Part shown: positions 1 through 64,000 of the stretch, piece by piece
Position numbering within the stretch: position 1 is the first letter of the stretch
How the letters are laid out: each line of letters begins with the position of its first letter
Source of the DNA: Gammaproteobacteria bacterium
Lineage (GTDB): Bacteria; Pseudomonadota; Gammaproteobacteria; Burkholderiales; Burkholderiaceae_C
NCBI GenBank assembly: GCA_018828125.1
Contig: JAHJWB010000017.1
Span: forward strand, 248,001 to 312,000
Direction of reading: 5' to 3'
Length of the DNA stretch: 64,000 nt
The notes under the pieces: model-generated
Told to the model about the DNA's origin: nothing
Seen by the model: only the letters and a program-made list of their open reading frames with translations
Databases searched by the model: none
Program-made: the position numbers and the translations under genes

Positions 1-74
1 CGGATTGTAGGAGTCATCGAATTCCTGAGCGTGTCCAACACTTATCGGTGTTTATGCCGTACGAATGGGACGGG

Positions 75-172
75 GCCCAGGCGAGTGCACCCGTGGAACT
101 GGCTTTGCCTGGCCACCGGGTGCGTCCCCCTCCCGCGCAGCGAGAGAGGGACGACGCGAAGCGGCTCAGGGG
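75..172 (+). repeat. 3'-end repeat family 2, copy A (downstream of DUF455)
   Basis: cccaggcgagtgcacccgtggaactggctttgcctggccaccgggtgcgtccccctcccgcgcagcgagagagggacgacgcgaagcggctcaggggg. Confidence 0.85.
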
Positions 173-177
173 GCGCT

Positions 178-984
178 TCATTCCACCTGCTGCAGCCATT
201 GCAGTTCCGCATCGGTAAAGCCCGCGCTGCGGCGCGCAGCTTCATTGAAAGGGGGTTTAAGGCGCGGGGCTTCGTATTGCCGCACCAGGGTGCCGTAGTG
301 GGTTTCGGGGTCGTGGCCGTCGCGTTCGCACAGCCAGCGGTACCAGTGGTTGCCAATGGCCACGTGGCCGACCTCGTCGTGCAAGATGACATCGAGGATG
401 GCCACGGCGGCCAGTGCATCGGGCGTGCCCACCTGGCGCAGTTTCGCCTGGATCTGGGGGGTGGCGTCCAGCCCGCGCGCTTCCATGGTGCGGGGCACCA
501 GGGCCATCCGGGCCAGGATGTCGTGCTGGGTTTTCTCGCACATGGTCCACAGGCCCTGGTGCGCGGGAAAGTCGCCATAGTCGTGGCCTTGCGCGCGCAG
601 GTGATCGCGCAGCAGCCGAAAGTGTTTCGCCTCTTCACCCGCCACCAGCATCCAGTCGGTGTAATACGCGCGCGGCATCCCGTCAAAGCGCCACACAGCG
701 TCGAGCGCCAGGTTGATGGCGTTGAACTCGATGTGTGCGATGGCGTGAACCAGAATGGCGCGCCCGAGGGCCGTGGCGGGTGAGCGGCGGGCGACCTCGT
801 TGTGACGCAGGAGTTCGGGGCGCGCGGGGCGACCAGGGAGGGCGCTGAGATCTGTTGGGGCCACCGGCGCGTCAGGCGCTATTGAAAGAGTAGCTGCTTG
901 CGCTTGCAAATCAAGCGCTGCTGCCGTTTTTTGTTCAGGGTCTGCAAGGCACAAGACCTGCAATGCACGGTGGCGAAGCTCCAT
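178..984 (-). CDS. DUF455 family ferritin-like protein
   Basis: ORF with HAIAHIEFNAINLALDAVWRF, AGEEAKHFRLL and HDEVGHVAIGNHWY ferritin-like helices; start placed at MELRHRALQ rather than the upstream ORF start. Confidence 0.85.
   Translation of the reverse strand: MELRHRALQVLCLADPEQKTAAALDLQAQAATLSIAPDAPVAPTDLSALPGRPARPELLRHNEVARRSPATALGRAILVHAIAHIEFNAINLALDAVWRFDGMPRAYYTDWMLVAGEEAKHFRLLRDHLRAQGHDYGDFPAHQGLWTMCEKTQHDILARMALVPRTMEARGLDATPQIQAKLRQVGTPDALAAVAILDVILHDEVGHVAIGNHWYRWLCERDGHDPETHYGTLVRQYEAPRLKPPFNEAARRSAGFTDAELQWLQQVE
878..938 (+). repeat. palindromic repeat family 1, copy a (inside DUF455 CDS, antisense to it)
   Basis: attgaaagagtagctgcttgcgcttgcaaatcaagcgctgctgccgttttttgttcag; diverged. 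Confidence 0.6.
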
Positions 985-1097
985 CCTTACAATTCTAGGC
1001 CTTGCCATCGGCGCCAAGGCACACGCTTTGTAACGATTGGCGACCTCCCGGGGCGCGCCGCTCGCGCTTGCCCCCTCAACTTTTGCGGAGTGGGTGC

Positions 1098-1622
1098 ATG
1101 GCAATTTATGAACTCGATGGCGTGTCGCCGCAGCTGGCGGCATCCGCCTGGGTGGCCGACAGCGCGCAGGTCATGGGTAACGTGGTGCTGGGCGAAGACG
1201 CCAGCGTGTGGTTTGGCACGGTGATCCGGGGTGACACTGAAAGCATCACGATTGGTGCGGGCTCCAATATTCAGGACGCCAGCGTGCTGCATGCCGACAT
1301 CGGTCAACCCCTCGTGGTCGGCGAGCGCGTGACGGTGGGTCACCAGGTCATGCTGCACGGCTGCACCATTGGAGATGAGTCGCTGATCGGCATTGGCGCC
1401 ATCGTGCTGAACGGCGCAAAAATCGGTAAGAACTGCCTGGTGGGTGCCGGCGCGCTGGTGACCGAAGGCAAAGAGTTTCCCGATGGCTCCATGATCATCG
1501 GAAGCCCTGCCAAAGCCGTGCGCGCGCTGTCGCCCGAGCAGATTGAAGGCCTGCGCCAAAGCGCTCAGCACTACATCGACAACGCTCGCCGCTTTCAAAG
1601 CGGCCTGCACAAAATCGGCTGA
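1098..1622 (+). CDS. gamma carbonic anhydrase family protein (left-handed beta-helix hexapeptide repeats)
   Basis: MAIYELDGVSPQLAASAWVADSAQVMGNVVLGEDASVWFGTVIRGDTESITIGAGSNIQD is typical of gamma-CA; ATG at 1098. Confidence 0.9.
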   Translation: MAIYELDGVSPQLAASAWVADSAQVMGNVVLGEDASVWFGTVIRGDTESITIGAGSNIQDASVLHADIGQPLVVGERVTVGHQVMLHGCTIGDESLIGIGAIVLNGAKIGKNCLVGAGALVTEGKEFPDGSMIIGSPAKAVRALSPEQIEGLRQSAQHYIDNARRFQSGLHKIG

Positions 1623-1629
1623 AACAATG

Positions 1630-1745
1630 AAGCACTCCCTGAGCCGCTTCGCGCCATCCCTCCTCTCTTGCTCCGCTGCGCGGTGCGGGAGTGGGATGCA
1701 CCCAGTGGTCTGGCGAAGCCAGACCCACGGGTGTACTGACTTGGC
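1630..1745 (-). repeat. 3'-end repeat family 2, copy B (downstream of gamma-CA)
   Basis: ccctgagccgcttcgcgccatccctcctctc...gggatgcacccagtggtctggcgaagccagacccacgggtgtact. Confidence 0.8.
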
Positions 1746-1830
1746 CGCGCCGGTTTCCCCGGATACTGGCGCTGCGTAGTGCGGTCGATTACATCTTCTG
1801 AGTGCTGGTAATTTTCTGGGAATTTTTTGC

Positions 1831-2823
1831 GTGTCTGAACTCCACAAGTTTCTTTTCGACGGCCTGCCTGTGCGCGGCATGATCGTGCGCCTGACCGACG
1901 CCTGGACTGAAATCCTGCGCGTGCGCGCTGGCAACTCTGCCACCGGCGCCTACCCTGCGCCCGTGAGCGAACTGCTGGGCGAAATGGCAGCCGCGGGCGT
2001 GTTGATGCAGTCCAACATCAAGTTCAACGGCGCGCTGGTGTTGCAGGTGTTTGGCGATGGCCCGGTCAAGCTGGCCGTGGCCGAGGTGCAATCAGACCTG
2101 AGCCTGCGCGCCACTGCCACCGTGACCGGCGAGGTGGCAGACACCGCCCGCCTGAGCGACATGGTGAACGTGGCCGGTGGCGGCCGCTGCGCCATCACCC
2201 TTGACCCCAAGGATCGCCACCCCGGACAGCAGCCCTACCAGGGTGTGGTGCCCCTGCATGGCGACCAGCACGAAAAGCTGGAACACCTGTCGGACGTGCT
2301 GCAGCACTACATGCTGCAGTCCGAGCAACTGGACACGATCCTGGTGCTGGGTGCCAACCAGCAGGTGGCCGCGGGCCTGCTGATCCAGCGCATGCCCATC
2401 AAGGGTGAGGGCAACCTGGCCTCGGGCCTTACGCACCGCGAAAACGAAGACCAGATCGGCCACAACGAAGACTACAACCGCATCGCGCACCTGGCGTCAA
2501 GCCTGACCCGCGAAGAGCTGCTGACGCTGGACGTGGACACCATCTTGCGCCGTCTGTTCTGGGAGGAAAAGCTGCTGCGCTTTGAACCCCAACAGGGCGC
2601 CAGCGGCCCGCGCTTTGCCTGCTCCTGCAGCCGTGAACGGGTGAGCAACATGCTGCGCAACCTGGGCGCCGAAGAGGCTGAGAGCATCCTGGCCGAGCGC
2701 GAGAACATCGAAGTAGGCTGCGAGTTTTGCGGGCAGCAGTACCGCTTTGACGCGGTGGATGCGGCGCAGATTTTTGTGTCGCCCGCAGTGGCGCAGCCCC
2801 CCGGGCCGGCGGGCATTCAGTAG
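1831..2823 (+). CDS. hslO: redox-regulated chaperone Hsp33
   Basis: Full-length Hsp33-like ORF with C-terminal CSC and CEFC zinc motif. Confidence 0.93.
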   Translation: MSELHKFLFDGLPVRGMIVRLTDAWTEILRVRAGNSATGAYPAPVSELLGEMAAAGVLMQSNIKFNGALVLQVFGDGPVKLAVAEVQSDLSLRATATVTGEVADTARLSDMVNVAGGGRCAITLDPKDRHPGQQPYQGVVPLHGDQHEKLEHLSDVLQHYMLQSEQLDTILVLGANQQVAAGLLIQRMPIKGEGNLASGLTHRENEDQIGHNEDYNRIAHLASSLTREELLTLDVDTILRRLFWEEKLLRFEPQQGASGPRFACSCSRERVSNMLRNLGAEEAESILAERENIEVGCEFCGQQYRFDAVDAAQIFVSPAVAQPPGPAGIQ

Positions 2824-3036
2824 TCCATTCGCCACCGTTGCTGGTGGCATGTGGCGTGTGGCACGCGCCTGTGTGTGCTGTTGAACATCGTTGACAATGC
2901 CCCGCGCCAACCCGGCCTAAGATCCCTTCGTCACCCATCGCCGCCATCCGCGTGGCCGTGCCCCGGGGACGAGACCGCAGAGAGTGCGCCACTGGGGTTG
3001 CACCGCACACTGCGGATGGGTCCAACGAAGGGTGTC

Positions 3037-3510
3037 ATGGAGTTTTTTCGCCGAGTTCTGGGTGCCCGCCGCGCCAGCGCCGTGAGTGCCGCACCGCTGG
3101 CGCTGTTCGACAGCTCTGCTGCGCCAGATTCGCGCCGCCCCGATACGCTGCTGGCCGCCCTGGACATCGACGCCGCCATCAACGCCCACGAACGATGGAA
3201 GTCGCGCCTGATGGACTACCTGGAGGGCCGCACTTCGTACGGCGTGGACCCGGCGCTGGTGCGGCGGGACACGCACAGTGCCTTGGGCCGCTGGTTGCAC
3301 GGCATAGGTGCCGAGGTGCTGGGCGACCAGCCCACCTACCCGTTGCTGCTGGCACGCCACAAATACTTTCATGAACAGGCCGCCACCCTGGTCGAACTGG
3401 CCCAGCTTGGCGAATGGGACAAGGCGGTGCAGGTGCTCAATGGCGGCTATCGCTATGGCTCCAGCCAGGTGGTGTTGCTGCTCAAAGAGCTCAAGCGGGG
3501 GTTGGGGTAG
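3037..3510 (+). CDS. stand-alone CZB (chemoreceptor zinc-binding) domain protein
   Basis: INAHERWKSRLMDYLEG ... DTHSALGRWLHG ... LLARHKYFHEQA matches the CZB H/H..H layout; possible earlier ATG at 3016. Confidence 0.7.
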   Translation: MEFFRRVLGARRASAVSAAPLALFDSSAAPDSRRPDTLLAALDIDAAINAHERWKSRLMDYLEGRTSYGVDPALVRRDTHSALGRWLHGIGAEVLGDQPTYPLLLARHKYFHEQAATLVELAQLGEWDKAVQVLNGGYRYGSSQVVLLLKELKRGLG

Positions 3511-3582
3511 TAGCGCTTCTGGCTCCACACCCTGCCGTCGGACGGCAAGGCGCCGTGGCCTGTGGCCGCAGCCCCTGGCGGA

Positions 3583-4062
3583 TCAGATCGTTGGGGTGTC
3601 ACGCCCTGCCAACCCAGTGAAGAGCCGGTGCTCACATTCCGGATCGCTGCATTTCTCGCAGTTCCAGGCGCGCAATCGGGCTGTTCTAGTGGCTGAATTT
3701 GAGTCAAAAATGTTTCTAGCGCTTGATGGGTAAGCGCTAGATGCTACGCTTTTGATAGCTTTCAAGGCATTCGCAACCCGCCGTTCGCCCTGTCCGTAAA
3801 CCACCCGGTAGCTCCTGTCGGCATGTGCCAATGCTGCCCGCAAACTGGCGTCTGCGGCTTCACGCGGCTGTCTTTGGTCGGGAGGGCAGGGCAGGTCCAG
3901 CCCCATCAACAGTGTGAGCGTGGCGTGCCGACAGTCGTCGGGTGTGATTGCGCAGACGATCTGTGCGGAGCCGGCTGGAACGTGCAGTTGCAGCGCACGC
4001 GCAAGCGCTGCAGCGCCGGTGTCTGGCGCGCCCAGCAGGGCGATGGTGGGCATGGCAGACAC
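3583..4062 (-). CDS. hypothetical protein with C-terminal Cys/His cluster (CEKCSDPECEH), carrying an in-frame palindromic repeat
   Basis: 159-aa ORF just upstream (+ coordinates) of ftsB on the same strand; GAPDTGAAAL near N-terminus. Confidence 0.6.
   Translation of the reverse strand: MSAMPTIALLGAPDTGAAALARALQLHVPAGSAQIVCAITPDDCRHATLTLLMGLDLPCPPDQRQPREAADASLRAALAHADRSYRVVYGQGERRVANALKAIKSVASSAYPSSARNIFDSNSATRTARLRAWNCEKCSDPECEHRLFTGLAGRDTPTI
3696..3764 (-). repeat. palindromic repeat family 1, copy b (inside the 3583..4062 CDS)
   Basis: tttctagcgcttgatgggtaagcgctagatgctacgcttttgatagct. Confidence 0.85.
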
Positions 4063-4085
4063 CGAACGGATGTAAAAACCGCGCC

Positions 4086-4364
4086 TCAGCGCGGTGTGAA
4101 CTGCACGTACACCTCGTTGGGCTTGACCATGCCCAGCTCGCTGCGCGCTTTTTCCTCCACCATGTCCAGGCCCTCTTTGAGGTCATGCACCTCGGAGGAC
4201 AGGCGCTCATTGGCTTGCCGGGCCTGGTCATTCGCCGCCTTTTGAACGTCGATCTGCCGCTGCATCTCGTTGACACGCGGCACGCTGCCCCGCCCGAGCC
4301 AGAGCTGGGCGTGCAGCGCTGCCAGCAGGGCCAGCAAAATGGCAGGGACGATGCGGGAGACCAA
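4086..4364 (-). CDS. ftsB: cell division protein FtsB (septum formation initiator)
   Basis: Short single-TM coiled-coil ORF directly downstream of enolase on the same strand. Confidence 0.88.
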   Translation of the reverse strand: MVSRIVPAILLALLAALHAQLWLGRGSVPRVNEMQRQIDVQKAANDQARQANERLSSEVHDLKEGLDMVEEKARSELGMVKPNEVYVQFTPR

Positions 4365-4395
4365 GACCAGGCTCGCTCAGGCGAGGGTTTGAAGC

Positions 4396-5703
<1,308 letters not shown>

Positions 5704-5705
5704 TT

Positions 5706-5756
5706 AAATCAAATAGTGCTCTAGCGCTTATTGGATAAGCGCTAGCAGCTATCAAT
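5706..5756 (-). repeat. palindromic repeat family 1, copy c (eno/DUF1330 intergenic)
   Basis: ctctagcgcttattggataagcgctagcagctatcaa. Confidence 0.9.
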
Positions 5757-5780
5757 TAGTGAGTAATTCTCGTCTGGCGT

Positions 5781-6071
5781 TTACACGCCTTCGACACACA
5801 CCATGCGCATCACGGCTGCACCTTCGCGGGCTGCCTTGGCTTTCTGGTATTCGGGCGTGTCGTAGAACGCGCGGGCTGCTTCAAAGCTCGGGAATTTCAG
5901 GATGACGGTGCGGCCGGGGTTCCAGTCGCCTTCCAGCACTTCGACCTTGCCGCCGCGCACGCACACTTCGGCGCCGTGGGCCTGCATGGCCAGAGAACTC
6001 CACTTTTTGTACTCTTCGTACTGCGCGGGGTTGGTGACGGTGACGGATGCGATGACGTAACCACTGCTCAT
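5781..6071 (-). CDS. DUF1330 domain-containing protein
   Basis: 96-aa ORF SGYVIASVTVTNPAQYEEYKKW...GKVEVLEGDWNPGRTVILKFPS. Confidence 0.88.
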   Translation of the reverse strand: MSSGYVIASVTVTNPAQYEEYKKWSSLAMQAHGAEVCVRGGKVEVLEGDWNPGRTVILKFPSFEAARAFYDTPEYQKAKAAREGAAVMRMVCVEGV

Positions 6072-6074
6072 GTC

Positions 6075-6932
6075 TCAAGCTCCAAAGTTGTTTTCGAGGA
6101 ATCCGCTTTTTTTGGTGATGTCGTCCAGCGCCACCAAGGTCTCCAGCAGCGCTTTCATGTGCTTCAGCGGCACCGCGTTTGGGCCGTCCGACCAGGCCTC
6201 GGCAGGCTTGGGGTGGGTTTCCATGAACAGGCCCGCCACCCCCGCAGCCACGCCCGCGCGGGCCAGCACTGGCACCATGTCGCGCGCGCCACCGCTCACG
6301 GCGCCCAGGCCGCCAGGCTTTTGCACCGAGTGGGTCACGTCAAACACCACCGGCGCGCCAGAGTTGCGCATCTCGGCCAGGCTGGTCATGTCGGCCACGA
6401 GGTTGTTGTAGCCAAAGCTCACACCGCGCTCGCAGGCCAGGAACCGGTCTTCCGACAGGCCGACTTCAGCCGCTGCAGCGCGGGCCTTATCGATGACGTT
6501 CTTCATGTCCCAAGGCGCTAAGAACTGGCCCTTCTTGATGTTCACCGGCTTGCCCGACTGCGCCACAGCGCGGATGAAGTCGGTCTGGCGGCACAGGAAG
6601 GCGGGGGTCTGCAGCACATCCACCACGCTGGCCACTTCGGCCACGTGCGAGGCGTCGTGCACGTCGGTCAGGATGGGCAGCTCCAGCTGGCGGCGGACTT
6701 CATCCAGGATTTTGAGGCCAGCGTCGATGCCGACACCGCGCTTGCTAGTGCCCGACGACCGGTTGGCCTTGTCAAAAGAGCCCTTGTAGATCAAGGGAAT
6801 GCCCAAGGCAGTGCAGGTTTCCTTGAGCTGGCCCGCGACGTCGAGCGACATCTCCAGGCCTTCGATGGAGCAGGTGCCGGCGATCAGGAAGAAGCGCTGG
6901 TCCAGGCCGACATTTAATCCGCACAGCTGCAT
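6075..6932 (-). CDS. kdsA: 3-deoxy-8-phosphooctulonate synthase
   Basis: [12 protein letters not shown]...[18 protein letters not shown]...[13 protein letters not shown]. Confidence 0.97.
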
Positions 6933-6947
6933 GGGCTTTCCTTTCGA

Positions 6948-8630
<1,683 letters not shown>

Positions 8631-8694
8631 TTATAGATGGCGCCCCGGCGACACCCCGGCTGGCAGGGTCACCCCTGTCTGCTAAATTCGCCCC

Positions 8695-9930
8695 ATGAAT
8701 GAGCTTGCTGGCAAACACATTGTTCTGGGTCTGAGTGGGGGCGTGGCTTGCTATAAGGCGGCCGACCTGTGCCGCCAGCTGATCAAGGAGGGCGCTACCG
8801 TGCAGGTGGTGATGACCGAGGCAGCCGAGCAATTCATCACGCCGGTCACCATGCAGGCCCTCTCTGGCCGGACGGTGTATGGCTCGCAATGGGATGCGCG
8901 CGAACCCAACAACATGCCGCATATCAATCTGAGCCGCGAGGCCGATGCGATCCTGATCGCGCCCTGTAGCGCAGATTTCATTGGGCGGCTGGTGCAGGGC
9001 AGGGCGGATGAATTGCTGAGTCTTCTGTGTCTGGCGCGCCCTGCTCAGCACGTGCCGTTGCTGTTGGCGCCTGCCATGAACCGCGAAATGTGGGCCCATC
9101 CAGCCACCCAGCGCAATCTGGCCCAGGTGGCCCAGGATGGCGCGGTGGTGTTGGGCGTGGGCAACGGAGACCAGGCGTGCGGCGAAACGGGCGTTGGCCG
9201 CATGTTGGAGCCTCTTGAGTTGCTGGACGAGTTGATCGCTTTTTTTGCCCCCAAGCGTTTGGTTGGGCACAAGGTGTTGGTCACCGCCGGGCCTACGTTT
9301 GAAGCCATGGATCCGGTGCGGGGCATTACCAATCTGTCGAGCGGCAAGATGGGCTTTGCGATTGCGCGCGCGGCCCGGGAGGCGGGCGCGGACGTGACCT
9401 TGGTCGCAGGGCCTGTGCATGTGCCCACCCCGCGGGGAGTGCGGCGGGTGAACGTGCAGTCAGCACGGGAAATGCTCGCTGCCGTGGAGCAGCGCGTACA
9501 GGCCTCGACGGTTTTCATCGCCACCGCTGCGGTCGCTGACTGGCGGCCATCCAGCGCGTCCGCGCAAAAGATAAAGAAGGACGGTTCGGGCAACGCTCCT
9601 GCCTTGGCCTTCACGGAAAACCCGGACATCCTGGCAACTGTTGCCAAGTCTGCGCATGCAATGGAGGGGGATCTGTTTTGCGTGGGCTTTGCTGCAGAAA
9701 GCCACGATCTGCTGGCCCATGCCACCGCCAAGCGCGCCCGCAAGGGGGTGCCGCTGCTGGTAGGCAACATTGGTCCCGCGGCGTTTGGGCAGGACGACAA
9801 TGCATTGCTGCTCGTGGATGCTGATGGGCACCGCGAGTTGCCCCGTGCGTCCAAGCGTGTTCTGGCTCGGCAACTTGTCGAAGAGATTGCGTCGCGGGTG
9901 CCATCCACGCGTGTGCAAGTAGCTGACTGA
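8695..9930 (+). CDS. coaBC: bifunctional phosphopantothenoylcysteine decarboxylase/phosphopantothenate-cysteine ligase
   Basis: [22 protein letters not shown]...APAMNREMW...[25 protein letters not shown]. Confidence 0.96.
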
Positions 9931-10434
9931 GTGAGGTTCTCCACTACGGGAGCTTGTATGAAGACAGGTGCCACCAAACCTGAATGGGATACGCCATCCG
10001 ATGGTGACTTTGCCAGTTATGTGGAGCGCCTGACCGCACTGCCCCCACAGCGCAAAGTGCCGCCGACTGCGAGCCGAAGCCCAAGTGCGCCGGCTCAGAC
10101 ACCCGGCGCAAGCGCGCCATCGCATCCCTCCCAGGCCTTGCCGCCTGACTTGGCCCAGGTGCTTCTACCGCTCTTGGGGGTGCTGCGCACGGTGCGTGCC
10201 GTGCTTCTGGGGTTTCTGGTGCTGCACGCCATTGCGCTGTTTGTTTTCAGTCAGGGCTCTTTGCCGGGACTGATTTTGATGGGCGCAATGTGGTGGGGGC
10301 TGGGCTGGTTGATTCGAAAAGCGCCCGAGGCGCTGGGGGGCAAGGCAGTGGGTGATCTGATCGGTTCAGGAACATTGCAAGAGCGACTGCGGCAAGTGGA
10401 CCAGCAGCGCAAGACAGGAAAGAAAAAGCAGTGA
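9931..10434 (+). CDS. hypothetical membrane protein
   Basis: ORF between coaBC and dut with hydrophobic segments; overlaps dut start; start may be ATG 9958. Confidence 0.6.
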
Positions 10435-10877
10435 AGATTGATGTCAAAGTTCTCGATCCGCGCATGGCGGACCAGTTGCCCACCTATGCCACCGCTGGCA
10501 GTGCCGGGCTCGACCTGCGGGCCTGCCTGGATGCCCCGTTGACCTTGCAGCCCAACGCATGGCAACTCGTTCCCACCGGTATTGCGGTGTTCATCAAGGA
10601 CCCTGGGTACGCTGCGTTGATCTTGCCCCGGTCAGGGCTGGGACACAAACACGGCATCGTGTTGGGTAATCTGGTTGGTTTGATCGACAGCGATTACCAG
10701 GGACAACTGATGGTGAGCGCGTGGAACCGAAGCAGCGTCGCATTCACGCTGGAGCCAATGGAGCGGCTGGCACAACTGGTGATCGTGCCGGTGGTACAGG
10801 CGCAATTCAATGTGGTGACTGAATTCGCCGCGACGGAGCGGGGCGAAGGCGGCTACGGATCGACTGGTAAGGGTTGA
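10431..10877 (+). CDS. dut: dUTP diphosphatase
   Basis: GTG start; [31 protein letters not shown]...[25 protein letters not shown]...[10 protein letters not shown]. Confidence 0.97.
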
Positions 10878-11074
10878 GGGGCACACCATTGTTGGGCGCG
10901 TCTGGTCCCACGGCTGTAGGCCCTTGCTTACGTTTCGTTGGCTCTGTTACCGACGCGCAGGGGGTCTGCGGGTCTACGCTTGGCGCTCCTCATCCGTTGT
11001 TCCAATCAAGGCAGTGCGTAGCGAGGCAAATTTTTCATTGCCCTGCGCCAGCCTTTGAATCAAGGAGATCAAAA

Positions 11075-11581
11075 ATGCTGACTATCAACCGCTCTTCCCG
11101 CCCATTCGCCCTTGCTGGCACGCTTGTACTCGTCGCGTCACTTGCCGCTTGCGGCCACAACCGCTCGGCACCCCAACCCCAATATTCCGGTGGGTACCAG
11201 ACACCCGCTCCCGTGTACCCTTCCAACCCTGCTGGGACAGAGTACGGACGCGTTTCCAACATTGAGGTGCTGCAAGGCCGTTCGCAGGGGCAGACCTCTG
11301 GCGGTGGCGCTATTTTGGGTGCGGTTGTAGGCGGCGTTTTGGGCAACCAGGTGGGCAAGGGTTCCGGCCGTGCAGCTGCGACTGCCGTGGGTGTTCTGGG
11401 TGGCGCCGTTGCGGGCAATGCCATTGAGGGCCGTAACAACAGCGGCAACTATGCTGAAGGCTACCGTCTTTCGGTGCAACTGGATCACGGTGGATACCGT
11501 GTTTATGACGTGAGCACACCGGGTGATTTGCGCATTGGCGACCGGGTACGCCTCTACAACGGCCAGATCTCGCGCCTGTAA
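11075..11581 (+). CDS. glycine-zipper 2TM domain outer-membrane lipoprotein (SlyB/Pcp-like)
   Basis: Lipobox-like ASLAACGHN; GGGAILGAVVGGVLGNQVGKGSGRAAATAVGVLGGAVAGNAIEG; ATG at 11075 with AGGAG upstream. Confidence 0.85.
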   Translation: MLTINRSSRPFALAGTLVLVASLAACGHNRSAPQPQYSGGYQTPAPVYPSNPAGTEYGRVSNIEVLQGRSQGQTSGGGAILGAVVGGVLGNQVGKGSGRAAATAVGVLGGAVAGNAIEGRNNSGNYAEGYRLSVQLDHGGYRVYDVSTPGDLRIGDRVRLYNGQISRL

Positions 11582-11680
11582 CTTAAGTGAGGGCCTTGGT
11601 GGGCTTCGAGCGTCGGCACCAGCGGACAACCTGTAAGGCCCGCTGTATTCATTCGGTGCTTGGTGTTTGGCGATGAGTGA

Positions 11681-12205
11681 TCAGTGGAGCAACGAACTAC
11701 CGGGTGCTTGTGGTTGCACTCGAAAAAACCCAGTGCCGGCGCTGCCCCTGCCAATTTCATCCTCCGAGGCTTCGCGCACGGCTCGTACGGTCAATTGCAG
11801 CCTTAAAGCAATGCCTGCCAAAGGATGATTGCCGTCAAGGACAACATGCTCCGGGTAAATCTCGGTCACTGTGTACAAACCCGTGCGCGGGGCATCCGGA
11901 TTGCAGCCTTCCGGCAAGGCGGTGCCTTCAAAGGTCATGCCCTCTTCGATCTCCGCCGGGAACAGTGCCCGGGGCTCCAAAAACAGCAACTGGTCATCAA
12001 AGTCGCCAAAGGCATCTTCAGGTTCCAGGTGCAACGCCAGCGTGGCGCCGGGTCCATGGCCTTGCAACGCTTCTTCTATCCGGGGCAGCAGGTCATCGCC
12101 GCCCACCAAAAATTCGACGGGATCATCAAGGACATCTAGCTCTTCGCCCAGAGTGTCCTTCAGGGTCCAGGTCAGTGCGACCACACATTGTTGGGTAATT
12201 TCCAT
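11681..12205 (-). CDS. FKBP-type peptidyl-prolyl cis-trans isomerase (SlyD-like)
   Basis: MEITQQCVVALTWTLKDTLGEELDVLDDPVEFLVGGDDLLPRIEEALQGHGPGATLALHLEPEDAFGDFDDQLL; start reset inside longer ORF. Confidence 0.85.
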   Translation of the reverse strand: MEITQQCVVALTWTLKDTLGEELDVLDDPVEFLVGGDDLLPRIEEALQGHGPGATLALHLEPEDAFGDFDDQLLFLEPRALFPAEIEEGMTFEGTALPEGCNPDAPRTGLYTVTEIYPEHVVLDGNHPLAGIALRLQLTVRAVREASEDEIGRGSAGTGFFRVQPQAPGSSLLH

Positions 12206-12259
12206 AGGAGAATTGTCGCAGTTTGACCAAATGCCCTGCAAAGGGGTAGACCTGTTCCC

Positions 12260-13384
12260 ATGGATATTCAACAACCTCTCCCTCTTCTTGGTGGTCTGAC
12301 TGCTGCGCAATTCATGCGTCGCCATTGGCAAAAGAAGCCCTTGCTGGTGAGCCAAGCGATTCCTCAGTTTGCGCCGCCGGTGCTGCGCGCAGAGCTGTTT
12401 GCGTTGGCTGCTGAGGAGGCTGTGGAATCTCGGCTGGTGCAACTGGTGAAAGGGGCGTGGAAGCTGCGCCATGGCCCCTTTGCGCGGCGTGCCCTGCCTG
12501 CGCTTCAGCAGCCGGACTGGACGTTGCTGGTGCAAGGGGTGGACCTGCACAATGACGCGGTACATGCACTGATGCAGCAGTTTCGGTTTGTCCCTGAAGC
12601 CCGGCTTGACGATCTCATGATCAGCTATGCAAGCAACGGCGGGGGAGTGGGGCCGCATTTCGACAGCTACGACGTCTTTTTGCTCCAGGCCCATGGCAAG
12701 CGGCGCTGGCGCATTGGACGTCAGAAAGACCTGAGCTTGCGCGAAGACATCCCGCTCAAGGTGCTCGCGAATTTCGAGCCCGAAGAAGAGTTTGTATTGG
12801 AGCCCGGCGACATGCTGTACCTGCCCCCGCGCTATGCCCATGATGGCATTGCCGAAGGGGAGTGCATGACGTACTCCATCGGTTTTCGTGCACCGGCACG
12901 CGCAGAGCTTGCGCAGGAATTGCTGGCGCGTCTGGCGGAAGACGCTGCGGATGATGACAATATCTCGTTGTACCGGGATGCCGGGCAGGCCGCGGTGGCG
13001 CAACCCGCTGCCATTCCTCTTGCCCTTCAGGATTTTGCGCGGGAGGCGCTGAGCCGTGCACTTGCGCATCCGCTGGTGCTGGAGCGGGCGCTGGGGGAGT
13101 ATCTGACAGAGCCCAAGGCCAGTGTGTGGTTTGAGCCAGGTGATGCGGGGGTGATGCTAGAAGGTGTGCGCCTGGACCGCCGCAGCCGCATGATGTACGA
13201 CGCACAGCATATTTTCATCAATGGCGAGAGCTACCGCGCGGCAGGTCGTGACGCCACGCTGATGCGGCGCTTGGCCGATGATCGTCGGCTTGCTGCGCGC
13301 GATCTGGTGCGGGCAAGTGACGATGCGTTGGAGCTGCTTTCGTCGTGGTGTGATGCGGGCTGGGCCCACGTCTGGACTGAATAG
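12260..13384 (+). CDS. JmjC/cupin-domain ribosomal protein oxygenase (RoxA/YcfD-like)
   Basis: FMRRHWQKKPLLV...ISYASNGGGVGPHFDSYDVFLLQAHGKRRWRIG...LEPGDMLYLPPRYAHDG. Confidence 0.88.
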   Translation: MDIQQPLPLLGGLTAAQFMRRHWQKKPLLVSQAIPQFAPPVLRAELFALAAEEAVESRLVQLVKGAWKLRHGPFARRALPALQQPDWTLLVQGVDLHNDAVHALMQQFRFVPEARLDDLMISYASNGGGVGPHFDSYDVFLLQAHGKRRWRIGRQKDLSLREDIPLKVLANFEPEEEFVLEPGDMLYLPPRYAHDGIAEGECMTYSIGFRAPARAELAQELLARLAEDAADDDNISLYRDAGQAAVAQPAAIPLALQDFAREALSRALAHPLVLERALGEYLTEPKASVWFEPGDAGVMLEGVRLDRRSRMMYDAQHIFINGESYRAAGRDATLMRRLADDRRLAARDLVRASDDALELLSSWCDAGWAHVWTE

Positions 13385-13401
13385 CTAGTAGGAGTAAAGC
13401 C

Positions 13402-13923
13402 ATGACCGATCCATCCGCCTCTTCTGCTGGCCCTTTGGGTGTGTTGCCGTCGGGTCGGTTTAGCGGACGCGAAGCGTTTCAGCAGTTGGTGCGCAACGCG
13501 ATCACCACTGCCGCGCGCGAGGGTTGGTCGGAAATTTTCATCAGTGATGCCAATTTCCACGACTGGCCTCTGGGGGAGCGCGAGGTAGTCGATGCGTTGC
13601 AGGACTGGGCGCGGAGCGGTCGGCGCTTCACGATGCTGGCTGGCGCCTACGATGATGTGATTCGTCGCCATGCACGGTTTGTGCGTTGGCGTGGAACGTG
13701 GGACCACATCATCACCTGCCGACGCAGCCCCGCGGCTGACCCGTTGGACCTGCCCAGCGCCCTATGGTCCCCTCAGTGGGTGATGCACAGGCTTGACCCG
13801 GAGCGTTGTGTGGGTGTGACCGGCGGCGAACCCGACCGCCGCGTGCTCTTGCGCGAGACCCTCAACGAATGGGTGCGCAGCAAAAGCGCTCCGGGGTTTC
13901 CGGCCAGCACGCTGGGGTTGTAG
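13402..13923 (+). CDS. conserved hypothetical protein
   Basis: 173-aa ORF immediately after the RoxA-like gene, AGGAG upstream of ATG 13402. Confidence 0.65.
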   Translation: MTDPSASSAGPLGVLPSGRFSGREAFQQLVRNAITTAAREGWSEIFISDANFHDWPLGEREVVDALQDWARSGRRFTMLAGAYDDVIRRHARFVRWRGTWDHIITCRRSPAADPLDLPSALWSPQWVMHRLDPERCVGVTGGEPDRRVLLRETLNEWVRSKSAPGFPASTLGL

Positions 13924-14137
13924 TGGGTTCGAATGTGGTGCAAGATTTTTTGCACCATGTCAAAGTCTTGTAAACCTTTCGTCAGTGTTAGTCAGTATTG
14001 ACTAAATGCCAATATAATCAGTGGCTGCGCCAAAAAGGTGCAATCCAAGTGCATCACGCCAATGCGTACAGGGGCTTTTTGACAAGCCTGACGCCGTGGC
14101 TTTTCAAGATTCTGTCTGTTCAACTAGGAAAATCTAA

Positions 14138-14404
14138 ATGAAGAACTCTCTCGTTCTGGCCGCCCTGATCGCTGCTGCTGCACTCGCCGCTTGTGGCAAG
14201 AAGGAAGAACCCGCTCCAGCACCAGCTCCCGCTCCCGTGGAAGCACCGGCACCAGCTCCAGCTGCTGTGGAACCCGCAGCTCCTGTCGCTTCCGATGCCG
14301 TTCCTGCTGCTTCCGACGCTGCCACTCCTGCTGCTGACGCCGCCAAGGCTGCTGCTGACGCTGCTGCTTCTGCCGCTACCGGCGCAGCTTCCGAAGCCAA
14401 GTAA
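14138..14404 (+). CDS. small Ala/Pro-rich lipoprotein
   Basis: LAACGKKEEPAPAPAPAPVEAP lipobox followed by A/P-rich low-complexity tail; terminator follows. Confidence 0.7.
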   Translation: MKNSLVLAALIAAAALAACGKKEEPAPAPAPAPVEAPAPAPAAVEPAAPVASDAVPAASDAATPAADAAKAAADAAASAATGAASEAK

Positions 14405-14457
14405 TTCGCTTCTGGCATTGCCAAACGCGCCTTCGGGTGGGTTTGCTATCTGCCAAG

Positions 14458-14490
14458 AAAGCCCCGTACCTTCTCGGTCGGGGCTTTTTT
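14458..14490 (+). terminator. Rho-independent terminator
   Basis: aaagccccg-taccttctcggt-cggggctttttt hairpin plus T-run downstream of 14138..14404. Confidence 0.8.
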
Positions 14491-14539
14491 CGCCTTGTTT
14501 TTCAGTGAAAGCCCGGCGGACGTGCTTTTGTCTCCCTGC

Positions 14540-15319
14540 TCAACACACTTCGTGCCAGTCCGTTCCAGAGGATGGGCTGGCAACCAGAACCTGCGCGGCA
14601 TTCCAGCCCAGAGCGGCTGCCAGAGCTTGTTGGGCGAGTTCAGGCGCATTGTTGCGCGCGCTCAGATGGGCGGCCACCACACAGCGAAGGCCGGGGTGCA
14701 TCACGGCCCGCAGTATGTCGGCGCTGGCAGCATTGGCCAAGTGTCCGAATCTGCCCCCGACGCGGCGCTTGAGAAACGCCGGGTAGCTGGAAGCCGCGAG
14801 CAGTTCAGGGTCGTGATTGGCCTCGATCATCAGCGCATGGCAGCCTTCCAGTTGGCGCAGCACATGTTCGCTGGCATGCCCCAAATCGGTCATGACACCC
14901 AGATGAACGCTTCCGTCTGAGCATCGCAGTTGCAGGGGCTCGCGCGCATCGTGGGGCACGGTAAAGGGCTGGGCGCTGAAGGTGGCCAGGTCTATGGCTT
15001 CCATATCGCGTGCCACACGCAGCCAGCCTCCGAGGTCCGGTGACCCGACTGCCGCATACGTGCCAGCACTCATCCACACCGGAATGCCATAGCGCACGGC
15101 CAGTGCCTGTGCGCAGCCCACGTGGTCGGAATGCTCGTGCGTGATGAAAACGGCGTCGAGGTCTTCGGGCAACAGGCCTGCCAATGCCAAGCGTGCCTGC
15201 AGTTGCCGGATGCCAAAGCCACAGTCGATGAGCAAGCGACTGATGGAGCTACCCGAGCGGCCCTCTACGACCGTGGCATTGCCAGTACTTCCGCTGCCGA
15301 GGTTCTTGAATCGCAGCAT
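14540..15319 (-). CDS. MBL-fold metallohydrolase (YycJ/WalJ-like)
   Basis: MLRFKNLGSGSTGNATVVEG...FITHEHSDHVGCAQALAVRYGIPVWMS. Confidence 0.88.
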   Translation of the reverse strand: MLRFKNLGSGSTGNATVVEGRSGSSISRLLIDCGFGIRQLQARLALAGLLPEDLDAVFITHEHSDHVGCAQALAVRYGIPVWMSAGTYAAVGSPDLGGWLRVARDMEAIDLATFSAQPFTVPHDAREPLQLRCSDGSVHLGVMTDLGHASEHVLRQLEGCHALMIEANHDPELLAASSYPAFLKRRVGGRFGHLANAASADILRAVMHPGLRCVVAAHLSARNNAPELAQQALAAALGWNAAQVLVASPSSGTDWHEVC

Positions 15320-15448
15320 GGTGATGGCAGCGGGGTTCGAAGGTTTGCATGCCACCCACCAAGGATGCAGGAGGCAGGCAAGGCAGGACAGATGGCTCGG
15401 GCTCGGCCAACGCGTGGTGCGCCAGAGCGCGAGCCCGATGCAGGTGAA

Positions 15449-16543
15449 TTACTTCAGGTCGTCGGCAATCACGCGAACAATGCGCTCGGCGTTGGCGGAA
15501 GACTCGGGGGCGCCGGCCTCATTCAGTACAGAAACTGTGCTGGCGTCCCCTTGGCTGCGCACCACGATGCGGTACTTCAGGGGGGGCGTCGCCGGGGACG
15601 ACCCGCTGAACAGCTTGCCAAAGAAACCTGGCTCCTTCTTGTCGGCATTCGGTGCCACATAACGAACGAAATAGGTTCCTTCGTTGCGGTTGCGGTCTTC
15701 CACGGTGAAGCCGGTGCGGTCCAGCGCCAAGCCCACGCGGCGCCATGCGCGGTCAAAGCCTTCATCCATCTGCACTACCGGCACGTTGTTCACGCTGGAA
15801 ATGCGAGCCGTAGGGGCGCGAGTCGCTGGCGCTGCCGCGATGGCTTTGGATTGTTCCTGGCTTACGCCAAGTTTGACCATCAAACGGCGCAGAAACTCGG
15901 TTTCGAGTTCTGGATCCGATGGGCGGGGTTGCCACACGGTGTTGTCTTTGGTGGCGGTGCCATACACCTCAACCATGCCGCGGTGGCTGATGTAGATTTC
16001 TGTGCCGCCGCTGGCGTTGCGCTCCAGGCGTGTGCGGAACTTATCGCGTTCGCCGGTCGAATACAGGGAGTCGAGAAGCTTGCCCAGGGCCGAACGGATG
16101 AAATCCTGGGGCAGCTTGGCGCGGTTTTCGGCCCAGTCGGTTTCCATGATGCCGACGTTGGAATCAGCCTGGTCCAGGTTGAAGCCGTTTTCTTGCCAGA
16201 AGTCGCGCACGGGCTCCCACAGCTTGTCGGCGGGGCGGTTGACCACCAGCCAGCGCTGGTTGCCGTCACGTTCGATGCGCACATCCCCCAGCGCCAGCGC
16301 TGCAGCGTTGGCGGTGCCAGAGGGCTGGGCGGCTTGTCCGGCCTGCATGGCAGCGGCAGAGACGGTGCCACCGGGCACGGCATAGCGGGAGTCGCGGGAG
16401 AGCTGGGTCAGGTCTGGGGGGACTTCCAGTGTGGAGCCCTTGGCGGCGCTTTTGTAATCAATTTTGTCGCCTTCCAGGGCGGCGCAGGCAGACAGAGCCA
16501 TGGCAAGGGCCAGCAGGCTGAGGCGGGTGGTAGCAGCTTTCAC
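15449..16543 (-). CDS. bamC: outer membrane protein assembly factor BamC
   Basis: GTG start; lipobox LALAMALSACAALEGDKIDYKSA...VPPDLTQL; location after dapA. Confidence 0.88.
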   Translation of the reverse strand: MKAATTRLSLLALAMALSACAALEGDKIDYKSAAKGSTLEVPPDLTQLSRDSRYAVPGGTVSAAAMQAGQAAQPSGTANAAALALGDVRIERDGNQRWLVVNRPADKLWEPVRDFWQENGFNLDQADSNVGIMETDWAENRAKLPQDFIRSALGKLLDSLYSTGERDKFRTRLERNASGGTEIYISHRGMVEVYGTATKDNTVWQPRPSDPELETEFLRRLMVKLGVSQEQSKAIAAAPATRAPTARISSVNNVPVVQMDEGFDRAWRRVGLALDRTGFTVEDRNRNEGTYFVRYVAPNADKKEPGFFGKLFSGSSPATPPLKYRIVVRSQGDASTVSVLNEAGAPESSANAERIVRVIADDLK

Positions 16544-16593
16544 GCGGAAATCCTTGGGAAATGTCTCGGGGGGGAGCGGGCGCAGAGCCCGGA

Positions 16594-17490
16594 TTAGATC
16601 AGACCGCTGGCGCGCAGCGCAGACTCGACCACCGCCTCGTTGCCGCTGGACAGCGGCGTCATGGGCAGGCGCATGGTGCCACCACACAGGCCCATGCGGG
16701 CCATGGCCCACTTCACGGGAATGGGGTTGGCCTCGACAAACAGGTTCTTGTGCACGGGCATCAGCTGAAACTGGATCTGCATTGCGCGCTTCGTATCGCC
16801 CGCCAGCGCTGCCACACACAGCTCGTGCATCAGGCGCGGCGCCACGTTGGCTGTCACGCTGATGTTGCCGTGGCCACCGCACAGCATCAATGCCACGGCA
16901 GTCGGGTCGTCTCCCGAATACACGGCAAAGCCCTTGGGCAGATCACGGATGAGCCATTGGGCGCGTTCGATGTTGCCGGTGGCCTCCTTGATGCCGATGA
17001 CGCCGGGCACCTGGGCCAGACGCAGCACCGTGTCGTGCTGCATATCGGCCACCGAGCGTCCGGGCACGTTGTACAGCACGATGGGCAGGTCGCCCGTGGC
17101 TTCGGCAATGGCCTTGAAGTGCTGGAACTGGCCCTCTTGCGTGGGCTTGTTGTAGTACGGCACTACCTGCAGTTGACTGTCGGCCCCCACGCCGCGCGCG
17201 AACTTGGCCAGCTCGATGGCCTCGGCGGTGGAATTGGCGCCGCAGCCCGCCATGATGGGCACACGCTTGGCGGATTGCTCCACCGCCACGCGGATGATCT
17301 CGCAGTGTTCTTCGACGTTGACGGTGGGCGACTCGCCTGTGGTGCCCACCACGCCAATACAGTCGGTGCCTTCGGCAATGTGCCAGTCGATCAGTTTGCG
17401 CAGGGCCGGGTAGTCCACGCTACCGTCCTCGTGCATGGGAGTGACGAGGGCGACGATGCTGCCGGTGAGGGCGACGGAAGAAGATGTCAT
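16594..17490 (-). CDS. dapA: 4-hydroxy-tetrahydrodipicolinate synthase
   Basis: [50 protein letters not shown]...YNVPGRS...GIKEATG. Confidence 0.97.
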
Positions 17491-17520
17491 GTCCGCAGTG
17501 GTAAACGGTAAAAGGGCATT

Positions 17521-18075
17521 CTAACTAGGCGACACAGGCAAAAGATGTCGTGAGGGTGCGCCGGAGGGCGGGAGTTCCCGCACAGCGGTGATACGTTGCA
17601 CGAAACGGGCGGGCTCTGGCAGAAAGCCGTCTTCATACGCCACCACCCGCAAACCCGCGCAGGCCGCGATCAGTTCACCGGGTTGCAGCAGAAACTCGGC
17701 CCGGGCGGGGCGCCCCACGGTTTCGTTGCCCTGGGCAAAGGTTTCGTAGATCAACACACCGCCGGGCGCCACGCTGCCCACGATGACGGGCAGCAGCGGA
17801 CGCCACAGGTAGTTGGTCACCACCACCGCACCAAACGCACGCCCTGTAAAGGGCCAGGGGCCCGATTCGATGTCTGCGCACACCAGGTCGCCCAAGCCAG
17901 CGCAGGCGGCAATGGCTTCTTCGGACCGGTCCACCCCCGTCACGCGATGGCCCAATGCCTGCAGCCAGCGCAGATGTCGCCCCGCACCACACGCGACATC
18001 CAGGGCTGTGCTACCGGGAGCAATCAGGTAAGACCAGCGGCGAACCCACTCAGAGGGCGCTTCAGTACCGTGCAT
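17521..18075 (-). CDS. class I SAM-dependent methyltransferase
   Basis: APGSTALDVACGAGRHLRWLQALGHRVTGVDRSEEAI. Confidence 0.85.
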   Translation of the reverse strand: MHGTEAPSEWVRRWSYLIAPGSTALDVACGAGRHLRWLQALGHRVTGVDRSEEAIAACAGLGDLVCADIESGPWPFTGRAFGAVVVTNYLWRPLLPVIVGSVAPGGVLIYETFAQGNETVGRPARAEFLLQPGELIAACAGLRVVAYEDGFLPEPARFVQRITAVRELPPSGAPSRHLLPVSPS

Positions 18076-18089
18076 ATTGCTATACTAAT

Positions 18090-18133
18090 AATAGCTATCA
18101 GCGCTTATTGAATAAGCGCTATAGGCTGAAAAC
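18090..18133 (+). repeat. palindromic repeat family 1, copy d
   Basis: atagctatcagcgcttattgaataagcgctataggctgaaaa. Confidence 0.85.
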
Positions 18134-18152
18134 ACTAACAAATGAGAACGGG

Positions 18153-18311
18153 TCAGAAGCACGACCACACTTGGTCGGCCAACATCACCATGAAGTCGGG
18201 CACCGTGTACATGCCAAACACCGCCAGACACACGAGAACAGCCCCTGTCCATGCAAGCCAGCGCAGGGCGGGTCGCACCGGGGCAGCTGGGTGGGCGGGT
18301 GGCATGTTCAT
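18153..18311 (-). CDS. 52-aa single-TM hypothetical protein (below ORF-track size cutoff)
   Basis: Own reverse-strand translation: MNMPPAHPAAPVRPALRWLAWTGAVLVCLAVFGMYTVPDFMVMLADQVWSCF*; lies between MFS and methyltransferase genes on the same strand. Confidence 0.55.
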   Translation of the reverse strand: MNMPPAHPAAPVRPALRWLAWTGAVLVCLAVFGMYTVPDFMVMLADQVWSCF

Positions 18312-18347
18312 GGCGGGCCGGTTTAGATGCGGGTGCGCGAGGTGTCG

Positions 18348-19565
18348 TCAGGCGGGTTGAGGCGCATGGCGCTGGATGGGGCTTTCCTTGACGGGCAGGT
18401 TCACCAGGCCCGCAAACACCCCGAGCCCAATGGCGATGTACCAGACGATATCGTAGCTGCCCGTGGCGTCATATAGGTAACCACCCAACCACACGCCCAG
18501 GAAGCTGCCGATCTGGTGGCTGAAGAACACAAATCCCCCCAACATCGACAAATGCTGCACCCCGAAGATCTGCGCAATGGTGGCGTTGGTCGGTGGAATG
18601 GTGGACAGCCACAGCGTGCCCATCACTGCCGAGAAAACATACACCGACAGCGGCGACAACGGCACGATGAGGAACACGCTGATGGCGATGGCTCGCGCGA
18701 AATAGATGAACGCGAGGATGAAGCGCTTGGGCACCCGCTGCCCCAGCGTGCCTGCGATGTAGGTGCCAAACACGTTGAACAGCCCGATCAGCGCCAACGC
18801 GTAGCTGGCCACCTGGGGCGACAGGCCGTGGTCCTTGAGGTAGCTGGGCATGTGCACGCCGATGAACACCACCTGGAAGCCGCAGACAAAGTAGCCCGCC
18901 ATCAGCAGGTTGAAGCTGGGGTAGCGAAACGCCTCGCCCAGTGCCTGCACGATGGTCTGCTCGCGTTTGACGGGCGCAGCACCTTTGAATCCCGGCTCAC
19001 GCAGTCCAAACGCCAGCGGCACGATCAGCAGCACCATCATCGACAGTGCCAGCAGTGCCTGCTGCCAGCCCAGCCCGGCGATCAGCCAGCCTTCCACCGG
19101 CACCATCAGGAACTGGCCAAACGACCCTGCGGCTGCGGCCACCCCCATGGCCCATGATCGGCGCTCGGGCGCAATCTGGCGGCCCAGCACACCGTAGATC
19201 ACGGCGTAGGTGGTGCCCGCCTGGGCGGCGCCAATTAGCACGCCGGCCGTCAGTGCAAACACGAGAGGTGTCGTCGACAACGCCATGCCCGCCAGGCCCA
19301 GCCCATACAGGACGGCCCCTCCCATGAGCACACGAAACGCCCCAAACCGGTCGGCCACCATGCCCGCAAAAATCCCGATCAGGCCCCAGGACAGGTTCTG
19401 GATCGCGATCGCCAGCGCAAACGACTGGCGCGTCCAGCCCATCTCCTGCGTGATGGGCAGCAGCCACAGGCCGAACCCGTGGCGAATGCCCATGGACAGG
19501 GTCACGATGGCCGCACCACAGGCGAGCACCTGAAACATGGACAGTTTGGGGGTATTGATATGCAT
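18348..19565 (-). CDS. MFS transporter
   Basis: 12-TM-like protein: LSMGIRHGFGLWLLPITQEMGW...IGIFAGMVADRFGAFRVLMGGAVLYGLG. Confidence 0.88.
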   Translation of the reverse strand: MHINTPKLSMFQVLACGAAIVTLSMGIRHGFGLWLLPITQEMGWTRQSFALAIAIQNLSWGLIGIFAGMVADRFGAFRVLMGGAVLYGLGLAGMALSTTPLVFALTAGVLIGAAQAGTTYAVIYGVLGRQIAPERRSWAMGVAAAAGSFGQFLMVPVEGWLIAGLGWQQALLALSMMVLLIVPLAFGLREPGFKGAAPVKREQTIVQALGEAFRYPSFNLLMAGYFVCGFQVVFIGVHMPSYLKDHGLSPQVASYALALIGLFNVFGTYIAGTLGQRVPKRFILAFIYFARAIAISVFLIVPLSPLSVYVFSAVMGTLWLSTIPPTNATIAQIFGVQHLSMLGGFVFFSHQIGSFLGVWLGGYLYDATGSYDIVWYIAIGLGVFAGLVNLPVKESPIQRHAPQPA

Positions 19566-19695
19566 GCGCAGGAATGTAGCCAGATTGGACGAAACCTGCT
19601 GATACACCTCGGACCAATACAGTTGCCAGCAGGGGTGGAGCTGAACTGTTTTTATATCCAGCTATTGCTGCGCTGCCGCACTACAATCCGCCGCT

Positions 19696-21678
<1,983 letters not shown>

Positions 21679-21713
21679 CCTACGGTGATGCTGTATCTGA
21701 CGTGTAACCTCCC

Positions 21714-22565
21714 ATGAAAAAATCAAACAAAAAGGGCCCGCTGCGCTTGTCCTGTATAGGTTTATTGCTCATTTTTATGCAGCAGTCCGCCCGTGCAGAC
21801 CTGTGGGCCCATGTGGACGAGCGCGGTGTCACGCACTTCGCGTCCGAGCAGGTGGATGATCGGTACCAGTTGTTCTTTAGGGGCAACGACTTTGACTCCA
21901 CCCGCGACGTTCCCGCCGACGCGCCGCCCATGCCTTATGCCTTGCCCGCTGCGGGCGCGCGCTTGCTGGCCTTTTTTGACATTGCGCCCGGCTACAAGCG
22001 AGTCAAGCACCACTTGCGCGCTGCGTCCACGCTACACGGTGTGGACTATGAACTGCTGCAGGCCGTGATTGCTGCCGAGTCCGGTTTTGACGCCACGGCT
22101 GTGTCGCCCAAAGGCGCGGTGGGCCTCATGCAGGTGATGCCCGCTACGGCGAGCCGGTTTGGCGTGAGCAGCGACGCCAAACGCACGGTGGAGCAAAAAC
22201 TGGCCGACCCTGCAGTGAATGTGCACACCGGTGCCCGTTATCTGCGCCATCTGCTCGACCTGTTCCCAGGCCGCATGGACCTGGCGGTGGCTGCCTACAA
22301 CGCGGGCGAAGGTGCCGTGCAAAGGGCCGGCAATCAGATTCCTGCCTACAAGGAAACGCAGAACTACGTGCGCACGGTGCTGGGCCTGTACGCACAGCTC
22401 AAACCCCCCGCACCGGTGCTGGCCCGGCGCGCTGCGCCCGGCGGTCGTGTGCGAATGGAGCTGTCGGGTGGCGCTCTGAACCGGGGCAATCTGCCGCCCG
22501 AGCGTGTCGCGCAAGCGCGAAGCGCCTCCCCGAATGTGAACGAAGAACCTGTATCCAACGAATGA
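21714..22565 (+). CDS. lytic transglycosylase domain protein
   Basis: [38 protein letters not shown]...[15 protein letters not shown] catalytic motifs. Confidence 0.93.
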
Positions 22566-24919
22566 GCGACCAACCCACTCTCGACTTCACCACCGCAGGC
22601 GACGACGGGGGCGACTCCCTGGGCCTGGCGGGCTACGCCCAGCGCGCCTACCTGGAATACGCACTGTCGGTCGTCAAAGGCCGTGCGCTGCCCGATGTGT
22701 GCGATGGCCTCAAGCCCGTGCAGCGGCGCATTCTGTATTCGATGGACCGAATGGGGCTGTCGTACAGCGGCCCCACGCGCAACGCGGCGGCCAAGCCGGT
22801 CAAGAGCGCCCGCGTGGTGGGCGATGTGCTGGGCCGCTTCCACCCGCACGGCGACCAGTCTGCCTACGACGCGCTGGTGCGCATGGCGCAGGACTTTGCC
22901 CAGCGCTACCCGCTCATCGACGGCCAGGGCAACTTTGGCAGCCGCGACGGCGACGGCGCTGCAGCCATGCGCTACACCGAGGCACGCCTGTCGCGCATCA
23001 CCAGCCTGCTGCTCGATGAGATCGACGAAGGCACGGTCGATTTCATGCCCAACTACGACGGCAGCACTGAGGAACCCCGCCAGTTGCCCGCGCGCCTGCC
23101 CTTTGCGCTGCTCAACGGCGCCAGCGGCATTGCGGTGGGCTTGGCCACCGAAATCCCCAGCCACAACCTGCGAGAGATTGCCGACGCGTGCATTGCGCTG
23201 ATCAAGACGCCGTCGCTCAGCGCTGAAGATCTGCTGGCGCTGGTGCCGGGCCCGGATTACCCCGGGGGCGGCCAGATCATCAGCAGCCCCGGCGACATTG
23301 CGGATGCCTACCGCACCGGTCGCGGCAGCCTAAAGGTGCGCGCGCGCTGGAAGATCGAAGAGCTGGCGCGCGGCCAGTGGCAGTTGGTGGTCAACGAGTT
23401 GCCGCCGGGCGTGAGCACCCAGCGTGTGCTCGAAGAGATCGAAGAAATCACCAACCCCAAGGTCAAGGCCGGCAAAAAGGCGCTGAGCCAGGACCAGACA
23501 CAGCTCAAGGCCAGCATGCTGGCCGTGCTGGACGTGGTGCGGGACGAGTCCAGCAAAGACGCCCCGGTGCGCCTGGTGTTTGAGCCCAAGACGGGAAGAA
23601 CCCCGCAGCAAGAGCTGATCACCGCGCTGCTGGCGCACACCAGCCTCGAATCGTCCGCGCCCATCAACCTCACGATGGTGGGGCTCGACGGCAAGCCCAC
23701 CCAGAAGTCTCTGCGGCAGATGCTGGAAGAGTGGATCGCCTTCCGCCAAACCACGATCACCCGCCGCACGCAGCACCGTTTGAACAAGGTGCTGGACCGC
23801 ATCCATATCTACGAAGGTCGGCAGATTGTGTTGCTCAATATTGACGAGGTGATTTCCATCATCCGTCACGCCGAGGAGCCCAAGGCCGCGCTGATTACAC
23901 GCTTTAACCTCAGCGACCGGCAGGCCGAGGACATCCTGGAAATCCGCCTGCGCCAACTTGCGCGGCTCGAAGCCATCAAGATCGAGCAGGAGTTGAAAGA
24001 ACTGCGCGAAAGCCAGGGCAAGCTCGAAGACATCCTGAACAACCCCGGCTCGCTGCGCCGCACCATGGTCAAGGAGATCGAAGCCGACGCCAAGACCTTT
24101 GCCGACGCGCGCCGCACACTCATCCAGGCCGAGAAGAAAGCCGTTGCCGAAGTCAAGGTGGTAGACGAGCCTGTCACCGTGATCGTGTCGCAAAAAGGCT
24201 GGGTGCGCGCGCGCACCGGCCACGGGCATGAGGCCGCGAGCTTTGCCTTCAAGGCGGGCGACGGCTTGTATGGCACGTTTGAATGCCGCACGGTCGATAC
24301 CTTGCTGGCCTTTGGCAGCAACGGCCGCGTGTACTCGGTGGCCGTGTCGCTGCTGCCCGGCGCTCGCGGTGACGGCCAGCCGGTGACCACGCTCATCGAA
24401 CTGGAGTCGGGCACGCAACTGCTGCACTACTTTGCGGGCCCGGCCAATGCCACGTTGCTGCTGTCCAATTCGGGCGGATACGGCTTTTTGGCAGCGGTGG
24501 AGAACATGGTCTCGCGCCAGAAGGGCGGCAAGGCCTTCCTCACGCTGGGCGAGGGCGAAACCGTGTGTGTGCCATCGCACGCCGCAGGCACCACCGGCAG
24601 CAAGCCGGTGTTGCCCGCCACGCATGTCGCCTGTGCTTCCACGGGCGGGCGCATCCTTACATTCGAGATCACCGAACTGAAAACCATGGCCAACGGTGGT
24701 CGGGGCCTGATGCTGATCGACCTGGAAGACAAGGACCAGCTCGCAGGCGCTGCGGCCTACACGCGCAGCATTCGCCTGGACGGCATCGGCCGGGGCGGCA
24801 AGCAGCGCGACGAGACGCTGGAGATCCGCAGCCTGAACAACGCCCGCGCCGCGCGAGGCCGTAAGGGCAAGGCGGCGGACCTGGGCTTCAAACCCGCAGC
24901 AGTTACGCGCGTAGAGTGA
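22562..24919 (+). CDS. parC: DNA topoisomerase IV subunit A
   Basis: [34 protein letters not shown]...[41 protein letters not shown]. Confidence 0.97.
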
Positions 24920-24923
24920 TCCG

Positions 24924-26033
24924 ATGGCGCGCTCACCCACGCTGGATGAGCTGCGCCGCTATGCGATTGCGCGCAGCCTGTTCACACCACAGACGCTGCC
25001 CGGCGCGATCCGCAAGCTCGGCTTTGTGCAGGCCGACCCCATGCGGGCACCCGCGCGGGCGCAGGACCTGATCCTGCGACTGCGGGTGCGTGACTATCGT
25101 GCGGGTGACCTGGAGCGCCGCTACGAGCGGCTGGGCATCGAGGAAGACGCTTTCGTCAACTACGGCTTTGTGTCGCGCGACATGCTTACGCTGCTGCACC
25201 CGCGTACGCCTCGCCGACCCTGGGATGAGGCCACCAGAGCCCGTGCGCGCGAGGTGCTGGCCTTTGTGCAGGAACGGGGCGTGGTCCACCCGCGCGAGGT
25301 GAGCGAGGCGTTTGCGCACCACGGCCGCGTGGCGGGCGCCTGGGGTGGCGAGCTGAACTCGAGCACCCGCCTGCTGGACACCATGCACTACCACGGCTGG
25401 TTGCGGGTGTGCCGCCGTGAGTCGGGCACCCGGGTGTATGCGCCAATGGAGCATGCGGAGCAGGACGCCAGTGCTTGCGCGCGCAGTGCGCGCGCGCAAG
25501 CACTGGTCGATCGCATTGTGGCGCTGTACGCGCCGTTGCCTGCGCCCAGCCTGGGCTATCTGGTCACGCTGCTGCGCTACGGCGCGCCCCAGCTGGCGGC
25601 CGAGGCGCGTGAGGTTGCCAAGTCTGCGCGATCCCGCTACGGCCATGCGGTGGTCGACGGAACGACCTGGTTCTGGCCCGCAGATAAAAACCCGGCGTCG
25701 CGCCGCCACCAGCCAGACGAGCAGGTGCGGCTGCTGGCGCCGTTCGATCCGGTGGTGTGGGACCGCCGCCGTTTTGAGACGCTCTGGGGATGGGCGTACC
25801 GATTCGAGGCTTACGTTCCGGCTCCCCAGCGCACCATGGGGCACTATGCGCTGCCGATTTTGTGGGGTGAGCAGATGCTGGGCTGGGCCAACCTGCGGCT
25901 GGAGCGCGGCAGGCTGCAGCACAGTGTGGGGTTTGTCGCCGGTCGCCCACCGCGCGATGCGGCGTTTCGGCGTGCGCTAGACGAGGAGCTGGCGCGTTTT
26001 GCGCTTTTCATGGGAACCGGACCTTCTCCCTGA
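24924..26033 (+). CDS. winged-helix DNA glycosylase of the YcaQ/AlkX (HTH_42) family
   Basis: LGFVQADPMRAPARAQDLILRLRVRDYRAGDLERRY; Q-x-D motif (QAD) at the expected place for YcaQ-like members. Confidence 0.82.
   Translation: MARSPTLDELRRYAIARSLFTPQTLPGAIRKLGFVQADPMRAPARAQDLILRLRVRDYRAGDLERRYERLGIEEDAFVNYGFVSRDMLTLLHPRTPRRPWDEATRARAREVLAFVQERGVVHPREVSEAFAHHGRVAGAWGGELNSSTRLLDTMHYHGWLRVCRRESGTRVYAPMEHAEQDASACARSARAQALVDRIVALYAPLPAPSLGYLVTLLRYGAPQLAAEAREVAKSARSRYGHAVVDGTTWFWPADKNPASRRHQPDEQVRLLAPFDPVVWDRRRFETLWGWAYRFEAYVPAPQRTMGHYALPILWGEQMLGWANLRLERGRLQHSVGFVAGRPPRDAAFRRALDEELARFALFMGTGPSP
25468..25506. repeat. 17-bp perfect inverted repeat, 5-nt loop, inside the YcaQ/AlkX-like CDS
   Basis: ccagtgcttgcgcgcgc-agtgc-gcgcgcgcaagcactgg. 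Confidence 0.95.
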
Positions 26034-26063
26034 TGGCCCATGCGGGCACCCAACTCCCCGCTT

Positions 26064-26444
26064 TCAGCACCTGCCTGCGGCTTTGTCGAGTGCGTTGCAC
26101 GAGCCCGCAGCGGCTGCTGGTGCTGCACCCTTGCCCACCATGGGGTGCAGATGGCATCCGAATTGGGCGTCTGCCCGAACGACATGGCTTTCTGGAAACC
26201 CGTGGCCGAGTACATGTAGCACTGGTAGGTGACGCCGTCAGTGGTTTTGGCGGTGTAGTTGATGCGTCCGCCGGTTTCCGTGGTCTTGTTGGCGATGGTG
26301 AAAGCACCCACCTGGCGCCCTATGGCGACCGAGGGTGCGCTGTTCCAGGCCCTCTTGGCTGATGGTGGCGGCGCAACCGGACAAAACCAGTGCGGCCAGT
26401 GCCGTGGAGCCGAGAAGGGTGTGGGGAAGCTTGCGCGATGTCAT
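26064..26444 (-). pseudogene. small lipoprotein gene with two compensating frameshifts (or two sequence errors)
   Basis: Frame 1 MTSRKLPHTLLGSTALAALVLSGCAATISQEGLEQRT, then frame 2 SVAIGRQVGAFTIANKTTETGGRINYTAKTTDGVTYQCYMYSATGFQKAMSFGQTPNSDAICTP, then frame 1 MVGKGAAPAAAAGSCNALDKAAGRC*. Confidence 0.7.
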
Positions 26445-26812
26445 CTGATCTGTGCCTTTGAAGGTGAATTCAGGCCCGTGTGGGGGCTTGCCCGCGGCGC
26501 GGGAAGCCGACTTCGGTAGGGTTTTGTTGGGGCGCACTATGTGCATCTCTCAGGCGCAGCCGCAGTTGTTTCCGACGGTTTGCCCTTCCCAAAGTGCGGA
26601 GCGCCGCGGGGGGAGGCTGAGCCTGTCGGTATCTTTGGATCGGCCTTTGGAAGCCCTGCGCCTGTCCGCCGTGTGGGTTGCCGAAAGGGTCGCTGTGGCG
26701 TGAGGACTGACGTGGGACGTTGGGGATCACCCTCGTGTGTTGTTCTGTAGTTTGTGCAATTGTCAAAAAGCGCGCAACATCTGTACACAAACACAAGCTT
26801 CAGGAGACAACC

Positions 26813-28576
26813 ATGCCCAAACACTTTCGGATGGCCCACAAACTCTGGATGGCGGTGATTCTGATCGTGGTCTTGCTGGTGGCGGTGGTGGGCTTTGCGG
26901 CTTCCCGGTCTGCTCAGGTGCAAGCCCAGGCCGATGCGGTGACCAAGGAAATGGAGCAGCGGGTGCAGGCGGCATTGCGCTGGTCTGGACTTACAGAAAC
27001 CAATGCCGCCAGAACACAAGCGCTCATTGTGAGCAGCGACCCGGCCGTTGAAGCTGAGTTCAAGGACGTGATCACGGCCACATCGGCGCAGATCAGCCAG
27101 GTGCAGAAGTCGCTGGAGTCGATGGCTTTGTCAGACGCTGACAAACAGCAAATGGCCAAGATTGCCGCCGCGCGCAAAACCATGATTGACCTGCGCGGCG
27201 AGGCCCGCAAGCTCAAGAGCGACGGACAGCAGGACCAGGCCGTCACGTTGATCAGCCAGAAGTACAACCCTTCGGTCACGGCCTACACCACCACGCTGCG
27301 CGATTTTGTGCAGCAGCAGCAGCAGGGCGCGGAGGCGGTTCAAAAGGAGATGGCAGCGCAGCGCATGCTCACGGTCAAGATCGCCGCTGTGGCGGTGGGG
27401 CTGCTGTTGCTGGCGATCATCGTAGGCGCGTATTACCTGATCGGCAGCATCCAGCGACCGCTGGAGCAGGCCAATGGGCTGGCAGAACGCATTGCGGGCG
27501 GTGACTTGAGCATGCAGGAGTCGGTGACCCGGGGCGATGAATTTGGCGACCTCCTGCGCTCGCTCTATACCATGAGCAACGCGCTCGGCCGCATGGTGCA
27601 CCAGGTGCGGCAGAGCACCGACAGCATCGCCATCGCCAGTGCCGAGATCGCCACGGGCAACCACGACCTGTCGGCCCGCACCGAGCAGACCTCCAGCAAC
27701 CTGCAAGAGACCGCTGCCGCCATGGAGCAGTTCACCAGCACCATTCAACAAAGTGCAGGCAGCGCCCAGCAGGCCAGCACCCTCGCGGTGGGGGCCACCG
27801 GCGTGGCACGCCGGGGCGGCGATGTGGTGACCCAGGTGGTGGCCACCATGGAGGACATCAACCACAGCAGCAAGAAGATCTCGGACATCATCGGCGTGAT
27901 CGACGGCATTGCGTTTCAGACCAACATCCTGGCGCTGAACGCCGCGGTGGAAGCCGCACGGGCAGGCGAGCAGGGCCGGGGGTTTGCGGTGGTGGCGTCG
28001 GAGGTGCGCAGCCTCGCACAGCGCAGTGCGGAGGCCGCCAAGGAGATCAAGCTTCTCATCAGCGCATCGGTCGAAAAGGTCGAAACCGGCTCACGGCTGG
28101 TGTCGGACGCCGGTGCCACCATGACCGACATCGTGCAGTCGGTGCAAAAAGTGACCGACATGATCAGCGAAATCACTGCGGCGTCGTCCGAGCAAAGCCA
28201 GGGCATCTCGCAGGTCAACCAGGCCATCGGCAACCTGGACCAGATGACGCAGCAGAACGCTGCCTTGGTCGAAGAAAGCGCAGCCGCCGCGCAAAGCCTG
28301 CGGGAGCAGGCAGACCAACTGGCGCAGGTGGTGTCGATGTTCAAGGTCAACGCCGCCAGCTATGGGCCGGCCCAGGCTGCCATTGGTGCGGCGCGGGCCA
28401 CTGCTGCCATGCAAAAACCCGCAGCGGCATCAGCGGGCTCCTCGGCTGCGGCGCCTCGCATCGCCCCGTCGCGCCCCGCTGCGAGCGGGACTGGGGCGCC
28501 TCCCAAGGCGGTTGCTGCTGCACCTCGCAAGGCGGCTGCAGCGCAAGGTGCCGAGGAAGACTGGGAAAGCTTCTAA
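26813..28576 (+). CDS. methyl-accepting chemotaxis protein with C-terminal DWESF pentapeptide
   Basis: MCP hairpin tip [57 protein letters not shown] 26813 preceded by AGGAG. Confidence 0.95.
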
Positions 28577-28770
28577 GCGCTATATCTTTGGCAGCTGCTC
28601 GCGCTCGAATTTGTTCGGTTTCAGATCGTTTTGTACCTGAAATTGTTTTCTGTGAAGCGGTACCAGCTCACTTATTGATAGCTGTACTTGCGCATGCTTC
28701 CCGGCATCGGTAGCCGCGTGCCCCACACGCGGCGTCCCCGTCAGCGGGACGCCGCGATGCGTCTCTGGGT

Positions 28771-29229
28771 TCAAACCAGTTCCGCGATCAGTTCAATTTC
28801 TACGCATGCGCCCATGGGGATCTGTGCCACGCCGAATGCGCTGCGGGCGTGCACGCCCTTGTCGCCGAAAACTTGGCCGAACAGTTCGCTGGCGCCATTG
28901 GTGACCAAGTGCTGCTCGGTGAAATCACCGGTGGAGTTGACGAGACTCATCACCTTGACGATGCGCTTGACGCGGTTCAAATCGCCGCCGCAGGCCGCTT
29001 GCAGCGTGCCCATCAGGTCAATCGCCACGGCGCGGGCTGCTGCCTTGCCCTCGTCGGTGCCGATGTCGCGGCCAAACTGCGCGGCCCAGGGCTTGCCGTC
29101 CTTGCGGGCGATGTGGCCGCTCAGAAACACCAGGTTGCCTGTCTGCACGTACGGCACATAGGCAGCGGCGGGCACCGAGACAGGCGGCAGGGTGATGTTG
29201 AGTTCTGTCAGCTTGTCGTAAACGCTCAT
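28771..29229 (-). CDS. RidA/YjgF family protein
   Basis: VQTGNLVFLSGHIARKDGKPWAAQFGRDIGTDEGKAAARAVAIDLMGTLQAACGGDLNRVKRIVKV. Confidence 0.88.
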   Translation of the reverse strand: MSVYDKLTELNITLPPVSVPAAAYVPYVQTGNLVFLSGHIARKDGKPWAAQFGRDIGTDEGKAAARAVAIDLMGTLQAACGGDLNRVKRIVKVMSLVNSTGDFTEQHLVTNGASELFGQVFGDKGVHARSAFGVAQIPMGACVEIELIAELV

Positions 29230-29401
29230 GGTCTTCCTCGTGATGAAGTTAGTTGAAGGGTGGGGGAGTGTTGTGGGCGCCTAGTGTTTCTGCCGCCACG
29301 TTCGGCGGCGTTGGCGGCGCCCGGTTCATCGCCGCCAGTGTTACACAGCCTTTGCGCGCCATGGCCCCGCAATCGCGGCGGCGCCGCATTAGCATCAGCC
29401 C

Positions 29402-32053
29402 ATGCCCGCCATAAGCGCCTCTAATGCTGTTCTGCCCCCTTCTGCCCATGTGGTCGATGCGGTGGACATGGAGGATTTGGACGCAGCCCCTGTGCCTGCG
29501 TCTGCCAGCACACCGGCGCGCGGGCCACTTTGGCGGGTGCCTGCCGTGTTGCTGGGGGTAGTGGTGGGCGCTGCGCTACAGCTGCAGCAACCCGCGCTGT
29601 GGATGGCCAGTGTTTACGCCGCTTTGCTGCTGGCAACGGGGTTGGCGGTGGGGTGCGCACTGGCAGTCACGCGGCGGTGTGTGGGGTGGCGGGCCTGGCC
29701 GCGCGGGGCCACCCTGGCGTGCATCGGCAGCGTTGCGGCACTGGCGATGTTTGCACTGTGCGGTTTGCGCGCCGCCAGCTATGCAGAGCAGGCGCTGAAC
29801 CCGGCGCTGGAGGGGCAAGACGTACGCGTGACGGGTGTGGTGACCGCCATGCCGCAGGCCAACGAGGCAGGGACGCGGTTGCGCATCCGCGTGCAGTCTG
29901 CGCGCTTGCATGGCGAGGCCGTGCGCTTGCCGCCCCTGGTGGATGTGGCCTGGTACGGCGGTGCGTTTCGCGATGCGGCGGGCGTTGCCGACTTGCAGCT
30001 CAAGCCGCCGGCACTGCGTGCGGGTGAACGCTGGGAGATGACGGTCCGCCTGAAAGCGCCCCACGGCCTGCGCAACCCCCACGGGTTTGACTACGAGCTC
30101 TGGATGTGGGAGCAGGGCGTGCAGGCCACCGGCTATGTGCGCGTGGGGCCCAAGGACGAGGCGCCGGTGCGCCTGGCCGCCACTTGGCAACATCCGGTGG
30201 AGCAGGCCCGCCAGTCGGTGCGTGATGCCATCCAGGACCAGCTGGTGCATGGGGCGGACGACACAGACCCGTCCCGGGCGCGCATCGCCGGAGTGATCGC
30301 AGCGCTGGTCACGGGCGACCAGCGCGCCATCGACCGCGCGGACTGGGATGTGTTCCGCGCGACTGGCGTTGCGCACCTCGTCGCAATTTCCGGTTTGCAC
30401 ATCACTTTGTTTGCGTGGCTGGCCACATTGGTGGTGGGCGCGTTGTGGCGCCGGTCGGTGCGGTTGTGTCTGGCGGTGCCCGCACCATCGGCCGGCCTGG
30501 TGGCCGGGGTGGTTCTGGCAGCGGGCTATGCGTTGTTTAGCGGCTGGGGCGTGCCCGCTCAGCGCACGGTGATCATGCTGGCAACCGTGGCGTTGCTGCA
30601 GCTCAGCGGGCGCCGCTGGCCCTGGCCCCAGGTCTGGCTGCTGGCCTGCGCGGCCGTGGTGCTGGCAGATCCGTGGGCACTGTCGCAGGCGGGGTTCTGG
30701 TTGAGCTTTGTGGCGGTGGGCATTCTGTTTGCTACCAATCCGATAGCTGCTAGCGCTTATCAAACAAGCGCTAGAGCCCGTTTTTATGCATTATTGAGAG
30801 AGCAATGGGTGGTAACGCTGGCACTCTCGCCGCTGAGCCTGCTGTTGTTCGGGCAGGTGTCGGTGGTGGGGTTTGCGGCCAACCTGGTGGCGATTCCGTG
30901 GGTGACGCTGGTGGTCACACCGCTGGCGTTGGCGGGGGTGTTGTGGGAGCCGCTGTGGAGCCTGGCCGCGCTGAGTTTGCAGCCCTTGACGGCCCTGTTG
31001 TACTGGCTGGCGCAGTGGCCGTGGGCGGTGGTGTTTTTGCCCGCCGCACCGCTGTGGGCAGGCATTGCAGCGGTGGCGGGCGGCGCGCTGTTGGCCATGC
31101 GCCTGCCGTGGCGATTGCGGCTGCTGGCGTTGCCGCTGCTGTGGCCTGTGCTCTGGTGGCAGCCCGCGCGGCCCGCGGTGGGGCACTTTGAATTGCTGGC
31201 GGCAGACATCGGCCAGGGCAACGCTGTGCTGGTGCGCACAGCGACCCACACATTGCTGTACGACGCAGGCCCCCGCTTCAGCCGCGAAAGCGACGCTGGC
31301 CACCGGGTACTGGTGCCGCTGCTGCGGGCCCTGGGGGAGCGGGTGGACGTGCTCATGCTCAGCCACCGCGATGCCGACCACACGGGCGGTGCCGCCGCCG
31401 TGCTGCTGCAACAGCCGCAGGCGCAACTCATGGGCTCGATTGAGGCCGACCACGCGTTGCAACGGCTGCGGCCCATCCAGCCCTGTGTGTCGGGCCAGCG
31501 CTGGATGTGGGACGGCGTGGCATTTGAAGTCTTGCACCCGCAAGAAGGCGACGACGCTGCCATTGCCCAGCGCTCATCGAGTCCACCGCGTCCCCCGCGG
31601 CCCAATACCTTGAGTTGTGTGCTGCGCATCACAGCCGCCGGAGCGCCTGGGGCGCCCGAGGCCGCTAGGCCGGTCGCGTTGCTGGCCGGTGACATCGAGG
31701 CGCCGCAAGAGCAGGCACTGCTGGCGCGCGATGCCGCGCTGCGGGCCGATGTGCTGCTGGTGCCCCACCACGGCAGCAAAACCTCGTCGTCCGCCCCCTT
31801 TCTGGAGTCGGTTCAGCCGCGCACAGCTTTGGTGCAGGCAGGCTACCGCAACCGTTTTGGCCACCCGGCGCCCGAGGTGCTGCAGCGTTACCACCAGCGC
31901 GGCATTCGCGTGGTGGAGTCATCGCGGTGTGGCGCCGCGGCGTGGTCGTCGTCACAACCCGCTGCTGTGGTCTGCGAGCGCGATGTGGGGCAGCGGTATT
32001 GGCAGCACCCGATGTCCCGCGTGGCGGACGGCGCCGATGTCGCAGTGCGGTGA
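29402..32053 (+). CDS. comEC: DNA internalization-related competence protein ComEC/Rec2
   Basis: AHLVAISGLHITLFAWL competence domain plus C-terminal MBL domain (LSHRDADHTGGAAAVLL, VPHHGSKTSSS). Confidence 0.93.
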   Translation: MPAISASNAVLPPSAHVVDAVDMEDLDAAPVPASASTPARGPLWRVPAVLLGVVVGAALQLQQPALWMASVYAALLLATGLAVGCALAVTRRCVGWRAWPRGATLACIGSVAALAMFALCGLRAASYAEQALNPALEGQDVRVTGVVTAMPQANEAGTRLRIRVQSARLHGEAVRLPPLVDVAWYGGAFRDAAGVADLQLKPPALRAGERWEMTVRLKAPHGLRNPHGFDYELWMWEQGVQATGYVRVGPKDEAPVRLAATWQHPVEQARQSVRDAIQDQLVHGADDTDPSRARIAGVIAALVTGDQRAIDRADWDVFRATGVAHLVAISGLHITLFAWLATLVVGALWRRSVRLCLAVPAPSAGLVAGVVLAAGYALFSGWGVPAQRTVIMLATVALLQLSGRRWPWPQVWLLACAAVVLADPWALSQAGFWLSFVAVGILFATNPIAASAYQTSARARFYALLREQWVVTLALSPLSLLLFGQVSVVGFAANLVAIPWVTLVVTPLALAGVLWEPLWSLAALSLQPLTALLYWLAQWPWAVVFLPAAPLWAGIAAVAGGALLAMRLPWRLRLLALPLLWPVLWWQPARPAVGHFELLAADIGQGNAVLVRTATHTLLYDAGPRFSRESDAGHRVLVPLLRALGERVDVLMLSHRDADHTGGAAAVLLQQPQAQLMGSIEADHALQRLRPIQPCVSGQRWMWDGVAFEVLHPQEGDDAAIAQRSSSPPRPPRPNTLSCVLRITAAGAPGAPEAARPVALLAGDIEAPQEQALLARDAALRADVLLVPHHGSKTSSSAPFLESVQPRTALVQAGYRNRFGHPAPEVLQRYHQRGIRVVESSRCGAAAWSSSQPAAVVCERDVGQRYWQHPMSRVADGADVAVR
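30741..30786 (+). repeat. palindromic repeat family 1, copy f (inside comEC)
   Basis: cgatagctgctagcgcttatcaaacaagcgctagagcccgttttt. Confidence 0.9.
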
Positions 32054-32123
32054 GGGGCTGCTGGCACGCGGTTTGTGGGCGGTGGGCGCACAACTTGCTA
32101 TCCTGTTACCAGGAGGCCCGTTC

Positions 32124-33659
32124 ATGCAGAAATTTGATGAGATGTACGCCATGCTGCCTTTTGCTGGCAGCGATGTGCGGGAACACTACAAGCGCTATGC
32201 GCAGTGGTTGAGCAAACAGCCCCCTGATGTGATGCAGGCCCGCCGGGCCGAAGCCGAGATGATCTTCCGGCGCGTGGGCATTACCTTTGCGGTCTACGGC
32301 GCCAAGGACGAGGGCGGCGCGGGCAACGAGCGGTTAATTCCGTTTGACCTGATCCCGCGCATCATCCCGTCGCATGAGTGGTCCAGCATGCAGCAGGGCC
32401 TGGTGCAGCGGGTCACCGCCCTCAACCGCTTCATCCACGACGTCTACCACGGCCAGGACATCATCCGCGCCGGCATCGTGCCTGCTGACCTCATCCTTAA
32501 CAACGCCCAGTACCGGCCTGAAATGGCGGGCGTCCAGGTGCCGCAGAACATCTACGCGCACATTGCTGGCATCGACATCGTGCGTGCGCCCAACGACAAA
32601 GGGGAGGGCGAGTATTACGTGCTGGAAGACAACCTGCGCGTGCCCAGCGGTGTGAGCTACATGCTTGAAAACCGCAAGATGATGATGCGGTTGTTCCCCG
32701 AGCTGTTCAGCCAGCACAAGGTGGCGCCCGTGGCCCACTACCCCGACATGCTGCTCGAAACCCTGCGCGCCAGCGCTCCGGCCACGGCGGACGAACCCAC
32801 AGTGGTGGTGCTCACGCCCGGCATGCACAACAGCGCGTATTTCGAACACGCCTTCCTGGCGCAGCAGATGGGCGTGGAGCTGGTCGAAGGCCAGGACCTC
32901 GTGGTCAAGGACAAGTTTGTGTACATGCGCACCACGCGCGGCCTGCAACGGGTGGACGTGATCTACCGCCGGGTGGACGATGACTTTCTCGACCCCCAGG
33001 TGTTCCGCCGCAACTCCACCCTGGGCTGCCATGGCCTGATGGAGGCGTACCGAGCGGGCAATATTGGCATCTGCAACGCCGTGGGCACCGGCGTGGCCGA
33101 CGATAAATCGGTTTATCCGTATGTGCCCGAGATGATCCGTTTCTACCTGGGGCAGGAACCCATCCTCAAAAACGTGCCCACCTGGATGTGCCGCAAGGAC
33201 GAGGACCTGCAGCACGTGCTGGCCAACCTGAAAGACCTGGTGGTGAAAGAGGTGCACGGTGCCGGGGGTTACGGCATGCTGATTGGCCCCGCCGCCACCC
33301 AGGCCGAGATCGAGGACTTCCGCCGTGCGCTGGTGGCCAACCCCGCGGGTTACATCGCCCAGCCCACGCTCAGCCTCTCCAGTTGTCCCACCTATGTCGA
33401 CAGTGGCATTGCCCCGCGCCACATCGACCTGCGCCCCTTCGTCCTCAGCGGGCGCGAGGTGCAGATGGTCGCCGGTGGCCTGACGCGCGTGGCATTGCAA
33501 GAGGGATCTTTGGTGGTGAACTCGTCGCAAGGCGGCGGCACCAAAGACACCTGGGTGCTGGGCGAAGCCGCCGCCAAGGCCTCGCCAACGTCGGTGCAAA
33601 CCCAGTCGCAATCCCAATCTCAATCTCAGTCGCAAAGTCAAACGCAAGGGAGCCTCTGA
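32124..33659 (+). CDS. circularly permuted type 2 ATP-grasp protein
   Basis: MQKFDEMYAMLPFAGSDVREHYKRYAQWLSKQPPDVMQARRAEAEMIFRRVGITFAVYG...DNLRVPSGVSYMLENRKMMMRLFPELF; ATG after AGGAGG. Confidence 0.92.
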   Translation: MQKFDEMYAMLPFAGSDVREHYKRYAQWLSKQPPDVMQARRAEAEMIFRRVGITFAVYGAKDEGGAGNERLIPFDLIPRIIPSHEWSSMQQGLVQRVTALNRFIHDVYHGQDIIRAGIVPADLILNNAQYRPEMAGVQVPQNIYAHIAGIDIVRAPNDKGEGEYYVLEDNLRVPSGVSYMLENRKMMMRLFPELFSQHKVAPVAHYPDMLLETLRASAPATADEPTVVVLTPGMHNSAYFEHAFLAQQMGVELVEGQDLVVKDKFVYMRTTRGLQRVDVIYRRVDDDFLDPQVFRRNSTLGCHGLMEAYRAGNIGICNAVGTGVADDKSVYPYVPEMIRFYLGQEPILKNVPTWMCRKDEDLQHVLANLKDLVVKEVHGAGGYGMLIGPAATQAEIEDFRRALVANPAGYIAQPTLSLSSCPTYVDSGIAPRHIDLRPFVLSGREVQMVAGGLTRVALQEGSLVVNSSQGGGTKDTWVLGEAAAKASPTSVQTQSQSQSQSQSQSQTQGSL

Positions 33660-33661
33660 GT

Positions 33662-33817
33662 ATGCTGAGCCGCACCGCCGACCATTTGTTCTGGATGTCC
33701 CGCTACACCGAGCGGGCGGAAAAGCCCACCGCAGGGGGGCTTTCTATAAAACACAGCGTGCGTGCGAAGCACGCGCGGGGTTCTCTGCCCTGTTTGATCG
33801 AGGAGGTTGCATGCTGA
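33662..33817 (+). pseudogene. remnant of a second alpha-E gene (20 N-terminal codons, then unrelated tail)
   Basis: MLSRTADHLFWMSRYTERAE duplicates the start of the gene at 33811, then diverges to KPTAGGLSIKHSVRAKHARGSLPCLIEEVAC*. Confidence 0.75.
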
Positions 33818-34770
33818 GCCGCACTGCCGACCACCTGTTCTGGATGTCACGCTACACCGAACGGGCAGAGAACACCGCAAGGATGTTGAACGTCAGCTAT
33901 GAAACATCTTTGCTCCCGCAAGCCGCAGACGTGGCCCAAACCGGCTGGGAGGGCCTGCTGTCCATCAGCGAGCTGATTCCCGCATACACCGCCAAACATG
34001 GCGAAGTGACGCCCGCCCGGGTGCTGGAGTTCATGGTGCACGACGGTGGCAACCCGTCGTCCATCCTGTCGTGCCTGCGCGCGGCCCGTGAGAACGCACG
34101 TGCCGTGCGAGGCGCGCTGACCACCGAAGTGTGGGAAACCCAGAACCAGACCTGGCTGGAGCTGCACCGGCAACTCCAGGGTGGTGCGTTTGAGCGTGAC
34201 CCGGGCCAGTTTTTTGAATGGGTAAAGTACCGCTCGCACCTGTCGCGCGGGGTGGTGCTGGGCACCATGCTGCAGGACGAGGCTTTTCACTTTCTGCGCA
34301 TGGGCACATTTTTGGAGCGGGCCGACAACACGGCGCGTTTGCTGGATGTGAAGTTCCACGCGGTGAAGAACGATTTTTTTGGCCGCGCCAGCGAGCGCAA
34401 CCAGGAGAGCGATTTCTACCACTGGAGCGCGTTGCTGCGCAGCGTCTCTGCGTTCGAGGTTTACCGCAAGGTCTACCGCGACGTGATCACCCCGGGGCGT
34501 GTGGCGGACTTGCTGATACTGCGCAGCGACATGCCACGATCACTGCACGCCTGCCTGCGTGAAGTGGTGGACAACCTGGCGGTACTGGCCAACGAGCAGT
34601 CGGGTGAAACCCGCCGCAGGGCCGGGCGCCTGCTGGCCGACTTGCAGTACGGGCGCATTGACGAGATCCTGGCGACGGGCCTGCACGCGTTTCTCACCCA
34701 GTTCCTGGACCGCGTGAACGACCTTGGCGGAGGCATCAGCCGTGACTTTCTGGTGACCGCGGGCGATTGA
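33811..34770 (+). CDS. alpha-E domain-containing protein
   Basis: [33 protein letters not shown]...[19 protein letters not shown]. Confidence 0.93.
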   Translation: [319 protein letters not shown]

Positions 34771-34811
34771 GCGTTTTATTGCTCGGTGAAGGACTCTTTA
34801 TTGCGTCCTGC

Positions 34812-34860
34812 ATTGATAGCTAAAAGCGATTGCTGGATAAGCGCTAGAGCCTGATTTGAT
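34812..34860 (+). repeat. palindromic repeat family 1, copy g
   Basis: ttgatagctaaaagcgattgctggataagcgctagagcctgattt. Confidence 0.8.
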
Positions 34861-34893
34861 TATCTTTTTGGATGCAGCCAAGTCACAGGGTGT

Positions 34894-35217
34894 TCATTCC
34901 TGCGCATTGCGCTTTTGGTCGCGCAGCATGAAGAGGTAGAGGCTTTCGACCTTTTCGCGCGCCCAGGGTGTTTTGCGCAGGAACTTGAGGCTGGAGCCCA
35001 CGCTGGGGTCGATCTGAAAACAGCGGATGGGAATCTGCCTGCCCAGCTCATCCCATCCAAAGTAGTCTGCCAGCGCCACCACGATGGCCTCCAGAGTCAC
35101 GCCATGCAGCGGGTTGCGGGCTTGTTTGGTGGGTGCGTTGTCGGTGGGCGGGGTTTCGGGAGAGCTCATGGTCGTCAGCATACCCGGGTAGCCGGATGCA
35201 CTTCGAGGATCCACCAC
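34894..35217 (-). CDS. VF530 family (DUF2132) DNA-binding protein
   Basis: [61 protein letters not shown]; start uncertain (inner Met likely). Confidence 0.85.
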
Positions 35218-35250
35218 GGCGCGGTCTCCACGTGCGGCTTAAAACTGGCA

Positions 35251-35356
35251 CGGCCCAAAGCGAGTTCACCCGTGGAGCTGGCTTTGCCGGGCCACCGGGT
35301 GCGTCCCCCTCCCGCGAAGCGAGAGAGAGGGGGAAGACGCGAAGCGTCTCAGGGGG
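35251..35356 (+). repeat. 3'-end repeat family 2, copy C (overlaps LysR stop)
   Basis: cggcccaaagcgagttcacccgtggagctggctttgccgggccaccgggtgcgtccccctcccgcgaagcgagagagagggggaagacgcgaagcgtctcaggggg. Confidence 0.88.
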
Positions 35357-36266
35357 TGCGTTGCAGGTGTTCCTCGCGCTGGAAGAGTTCTGCAGCCCAA
35401 TCCACAAACGCGCGCACCTTGGCGCTCAGGTGGCGGTTGGGGGGGTAAACCACGTACACGGGCAGCAGGGGCTGGGTCCATTCGGGCAGCAATTGCACCA
35501 GCGTGCCGCTTGCGAGAAGCCGGCTTGCCTGCCAGCTGGTGATCTGGCCGATGCCCAGGCCTGCCACGATGGCAGTTACATAGGCATTGCTCTCGTTCAC
35601 GCTGACTTGGTAGGGTCCACTGATGTCCAGGGACTCTTCGCCTTTGCGAAACTCCAGCGGGTAGTGCCGATTGGTCTGCGGCGAAAAATAGATCACGCTG
35701 GCGTGTTTTTCTTCCACCTCGATCGGGTGTGCTGGCGTGCCTTTGCGCGCCAGATACTCGGGCGCTGCAACGGTGATGAATTCGAGGTTGCCAATGCGCC
35801 GTGCCACCAGCGATTGATCGCTCAATTCGCCGCCGCGAATCACGCAGTCCACGTTGTCGCTGATCAAATCCACATTGCGATCGCTCACCCCCAGGTCCAC
35901 CTGGATGTCCGGGTACCGCGCATGAAACTCCGCCAGGTGCGGAATGATGAGCAGTTGCGCCACCGATGTGCCCACATCGATGCGCAAGCGCCCGCGCGGG
36001 TTGGCGCGTGCGTTGGTCATGCTGGCCTCGATGTCGTCCAGGTCGGTCAACAGGCGCACAGTGCGGTCGTAGTACGCGGCGCCATCGGGCGTAACGGTGA
36101 CGCGCCGTGTGGTGCGGTTGAGCAGCTTCACGCGCAGCCGCTCCTCCAGCGCCTGCACATGCTTGGTCACCGTGGCTTTGGGCAGCGAGAGCGAATCTGC
36201 TGCCCGGGTAAACGTGCCGGCCTCCACCACCCGCACGAATATGCGCATGGCCTGTATTTGGTCCAT
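35349..36266 (-). CDS. LysR family transcriptional regulator
   Basis: MDQIQAMRIFVRVVEAGTFTRAADSLSLPKATVTKHVQALEERLRVKLLNRTTRRVTVTPDG. Confidence 0.95.
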   Translation of the reverse strand: MDQIQAMRIFVRVVEAGTFTRAADSLSLPKATVTKHVQALEERLRVKLLNRTTRRVTVTPDGAAYYDRTVRLLTDLDDIEASMTNARANPRGRLRIDVGTSVAQLLIIPHLAEFHARYPDIQVDLGVSDRNVDLISDNVDCVIRGGELSDQSLVARRIGNLEFITVAAPEYLARKGTPAHPIEVEEKHASVIYFSPQTNRHYPLEFRKGEESLDISGPYQVSVNESNAYVTAIVAGLGIGQITSWQASRLLASGTLVQLLPEWTQPLLPVYVVYPPNRHLSAKVRAFVDWAAELFQREEHLQRTP

Positions 36267-36290
36267 GGCTTCTCCTTGAATCTGGAATGT

Positions 36291-36312
36291 CAGCACCCAC
36301 CAGTGGGTGCTG
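36291..36312. promoter_or_regulatory. 22-bp palindrome in the LysR/hydrolase divergent intergenic region
   Basis: CAGCACCCAC-CA-GTGGGTGCTG, 10-bp perfect arms. Confidence 0.6.
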
Positions 36313-36442
36313 CGGAATTCTCACACGGCGATCACTCCGCGATTGTTGAGCTTTTGGAAACAGTGCTGTGGTGTTTAGCCTGTTTATCCCAAAGCCACAA
36401 GCCACTACATTTCATCCATCGTCAATTCAATGGGTACATGCC

Positions 36443-37360
36443 ATGCAGCCCGACCAGCCCTCTTCGTCGTCTTCTTCGCCACCGTCGCCCGCACCGCAGT
36501 CCGCTGCCTCTCCTGCCAAAGCTGCCCGTGCACCCCAGGCTGCGGGAGCAACGGCATCAGTGTGCACCGATTCCACCATTGAGGTGGGCACGGGCCAAGA
36601 CGTGGCGGTGCGCATGTACGGCCGCAAGAAGACGGGTGAGACGTCGCCGGTGGTGGTCCACTTTCATGGCGGCGCCTTCACCACAGGCGACCTCGACAAT
36701 GGCTGCACCGTTGCGACATTGCTGGAGAGCGCAGGTGCTGTGGTGGTCTCTGTGGCTTATCCGCTGACCCCGTTCCCGCAGCCTGTTGATACCGGCTACG
36801 ACGTGCTCAAGTGGGTGCACCGCCACCGCACCAAGCTGGGCGGGCAGGGCGCCTTGGTCTACCTGGCGGGCGAAGAAGCGGGTGGCAACCTGGCCGCCGC
36901 GGTGGGCCTGATGGCGCGCGACCAGTCGCATCCCCCACTGGCCGGGCAGATCTTGCTGTCGCCCATGCTGGACCCGTGTGTCGGAACGGCGTCGTTGCGC
37001 GAAGCCACAGGCAACGCCACGGGCTGCAAATGGACCGAGGGCTGGCGCAATTTTCTGCGCTGTCCGCGGGATGCTGAGCACCCGTATGCCGTGCCCGGCG
37101 CTGCGCGGCGCTTGGCGGGGTTGCCGCCCACCTTGATTCTGGTGGGCGACACCGATCCCATGCACGACGAAGCCCTGGCCTATGCGGCCCGGCTGGAGGC
37201 GGCGGGTCTGCAGGTCACCCGCCACGTGTTCTCCAAAACGACGCAGTGGCCCGATGCCTTGCTGCAGACCGGCGGGCAACCAGAGTGCCCCTGTGCGGCA
37301 GGCGCGCAAGAGCAGTTTCGAGCCTTTTTTGAAGCCACCCGAAGTCCGGTGCCTTCCTGA
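36443..37360 (+). CDS. alpha/beta hydrolase (HSL/esterase-like)
   Basis: VVVHFHGGAFTTGDLDN, LAGEEAGGNLAAAVGLMARD, LPPTLILVGDTDPMHDEALAYAARLEAAG. Confidence 0.85.
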   Translation: MQPDQPSSSSSSPPSPAPQSAASPAKAARAPQAAGATASVCTDSTIEVGTGQDVAVRMYGRKKTGETSPVVVHFHGGAFTTGDLDNGCTVATLLESAGAVVVSVAYPLTPFPQPVDTGYDVLKWVHRHRTKLGGQGALVYLAGEEAGGNLAAAVGLMARDQSHPPLAGQILLSPMLDPCVGTASLREATGNATGCKWTEGWRNFLRCPRDAEHPYAVPGAARRLAGLPPTLILVGDTDPMHDEALAYAARLEAAGLQVTRHVFSKTTQWPDALLQTGGQPECPCAAGAQEQFRAFFEATRSPVPS

Positions 37361-37386
37361 GAAAAGCCGGGAGCCGTAGAAAGTGA

Positions 37387-37417
37387 TTGACCTCAACGTT
37401 GGTTGAGGTTTGATACT
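37387..37417 (+). promoter_or_regulatory. MerR-family (SoxR-like) promoter/operator
   Basis: TTGACC - 19 bp - GATACT with CCTCAAC-gttg-GTTGAGG palindrome (37391-37408) in the spacer. Confidence 0.7.
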
Positions 37418-37582
37418 CCGGCCTTCCCGCCTACCCCTGGTTTTCAACGCTGATTTTTCTGGCCCGCTGTGCCGGAGGGAAAGGCTTTGTCCACGCATTT
37501 CTGCAAGCCGTGCCCGCGAGGGCGCTGACGGCAGGCAGGGCCATTGATGTCAACGATAGATAGATACGGAGGAAATCACACC

Positions 37583-37657
37583 ATGAACAACCCGTTGGGC
37601 GGTCTGCCCGCTTGCAGCCGCGGCTGTCACAACCTGCAGTGTTGCTGCGTCTCGTGA
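37583..37657 (+). CDS. Cys-rich 24-aa leader ORF
   Basis: GGAGG upstream; ATG..TGA translates to MNNPLGGLPACSRGCHNLQCCCVS*. Confidence 0.45.
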   Translation: MNNPLGGLPACSRGCHNLQCCCVS

Positions 37658-37834
37658 CGTTCGCGCACGTTTTTCCCGGTGGGATGCGGCCGGGTCTTGA
37701 CCTTGTCACCGTGTCATTGCCGAGACTGACCATCACGCCTCTGCACTGACTCCCGTCGGCACGACGCTCGCGCACCGTGGCGCGGCCGATCACCTTCACT
37801 GGCTCGCCTCATAAGGGCGGCCTTAACGATTGAA

Positions 37835-39094
37835 ATGACCATGAACTCCAATCTATTCTCCAAAAATCGCCCCCTGGGCTTGGCCACCATCGCCACCGCT
37901 GTGACAGCCGCCGTTGCTGCCGCCATCCTTGTGTTCCAGGCGCCCGTTGCGCAAGCCGACGGCGGCCCCGCAGTGCCTGCGGCCATGCCGGTGTCGGTGG
38001 CGGCCGTGGTGCAAAAAGACATTGCGCTGTGGGACGAGTTTTCTGGTCGTCTCGAAGCCGTGCAGCGTGTGGACGTGCGCCCCCGCGCATCAGGCGCTGT
38101 GCAGGCCGTGCACTTCCGCGAAGGCTCGCTGGTCAAGCAGGGCGACTTGTTGGTGACAGTAGACCCCGCCCCTTACGCCGCAGAGGTAGACCGCGCCGAA
38201 GCCCAAGTGGTGGCTGCGCAGGCCCGCGTGTCGTACACCCGCAGCGAACTGGAACGCGCGACACGTCTGCTCGAAGAAAAGGCCATTGCCCAGCGCGAAC
38301 ACGAGGAGCGCCTGAACGCCCAGCGCGAGGCCGATGCCAACCTGCGCGCCGTCCAGGCCGCGCTGCAAACCGCGAAACTGAACCTGGGCTACACCCAGGT
38401 GCGGGCTCCCGTGTCTGGCCGTGTGGGCCGCATCGAAGTGACCGTGGGCAACCTGGTAGCGGCCGGTGCGAGTGCGCCCGTGTTGACCACGCTGGTGTCC
38501 GTGAGCCCCATCTACGCGAGCTTCGATACCGACGAGCAGATCGTGGTGAAGGCGCTGGCCGACCTGCAAAGCGGCCAGCGCGGCAATAGTGCTCGCCAGC
38601 TCATCGAGCGCATCCCCGTGCAAATGGGCACCGGCACTGCGGGCAACACGCCCCACGTGGGCCGCCTCCAGCTCATCGACAACCAGGTGGATGCCAAGAG
38701 CGGCACCGTGCGTGTGCGCGCTGTGTTCGACAACGAAGACGGCGCCTTGATGCCCGGCCAGTTCGCTCGCATCCGCATGGGCCAGGCCCGCAACACACAG
38801 GCGCTGCTCATCAACGAGCGCGCCGTGGGCACTGACCAGAACAAGAAGTTTGTGATGGTAGTGGGCGAAGGCAACAAGGCCGAGTACCGCGAGGTCACCC
38901 TGGGCGCGCCGATTGACGGCCTGCGTGTGGTCACCTCGGGTCTGAAGGCCGGCGAGAACATCGTCGTCAATGGCCTGCAGCGCGTGCGCCCCGGTGCTGT
39001 GGTGGCACCGCAGCCGGTGCCCATGACCGCCAAGGCGGAGCTGGCAAGCGACCCCAAGGAAGCCAAAACCGCAGCCAAGTCGCCAGCCGCCTGA
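37835..39094 (+). CDS. RND efflux periplasmic adaptor subunit
   Basis: VQRVDVRPRASGAVQAVHFREGSLVKQGDLLVTVDPAPYAAEVDRAEAQVVAA...LNLGYTQVRAPVSGRVGR. Confidence 0.95.
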   Translation: MTMNSNLFSKNRPLGLATIATAVTAAVAAAILVFQAPVAQADGGPAVPAAMPVSVAAVVQKDIALWDEFSGRLEAVQRVDVRPRASGAVQAVHFREGSLVKQGDLLVTVDPAPYAAEVDRAEAQVVAAQARVSYTRSELERATRLLEEKAIAQREHEERLNAQREADANLRAVQAALQTAKLNLGYTQVRAPVSGRVGRIEVTVGNLVAAGASAPVLTTLVSVSPIYASFDTDEQIVVKALADLQSGQRGNSARQLIERIPVQMGTGTAGNTPHVGRLQLIDNQVDAKSGTVRVRAVFDNEDGALMPGQFARIRMGQARNTQALLINERAVGTDQNKKFVMVVGEGNKAEYREVTLGAPIDGLRVVTSGLKAGENIVVNGLQRVRPGAVVAPQPVPMTAKAELASDPKEAKTAAKSPAA

Positions 39095-39122
39095 GCCAGA
39101 GCGAACGAAGGAATTTGCATCC

Positions 39123-42100
39123 ATGAACCTCTCCCGATTTTTCATCGACCGCCCCATCTTTGCCGGGGTGCTGTCGGTGCTCATCTTCCTCGGGGGGCTC
39201 ATCGCATTGCGCGGTCTGCCCATCTCCGAATACCCCGAAGTCGCGCCGCCCTCCGTGGTGGTGCGCGCCCAGTACCCCGGCGCCAACCCCAAGGTGATCG
39301 CCGAGACTGTGGCCACGCCGCTGGAGGAGTCCATCAACGGCGTGGAAGGCATGCTCTACATGGGCAGCCAGGCCACCACCGACGGCGTGATGACGCTGAC
39401 GGTGACCTTTGCCCTGGGCACTGATCCCGACAAGGCCCAGCAGCTGGTGCAAAACCGCGTCTCGCAGGCCGAGCCGCGCCTGCCCGAGGAGGTGCGTCGC
39501 CTGGGCGTGACCACCGTCAAGAGCGCGCCGGACCTGACCATGGTGGTCCACCTGGTCTCGCCCAATAACCGCTACGACATCGACTACCTGCGCAACTACG
39601 CGGTGCTCAACGTGAAGGACCGCCTCGCCCGCATTGGCGGCGTGGGCCAGGTTCAGATCTTCGGCGGTGGCGATTACTCCATGCGTGTGTGGCTCGACCC
39701 GCAGAAGGTCGCGCAGCGCGGCTTGTCGGCCAGCGACGTGGTGGCCTCGATCCGGGGTCAGAACGTGCAGGCTGCTGCTGGCGTTGTGGGTGCATCGCCT
39801 GGGTTGCCCGGCGTGGACCTGCAACTGTCCATCAACGCACAAGGCCGCCTGCAGACCGAAGAAGAGTTCGGTGACATCATCGTCAAGACCGGTGCCGACG
39901 GTGCGGTGACACGCCTGCGCGACATCGCCCGCCTGGAGCTGGGCGCGGCCGATTACTCGCTGCGTTCGCTGCTCAACAACGACCCCGCAGTGGGCATGGG
40001 GGTGTTCCAGGCGCCCGGCTCCAACGCGCTCGACATCTCGGCCAATGTGCGTTCCACCATGGACGAGATCCAGAAGAACATGCCCGAAGGCGTGGAGTAC
40101 CGCATTGCGTACGATCCCACACAGTTCGTGCGTGCCTCCATCCAGTCGGTGATCCACACGCTGCTCGAAGCCATTGCCCTCGTCGTGCTGGTGGTGATCC
40201 TGTTCCTGCAGACCTGGCGCGCCTCCATCATCCCGCTGCTGGCAGTGCCGGTGTCGGTGGTGGGAACGTTTGCGGTGCTGCACCTGCTGGGCTTCTCGAT
40301 CAACGCCCTGAGCCTGTTTGGCCTGGTGCTGGCCATCGGCATCGTGGTGGATGACGCCATCGTGGTGGTGGAAAACGTGGAGCGCAACATCGAGGCAGGC
40401 CTGACCCCGCGCGAGGCCACCTACCGCGCCATGCGCGAGGTGAGCGGCCCCATCATCGCCATCGCACTGGTGCTGGTGGCGGTGTTCGTGCCGCTGGCCT
40501 TCATCAGCGGGCTCACGGGCCAGTTCTACCGCCAGTTCGCAGTCACCATCGCCATCTCGACGGTGATCTCGGCGATCAACTCGCTGACCCTGTCGCCCGC
40601 CCTCAGCGCGCTGCTACTCAAGGGCCACGACGAGCCCAAGGACGCGCTCACGCGCGGTATGGACAAGGTGTTTGGCGGCCTGTTCCGTGGCTTCAACCGC
40701 ATGTTCCACCGCGGCTCAGAGGCGTATAGCGGTGGCGTCAAGCGCGTCATCGGCCGCAAGGCACTGATGTTCGTGATCTACCTTGCCCTCGTGGGCGCCA
40801 CGGCGGGCCTGTTCAAGATCGTGCCCGGCGGCTTCGTGCCCGCGCAGGACAAGCAGTACCTCATCGGTTTTGCGCAGCTGCCTGATGGCGCCACCCTGGA
40901 CCGTACCGAGAACGTGATCCGCCGCATGGGCGAGATCATGAAGGAGAACCCCAACGTCGAAGACGCGATTGCCTTCCCCGGCCTGTCGATCAACGGGTTT
41001 ACCAACAGCTCCAACTCCGGCATCGTGTTCGCCACGCTCAAGCCTTTTGCCGAGCGCACCCGTGCCGACCAGAGCGGCGGCGCCGTGGCAGGGCAGTTGA
41101 ACCAGGCCTTCGGTAGCATCCAGGATGCGTTCATCGCCATGTTCCCGCCGCCTCCCGTGGCGGGCCTGGGCACCACGGGCGGCTTCAAGCTGCAGATCGA
41201 AGACCGTGCCTCGCTGGGCTACGAGGCCATGGACAACGCCGTGAAGGCCTTCATGGGTAAGGCCTACCAGACGCCCGAGTTGGCGGGCCTGTTCACCAGC
41301 TGGCAGGTCAACGTGCCGCAGCTCTATGCGAACATTGACCGCACCAAGGCGCGCCAGCTGGGTGTGCCGGTGACGGACATCTTCGACACGCTGCAGATCT
41401 ACCTGGGCAGCCTGTACGCCAACGACTTCAACCAGTTTGGCCGCACGTACAGCGTGCGCGTGCAGGCTGATGCGGCCTACCGGGCGCGGGCCGAAGATGT
41501 GGGCCTGCTCAAGGTGCGTTCCAGCACCGGCGAGATGGTGCCGCTGTCGGCCCTGATGAAGATGGAGCCCAGCTTCGGCCCCGAGCGTGCCATGCGCTAC
41601 AACGGCTACTTGGCAGCTGACGTGAACGGTGGCCCCGCGCCCGGCTATTCATCGGGCCAGGCCCAGGCGGCCATCGAGCGCATCGCCAAGGAGACGCTGC
41701 CCCAGGGCATCACGTTTGAATGGACCGAGCTGACCTACCAGGAAATCCTGGCGGGCAACTCCGCCGTGCTGGTGTTCCCGCTGGCTATCCTGCTGGTGTT
41801 TTTAGTGCTGGCCGCGCAGTACGAAAGCCTGACGCTGCCCATCGCCATCATCCTGATCGTGCCCATGGGCATCCTGGCGGCCATGACCGGTGTGTGGCTG
41901 AGCAACGGCGACAACAACGTGTTCACGCAGATCGGGCTCATTGTGCTGGTGGGGCTGTCGGCCAAGAACGCGATCCTGATCGTCGAGTTCGCCCGCGAGC
42001 TGGAGTTTGCCGGGCGCACGCCCGTGCAGGCCGCCATCGAAGCCAGCCGCCTGCGGTTGCGCCCCATCCTGATGACCTCGCTGGCCTTTGTGATGGGGGT

Positions 42101-42356
42101 GCTGCCCTTGGTGTTGTCCACCGGGGCGGGCGCAGAAATGCGCAGCGCCATGGGTGTGGCCGTTTTCTCCGGGATGATTGGTGTGACGGCCTTCGGCCTG
42201 TTCCTCACCCCCGTGTTTTACGTGCTTCTGCGCAAGCTGGCAGGCAACCGCCCGCTGGTGGAGCACGGCACGCATGTGGCGCCCATCTCGCACAGCGCAG
42301 GCACCGGCGGCACGGCCCACCCTGTGCTGGCCGCGCCGCGCAAGGAGCACGAATGA
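39123..42356 (+). CDS. RND multidrug efflux permease (AcrB/MexF-like HAE1 family)
   Basis: MNLSRFFIDRPIFAGVLSVLIFLGGLIALRGLPISEYPEVAPPSVVVRAQYPGANPKVIAETVATPLEE; 1077 aa. Confidence 0.96.
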   Translation: MNLSRFFIDRPIFAGVLSVLIFLGGLIALRGLPISEYPEVAPPSVVVRAQYPGANPKVIAETVATPLEESINGVEGMLYMGSQATTDGVMTLTVTFALGTDPDKAQQLVQNRVSQAEPRLPEEVRRLGVTTVKSAPDLTMVVHLVSPNNRYDIDYLRNYAVLNVKDRLARIGGVGQVQIFGGGDYSMRVWLDPQKVAQRGLSASDVVASIRGQNVQAAAGVVGASPGLPGVDLQLSINAQGRLQTEEEFGDIIVKTGADGAVTRLRDIARLELGAADYSLRSLLNNDPAVGMGVFQAPGSNALDISANVRSTMDEIQKNMPEGVEYRIAYDPTQFVRASIQSVIHTLLEAIALVVLVVILFLQTWRASIIPLLAVPVSVVGTFAVLHLLGFSINALSLFGLVLAIGIVVDDAIVVVENVERNIEAGLTPREATYRAMREVSGPIIAIALVLVAVFVPLAFISGLTGQFYRQFAVTIAISTVISAINSLTLSPALSALLLKGHDEPKDALTRGMDKVFGGLFRGFNRMFHRGSEAYSGGVKRVIGRKALMFVIYLALVGATAGLFKIVPGGFVPAQDKQYLIGFAQLPDGATLDRTENVIRRMGEIMKENPNVEDAIAFPGLSINGFTNSSNSGIVFATLKPFAERTRADQSGGAVAGQLNQAFGSIQDAFIAMFPPPPVAGLGTTGGFKLQIEDRASLGYEAMDNAVKAFMGKAYQTPELAGLFTSWQVNVPQLYANIDRTKARQLGVPVTDIFDTLQIYLGSLYANDFNQFGRTYSVRVQADAAYRARAEDVGLLKVRSSTGEMVPLSALMKMEPSFGPERAMRYNGYLAADVNGGPAPGYSSGQAQAAIERIAKETLPQGITFEWTELTYQEILAGNSAVLVFPLAILLVFLVLAAQYESLTLPIAIILIVPMGILAAMTGVWLSNGDNNVFTQIGLIVLVGLSAKNAILIVEFARELEFAGRTPVQAAIEASRLRLRPILMTSLAFVMGVLPLVLSTGAGAEMRSAMGVAVFSGMIGVTAFGLFLTPVFYVLLRKLAGNRPLVEHGTHVAPISHSAGTGGTAHPVLAAPRKEHE

Positions 42357-42462
42357 TGCCCCGGCCCACGCTGACAACCACCATCTTTGTGACCCTGGAC
42401 GCTCGCGCCCTGTCGCCGCTGTCGAATGCAGCGGGTGCATGGGGCGGAGCAGGAGACCAACC

Positions 42463-43953
42463 ATGACCGATTTGCTGATGAAGAACTCCTCTGACGTGAG
42501 CCCGGCAGTGCGCAAGCGCAGCCTGCTGGCCCCTTTGGCTGCTGCGCTGGTGCTCGCTGGTTGCATGACGCAGCCGCTTGTCCCGGCGCCGCATGCGGGC
42601 GTGCCCGTGCCTACCAGCTTTACCGCAGGTGGCGATGCGCTGTCCGCTGCGCCCTGGACGGTTGCTGCCCCTGCCGAGGCGCAGCCGCGTGGTGAGTGGT
42701 GGCTGGGCTTTCAAGACCCTGTGCTGGCGGACCTGGTAGCGCGTGCGGGCAATGCCAACACCAGCATCCAGCAAGCCGCAGCGCGGCTGGCAGAAGCGCG
42801 CACCCTGCTGCGCTCTGCAGACGCCGCCCGCTCGGTGCAGGTGGGTGCGTCGGCGGGGGTGTCTCGCCAGGGCGGAGCCACCACCACCGGTAGCAGCACG
42901 CCTGCCACGCTGGGCACAGCAGGTCTGAATGCCTCGTACGAACTGGACCTGTTTGGCCGCCTCTCGCAGACCAGCGACGCCGCAAAGCTCGACGCGGATG
43001 CGCGCGAGGCCCTGCTGCAAAGCACGCGCCTGATGGTGCAGGCGGACGTAGCACAAACCTATCTGCAGCTGCGCGCAGTGCAGGCCGAGCAGTTGCTGGT
43101 GCAGGAAAGCCTGGCCGCCTACGAAGGCACGCTGCGCCTCACGCAGCGCCGTCTGCAGGCTGGCGACGTGGCTGAGCTGGACGTGGCTCGCGTACAGACC
43201 GAAGTCGCAGCCACCGAATCTGACGCTCTCGCCCTGCAACGCCAGCAAGCTTTGCTGACCAACGCCCTCGCCGTGCTGGCGGGTGAGGTGGCCAGCGGTT
43301 TTGTAGTGCCTGCTGCCACAAGCGATGCGGCATTGCCCGTGATACCGCCGGGCGTCCCGGGTACCGTGCTGGCCCGCCGCCCCGACGTGTCGGCGGCCCA
43401 GACAGCCGTGCTGGCCGCGCAGGCCCGCGTGGGCGTGGCGCAGAAGGCGTGGTTCCCAGCGGTCACGCTCACAGGCAACGCGGGGCATGCATCCCCTGAG
43501 CTGGGGGATCTGTTCAAGTGGTCGGCCCGCGCCTGGGGTGTGAGTGCGCTGCTGTCGCTGCCGATCTTTGACGGCGGCCAGCGCGATGCGCAAATCGACG
43601 GCGCCAAGGCCCGTTTGGACGCCGCGCTGGCGGACCACCGGGGACAGGTGCTCAACGCGTTTCGTGACGTGGAGGACCAGTTGACCTCCCTGCGTCTGTT
43701 GTCCGGCCAGGCCGAAGCACAAGGACGTGCGGTGACCGCCGCCCGGCGGGCAACACAGTTGTCGGATGTGCGGTATCGCAATGGCTTGGTCAGCCAGCTC
43801 GAACTGCTGGACGCGCGGCGCAGCGAATTGCGCAACCGCAGACAGGAGTTGCAGGTGCGGACGGCGCAGTACGTGGCGACGGTGGGGCTGATTAGGGCGC
43901 TCGGCGGCGGCTGGGGGGATCAGGCTGTGAACCTTGCTGAAGTAGCGCGGTAG
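42463..43953 (+). CDS. NodT-family outer membrane efflux lipoprotein
   Basis: Lipobox LVLAGCMTQ; TolC-type repeats; ATG 42463 preceded by AGGAG. Confidence 0.93.
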   Translation: MTDLLMKNSSDVSPAVRKRSLLAPLAAALVLAGCMTQPLVPAPHAGVPVPTSFTAGGDALSAAPWTVAAPAEAQPRGEWWLGFQDPVLADLVARAGNANTSIQQAAARLAEARTLLRSADAARSVQVGASAGVSRQGGATTTGSSTPATLGTAGLNASYELDLFGRLSQTSDAAKLDADAREALLQSTRLMVQADVAQTYLQLRAVQAEQLLVQESLAAYEGTLRLTQRRLQAGDVAELDVARVQTEVAATESDALALQRQQALLTNALAVLAGEVASGFVVPAATSDAALPVIPPGVPGTVLARRPDVSAAQTAVLAAQARVGVAQKAWFPAVTLTGNAGHASPELGDLFKWSARAWGVSALLSLPIFDGGQRDAQIDGAKARLDAALADHRGQVLNAFRDVEDQLTSLRLLSGQAEAQGRAVTAARRATQLSDVRYRNGLVSQLELLDARRSELRNRRQELQVRTAQYVATVGLIRALGGGWGDQAVNLAEVAR

Positions 43954-44077
43954 GGGCGACTAAGCTGAGGGGTTCTCTGGCCGAACAGTAGGAGCGAGCT
44001 CCATGGATCTGCAAAGCTGGAGTAGGCAGCGCTTGATCCTTTGGCGTCAAAGGTCAGAAAAGCAAAAAAACCGCCCC

Positions 44078-45250
44078 TCACCCCTTCAGCCATCCGCGCA
44101 ACCGCTGTACCCCTTCTTCCAGTCGCCCCACATCCTGGCTGGCAAAACACCACCGCAGCCAGCCCCCGGCTTCGTCTGCGAACGCGCTGCCTGGCGCTAA
44201 CCCCAACCCCGCCTCGCGCACCAGTCGCTTGGCCAATGGCAAACATTCGTCATGGCCATCGATGTGGAAAAACGCATACATGCCCCCGAGCGGCGTGGCC
44301 ACCGACACCCCGGGCACATCCGCCAGGAGCGGCACCAGTGTGTCGCGGCAGGTGCGCAAGTGCGCCACCAAAGCAGGCGTGACTTCGTCCGTGCGCTGCA
44401 GCGCCACCGTGGCGCCGCGCTGCACGAACACGGGCGCGCAGGAGGTGTTGAACTCGATCAGTTTGCCGACCGCAGGCGTCATCGAAGGCGGCAACACCAG
44501 CCAGCCCAGACGCCAGCCGGTCATCAGAAAACTCTTGGAAAAACTGTGTGTGACCACCAGCCGGTCCTCGGGCTCGGCGACGTCCAGAAAACTCGGCGCT
44601 GCGCCGTTGGTGGTGTCGCCTGCGTAATACAGGCGCTCGTACACCTCGTCCGCCAAGATCCAGGTGCCGCTGCGGCGGCAGTGCGCCAGGATGGTGGCTT
44701 GCTCATCACGCGTCAGCGTCCAGCCCGTGGGGTTGTTGGGCGCGTTGACGATCAGGAGGCGCGTGGTGGGCGTGATGGCGGTCAGCAGCGCATCCATGTC
44801 CAGACGCCACGCGCCGGTGGCGTTCGCCTCCAGCGGCACGGTGCGCACCTGCGCGCCTAGAAGGCGCGGCTGCGCCACCAGATTGGGCCACACGGGTGTG
44901 ACCACCACCACCTCGTCTCCCGCGTCCACCAGCGCCTGCACGGCCACCATCAGGCCGTTCACACCACCGGACGTGACTGCGATGCGGTCAAACCATTCAT
45001 CGGTGTGCTGCTGCGGGTGCAGTCCGTGCATGTAGCCTGCAATGGCGTGGCGCAGCTCGGGCAGTCCCAGGTTGTGGGCGTAAAAGGTCTCCCCTTTCTG
45101 CAGCGACGCAATGGCCGCCTCGCGGATGAAATCGGGCGTGACCTCGTCACTCTCGCCAAACCAGAACCTGAGCACATCGCTGCGCCCCATGCCCTCGTTG
45201 GCCACTTCGCGAATGCGCGACTCTTCGAGGTCTTGAACTACTTTTCGCAT
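44078..45250 (-). CDS. PLP-dependent aminotransferase (class I/II)
   Basis: MRKVVQDLEESRIREVANEGMGRSDVLRFWFGESDEVTPDFIREAA...NAPNNPTGWTLTRDE...SFSKSFLMTGWRLGWL. Confidence 0.93.
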   Translation of the reverse strand: MRKVVQDLEESRIREVANEGMGRSDVLRFWFGESDEVTPDFIREAAIASLQKGETFYAHNLGLPELRHAIAGYMHGLHPQQHTDEWFDRIAVTSGGVNGLMVAVQALVDAGDEVVVVTPVWPNLVAQPRLLGAQVRTVPLEANATGAWRLDMDALLTAITPTTRLLIVNAPNNPTGWTLTRDEQATILAHCRRSGTWILADEVYERLYYAGDTTNGAAPSFLDVAEPEDRLVVTHSFSKSFLMTGWRLGWLVLPPSMTPAVGKLIEFNTSCAPVFVQRGATVALQRTDEVTPALVAHLRTCRDTLVPLLADVPGVSVATPLGGMYAFFHIDGHDECLPLAKRLVREAGLGLAPGSAFADEAGGWLRWCFASQDVGRLEEGVQRLRGWLKG

Positions 45251-45500
45251 GCAATCTCCTTGGGGCAACCACAACAACCCCATCATCGCAGCGATTGTCC
45301 ATATTGCTTATGCTGCACGACGCACCAAAGGCGGCGGAGCAGGCCAGGCGAGCAGACGCCGTGGAGCAAGCAGCGCCTGACCACCGGGTTCTTTCCCCGG
45401 TGAGGGAAAGGCACCGCAGGCAACTCCGGAGGCTTCGTCCTTGCAGGCGTATAGTCGTTTTTTTGATTTTTTCACCACATTGGCTGACCAACCAACGCAC

Positions 45501-46937
45501 ATGACTTATCCCAACACCCAGCTCTTCATCGCAGGCCAGTGGCAAGACGCCGCGGACGGCAAATCCATCGCCGTGTTCAACCCGTCCACGGGCAAAGAAA
45601 TCGGCCGCGTGGCCCATGCCAGCAAGCCCGACCTGGACCTGGCCCTTGCTGCCGCCCAAAAGGGCTTTGAAGCCTGGCGCGACATGCCCGCTGCCGAGCG
45701 CGCCAAGACCATGCGCCGTGCCGCTGTCCTGATGCGCGAACGCGCTGAATCCATCGCCGCCATCATGGTGCAAGAGCAGGGCAAGCCCCTGGCCGAGGCC
45801 AAGGTCGAGACCATGGCGTCCGCCGACATCATTGAGTGGTTTGCGGATGAATCGCTGCGTGTGTATGGCCGCATCGTGCCCTCGCGCAACCTCAAGGCGA
45901 CGCAGATGGTGCTGAAGGACCCCGTGGGCCCCGTGGCGGCGTTCACGCCGTGGAACTTCCCTATCAACCAGGTGGTGCGCAAGCTGGCCGCCGCGTTGGC
46001 TGCAGGCTGTTCCATCCTGGTCAAGGCGCCAGAAGAAACCCCTGCCAGCCCCGCCGAGTTGATCCGCGCGTTTGCCGATGCGGGTGTTCCCGCCGGCACC
46101 GTGGGCCTGGTGTATGGCGACCCGGCAGAAATCTCCAACTACCTCATTCCGCACCCCGTGATCCGCAAGGTCACGTTCACGGGTTCCACGCCGGTGGGCA
46201 AGCAGCTGGCCGCGCTGGCTGGCAAACACATGAAGCGCGTGACGATGGAGCTGGGCGGCCATGCGCCGGTGATCGTGGCCGAAGATGCCGACCTGGAGCT
46301 GGCCATCAAGATCGGCAGCGGCGCCAAGTTTCGCAACGCGGGGCAGGTGTGTATCTCGCCCACCCGCTACCTGGTACACGAAAGCATCCGGGCCGAATTC
46401 GTCGCTGCGTTTGCCAAATACGCCCAGGGCCTGAAGGTGGGTGATGGCCTGACTGCCGGCACGCAGATGGGACCCCTGGCCAACCCCCGCCGCATTACCG
46501 CCATGGCCGACCTGATGGCCGATGCGGTGCAGCAGGGCGCCAGTCTGGTGACGGGCGGCGAGCGCATCGGCACGGAAGGTAATTACTTTCAGCCCACCGT
46601 GCTGGACAACGTGCCTCTTTCGGCGCGCATCGTCAACGAAGAACCTTTCGGCCCCGTGGCGGCCATTCGGGGTTTCGAGAAGATCGAGGACGCGATTGCC
46701 GAAGCCAACCGTCTGCCGTTTGGCCTGGCGGGTTATGCCTTCACCTCGTCGCTGAAAAACGCACACCTGCTGGCCCAGCGGCTGGAAGTGGGCATGCTGT
46801 GGATCAACCAGGCGGCTGCGCCTGCGGCCGAGCTGCCGTTTGGTGGCCTGAAGGATTCGGGCTATGGCTCGGAAGGCGGCCCGGAAGCCATCGAGGCGCA
46901 CATGAACACACGCCTGGTGTCGATCATGAATGTGTGA
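45501..46937 (+). CDS. NAD(P)-dependent succinate-semialdehyde dehydrogenase-like aldehyde dehydrogenase
   Basis: [41 protein letters not shown]...[12 protein letters not shown]...[15 protein letters not shown]. Confidence 0.92.
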
Positions 46938-47069
46938 GGAAAAAAGCAGGGGTAGCTGATCGGCCTGTGGATGTCGGCCCTGTTCTTGTTGCGCGCAAGG
47001 GCAGAGCCGGCGCCGGGCATTTGGTGGTTGGGCCCTTGTTTCCTTCGTTTCGCAGGGAAAGCCACCGTG

Positions 47070-47465
47070 ATGGATCCGGTTGAATCCGAAAGCCGCGCCC
47101 GCGCTTTTTTCGACGATTTTGTGGACGCATTTCGCTCGTTCAACGGCGCCGCGATCGCGGAGCGTTACCTCTCTCCCTACCTTGCCTTTCACGCGCCGGG
47201 GGCCGCACAAGTGTTCTTGTCGGCCGCGGAGACTGGGGCGTATTTTCAGGGCGTCGTCGACGAGTACCACGCTCAGGGGGCTCGCTCTTGTCGCTATGCC
47301 GGCTTGTCAGTCACGCCAATGGGCGGTGACTGCATACTCGCCGCCGTGACCTGGGAGTTGGTGGCAGATGACCAGTCCGTGGTCAGCGCGTGGCGGGAGT
47401 CCTACAACCTGTGCTGGGTTGACCGCCGGTTCATGGTGTATGTATCCACCGACCATGCGCCCTGA
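47070..47465 (+). CDS. SnoaL/NTF2-like hypothetical protein
   Basis: ARAFFDDFVDAFRSFNGAAIAERYLSPYLAFHAPG...WRESYNLCWVDRRFMVYVSTDHAP. Confidence 0.65.
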   Translation: MDPVESESRARAFFDDFVDAFRSFNGAAIAERYLSPYLAFHAPGAAQVFLSAAETGAYFQGVVDEYHAQGARSCRYAGLSVTPMGGDCILAAVTWELVADDQSVVSAWRESYNLCWVDRRFMVYVSTDHAP

Positions 47466-47569
47466 ACCGCCGCATGGGTTTGTTTGCGCCCCGAAACGCC
47501 CATCGGACAAGGTGCCTGTGAAAACGTTGGGCTAGATTCTCGTTCTTCGTCTCAACCGTAGATATCAAC

Positions 47570-48013
47570 ATGAAGTGTTTTGCGCGTGCCTGCGTACTTG
47601 GTCTTTCCTGTGTTGGCTTGTTGAGCCACGCAGCTGCGCCTGACCCATTGCTGGCCGGATGCTGGCGGGCAGTCAAGATTGTTCTGTATGTGGAGGACGG
47701 GTCAAAAGCGGAGGACACCTCGGGGCGCTGCGTGCTGGAGTTCAAGGACGATCAGTTCGTCTCGACCTGCAAAACGAGCAGTGGGGTTGCCACAACCTCC
47801 TATCAGTACCAGGTTGTTCGCCCCAATTTCTACACGGTCAAAATGACCGGCAGCACGTTTCGGACGGAACTGATCGGCTCCACGCGCGAGTACGAATACC
47901 GCATTGAAGGGGATCGACTCTTCACCTCGACCGCTCCGCAGCCCAAGGTGCGTGTGCCCGCCACGGCAGCTCCACGGGTAGAAACAGAGGCCACGAAGAC
48001 GCCGTGTCCATAA
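47570..48013 (+). CDS. secreted hypothetical protein
   Basis: Signal peptide MKCFARACVLGLSCVGLLSHAAA. Confidence 0.65.
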   Translation: MKCFARACVLGLSCVGLLSHAAAPDPLLAGCWRAVKIVLYVEDGSKAEDTSGRCVLEFKDDQFVSTCKTSSGVATTSYQYQVVRPNFYTVKMTGSTFRTELIGSTREYEYRIEGDRLFTSTAPQPKVRVPATAAPRVETEATKTPCP

Positions 48014-48077
48014 GGGTGATGGGAAATCAGGGGGCGATGCACGCCGCCCTGGCACGCTTTGCCCGTGCCAATGCCAT

Positions 48078-48416
48078 CTACACCGCCCCATAAAGCCCTA
48101 GATCCCCTTGTACCCCTAACTTCTCCGTGAACGCTTTTGGGTCGAAGCCTTCGTCTGCAAACTTCTTTTGCATCACCGCAGTGGCATGGGCCACCGATGC
48201 CGGGTCTTTCCATTCGACCCAAGTCAGGACGTTGAAGCGGCCGGGCCCCGCCACCTGCTTCAACACGCAGGCGTTTTCACAGCCGGGCAAGGATCGCAGC
48301 GTGTGCTGCAAATGCTTCATCTGCGCTACGAACGCATCCAGTGCGTCGGCAGGCACGGCGAACTTGTCGACTCGGAAACGGGCTGCCTGGTTATCGTCGT
48401 TGCTGACTTGGGTCAT
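48078..48416 (-). CDS. antibiotic biosynthesis monooxygenase (ABM) family protein
   Basis: ARFRVDKFAVPADALDAFVAQMKHLQHTLRSLPGCENACVLKQVAGPGRFNVLTWVEWKD. Confidence 0.8.
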   Translation of the reverse strand: MTQVSNDDNQAARFRVDKFAVPADALDAFVAQMKHLQHTLRSLPGCENACVLKQVAGPGRFNVLTWVEWKDPASVAHATAVMQKKFADEGFDPKAFTEKLGVQGDLGLYGAV

Positions 48417-48548
48417 CTGAAACGCTCCCTCTTCGCAAAAATGGCCACCGAACATTCGGCGAAAGCGGATCGTAGAAGCTCAGGTTAAGTTGAGGTCAAG
48501 CGGGTTTCCGATCCCACGGCACATGCCGTGCGATCTGTACAACCGGCC

Positions 48549-48583
48549 AGAAAAAAACCTCTGCGCAGATTTGCGCAGAGGTT
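48549..48583 (-). terminator. Rho-independent terminator of the TonB-receptor operon
   Basis: On - strand: aacctctgcgca-aatc-tgcgcagaggttttttt; 12-bp perfect stem plus T-run. Confidence 0.85.
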
Positions 48584-48599
48584 GATCGAAAAACTCATA

Positions 48600-48655
48600 T
48601 TTTGATAGCTGCTAGCGCTTATCCAATAAGCGCTAGAGCCTGTTTTGGCTTGAAA
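48600..48655 (+). repeat. palindromic repeat family 1, copy h (near consensus)
   Basis: ttttgatagctgctagcgcttatccaataagcgctagagcctgttttggcttgaa. Confidence 0.92.
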
Positions 48656-48672
48656 ACCTTCAAGCCCGGCGC

Positions 48673-50847
48673 TCAGAACCGATACGTCGAAGTCAACGTG
48701 TACGTCCGCGCCTGCCCATAGAAACAATCGCCCCGTGCCAGGCACTGGGTGATCTGGACCTTGTCTGTCAGGTTGACCACGTTGAACGCCACGCGCCAGT
48801 CGCCTGCGTCGTAGGCCACCATGGCGTCGGCGATGGTGGCGGCGGGGGTGCTGATGGCGGTGGTGCCGCTCCATTGCGACCCGGTGTAGCGCACGCCCGC
48901 GCCCACCGTCCAGCCGCCGCGGCCTTGCGCTGCAAAGCGGTGGCTCAGCCAGGCCGATGCGGTGTGTTTGGGCACGCTGGCCACCGGTTGCCCTTGGTCG
49001 CCGGTGTTGCTGCGGGCTATTTTTGCGTCGGTGAACGCATAGCCCAGGGTGAAGTCCCAGTTGCGTGCCAGGCTGGCCTGCACCTCGGCCTCGAAGCCTT
49101 TGACCTTGACCTCGCCGATCTGCAGGCTGTTGAGCGGGTTGCCGGGGTCTGTGGTCTTGCGGTTCTTTTCACGCAGTTGGTAGACGGCGGCAAAGGCGTT
49201 GATGCCCTGGCCGGGAGGCTGCCACTTCACGCCAGCCTCCCATTGCTCGCCGCGCTGGGGTTTGTAGGCCGTGCCGTAGGCGTCTACACCGCCCAGCGGC
49301 TGGAACGACTCGGAATAGCCCGCATACGGTGCCCAGCCGCCGTCCATCTGGTAGGTGACGCCAGCGCGTTTGGTCCAGGCTTTGTCGTCGACGGCCGCAG
49401 CGGGACGGCCTTCGGTCTCGGTCTTGGCGTTGTCATGGCGCAGGCCCACCGTGGCGGTGAAGCGGTCCCACTTGATCTGGTCCTGCACATAGAAGCCCAG
49501 CTGCTTTTGCACCACGTTGGGCTGGCGCACCAGCTGCGATGCGGTCGGTGGTGTGAAGTTGCCGTACACGGGGTTGTACACGTCGATGGCGGGCGCCGCG
49601 GCGCGCCAGGCCTGCTGGCCGGTGTGGTTGCGCTGCACGTCCAGGCCCGCCAGCAGTGTGTGTTCGGTGCTGCCTGCCTTGAGCTTGCCTTCCAGCTGCG
49701 TGTCGATCAGCAACATGCGGCCGGTGTTGATGTTCCACACCGCATCGCGCGCCACGGTGCGGTTGTCTGCGTTGAACACGGGGCGTGCGGGACGGCCCGC
49801 AGCGGCGTTGGCGGTGAAGCTGGTGTAGATGGTGCGGTAGTCCACCTCGCTCACGGTGCGGCGCAAGTTCTGGCGCACGGTCCAGTCGGCGTTCAGGCGG
49901 TGGCTGAAGAGGTAGCCCCATGAGTTGTTGGTGGTGTCATACGCATCCCAGCCGGGCTCGCTGATGAAAGTGTTGCGCGGGATCTGACCGTACTGGCTGG
50001 CCAACTGCGTGCCTTGCCAGGGGAAGAAGCCGATGAGCGAGCCGCTCTTGTCCTTTTGGTGCAGGGCCTGCAGCGTCAGCGACGTGTCGGCATTGGGCTT
50101 CCATGTCAGCGACGGCATCAGCACCATGCGGTCGTCGCTCACGTGGTCCACCTGCGAGCCGCTGTCGCGTCCCACGGCCACCAGGCGGTAGAGCCACTGG
50201 CCGTCTTTGTCCAGGGCACCGGTCAGGTCGGCCGCAATCTGTTTGCGGCTGTTGTTGCCCAGCTGCACCTGCACCTCGCGTAGCGTTTCGGCCTGCGGGC
50301 GCTTGCTGGTGAGGTTGAGCACACCGCCCACACTGCCCTGGCCATACAGCACCGACGTGGGGCCGCGCAGAAACTCCACCCTCTCCAGCGTGTACGGGTC
50401 GGGGCGGCTGGTGTTGTAGGTGCCGTAGGTGCGCAGCAGCCCGTCCTGGTATTGGCTGACGGTGCCGCCGCGTGCGCTGAAGCTGTCCACGCGGCTGTCG
50501 AAATAGTTCGACACCGCGCCCGCCGTGTACGCCGTCACCTGCCGCAGCGTCTGCACGCCCTGCGTTTCCATCTGGTCGCGCGTGATCACGCTGATGGCCT
50601 GCGGGGTTTCGATGAGAGGGGTATCGGTTTTGGTGGCGCTCAAGGCGCGCTTGGCCACAAAGCCGGTGACCGGAGCGGTGGGGTTCTCTTGCTCGGCGCC
50701 TGCGCTCACGGTGACAGGTGTCAGCGCCTTCTCGGCGGTAGGGACGGGGGTGTTGTCGGTGGTGGTCTGCGCATGCGCTGCGCCGCAAAGGGCGAGCAAT
50801 GCCGCGTGTGCGATGGCAGTGCGGCAAAGGGTGGTGCCGGGGGTCAT
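48673..50847 (-). CDS. TonB-dependent siderophore receptor
   Basis: Plug domain (FVAKRALSATKTDTPLIETPQAISVITRDQME) and C-terminal beta-barrel ending ...RTYTLTSTYRF. Confidence 0.93.
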   Translation of the reverse strand: MTPGTTLCRTAIAHAALLALCGAAHAQTTTDNTPVPTAEKALTPVTVSAGAEQENPTAPVTGFVAKRALSATKTDTPLIETPQAISVITRDQMETQGVQTLRQVTAYTAGAVSNYFDSRVDSFSARGGTVSQYQDGLLRTYGTYNTSRPDPYTLERVEFLRGPTSVLYGQGSVGGVLNLTSKRPQAETLREVQVQLGNNSRKQIAADLTGALDKDGQWLYRLVAVGRDSGSQVDHVSDDRMVLMPSLTWKPNADTSLTLQALHQKDKSGSLIGFFPWQGTQLASQYGQIPRNTFISEPGWDAYDTTNNSWGYLFSHRLNADWTVRQNLRRTVSEVDYRTIYTSFTANAAAGRPARPVFNADNRTVARDAVWNINTGRMLLIDTQLEGKLKAGSTEHTLLAGLDVQRNHTGQQAWRAAAPAIDVYNPVYGNFTPPTASQLVRQPNVVQKQLGFYVQDQIKWDRFTATVGLRHDNAKTETEGRPAAAVDDKAWTKRAGVTYQMDGGWAPYAGYSESFQPLGGVDAYGTAYKPQRGEQWEAGVKWQPPGQGINAFAAVYQLREKNRKTTDPGNPLNSLQIGEVKVKGFEAEVQASLARNWDFTLGYAFTDAKIARSNTGDQGQPVASVPKHTASAWLSHRFAAQGRGGWTVGAGVRYTGSQWSGTTAISTPAATIADAMVAYDAGDWRVAFNVVNLTDKVQITQCLARGDCFYGQARTYTLTSTYRF

Positions 50848-50945
50848 GGTGTTGCCTTTCGAAAATTAAAAATGGGGGAAGGACAAGCGCCGCGCGGGGA
50901 TCCACGGGCTCGATGGCCCGTGTCCCCACACAGCGCGCCCCGACG

Positions 50946-53066
50946 TCAGAAGCTGTAGTCCAGCGATACCTGCACCGACCGCGGCTGGCCGGGGGTGACG
51001 GCGCCAAAGCCTGCCGCGCTGGCCGTGCCGTCCAGGTAGTAGCGCCGGTTGGCAACGTTCTTCAGGTTGACCTGCAGCCGCACACCGCCCGCAAACTGGT
51101 AGCCCGCCGCCAGGTCCACCGTGGTAAAGCCCGGCAGGCGCCACAGGTTGTCGTTGGCGGTGAACTTGTCGCCCTGGTGCACCAGGCCGCCACCCAGCCA
51201 CAGGCCGGGCAACTGGGGCACGCGGTACTGCGTCCACAGCGATGCGGTGCGGCGCGTGGCCAGGCCCACGCGGTTGCCCACGTTGGCGCCCGCCGTGGTG
51301 TCGGCCAGTACCTTGGGGTTCTGGAAGCTGGCCTGGGCTGTCACTATCCAGCCCGGGGTGATACGGCCCTGCAGTTCAAACTCCACGCCCTTGATGCGCT
51401 GGCGCGCGGTCAACACGGAGTAGCCGGGGTGCAGCGGATCGGTGGCGGGAGCGTCGCTCAGTTCCAGGTCAAAGGCAGACACCGTGGTCAAAAGGCGCTG
51501 GTTCAGCCATTCCTCTTTCCAGCCCACTTCCAGTTGTTTGCCTTCCGACGGCGGCGCGGCGCGGTCGCCCCACAGCAGCGTGCCCGAGTTGGCCTGGAAC
51601 GAGCGTGCGTAGCTGGTGTAGACCATGCTGCCCGGGCGCACCTCCCAGCTCAGCGCGGCGCTGGGCTGGGTCTGGCTCAGATCGGTGACGGGGGTGGTGT
51701 AGGCGTCCTTGAAGCGGTCATGGCGCAGGCCCAGCAGCAGGGCGAAGTCGCCCATGGCAAGGCGGTCTTGCAAGAACACGCCGGTGTTGCGGGTATCGGA
51801 CGACACCCGCGATATGCCGGTGGAGGCGACGGGTGCGACGACCCCGGTGACCGGGTTGTAGAGGTCAACGGCGCCAAGCGTGCCGGTGGAGCGTGCGCCA
51901 TAAATGCCCTCGATGGCGCGCCAGTCCACGCCCGCCAACAGCGTGTGCTTGACGGGGCCGGTTTGCAGCTGTGCGCGCAACTCTGCCAGTGCGGTGTCCG
52001 AGGTGTAGTTCTGGCGCGGGGCCATCCAGTAGCCGCGCGGTACGCTGCCGTCGGCGGCTGGACCCATGGGCGACACGATGTTCACGTTCCGAAAAGTCTC
52101 GTTGCGCGACAGGTGCACACGGCCTTCCAGCCCGTCAGAAAAGCGGTGCTGCAGCTCGGTGGAATAAAAGCGCAGGTGGCCGTCGGTGTTCAACCACGGC
52201 TCGCCGTAGAACGTGCCCACGGGCAGCACGTCTGCGCTGCGGGGATTCTTGGGGTCGGGCACGGCCAGGCCCGAGGTGGAGGTGCCGTCGATGCCCTGGT
52301 ATTCGGCCTGCGCGCGCCAGCGGGTGTCGGGGGTGATCTGCCATTCCAGGCTGCCCGCCACGCCTTGCTTGCGCGGGGTGTTGCCATCCACAAAGCTGCC
52401 GCCCCGGCTGGCAGCGCCGTCCAGCCGGTAGCGCAGCGTGCCGTCCGCGTTCAGCGGGCCGGTGAAGTCGAACTCGGCACTGCGCCAACCATGGCTGCCG
52501 GCACCGGCTTTCACGGTCCGCAGGGGCTCGGCCAGGGGGCGTTTGCTCACGTAGTTGACCAGGCCGCCTGGTGCCACCTGCCCGAACTCCAGCGCGGCAG
52601 GGCCCTTGATGACTTCGACACGCTCGATGTTGAACAGCGGCGGGTCCATCAGGTGGACAAACTTGGCGCCGTCGCGCAAGAAGTTGAAGGTGTTGTTGGC
52701 CCACAGCCCGCGGATGGAGAACTGCGAATACGAGCCGTAGTATTCGCTGCGCGTCGCGATTCCGGACGCATTGCGCAGCACGTCGCGCTCGGTGGTGGCC
52801 ATTTGCTGCTCCAGCAGCGCGTTGTCGATCACGCTGACCGAACGCGGGGTTTCCAGCACCGACAGGCCCAGGCGCGAGCTGCTTTGCGCGCGCCGCGCAG
52901 GCGTGGCCGCCGCGCCTGCGGTGGAATCGACCACGTCAACCTGGCGCATCGAGGGTGCGGGGGCTGCCGCGTCGTCGGTGGTGCTGGTCTGCGCCTGGGC
53001 GGCGCCGTAGGCAACAAGTAAAACAGCCTGCGCAATGGCCGTGCGCAGCGGGCGATGGTGGTTCAT
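50946..53066 (-). CDS. TonB-dependent siderophore receptor
   Basis: LSVLETPRSVSVIDNALLEQQMATTERDVLRNASGI...FSIRGL... ends VQVSLDYSF. Confidence 0.93.
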   Translation of the reverse strand: MNHHRPLRTAIAQAVLLVAYGAAQAQTSTTDDAAAPAPSMRQVDVVDSTAGAAATPARRAQSSSRLGLSVLETPRSVSVIDNALLEQQMATTERDVLRNASGIATRSEYYGSYSQFSIRGLWANNTFNFLRDGAKFVHLMDPPLFNIERVEVIKGPAALEFGQVAPGGLVNYVSKRPLAEPLRTVKAGAGSHGWRSAEFDFTGPLNADGTLRYRLDGAASRGGSFVDGNTPRKQGVAGSLEWQITPDTRWRAQAEYQGIDGTSTSGLAVPDPKNPRSADVLPVGTFYGEPWLNTDGHLRFYSTELQHRFSDGLEGRVHLSRNETFRNVNIVSPMGPAADGSVPRGYWMAPRQNYTSDTALAELRAQLQTGPVKHTLLAGVDWRAIEGIYGARSTGTLGAVDLYNPVTGVVAPVASTGISRVSSDTRNTGVFLQDRLAMGDFALLLGLRHDRFKDAYTTPVTDLSQTQPSAALSWEVRPGSMVYTSYARSFQANSGTLLWGDRAAPPSEGKQLEVGWKEEWLNQRLLTTVSAFDLELSDAPATDPLHPGYSVLTARQRIKGVEFELQGRITPGWIVTAQASFQNPKVLADTTAGANVGNRVGLATRRTASLWTQYRVPQLPGLWLGGGLVHQGDKFTANDNLWRLPGFTTVDLAAGYQFAGGVRLQVNLKNVANRRYYLDGTASAAGFGAVTPGQPRSVQVSLDYSF

Positions 53067-53313
53067 GGTGCTATGGTTCTAGTAGCTGTTTGCCTATATT
53101 TGGAAAGCGCTACAGGGGTTTTATGCGCACAAGTCGTGCGCAGGACGGTCCAACACGACCCGAGACACAGGGCGTGTCAGGGGGGTAGGGATGAAGTGGC
53201 GGGCTGGCCCGTCGACCGTCTGACGGGTTGGCTGGCTGGCGAGCTGACCGGATGAAGGGTTGCTGCGGGCCCGATGGAACGGCGGCCTGGGTGGCCGTTT
53301 CCCGTCGACTGGT

Positions 53314-54042
53314 TTAGTGGCCCTTCGGTGGCTCGGGCAGTGGTGGCGAGGCCATGCCTTCGGCCAGCACAAACGTCAGCGTGGTCACGTAACTGGCTTC
53401 GCCGTATTTTTCGCCCTGGGCTGTGGTGCCTTCGGTCTTGTCGGTGTGTTTCACCTCGGCCACGTACTGGCCCTTCCACGGCGTGACGAAGGTGACAGTG
53501 CCGTCTTCACCAGCTTCGGCCTCGCGTGTCCAGCCGGAGGGGGCGGCCAACTGCACCTTGGCCTTGGGCACGGGCGCGCCCTTGTAGACCACCTTCAGCT
53601 CACCCGGTTTGCCTGTGGGCACCAGGTCCAGCGGGGCGGTGGGCGCCACGGGTTTGGTCAGGCCAGCCACCCAGCGGGCCGACGGCTGCCAGACCATGGC
53701 CGGCAGGTTGCGTTTGCTGCGGTCAATCAAAGGGTAGGCTGGGGCGGCAAACAGCGTGTCGGGCGTTCCGGTGGTGGTGTAGGCGAAGGAGTCCTTGCCG
53801 AGCGTGCCCTCCACGCGTCGCGCGGTGGTGCCGGCCACTTGCTCCAGCACGGGTACGCCCTTGAACTTGTCCAGAGCGCCCGGCGAGCTTTCGCGCAGGT
53901 TTTCATTGAACTCGCCGAAGTGCAGGCGCGCCTGGCCGCCTGTGTTTTCGAGCCAGACCTGGTGGGCGCTGGCGGTGGTGATGGAGGCGCAGGCAATGAG
54001 CGTAGCCAGCACGGCGGTCTTGCGGCATTGGGTCGATGGCAT
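53314..54042 (-). CDS. DUF4198 domain-containing periplasmic protein
   Basis: Signal peptide then ASAHQVWLENTGGQARLHFGEFNENLRESSPGALDKF. Confidence 0.82.
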   Translation of the reverse strand: MPSTQCRKTAVLATLIACASITTASAHQVWLENTGGQARLHFGEFNENLRESSPGALDKFKGVPVLEQVAGTTARRVEGTLGKDSFAYTTTGTPDTLFAAPAYPLIDRSKRNLPAMVWQPSARWVAGLTKPVAPTAPLDLVPTGKPGELKVVYKGAPVPKAKVQLAAPSGWTREAEAGEDGTVTFVTPWKGQYVAEVKHTDKTEGTTAQGEKYGEASYVTTLTFVLAEGMASPPLPEPPKGH

Positions 54043-54129
54043 GGAGATTTTCCTTTCGGTGGTTTCAACAAAATTCAAGGGGCGCGTCGACCCCACACCC
54101 CTGCTTATGCAAGGGTGCTTCACTCATCT

Positions 54130-54180
54130 ATTGATAGCTGCTAGCGCTTGATGGATAAGCGCTGGGTGGCTTTTTGACCT
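54130..54180 (+). repeat. palindromic repeat family 1, copy j
   Basis: attgatagctgctagcgcttgatggataagcgctgggtggctttttgacct. Confidence 0.85.
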
Positions 54181-54249
54181 AAATTGTCCTCGTTCGGTGC
54201 GGTCCACCGACTGCTGGGCGAATCGGTTCGGATCGGTTCGGATCGGCGG

Positions 54250-56511
54250 TTAGAAGTCCACGCTCACACTCAGCGACAGCGTGCGCGGCGCGCCCACCAC
54301 CAGGTAGCCGGAGCCGGGGTAGCCGCCCACCGAGGCCCAGTCATTGCGGTTGGTCAGGTTGTCGATGCGCGCGCGCAGCGTGACGAGCCGGCCTTGCACT
54401 TCGGTCAGGTAACGGGCGCCCACATCCAGCCGGTTCCAGCCGGGCACACGCAGGGTGTTGGTGGCGTTGGCGTAGCTGGCGCCCGTGTGCACCAGGCGGC
54501 CGTCCACAGCCAGGCCGGGCACGCCAGGCACGTCCCATTCGGCGCCCAGGTTGGCTTGCAGCTTGGGCACGCCAATCACGCGCTGGCCGTCGGTGGCGGC
54601 AGAGCCAGTGGTCAATTGCTTGGCATCGAGCCAGGTCAACCCGCCCAGCACGCGCAGGCCCTTGATGGCCTCGCCTTGTACGGCCAGTTCCACGCCCTGG
54701 TGGCGGTCCTTGCCGCCCGTGCTGAAGATGTTGTCGGCTGCGTTCAAGAACGCGCGGGGTTTGGTGGTGGAGAACAGCGCCACGCTGCCGCCCACGCGGC
54801 CCGCCTCAAACTTGATGCCCACTTCCTTTTGCTTGGAGACATACGGCGCCAGCGCCTGGCCCCGGTTGGCGGCAGTGCTGGGCGCGGTCTGGCCCTGGCT
54901 CAGGCCTTCCACATAGTTGGCGTACACCGACAGGCCCTTGTCCAGTTTGTAGACCGCCGCCAGCAGCGGGCTGGTGCGGCTCTGGTCGTAGCGGTCGGTC
55001 TGCACGGCCGTGCCGTAGGCGTAGTTGGCTATCTCCATTTTTTGATGGCGCAGGCCCAGGGTGAACAGCAGGCGGTTGTCCATCAGCGACATCGTGTCGC
55101 CCAGTGCAAAGCTGGTCAGGCGCGTGGTGCCGGTGCGCAGGGGGTTGTTCAGGTCGCCGCCACGGAAGGCGCCCGCACTGAACGCTGGCAATGGAGAGGC
55201 TGCAGGGTTGTAAAGATTGGTGGTTTGCGTATTGGCAAAGTCCATCGCATAAGCGTTCTTCTTTTCAAAGTCGTAGTGCGACGCCACTGCTACCCATTCG
55301 TGCCCGACGCTGCCGGTCTGCAGCTTGCCGCGCAGGCCCAGCTCGCCCGTGTTCACGCTGTCCTTGCGGGTGTTGTCAAAGCGGTAGGTGCTGGCCGCCC
55401 CTGTGCTGCCGTTGGACACCGTCAGGTTTGCCAATGAGTTGGCTTCTTCGCCACGGCGTGCCCCCGCGGCGGCCCAGGCCGTGGTGGTGGGCGACAGGTC
55501 CCACTCGCCGCGCAGCGTGCCGAACAGGTCGCGCTCGTTCGAGTAGCTCCAGGGCTGGGCAAAGTTGGACTGGTTGTCGGGTGCGGTGGGCACGCTGGTC
55601 ACGGTGCTGCCCAGCGTGACGTTGGTGCGGGTGTTGCGCAGTTGGTGGTCTTGCCAGCCAATGTCGCCCGACAGGCGCACGTCGCGGCTGCGCCAGTCCA
55701 GGCCCACGGCCAGCAGGCCGAGTTTGCTGTGCTCGTCATCCACTGCCGTGCCGCCGCTGCGGGCGGCGGCGTTCACGCGGATGCCCGTGTTGCCGTCGGG
55801 CCCGAAACGGCGCGCAATGTCGGCCGCCACCTGCGTCTGGCCGCCGCTGGCCACGCCAAACGTCACGCGGTTCAAAGGTTCGTTGGGAGCCCGTTTGGGC
55901 AGCAGATTGATGCTACCGCCCAGGCCGCCGCCATTGGGGCTGGCGCCATTCAAAAAGGCGGATGCACCGCGCAGCACTTCCACCCGCTCGAACAGCTCGG
56001 TGGCGATGTACTGGCGCGGCAGCAGGCTGTACAGGCCGTTGTAGGCCGTGTCGTCTGAATCGAGGATGAAACCGCGGATGAAGAACGCTTCCTGAAAATT
56101 GCCAAAGCCCCGCGCCACGCGCACCGTGGGGTCGTTCTGCAGCACATCGCCCACGCTGCGGGCGTGGCGGTCTTGAATGAGTTCGTTGGTGTAGCTGGTG
56201 ATGGAAAACGGCGTGTCCATCGCGTCCTTGGTGCCCAAAATGCCCGCCCGGCCCCCGCGCGCCACCTGGCCGCCCGGGTACGCGGGCGACAGGCCCTGCG
56301 CCGACGCGTCAGCGCTGGCGTTGACCGTGACGGTGGACAGGGTCTTGCCTTGTTCGTTTGCCGAAGCTGCGGCGGCTGCGGAGGCTTGTGCCAGTGCTGC
56401 GGGAGCGGCCAGCGTGAACATCACGGCAACTGCGATGGCAGCGGGCGTGGCGGCGAAGTGGGGGCGTGCGGCGCGCAGCGAAGGGCTGCGCTGAAGGGTG
56501 ATGTGGTTCAT
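54250..56511 (-). CDS. TonB-dependent siderophore receptor
   Basis: GTKDAMDTPFSITSYTNELIQDRHARSVGDVLQNDPTVRVARGFGNFQEAFFIRGF ... ends LSLSVSVDF. Confidence 0.93.
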   Translation of the reverse strand: MNHITLQRSPSLRAARPHFAATPAAIAVAVMFTLAAPAALAQASAAAAASANEQGKTLSTVTVNASADASAQGLSPAYPGGQVARGGRAGILGTKDAMDTPFSITSYTNELIQDRHARSVGDVLQNDPTVRVARGFGNFQEAFFIRGFILDSDDTAYNGLYSLLPRQYIATELFERVEVLRGASAFLNGASPNGGGLGGSINLLPKRAPNEPLNRVTFGVASGGQTQVAADIARRFGPDGNTGIRVNAAARSGGTAVDDEHSKLGLLAVGLDWRSRDVRLSGDIGWQDHQLRNTRTNVTLGSTVTSVPTAPDNQSNFAQPWSYSNERDLFGTLRGEWDLSPTTTAWAAAGARRGEEANSLANLTVSNGSTGAASTYRFDNTRKDSVNTGELGLRGKLQTGSVGHEWVAVASHYDFEKKNAYAMDFANTQTTNLYNPAASPLPAFSAGAFRGGDLNNPLRTGTTRLTSFALGDTMSLMDNRLLFTLGLRHQKMEIANYAYGTAVQTDRYDQSRTSPLLAAVYKLDKGLSVYANYVEGLSQGQTAPSTAANRGQALAPYVSKQKEVGIKFEAGRVGGSVALFSTTKPRAFLNAADNIFSTGGKDRHQGVELAVQGEAIKGLRVLGGLTWLDAKQLTTGSAATDGQRVIGVPKLQANLGAEWDVPGVPGLAVDGRLVHTGASYANATNTLRVPGWNRLDVGARYLTEVQGRLVTLRARIDNLTNRNDWASVGGYPGSGYLVVGAPRTLSLSVSVDF

Positions 56512-56525
56512 GGATTTCTTGGGTT

Positions 56526-56771
56526 TCAGTGTTCAACAGAGGCAGGGCGGGGCGCTGCCATGTCCGTGGGTGTTTGTGGGGGTGGGCTTGCAGCGGCCGG
56601 GGGGCGCCAGGAGAACCAGCCCATCACCGCCACCGGAACGCCCAGGCCCAGCCACGACCACCAGTCGCCCCAGGTGTCAGACACGAGTGCGGTGATCAGG
56701 CCGGTGGTGGTCAGCAGCCCCATGGCAATGGGCCATCCCCACAGGGCGATGAATGGGCTGGTGCGCTTCAT
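56526..56771 (-). CDS. small inner-membrane protein coupled to PepSY gene
   Basis: MKRTSPFIALWGWPIAMGLLTTTGLITALVSDTWGDWWSWLGLGVPVAVMGWFSWRPP; 4-nt overlap with the PepSY stop. Confidence 0.7.
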   Translation of the reverse strand: MKRTSPFIALWGWPIAMGLLTTTGLITALVSDTWGDWWSWLGLGVPVAVMGWFSWRPPAAASPPPQTPTDMAAPRPASVEH

Positions 56772-57982
56772 GGCGTGGCCTCCGACCGGGCCATGGCGCC
56801 ACTGGGGTGTGGGGCAACCGGGGCCGCGGTTGGCGGGGCGGCCATGTCTGGGGTGCTTGCGCTGCTGCTGCTGGCATTGCTGCCCTGCACGCCGCGGCGC
56901 AACCACAGATACAGGCCGCTGCCCAGCACGATGATGGTGGCCATGTCCAGCAGCGCCCAGAGGATCTTCATCGGCAAACCCCCGTAGTCGCCAAAGTGCA
57001 GCGGCTGCGACACCAGCAGGGCGGTCAGGTACCACGGCAGCTGCGGCGCTGCGGTGACCTGGGCCGTGCGGGCGTCCACCATCACGGGCTGCAGCAGGCG
57101 CGACGTGAGGGGCTCGTTGCCCTTCAAGAAGAAGGTGTTGTGGTGCGGGCTCGAAAATGCCGTGCCCGGAAACGCAATGAAAGACAGCTTGGTGCCTGGC
57201 GCGTGGGCCTGCGCGGCCTCCATCGCTTGCTGCAGCGGGCCGCGCTCTGCGGCGGGGACGATGGGCTGGCCTTCATAAGGCTTGAGCAGCACCGAGAGCT
57301 GGTCGTACTGCCAGTATTTGATGAGCAGGTCGGCCCACGTGTTGATCATGCCCGTGCCGCCCACCACCAACGCCCACACCAGCGTGACGATGCCCAGCAG
57401 GTTGTGCAGGTCCAGCCATTTCACGCGCGTGGACCGGTCGCGCCGCACATCGCCAAACGCCAGCTTGCGCATGAACGGCGCATACAGCACCACCCCAGTG
57501 ACGATGGCCACCAGCAGCAAGAGGCCCATGAAGCCGAGGAACAGCTTGCCCGGCAGGCCTGCAAACAAGTCCACATGCAGGCGGAACATCACGTACATGA
57601 AGCCTTCGTCCACCGGCCTGCGCGACAGCACTTCGGTGGTGCGTGCATCCACCGCAATCGACTTGAAGTCTTCGGTCGGCGCCGGGGTGGGCGTGAGGGT
57701 GACGAACCAGACGTTGCCATCGTCATCGGACTGCGACGCAAACTGCACCACGCGTTCGGGGTGCAGCGCGTGCGCAGCTGCCAGCACCTGGTCCAGGCTG
57801 GCGCGTGGGGTGTTGGCAGGCATCGCGGGCGCCTCGACCTCGGTGCCCAGCAGGTGGCCGATTTCGTGGTGAAAGATCAGCGGCAGGCCCGTGAGGCACA
57901 GCAGCAGCATGAACACGGTACAGACCAGGCTGGACCACTTGTGGGTCCACGACCAGCGGCGCAGGGTGGAGGGGCTCAGCAT
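56768..57982 (-). CDS. PepSY-associated TM helix domain protein (iron-uptake type)
   Basis: LRRWSWTHKWSSLVCTVFMLLLCLTGLPLIFHHEIGHLLG...FRLHVDLFAGLPGKLFLGFMGLLLLVAIVTGVVLYAPF. Confidence 0.9.
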   Translation of the reverse strand: MLSPSTLRRWSWTHKWSSLVCTVFMLLLCLTGLPLIFHHEIGHLLGTEVEAPAMPANTPRASLDQVLAAAHALHPERVVQFASQSDDDGNVWFVTLTPTPAPTEDFKSIAVDARTTEVLSRRPVDEGFMYVMFRLHVDLFAGLPGKLFLGFMGLLLLVAIVTGVVLYAPFMRKLAFGDVRRDRSTRVKWLDLHNLLGIVTLVWALVVGGTGMINTWADLLIKYWQYDQLSVLLKPYEGQPIVPAAERGPLQQAMEAAQAHAPGTKLSFIAFPGTAFSSPHHNTFFLKGNEPLTSRLLQPVMVDARTAQVTAAPQLPWYLTALLVSQPLHFGDYGGLPMKILWALLDMATIIVLGSGLYLWLRRGVQGSNASSSSASTPDMAAPPTAAPVAPHPSGAMARSEATP

Positions 57983-58194
57983 GGTGTGGTTTGGGGGTTA
58001 AGCGGGCCGCCCTGACGCACACGCACCCGATCACCCTGCTGCGTGAGTACCGCAGTGGCGGCAATGGCGGCAGCAGAGGGTGAGAAAAGAAAGAAGTGGT
58101 TCAAGCCAGACAACCCGAATGCATCTGCGGACGGTGGGTGCTGGCTGCAGCCGAGGGGAACGGCTGTGGCTTGCGGAAACCTAATCTTACAGCG

Positions 58195-58217
58195 TGAATG
58201 GGAATGATTCCTGTTTT
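58195..58217. promoter_or_regulatory. candidate Fur box upstream of PepSY/TonB-receptor operon
   Basis: gtgaatgGGAATgATTCCtgttt; GGAAT-G-ATTCC perfect core as in TGAGAATNATTCTCA-type boxes. Confidence 0.5.
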
Positions 58218-58346
58218 GACTGTTGGTCCGTATCAATTACGCAACCCGACCCAGCCTTGAAATTCTTTAAATGATAAAAATAAATTTGACTGAAATGATA
58301 AATAAGGTAAAAATTCGCCATCTTCTAAAGAACAAGGTGATATTCC

Positions 58347-59972
58347 ATGAGCCGCCAAAGCATGACTGTTCGCACCAAACTAAGCCTGACCTTTGGCTTG
58401 ATGGTCACTCTGATACTTTTGGTGGCGGGTATCGCCATCTATGACCTGACGAAGCAAAAGGACCAGTTCCACGACTTCGTCACGGGCATCAATGCAAGGG
58501 CGTATCTCGCGAAGGATGTGCAGTCGTCGGTCAACCGCCGCGCGATTGCGGCACGCAACCTGGTGCTGGCCACGAAGGAATCAGACCGGGCTGCCGAAAA
58601 ATCGGCAGTAGCAAAGGCGCATGCCGATGTGCAGGAACGGCTGGGCAAGCTCAAGGAGATGGTGGCGATGGGCCATGTGCCTGCCAACGTCAAGGCGCTG
58701 GTGGACGACATGGACAAGATCGAGCACGCATACAGCGCTGTGGCGCTGAAGATCGTGGATCTGGCGCTGGCGGGTCAGCGTGACGAGGCCATGGCCAAGA
58801 TCAACGACGAATGCCGCCCGCTGCTGGCCGCTTTGCTTGCCAAGACCCGGGAGTACCAAGTTGTCACGAACGAGCGTTCTGACCAGCTGATTCAGCAATC
58901 CGAATCGGACATGGCGGCGCAGCGCACCTACATGGTGGTTCTTGCATTGCTTGCGACCCTGGTGGCACTGTTTTCTGGTTTCTTTATCACCCGCAGCTTG
59001 TCCCGTGCACTGGGGGCAGAGCCGGATGTCCTCAGCGATGCTGCGCAGCGGGTGGCCAATGGTGACCTTTCATCGATCTATGGCGCAGACAGTGCCATCA
59101 AAGGAAGTGTTCTGGCGTCACTGACCTTGATGCAGCAGAACCTGTCGGAAATTGTCACGAAAGTGCGTGGCGCATCGGATTCCATCGCCATGGGCACGTC
59201 CGAAATTGCACGTGGAAACATCGATCTGAGCCAGCGCACAGAAGAGCAGGCCAGTGCCCTGCAGCAGACCGCGGCCACCATGGAGCAGTTCAGCACCACG
59301 GTCCGCAACAACGCGGACAACGCCAAGGTGGCAGATCAACTGGCCGTCAGTGCGTCCACAGTAGCGACACAAGGCGGCAATGTGGTGTCACGCGTTGTTG
59401 ACACCATGAAGGACATCAACGAGAGCTCGCGCAAGATCTCCGACATCATCGGTGTCATTGATGGCATTGCCTTTCAGACCAACATTCTGGCGCTGAATGC
59501 GGCGGTAGAAGCAGCCCGTGCAGGTGAACAGGGACGCGGTTTTGCTGTCGTGGCCTCTGAGGTGCGCAATCTTGCCCAGCGCAGTGCGGGTGCAGCCAAG
59601 GAGATCAAGACACTGATCAACGAAAGTGTGGAAAAGGTGGCCATGGGCACCAGTCTGGTGGACCAAGCGGGCCAGACCATGAACGAAGTGGTGGAAGCCA
59701 TCAAGCGCGTGTCCGACATCGTGGCCGAGATCAGTTCTGCAAGCTCGGAGCAAAGTTCAGGTGTATCGCAGATCGGTCAGGCAGTGAACCAGATGGACCA
59801 AGTCACGCAGCAGAACGCAGCCCTGGTCGAGGAAAGCGCCGCCGCCGCACAGAGCCTGGACATGCAGGCCCAGCAATTGACCGTGGCCGTGCAGATTTTC
59901 AAACTGGATAGTTTGAAGGGACCTGCGCTCATTGGTGTCACGCAGCGGCCAAGGCTTGGCTATGCAGCGTGA
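58347..59972 (+). CDS. methyl-accepting chemotaxis protein (4HB-type sensor)
   Basis: Two TM segments, [58 protein letters not shown]. Confidence 0.95.
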
Positions 59973-60029
59973 TCAGAGTCGCCCGCTGTCCGCTCCTTCT
60001 CGTGCCCAAGTCCCCCCGATTTCACTGGA

Positions 60030-60635
60030 ATGGCCATGACGCAAGAGTTCACAAAGCTCATCCGGCAAATAAGCGCAAGCCGATTTGACTACCTGTCCAA
60101 AGCAAACAGCCCAGAGGAGCGGACGGGCGCAATGGGCATCGTGACACTGTTCGCGTTGGCGTCGCACACATTGACGACCATGACCGGAACGCTCGCCATA
60201 GTGTCTGTTGATCACTTCGGAGTGAATGGAGGCTGGCACGGCTCGCGCCTGTGCGCCCAGGTCCAGCGGCTCGCAGAGCTGAGCGTTCAGGTCTCCGCAT
60301 CGGTCGAGCGGCTTGTGGGCATGGCGCTGGTGGATCTGCACGCCCTGCACGTCTCCGGCCAGGACGCAGTGGAGCGCGAGAACATTGAGGAGATCATGAC
60401 CACCGGCACGATCTACATCGAGTCGCTGAGCAACGTGTCGGTGGAAACAGCCAATCTGGCGCGCAGACAGGGAATCTGGGGCCGGCGCCCGGCAATGTCG
60501 CAGCCATCACTTCCTTCCGCAGAGTTCAGCCCCGAGTTGGCGCAGGCCGAGGAGTCTGTGCGCCGGCTGATCGGTCAGATCATCGAGCTGGAACTGGGGG
60601 TGGAGCAGTTTGGTGGAAGGTGGGTAATGTCGTGA
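60030..60635 (+). CDS. hypothetical protein adjacent to the chemoreceptor
   Basis: 201-aa ORF, predominantly helical sequence; family not recognised. Confidence 0.6.
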   Translation: MAMTQEFTKLIRQISASRFDYLSKANSPEERTGAMGIVTLFALASHTLTTMTGTLAIVSVDHFGVNGGWHGSRLCAQVQRLAELSVQVSASVERLVGMALVDLHALHVSGQDAVERENIEEIMTTGTIYIESLSNVSVETANLARRQGIWGRRPAMSQPSLPSAEFSPELAQAEESVRRLIGQIIELELGVEQFGGRWVMS

Positions 60636-60778
60636 CGGTGCATGGACAGGCCCACTGAACGCGGTCGACAGAGAATGCATTCAGACCTCCGCCCGCGCCG
60701 TTGCTCCAGCGCCTGATAAAGCGCTCGAGACCGTTTTGATCAGAAATTTTTGAGCCTTAGGCCGCGTGCGCTTAGTGA

Positions 60779-62926
60779 TCAGAAGTGCGTACGCAACGTC
60801 ACCTGCAGCGCTCGTGGCGAACCCGGCAGGATCAGGTTGTCGTTGCTCCCATGGGCCGACACGTAGTACTTGCGGTTGGTGAGGTTCTTGATGTTCACGT
60901 CTACGCCCCACCGGCCAAGCGTGTACTGCAGCGCCGCGTCCAGCGTGGTGTAGCTGGGCAGCGTGACCAGGTTGGTCAATGACGTGAAGCGTGCACCCAC
61001 GTAGTTAACGCCGCCGCCCACGCGCAGGCCGTGGCCCATGTCCTTCATGGCCCACAGGAAGGCCGAGTTGCGTGGCGTGAGGGCGGCCACCTTGCCCTGT
61101 GCCGGGACTGCTACCGTAGGCGATTGCAGCGACCCCGTGGTGGCCAGAGATTTCGTCATGCGGCCATCCAGCCAGGCATAGCCAGCGCTCACATCCCAGC
61201 GACCAGGGAGGCGCCCGTTGGTGGTCAGCTCCAATCCATTGGTGCGCTGTGTGCCCACGTTGATCTGGCGCGAGGGATTGGCTGGGTCGCTGTTCTTGAT
61301 GTTGGTGCGCTCTAAATTGAAGAGAGCCCCGGTGATGCTCATGCGTCCATCCAGCAAGTCCAACTTGAAGCCGATTTCTTTGTTTTGCGTGATTTCGGGT
61401 TCGCTGGCGGTGTTGCTGGCCGACAGCGCAAAGGCTTCGGCAGAAGGCTGGAACGACCTGCTGTACGACACGTAATACGACACGGTGTCGCTAGGTTGCC
61501 AGACCAGACCAGCGCGGGGACTGAACTTCCGATCGGTGCGAGAAAGCGTTGTGAGCTTGCGGTCGTAAGCCGTTTGCTGCTTGAACACGTCGTATCGCGC
61601 GCCCACCAGCGCCTTCCATTGCGGCGCCAGCGTGATCTGGTCTTGCCAATACAGTGCGGCGGTGTCTTGCGTGGTGTGGCTGGGGATGGCGTTGTCGGCG
61701 TTGTAGTTGGCGGCCGGGATGATGGGTGCTGCGGCGATGGGGTTGAAGATGGACACACGGTCCGCACCGCCCGAGACGGATTCGGAGCGCTTTTTCTGTT
61801 GGCCCAGCTCCATGCCCATCAGCCAATCTTGCTTGAGGCCGCCGAGACGGTTGCGCCAAGTGACGTCGGTCTGGTTGAAGACACCTTTTTCGTCGCGCAG
61901 GATAAAGGCCCGCGTGCGGCCCACTGTCATGTTCACCGGGTCGGTGGTGCCGCTGGGCAGCGTGTTGTAGCGGTCCAGCGCGTAGTCGTACAAGCGCGTG
62001 ACGTTGCGCACCGACCACGCAGCGTTGAAGCGGTGGTTCAGCGTGGCTGCGAACGACTGCATCGTGCTGGTGGTGGTGTCATCCTGCGCGGCGTTGCTGG
62101 AGCCGTAGTAGGTGCTTGCGGGCACGTTGACGGGACGGCCATTGAGCGCGGGGATGCCGAAGTCCGTCAGGCGCTTGTCGCGGGCGTAGGTGTATTGCAG
62201 CAGCAGGTCGGTCTGCGCTGCGAGCTTGAGGGCAAGCGAGGGCGCGAAGTTGTGGCGCTTCACGAATTGCTGGTCACGGTAGCTGCCCGAGTCTTCCACG
62301 GCGGCATTGATGCGAAAAGCAGCGGTGTCGCTGATGCCCACATTCACATCGGCTGTGGCGCGGCGGAAATCAAAGCTGCCCAGACCCAGCGTGGCCTCGC
62401 CAGAGGTTTCACCAAACTTCGGCTTCTTGGTGACACGATTGATCAACCCACCCGATGAGCCACGGCCGTACAACACGGCGGCGGGGCCTTTGAGCACCTC
62501 GATGCGTTCGATGTCGGCCAGATCGCGAAAGTACAGTGCGTCATCCCGCACGCCGTCTACAAACTGGTCGGCAATCGCCGTGAAGCCGCGAATCACCACC
62601 TGGTCCCGCTGCCCGTCGCCGTGGCTCATGGCCACGCCGGGCACGTTGCGCAGTGCGTCTTCCATCGAACGGGCGCCTTGGTCGCGTAGCAACTGCGCGG
62701 GCACCACGTTGACGGCCTGCGGCACATCGCGCAAGGGCGCGCTGCCTTTGGTGGCAGCAGTGCTGGCCGCTGGTGAATAACCGTCGTCGTTTGCGCCAGA
62801 CTGCACAGTGACTTCACCGAGTGTCTGCGGCTGGGTGGGCTGCGCCAGTGCAGGGCCACAGAGAGTCGCGAGCAAGGCCGCCATCAGCGGGTTGAGACGG
62901 TGGCGGATGGGAGTGTGAGCGTGCAT
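60779..62926 (-). CDS. TonB-dependent siderophore receptor (FhuE/Fiu-like)
   Basis: MHAHTPIRHRLNPLMAALLATLCGPALAQ signal; DVPQAVNVVPAQLLRDQGARSMEDALRNVPGVAMSHGDGQRDQVVIRGF; ends LQVTLRTHF. Confidence 0.93.
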   Translation of the reverse strand: MHAHTPIRHRLNPLMAALLATLCGPALAQPTQPQTLGEVTVQSGANDDGYSPAASTAATKGSAPLRDVPQAVNVVPAQLLRDQGARSMEDALRNVPGVAMSHGDGQRDQVVIRGFTAIADQFVDGVRDDALYFRDLADIERIEVLKGPAAVLYGRGSSGGLINRVTKKPKFGETSGEATLGLGSFDFRRATADVNVGISDTAAFRINAAVEDSGSYRDQQFVKRHNFAPSLALKLAAQTDLLLQYTYARDKRLTDFGIPALNGRPVNVPASTYYGSSNAAQDDTTTSTMQSFAATLNHRFNAAWSVRNVTRLYDYALDRYNTLPSGTTDPVNMTVGRTRAFILRDEKGVFNQTDVTWRNRLGGLKQDWLMGMELGQQKKRSESVSGGADRVSIFNPIAAAPIIPAANYNADNAIPSHTTQDTAALYWQDQITLAPQWKALVGARYDVFKQQTAYDRKLTTLSRTDRKFSPRAGLVWQPSDTVSYYVSYSRSFQPSAEAFALSASNTASEPEITQNKEIGFKLDLLDGRMSITGALFNLERTNIKNSDPANPSRQINVGTQRTNGLELTTNGRLPGRWDVSAGYAWLDGRMTKSLATTGSLQSPTVAVPAQGKVAALTPRNSAFLWAMKDMGHGLRVGGGVNYVGARFTSLTNLVTLPSYTTLDAALQYTLGRWGVDVNIKNLTNRKYYVSAHGSNDNLILPGSPRALQVTLRTHF

Positions 62927-63404
62927 GATTTTCCTTGGAGTAAGCGCAACGCAGTTGGCAGAAAACCCGTGCAACGCGGTGCCTGGCGCGGGCCAAAAGT
63001 GGCCTGCTGTCTGGGGCGCGGTGTTCGGCGAGAAAACAGTGAAATCAGAGAGGGCGCGCGGTGGCGATGCAGGGCTGTGAGCAGAGCGGGATGGCATTTA
63101 TTGGTCGACGGCGTTGCATGTCATTCGCTCGCTGGCGGCGATTTTGTGAACATCTTTTTGACCACACCCCGCCATCTGAAGGCCACCGGAAGCGGTCAAA
63201 AAGAAGAAAAAAATGAAGGCTGCGAGCTGAAGACACGCAGCCAACGGGCAGTACCGCGCTGGTGCGCGGAGCCGAAGGCGAGGCCCTCTGGCTTGAACGT
63301 TGGCTGGCAGAAGAGAAAAGAGAAAGGAGGCGAAATGGCTCGGATGGCCCGTCGCCCAGTCGTCTCAGTGAGGTGCGCTGCTGGCTGAAACCTCTAGTTT
63401 ATTC

Positions 63405-63430
63405 AATTGCGAACAATTCTCATTGTAATT
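63405..63430. promoter_or_regulatory. candidate Fur box / iron-responsive promoter
   Basis: aattgcgaacaattctcattgtaatt; AT-rich dyad in GC-rich DNA between bfr and a TonB receptor. Confidence 0.4.
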
Positions 63431-63507
63431 TTTTGGCAATCACCAAGGTTTGTGCATTTGCAACAACACCGTCCGCTCAAGAGCGCGCATTCGACGGCAG
63501 ACGGGCA

Positions 63508-63531
63508 TAAAAAAACGGGCCGCAGCCCGTT
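63508..63531 (-). terminator. Rho-independent terminator downstream of bfr
   Basis: - strand: aacgggc-tgcg-gcccgttttttt. Confidence 0.85.
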
Positions 63532-63607
63532 GGTGAAATCTTCCCCGCCGTCTTCAAGGTGCTCAACTCCGCCGAGTCCCTACAAAACGATAAAGGGAGC
63601 GCTGCAG

Positions 63608-63994
63608 TTATTCCACTTCACCCATCTGCGATTGCAGGTAGTTCTGCAAACCCACCTTGGCGATCAGGTCGATCTGGGTTTCCAGAAAGTCGATGTGCTC
63701 TTCGGTGTCGTCCAGAATCTTTTGCAGCAGGTCGCGCGAGACATAGTCACGCACGGATTCGCAGTGGGCAATGCCGTCCTTGATGGTGGCCTGGGCGCCG
63801 AGTTCCGAGCTCAGGTCGCACGCCAGAATCTCCGGCACGTCTTCGCCAACTTGCAGCTTGGCCAGATCCTGCAAATTGGGCAGGCCGTCCAGCGTGAAGA
63901 TGCGGTCCATCAGCCAGTCGGCATGCTTCATCTCGCCGATCGATTCTGAATATTCCTTCTTGGCCAGCTTGTCGAAACCCCAGTGCTTGAGCAT
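63608..63994 (-). CDS. bfr: bacterioferritin (start beyond the window edge)
   Basis: MLKHWGFDKLAKKEYSESIGEMKHADWLMDRIFTLDGLPNLQDLAKLQVGEDVPEILACDLSSELGAQATIKDGIAHCE; the upstream part probably continues past 64000. Confidence 0.92.
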   Translation of the reverse strand: MLKHWGFDKLAKKEYSESIGEMKHADWLMDRIFTLDGLPNLQDLAKLQVGEDVPEILACDLSSELGAQATIKDGIAHCESVRDYVSRDLLQKILDDTEEHIDFLETQIDLIAKVGLQNYLQSQMGEVE

Positions 63995-64000
63995 GCGGTA

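Follow-up and report, generated by a model that had tools for sequence, protein, structure and literature searches.

A probable REP-like repeat family of Comamonadaceae with in-frame copies in comEC and other conserved genes

In this Acidovorax genome, a palindromic repeat of 68 nt that occurs several hundred times per genome is present as a complete in-frame copy within comEC. We consider it probable, at roughly 0.6, that the repeat family is old and REP-like, that its copies inside genes lie over tolerant loops, and that their DNA is kept there for a putative function at the DNA level. The persistence of in-gene copies of this old family in flexible segments is well supported. For the hairpin motif itself, we infer a DNA-level role.

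The repeat copy in comEC

The window (the whole analyzed stretch of 64,000 nt) contains an open reading frame that was identified as comEC by TIGR00361 (342 bits) and by a Pfam Competence match. The closest ComEC, that of L039, shares about 88-89% protein identity, which places the host genome in Acidovorax. The gene and the parts of its repeat copy are as follows.

29402..32053, + strand: comEC (ComEC/Rec2), 883 aa, with DUF4131, Competence, and MBL domains
30728..30795, + strand: full repeat copy, in frame within comEC and coding F443-L465; borders from information content and profile
30731..30747, + strand: left hairpin GCTA...TAGC, the best-kept part of the element within comEC
30750..30774, + strand: inner palindrome CTAGCGCTT-ATCAAAC-AAGCGCTAG, with paired cells across the genus

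The earlier note had quoted a repeat sequence from within comEC that leaves the reading frame unbroken, and this sequence was confirmed in the ORF with the frame intact. It had also counted the segment as one copy of a repeat family. With a profile built from intergenic copies only, all in-gene copies being left out of training, positions 30728-30794 scored 59.4 bits (E=7e-17), while the reversed-sequence control reached 6.3 bits at most. The copy in comEC is not attributable to chance. The extent first given for the repeat has to be revised, as the true unit is 68 nt long (30728-30795) and reaches further left. Folding of the comEC-copy strand gave -19.3 kcal/mol (z=-3.45). The segment had been described as lying between two membrane segments, and this fits the AlphaFold2 model of ComEC, since predicted helices at residues 430-445 and 457-483 flank it (local pLDDT about 62).

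The repeat family

The family unit has sharp borders by information content and the consensus ATTGCTAYYAAATTGATAGCTGCTAGCGCTTATCCAATAAGCGCTAGAGGCCATTTTGACTTAAAAT. It consists of a left hairpin (GCTAY...RTAGC), an inner palindrome (CTAGCGCTT...AAGCGCTAG), and AT-rich ends. The two consensus ends are not inverted repeats of each other, unlike those of a MITE, and no conserved flanking positions were seen next to the 68-nt consensus. The inner stem is near-invariant among intergenic copies, leaving covariation unscorable, and double changes in the inner stem within comEC were not clearly above slid controls. No Rfam family matched within the window. Eight copies in the window score at least 20 bits; those other than the comEC copy are listed below.

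877..930, + strand: repeat copy, 27.7 bits
3695..3762, - strand: repeat copy, 48.2 bits
5702..5768, - strand: repeat copy, 59.6 bits; place and length identical in G006, G004, and G007
18076..18129, + strand: repeat copy, 46.0 bits; at the orthologous place in 5/5 Acidovorax genomes compared
34809..34862, + strand: repeat copy, 35.6 bits
48590..48657, + strand: repeat copy, 64.0 bits, the top score in the window
54120..54185, + strand: repeat copy, 41.7 bits

The first 464 kb of the genome (window plus 400 kb) held 66 copies and a further 800 kb of the same genome held 105 copies of at least 20 bits, which extrapolates from the 1.26 Mb sampled to roughly 700 copies per 5.2-Mb genome. Within Comamonadaceae, the repeat was found in 18 of 61 genera. 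For the remaining families of the order, 97 genomes were searched and none had it; among the genomes searched, it is restricted to Comamonadaceae. The copies are stable in position. Over 44 kb syntenic with G006 (89% DNA identity), every copy of at least 20 bits is common to both genomes, and in more distant species copies keep their place and length where the region aligns. The copy at 34809 is missing in G004, where the surrounding spacer is gone too.

Two left halves face each other about 82 bp apart at 28575-28686 of the window, with the usual right half missing. The same dimer-like architecture of facing left halves was seen at L165 7037-7147 and L161 12167-12278.

Genomic position and candidate functions

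The family is mostly intergenic and prefers convergent 3' ends. Copies sit in 18 of 43 convergent gaps versus 37 of 217 other gaps (Fisher p=8e-4), and the second sample (800 kb) had 38 copies in 80 convergent gaps versus 8 in 98 divergent gaps. This preference for convergent and 3' positions, combined with a stable hairpin, is what an RNA device such as a terminator or mRNA stabilizer would show. However, copies in tandem gaps had no clear orientation bias (17 versus 12), and a role of this kind is unlikely within a translated ORF. At the comEC element, a terminator was rejected, as the T-run begins several bases past the stem. We therefore regard an RNA device as improbable.

An uptake-signal-like motif, which would arise in place by substitution and spread by biased DNA uptake with gene length unchanged, would account for the several hundred copies as well as for the near length neutrality and the in-gene DNA-level retention described below. 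It would also suit one aligned site whose score differs, at 6.8 bits in this genome and 32.9 bits in G015, while its length is the same in both. Left halves without the rest of the element, which are enriched but rare (18, compared with 0 in simulation), would suit it too. However, the inner half-site AGCGCTT showed only a modest excess outside elements (117 versus 78 expected), and its 8-mer extensions were at or below expectation; the half-site version of this reading was rejected on these counts. Known uptake signals are far shorter than 68 nt, and we know of no uptake bias in these bacteria. We consider an uptake signal very unlikely.

The genome has one RAYT-like gene, which scores 74.7 bits with NF047646, just under the cut-off of 80, and has one element at its 3' end. 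Among the relatives' RAYT-like genes examined, none had an element above 8.4 bits. A RAYT-mobilized REP was rejected as an explanation, because the element does not flank these genes in the relatives. Separately, the related genome G042 stands apart from the rest of the genus in having about 35 almost identical transposase copies of the IS200 type.

The ComEC loop across relatives

The comEC copy occupies an orthologous place in one deep clade and is vertically inherited. In a quick, midpoint-rooted ComEC tree built with the loop left out, all 45 loops with a strong or weak element fell into one clade of 106 rows, whose deepest row carries the element, and none of the 24 rows outside this clade has it. 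Element presence changes about 10 times on this tree at a 15-bit threshold, and these changes are most easily read as losses by decay. Many ComEC loops no longer have detectable similarity to the element.

As support for an insertion, the earlier note had looked to about 15-20 extra residues that are specific to the lineage and sit exactly at the repeat, and the comparison speaks against this. The loop length is constant in 29 of 29 Acidovorax ComEC orthologues; within the element-bearing clade, almost all loops have 31 aa, versus 26 aa in most other Burkholderiales families. The net difference at the element is +5 aa, not +23, and even this is not a clean measure, because the loop is variable (29-71 aa) in early-branching family members without the element. 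A recent insertion into comEC was rejected, as no close relative has an empty or shorter loop. Orthologues that lack the DNA repeat and carry the same residues, which had been named as evidence against an insertion, were found in a weak form only. The loop of Verminephrobacter L052, LFATNPVADRASASGAIGRFHALLRE, has the same length and similar residues with the DNA repeat undetectable. However, such repeat-less loops of the same length look like decayed copies, because they are nested within the element-bearing clade, and orthologues outside this clade have other residues in the loop.

Changes in length are concentrated in this part of ComEC, which makes the loop a hot spot for them. Loops of 53-71 aa occur in Polaromonas and others (L086, L093, L094, L100, L151, and L152). 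Another, GC-rich repeat is located in the same loop of two relatives, at L077 6171-6302, where it is present twice, and at L118 4237-4280, and it truly lengthens ComEC, giving loops of 78 and 63 aa, respectively. This genome has one copy of that repeat, at L172 13595-13640.

Copies in other genes and protein length

Copies inside genes numbered 8 in the first 464 kb and 6 in the next 800 kb. About 80% of the DNA is genic, yet only about 8% of copies fall there; genes were called in the sampled stretches with a simple in-house codon-usage script. The host genes are comEC, mutL, a double-length uvrA, miaA, an MccB-type carboxylase, anmK, and an FtsX-type permease, and further an SDR, aceE, argF, aroE, lpxK, and two others; the names MccB, AnmK, MiaA, AceE, ArgF, AroE, and LpxK are those of the closest solved structures. 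The element DNA in genes is translated in both orientations and in several frames. The double-length gene (L175 2118-8066) encodes a UvrA of 1982 aa that comprises two UvrA-like halves; the element is near their junction (residues about 1020-1042).

A plain 68-nt insertion would be expected to add 22-23 residues to each protein. A gain of about this size was found in none of the genes compared. MccB has no change at the element, as its alignment with the Pseudomonas enzyme runs over 535 residues without a gap, and AnmK likewise has none, being ungapped against its Pseudomonas homologue. The differences at the element were +4 for MiaA relative to Escherichia coli (negative relative to Pseudomonas), +3 for ornithine transcarbamylase (OTC, argF) relative to the Burkholderia-type enzyme 4f2g, and +5, +9, and about +2 residues for AroE, AceE, and LpxK, respectively, relative to solved relatives. 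Of the 30 family genomes in which MccB was compared, nearly all are ungapped at the element site; several genera have the element's AT-rich footprint there, and the other genera have GC-rich codons. The small or zero length changes and the ungapped MccB site indicate that the element overlies preexisting coding sequence. The small positive length bias fits insertion plus compensating loss, and the exact zeros of MccB and AnmK fit better with conversion or stepwise substitution.

These lengths bear on the proposal of the earlier note that the comEC copy is in the manner of Rickettsia palindromic elements (RPEs), the defining trait of which is a peptide gain of about the element's own length. 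One part of that proposal stands, as a palindrome located mostly between genes also encodes protein in comEC and a few other genes. The insertion-type length gain does not. The presence of in-frame copies in conserved genes besides comEC, translated in either orientation and in several frames, agrees with an RPE-like mobile element whose in-frame insertion into comEC persisted because it was harmless. REPs and RPEs within genes have been described before (PMC3733652), and the GC-rich repeat of L077 and L118 did lengthen the same ComEC loop. However, in addition to the missing gain of 22-23 residues, the copies compared with G006 show no gain or loss. The reading as an RPE-like insertion is already weakened by the length data, and we consider it unlikely.

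Retention of the element at the DNA level

Acidovorax genes in general avoid A/T-ending codons. Inside the element, such codons were kept at higher frequencies than in the rest of the gene in ComEC (0.85 versus 0.29, with 0 of 401 windows as high), MutL (0.79 versus 0.41; 0 of 174), AnmK (0.53 versus 0.23; 0 of 251), and, across the family, MccB (0.46 versus 0.22; 3 of 146). This first test favors the element, because it is conditioned on the codons of this genome. We therefore also used an unconditioned test, which asks how often a site that is A/T-ending in two randomly chosen species ends in A/T in a third one as well, and the element of ComEC again exceeded the rest (0.91 versus 0.45).

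Within the genus, synonymous identity in ComEC was slightly higher in the element than in the rest (0.68 versus 0.61), whereas amino acid conservation was lower (0.58 versus 0.75). No other comEC window combines the two. The peptide at the element is less conserved than the remainder of each gene. At the family level, synonymous conservation in comEC is lower in the element than in the rest (0.45 versus 0.57), and constraint is therefore claimed for the genus only. The left hairpin in comEC is paired in 98% of cells (29 distinct Acidovorax loops), and the inner palindrome is paired in 69% of cells across the genus, compared with 25-45% for slid versions. Judged from these alignments, the in-gene element looks constrained as DNA while its peptide drifts.

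A competing reading at this level is a mere passenger, an ancient insertion in neutral decay whose A/T-ending codons are ancestral remnants. The inner palindrome does decay between species, and detectable similarity has been lost in many loops, as a passenger would predict. However, the retention of A/T-ending codons in the element is about double that of other A/T-ending codons already common to two species, and the left hairpin is almost invariant in Acidovorax. We hold the passenger to be a possible but doubtful explanation.

Proposed history and its meaning

In the favored reading, that of an old REP-like family, the repeat would have entered the ancestral genome early, mainly beside gene ends. 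Copies in genes would have survived only over flexible, length-tolerant segments, and the ComEC peptide at the element would be a plain spacer with no repeat-specific task. The route by which the element came to overlie a reading frame may have been insertion plus compensating loss, conversion, or stepwise substitution. Enterobacterial REPs have been proposed as binding sites for nucleoid or topoisomerase-type proteins. The hairpin motif here may be kept for a putative role at the level of DNA or nucleic acid, for example as the site of a protein of that type; this is the least certain step.

A more far-reaching version, in which a 68-bp signal was written into conserved genes by substitution without any insertion, under family-wide DNA-level selection or drive, appears rather unlikely to us. 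If true, it would mean that one DNA motif dictates unrelated loops (ComEC, MutL, MccB, AnmK, and others) in several frames. In-gene palindromic repeats are usually taken as selfish insertions that loops tolerate. Here, the proteins concerned gain few residues or none, and codon choice hints that the DNA rather than the peptide is kept. Whether the DNA function of a repeat can override codon choice in core genes is testable, and the family offers a good system for it, since the set for comparison is large, spanning many genera with several hundred copies in each genome.

Comparison with known repeat systems

In the literature searched, which covered few subscription journals, we found no earlier description of the family in Acidovorax or Comamonadaceae. 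The REP families of the GTAG and CGTC types show a convergent preference and have in-gene members in DNA repair genes, and RPE-4 and RPE-6 are treated alongside them (PMC3733652); Comamonadaceae genera were looked for in that paper and none is mentioned. The present family is like these REPs in its stem-loop, its hundreds of copies, its preference for convergent or 3' intergenic sites, and a minority of copies in genes, including DNA repair genes (uvrA and mutL here). It differs in its 68-nt length with a second, left hairpin, in its tag position, which is ATAG in 48 of 66 copies and GTAG in 8 of 66, in the inconsistent flanking of RAYT genes, and in in-gene copies that add less than the element length.

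With RPEs, the family shares a genome-wide palindromic repeat that is also found in frame within conserved genes. In contrast to RPEs, the element is old and vertically inherited at orthologous places in a deep clade, so that lineage-specific presence or absence at a site, an RPE trait, is not seen; the net change is 0 to +9 aa rather than a full-length insertion, and the hosts are betaproteobacteria, not Rickettsia. Like DUS/USS, the family has many copies, some within genes, with no large length change, but the element is much longer and its inner half-sites are hardly enriched alone. BRE is about 90 bp long with 69% G+C and at most 29 copies, often in tandem (PMC3110155). It likewise is reported from Comamonadaceae genomes, mostly between genes with some in-gene copies. 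Judged by length, composition, and copy number, our family appears distinct from BRE, being AT-richer, shorter, and far more abundant. On this comparison, we file the repeat as a REP-like family for which we found no description, with a variant behavior of its in-gene copies, and not as an RPE.

Two further repeats were seen in the window. The first, about 110 nt long and GC-rich, is separate from the palindromic family; it is present in three copies (73-182, 1626-1746, and 35252-35359), occurs also in G006 and other stretches, and is possibly related to BRE. A 62-nt direct repeat (89%) at 33662-33723 and 33811-33872 covers an ORF start and the sequence just upstream, as if the 5' end of a gene had been duplicated.
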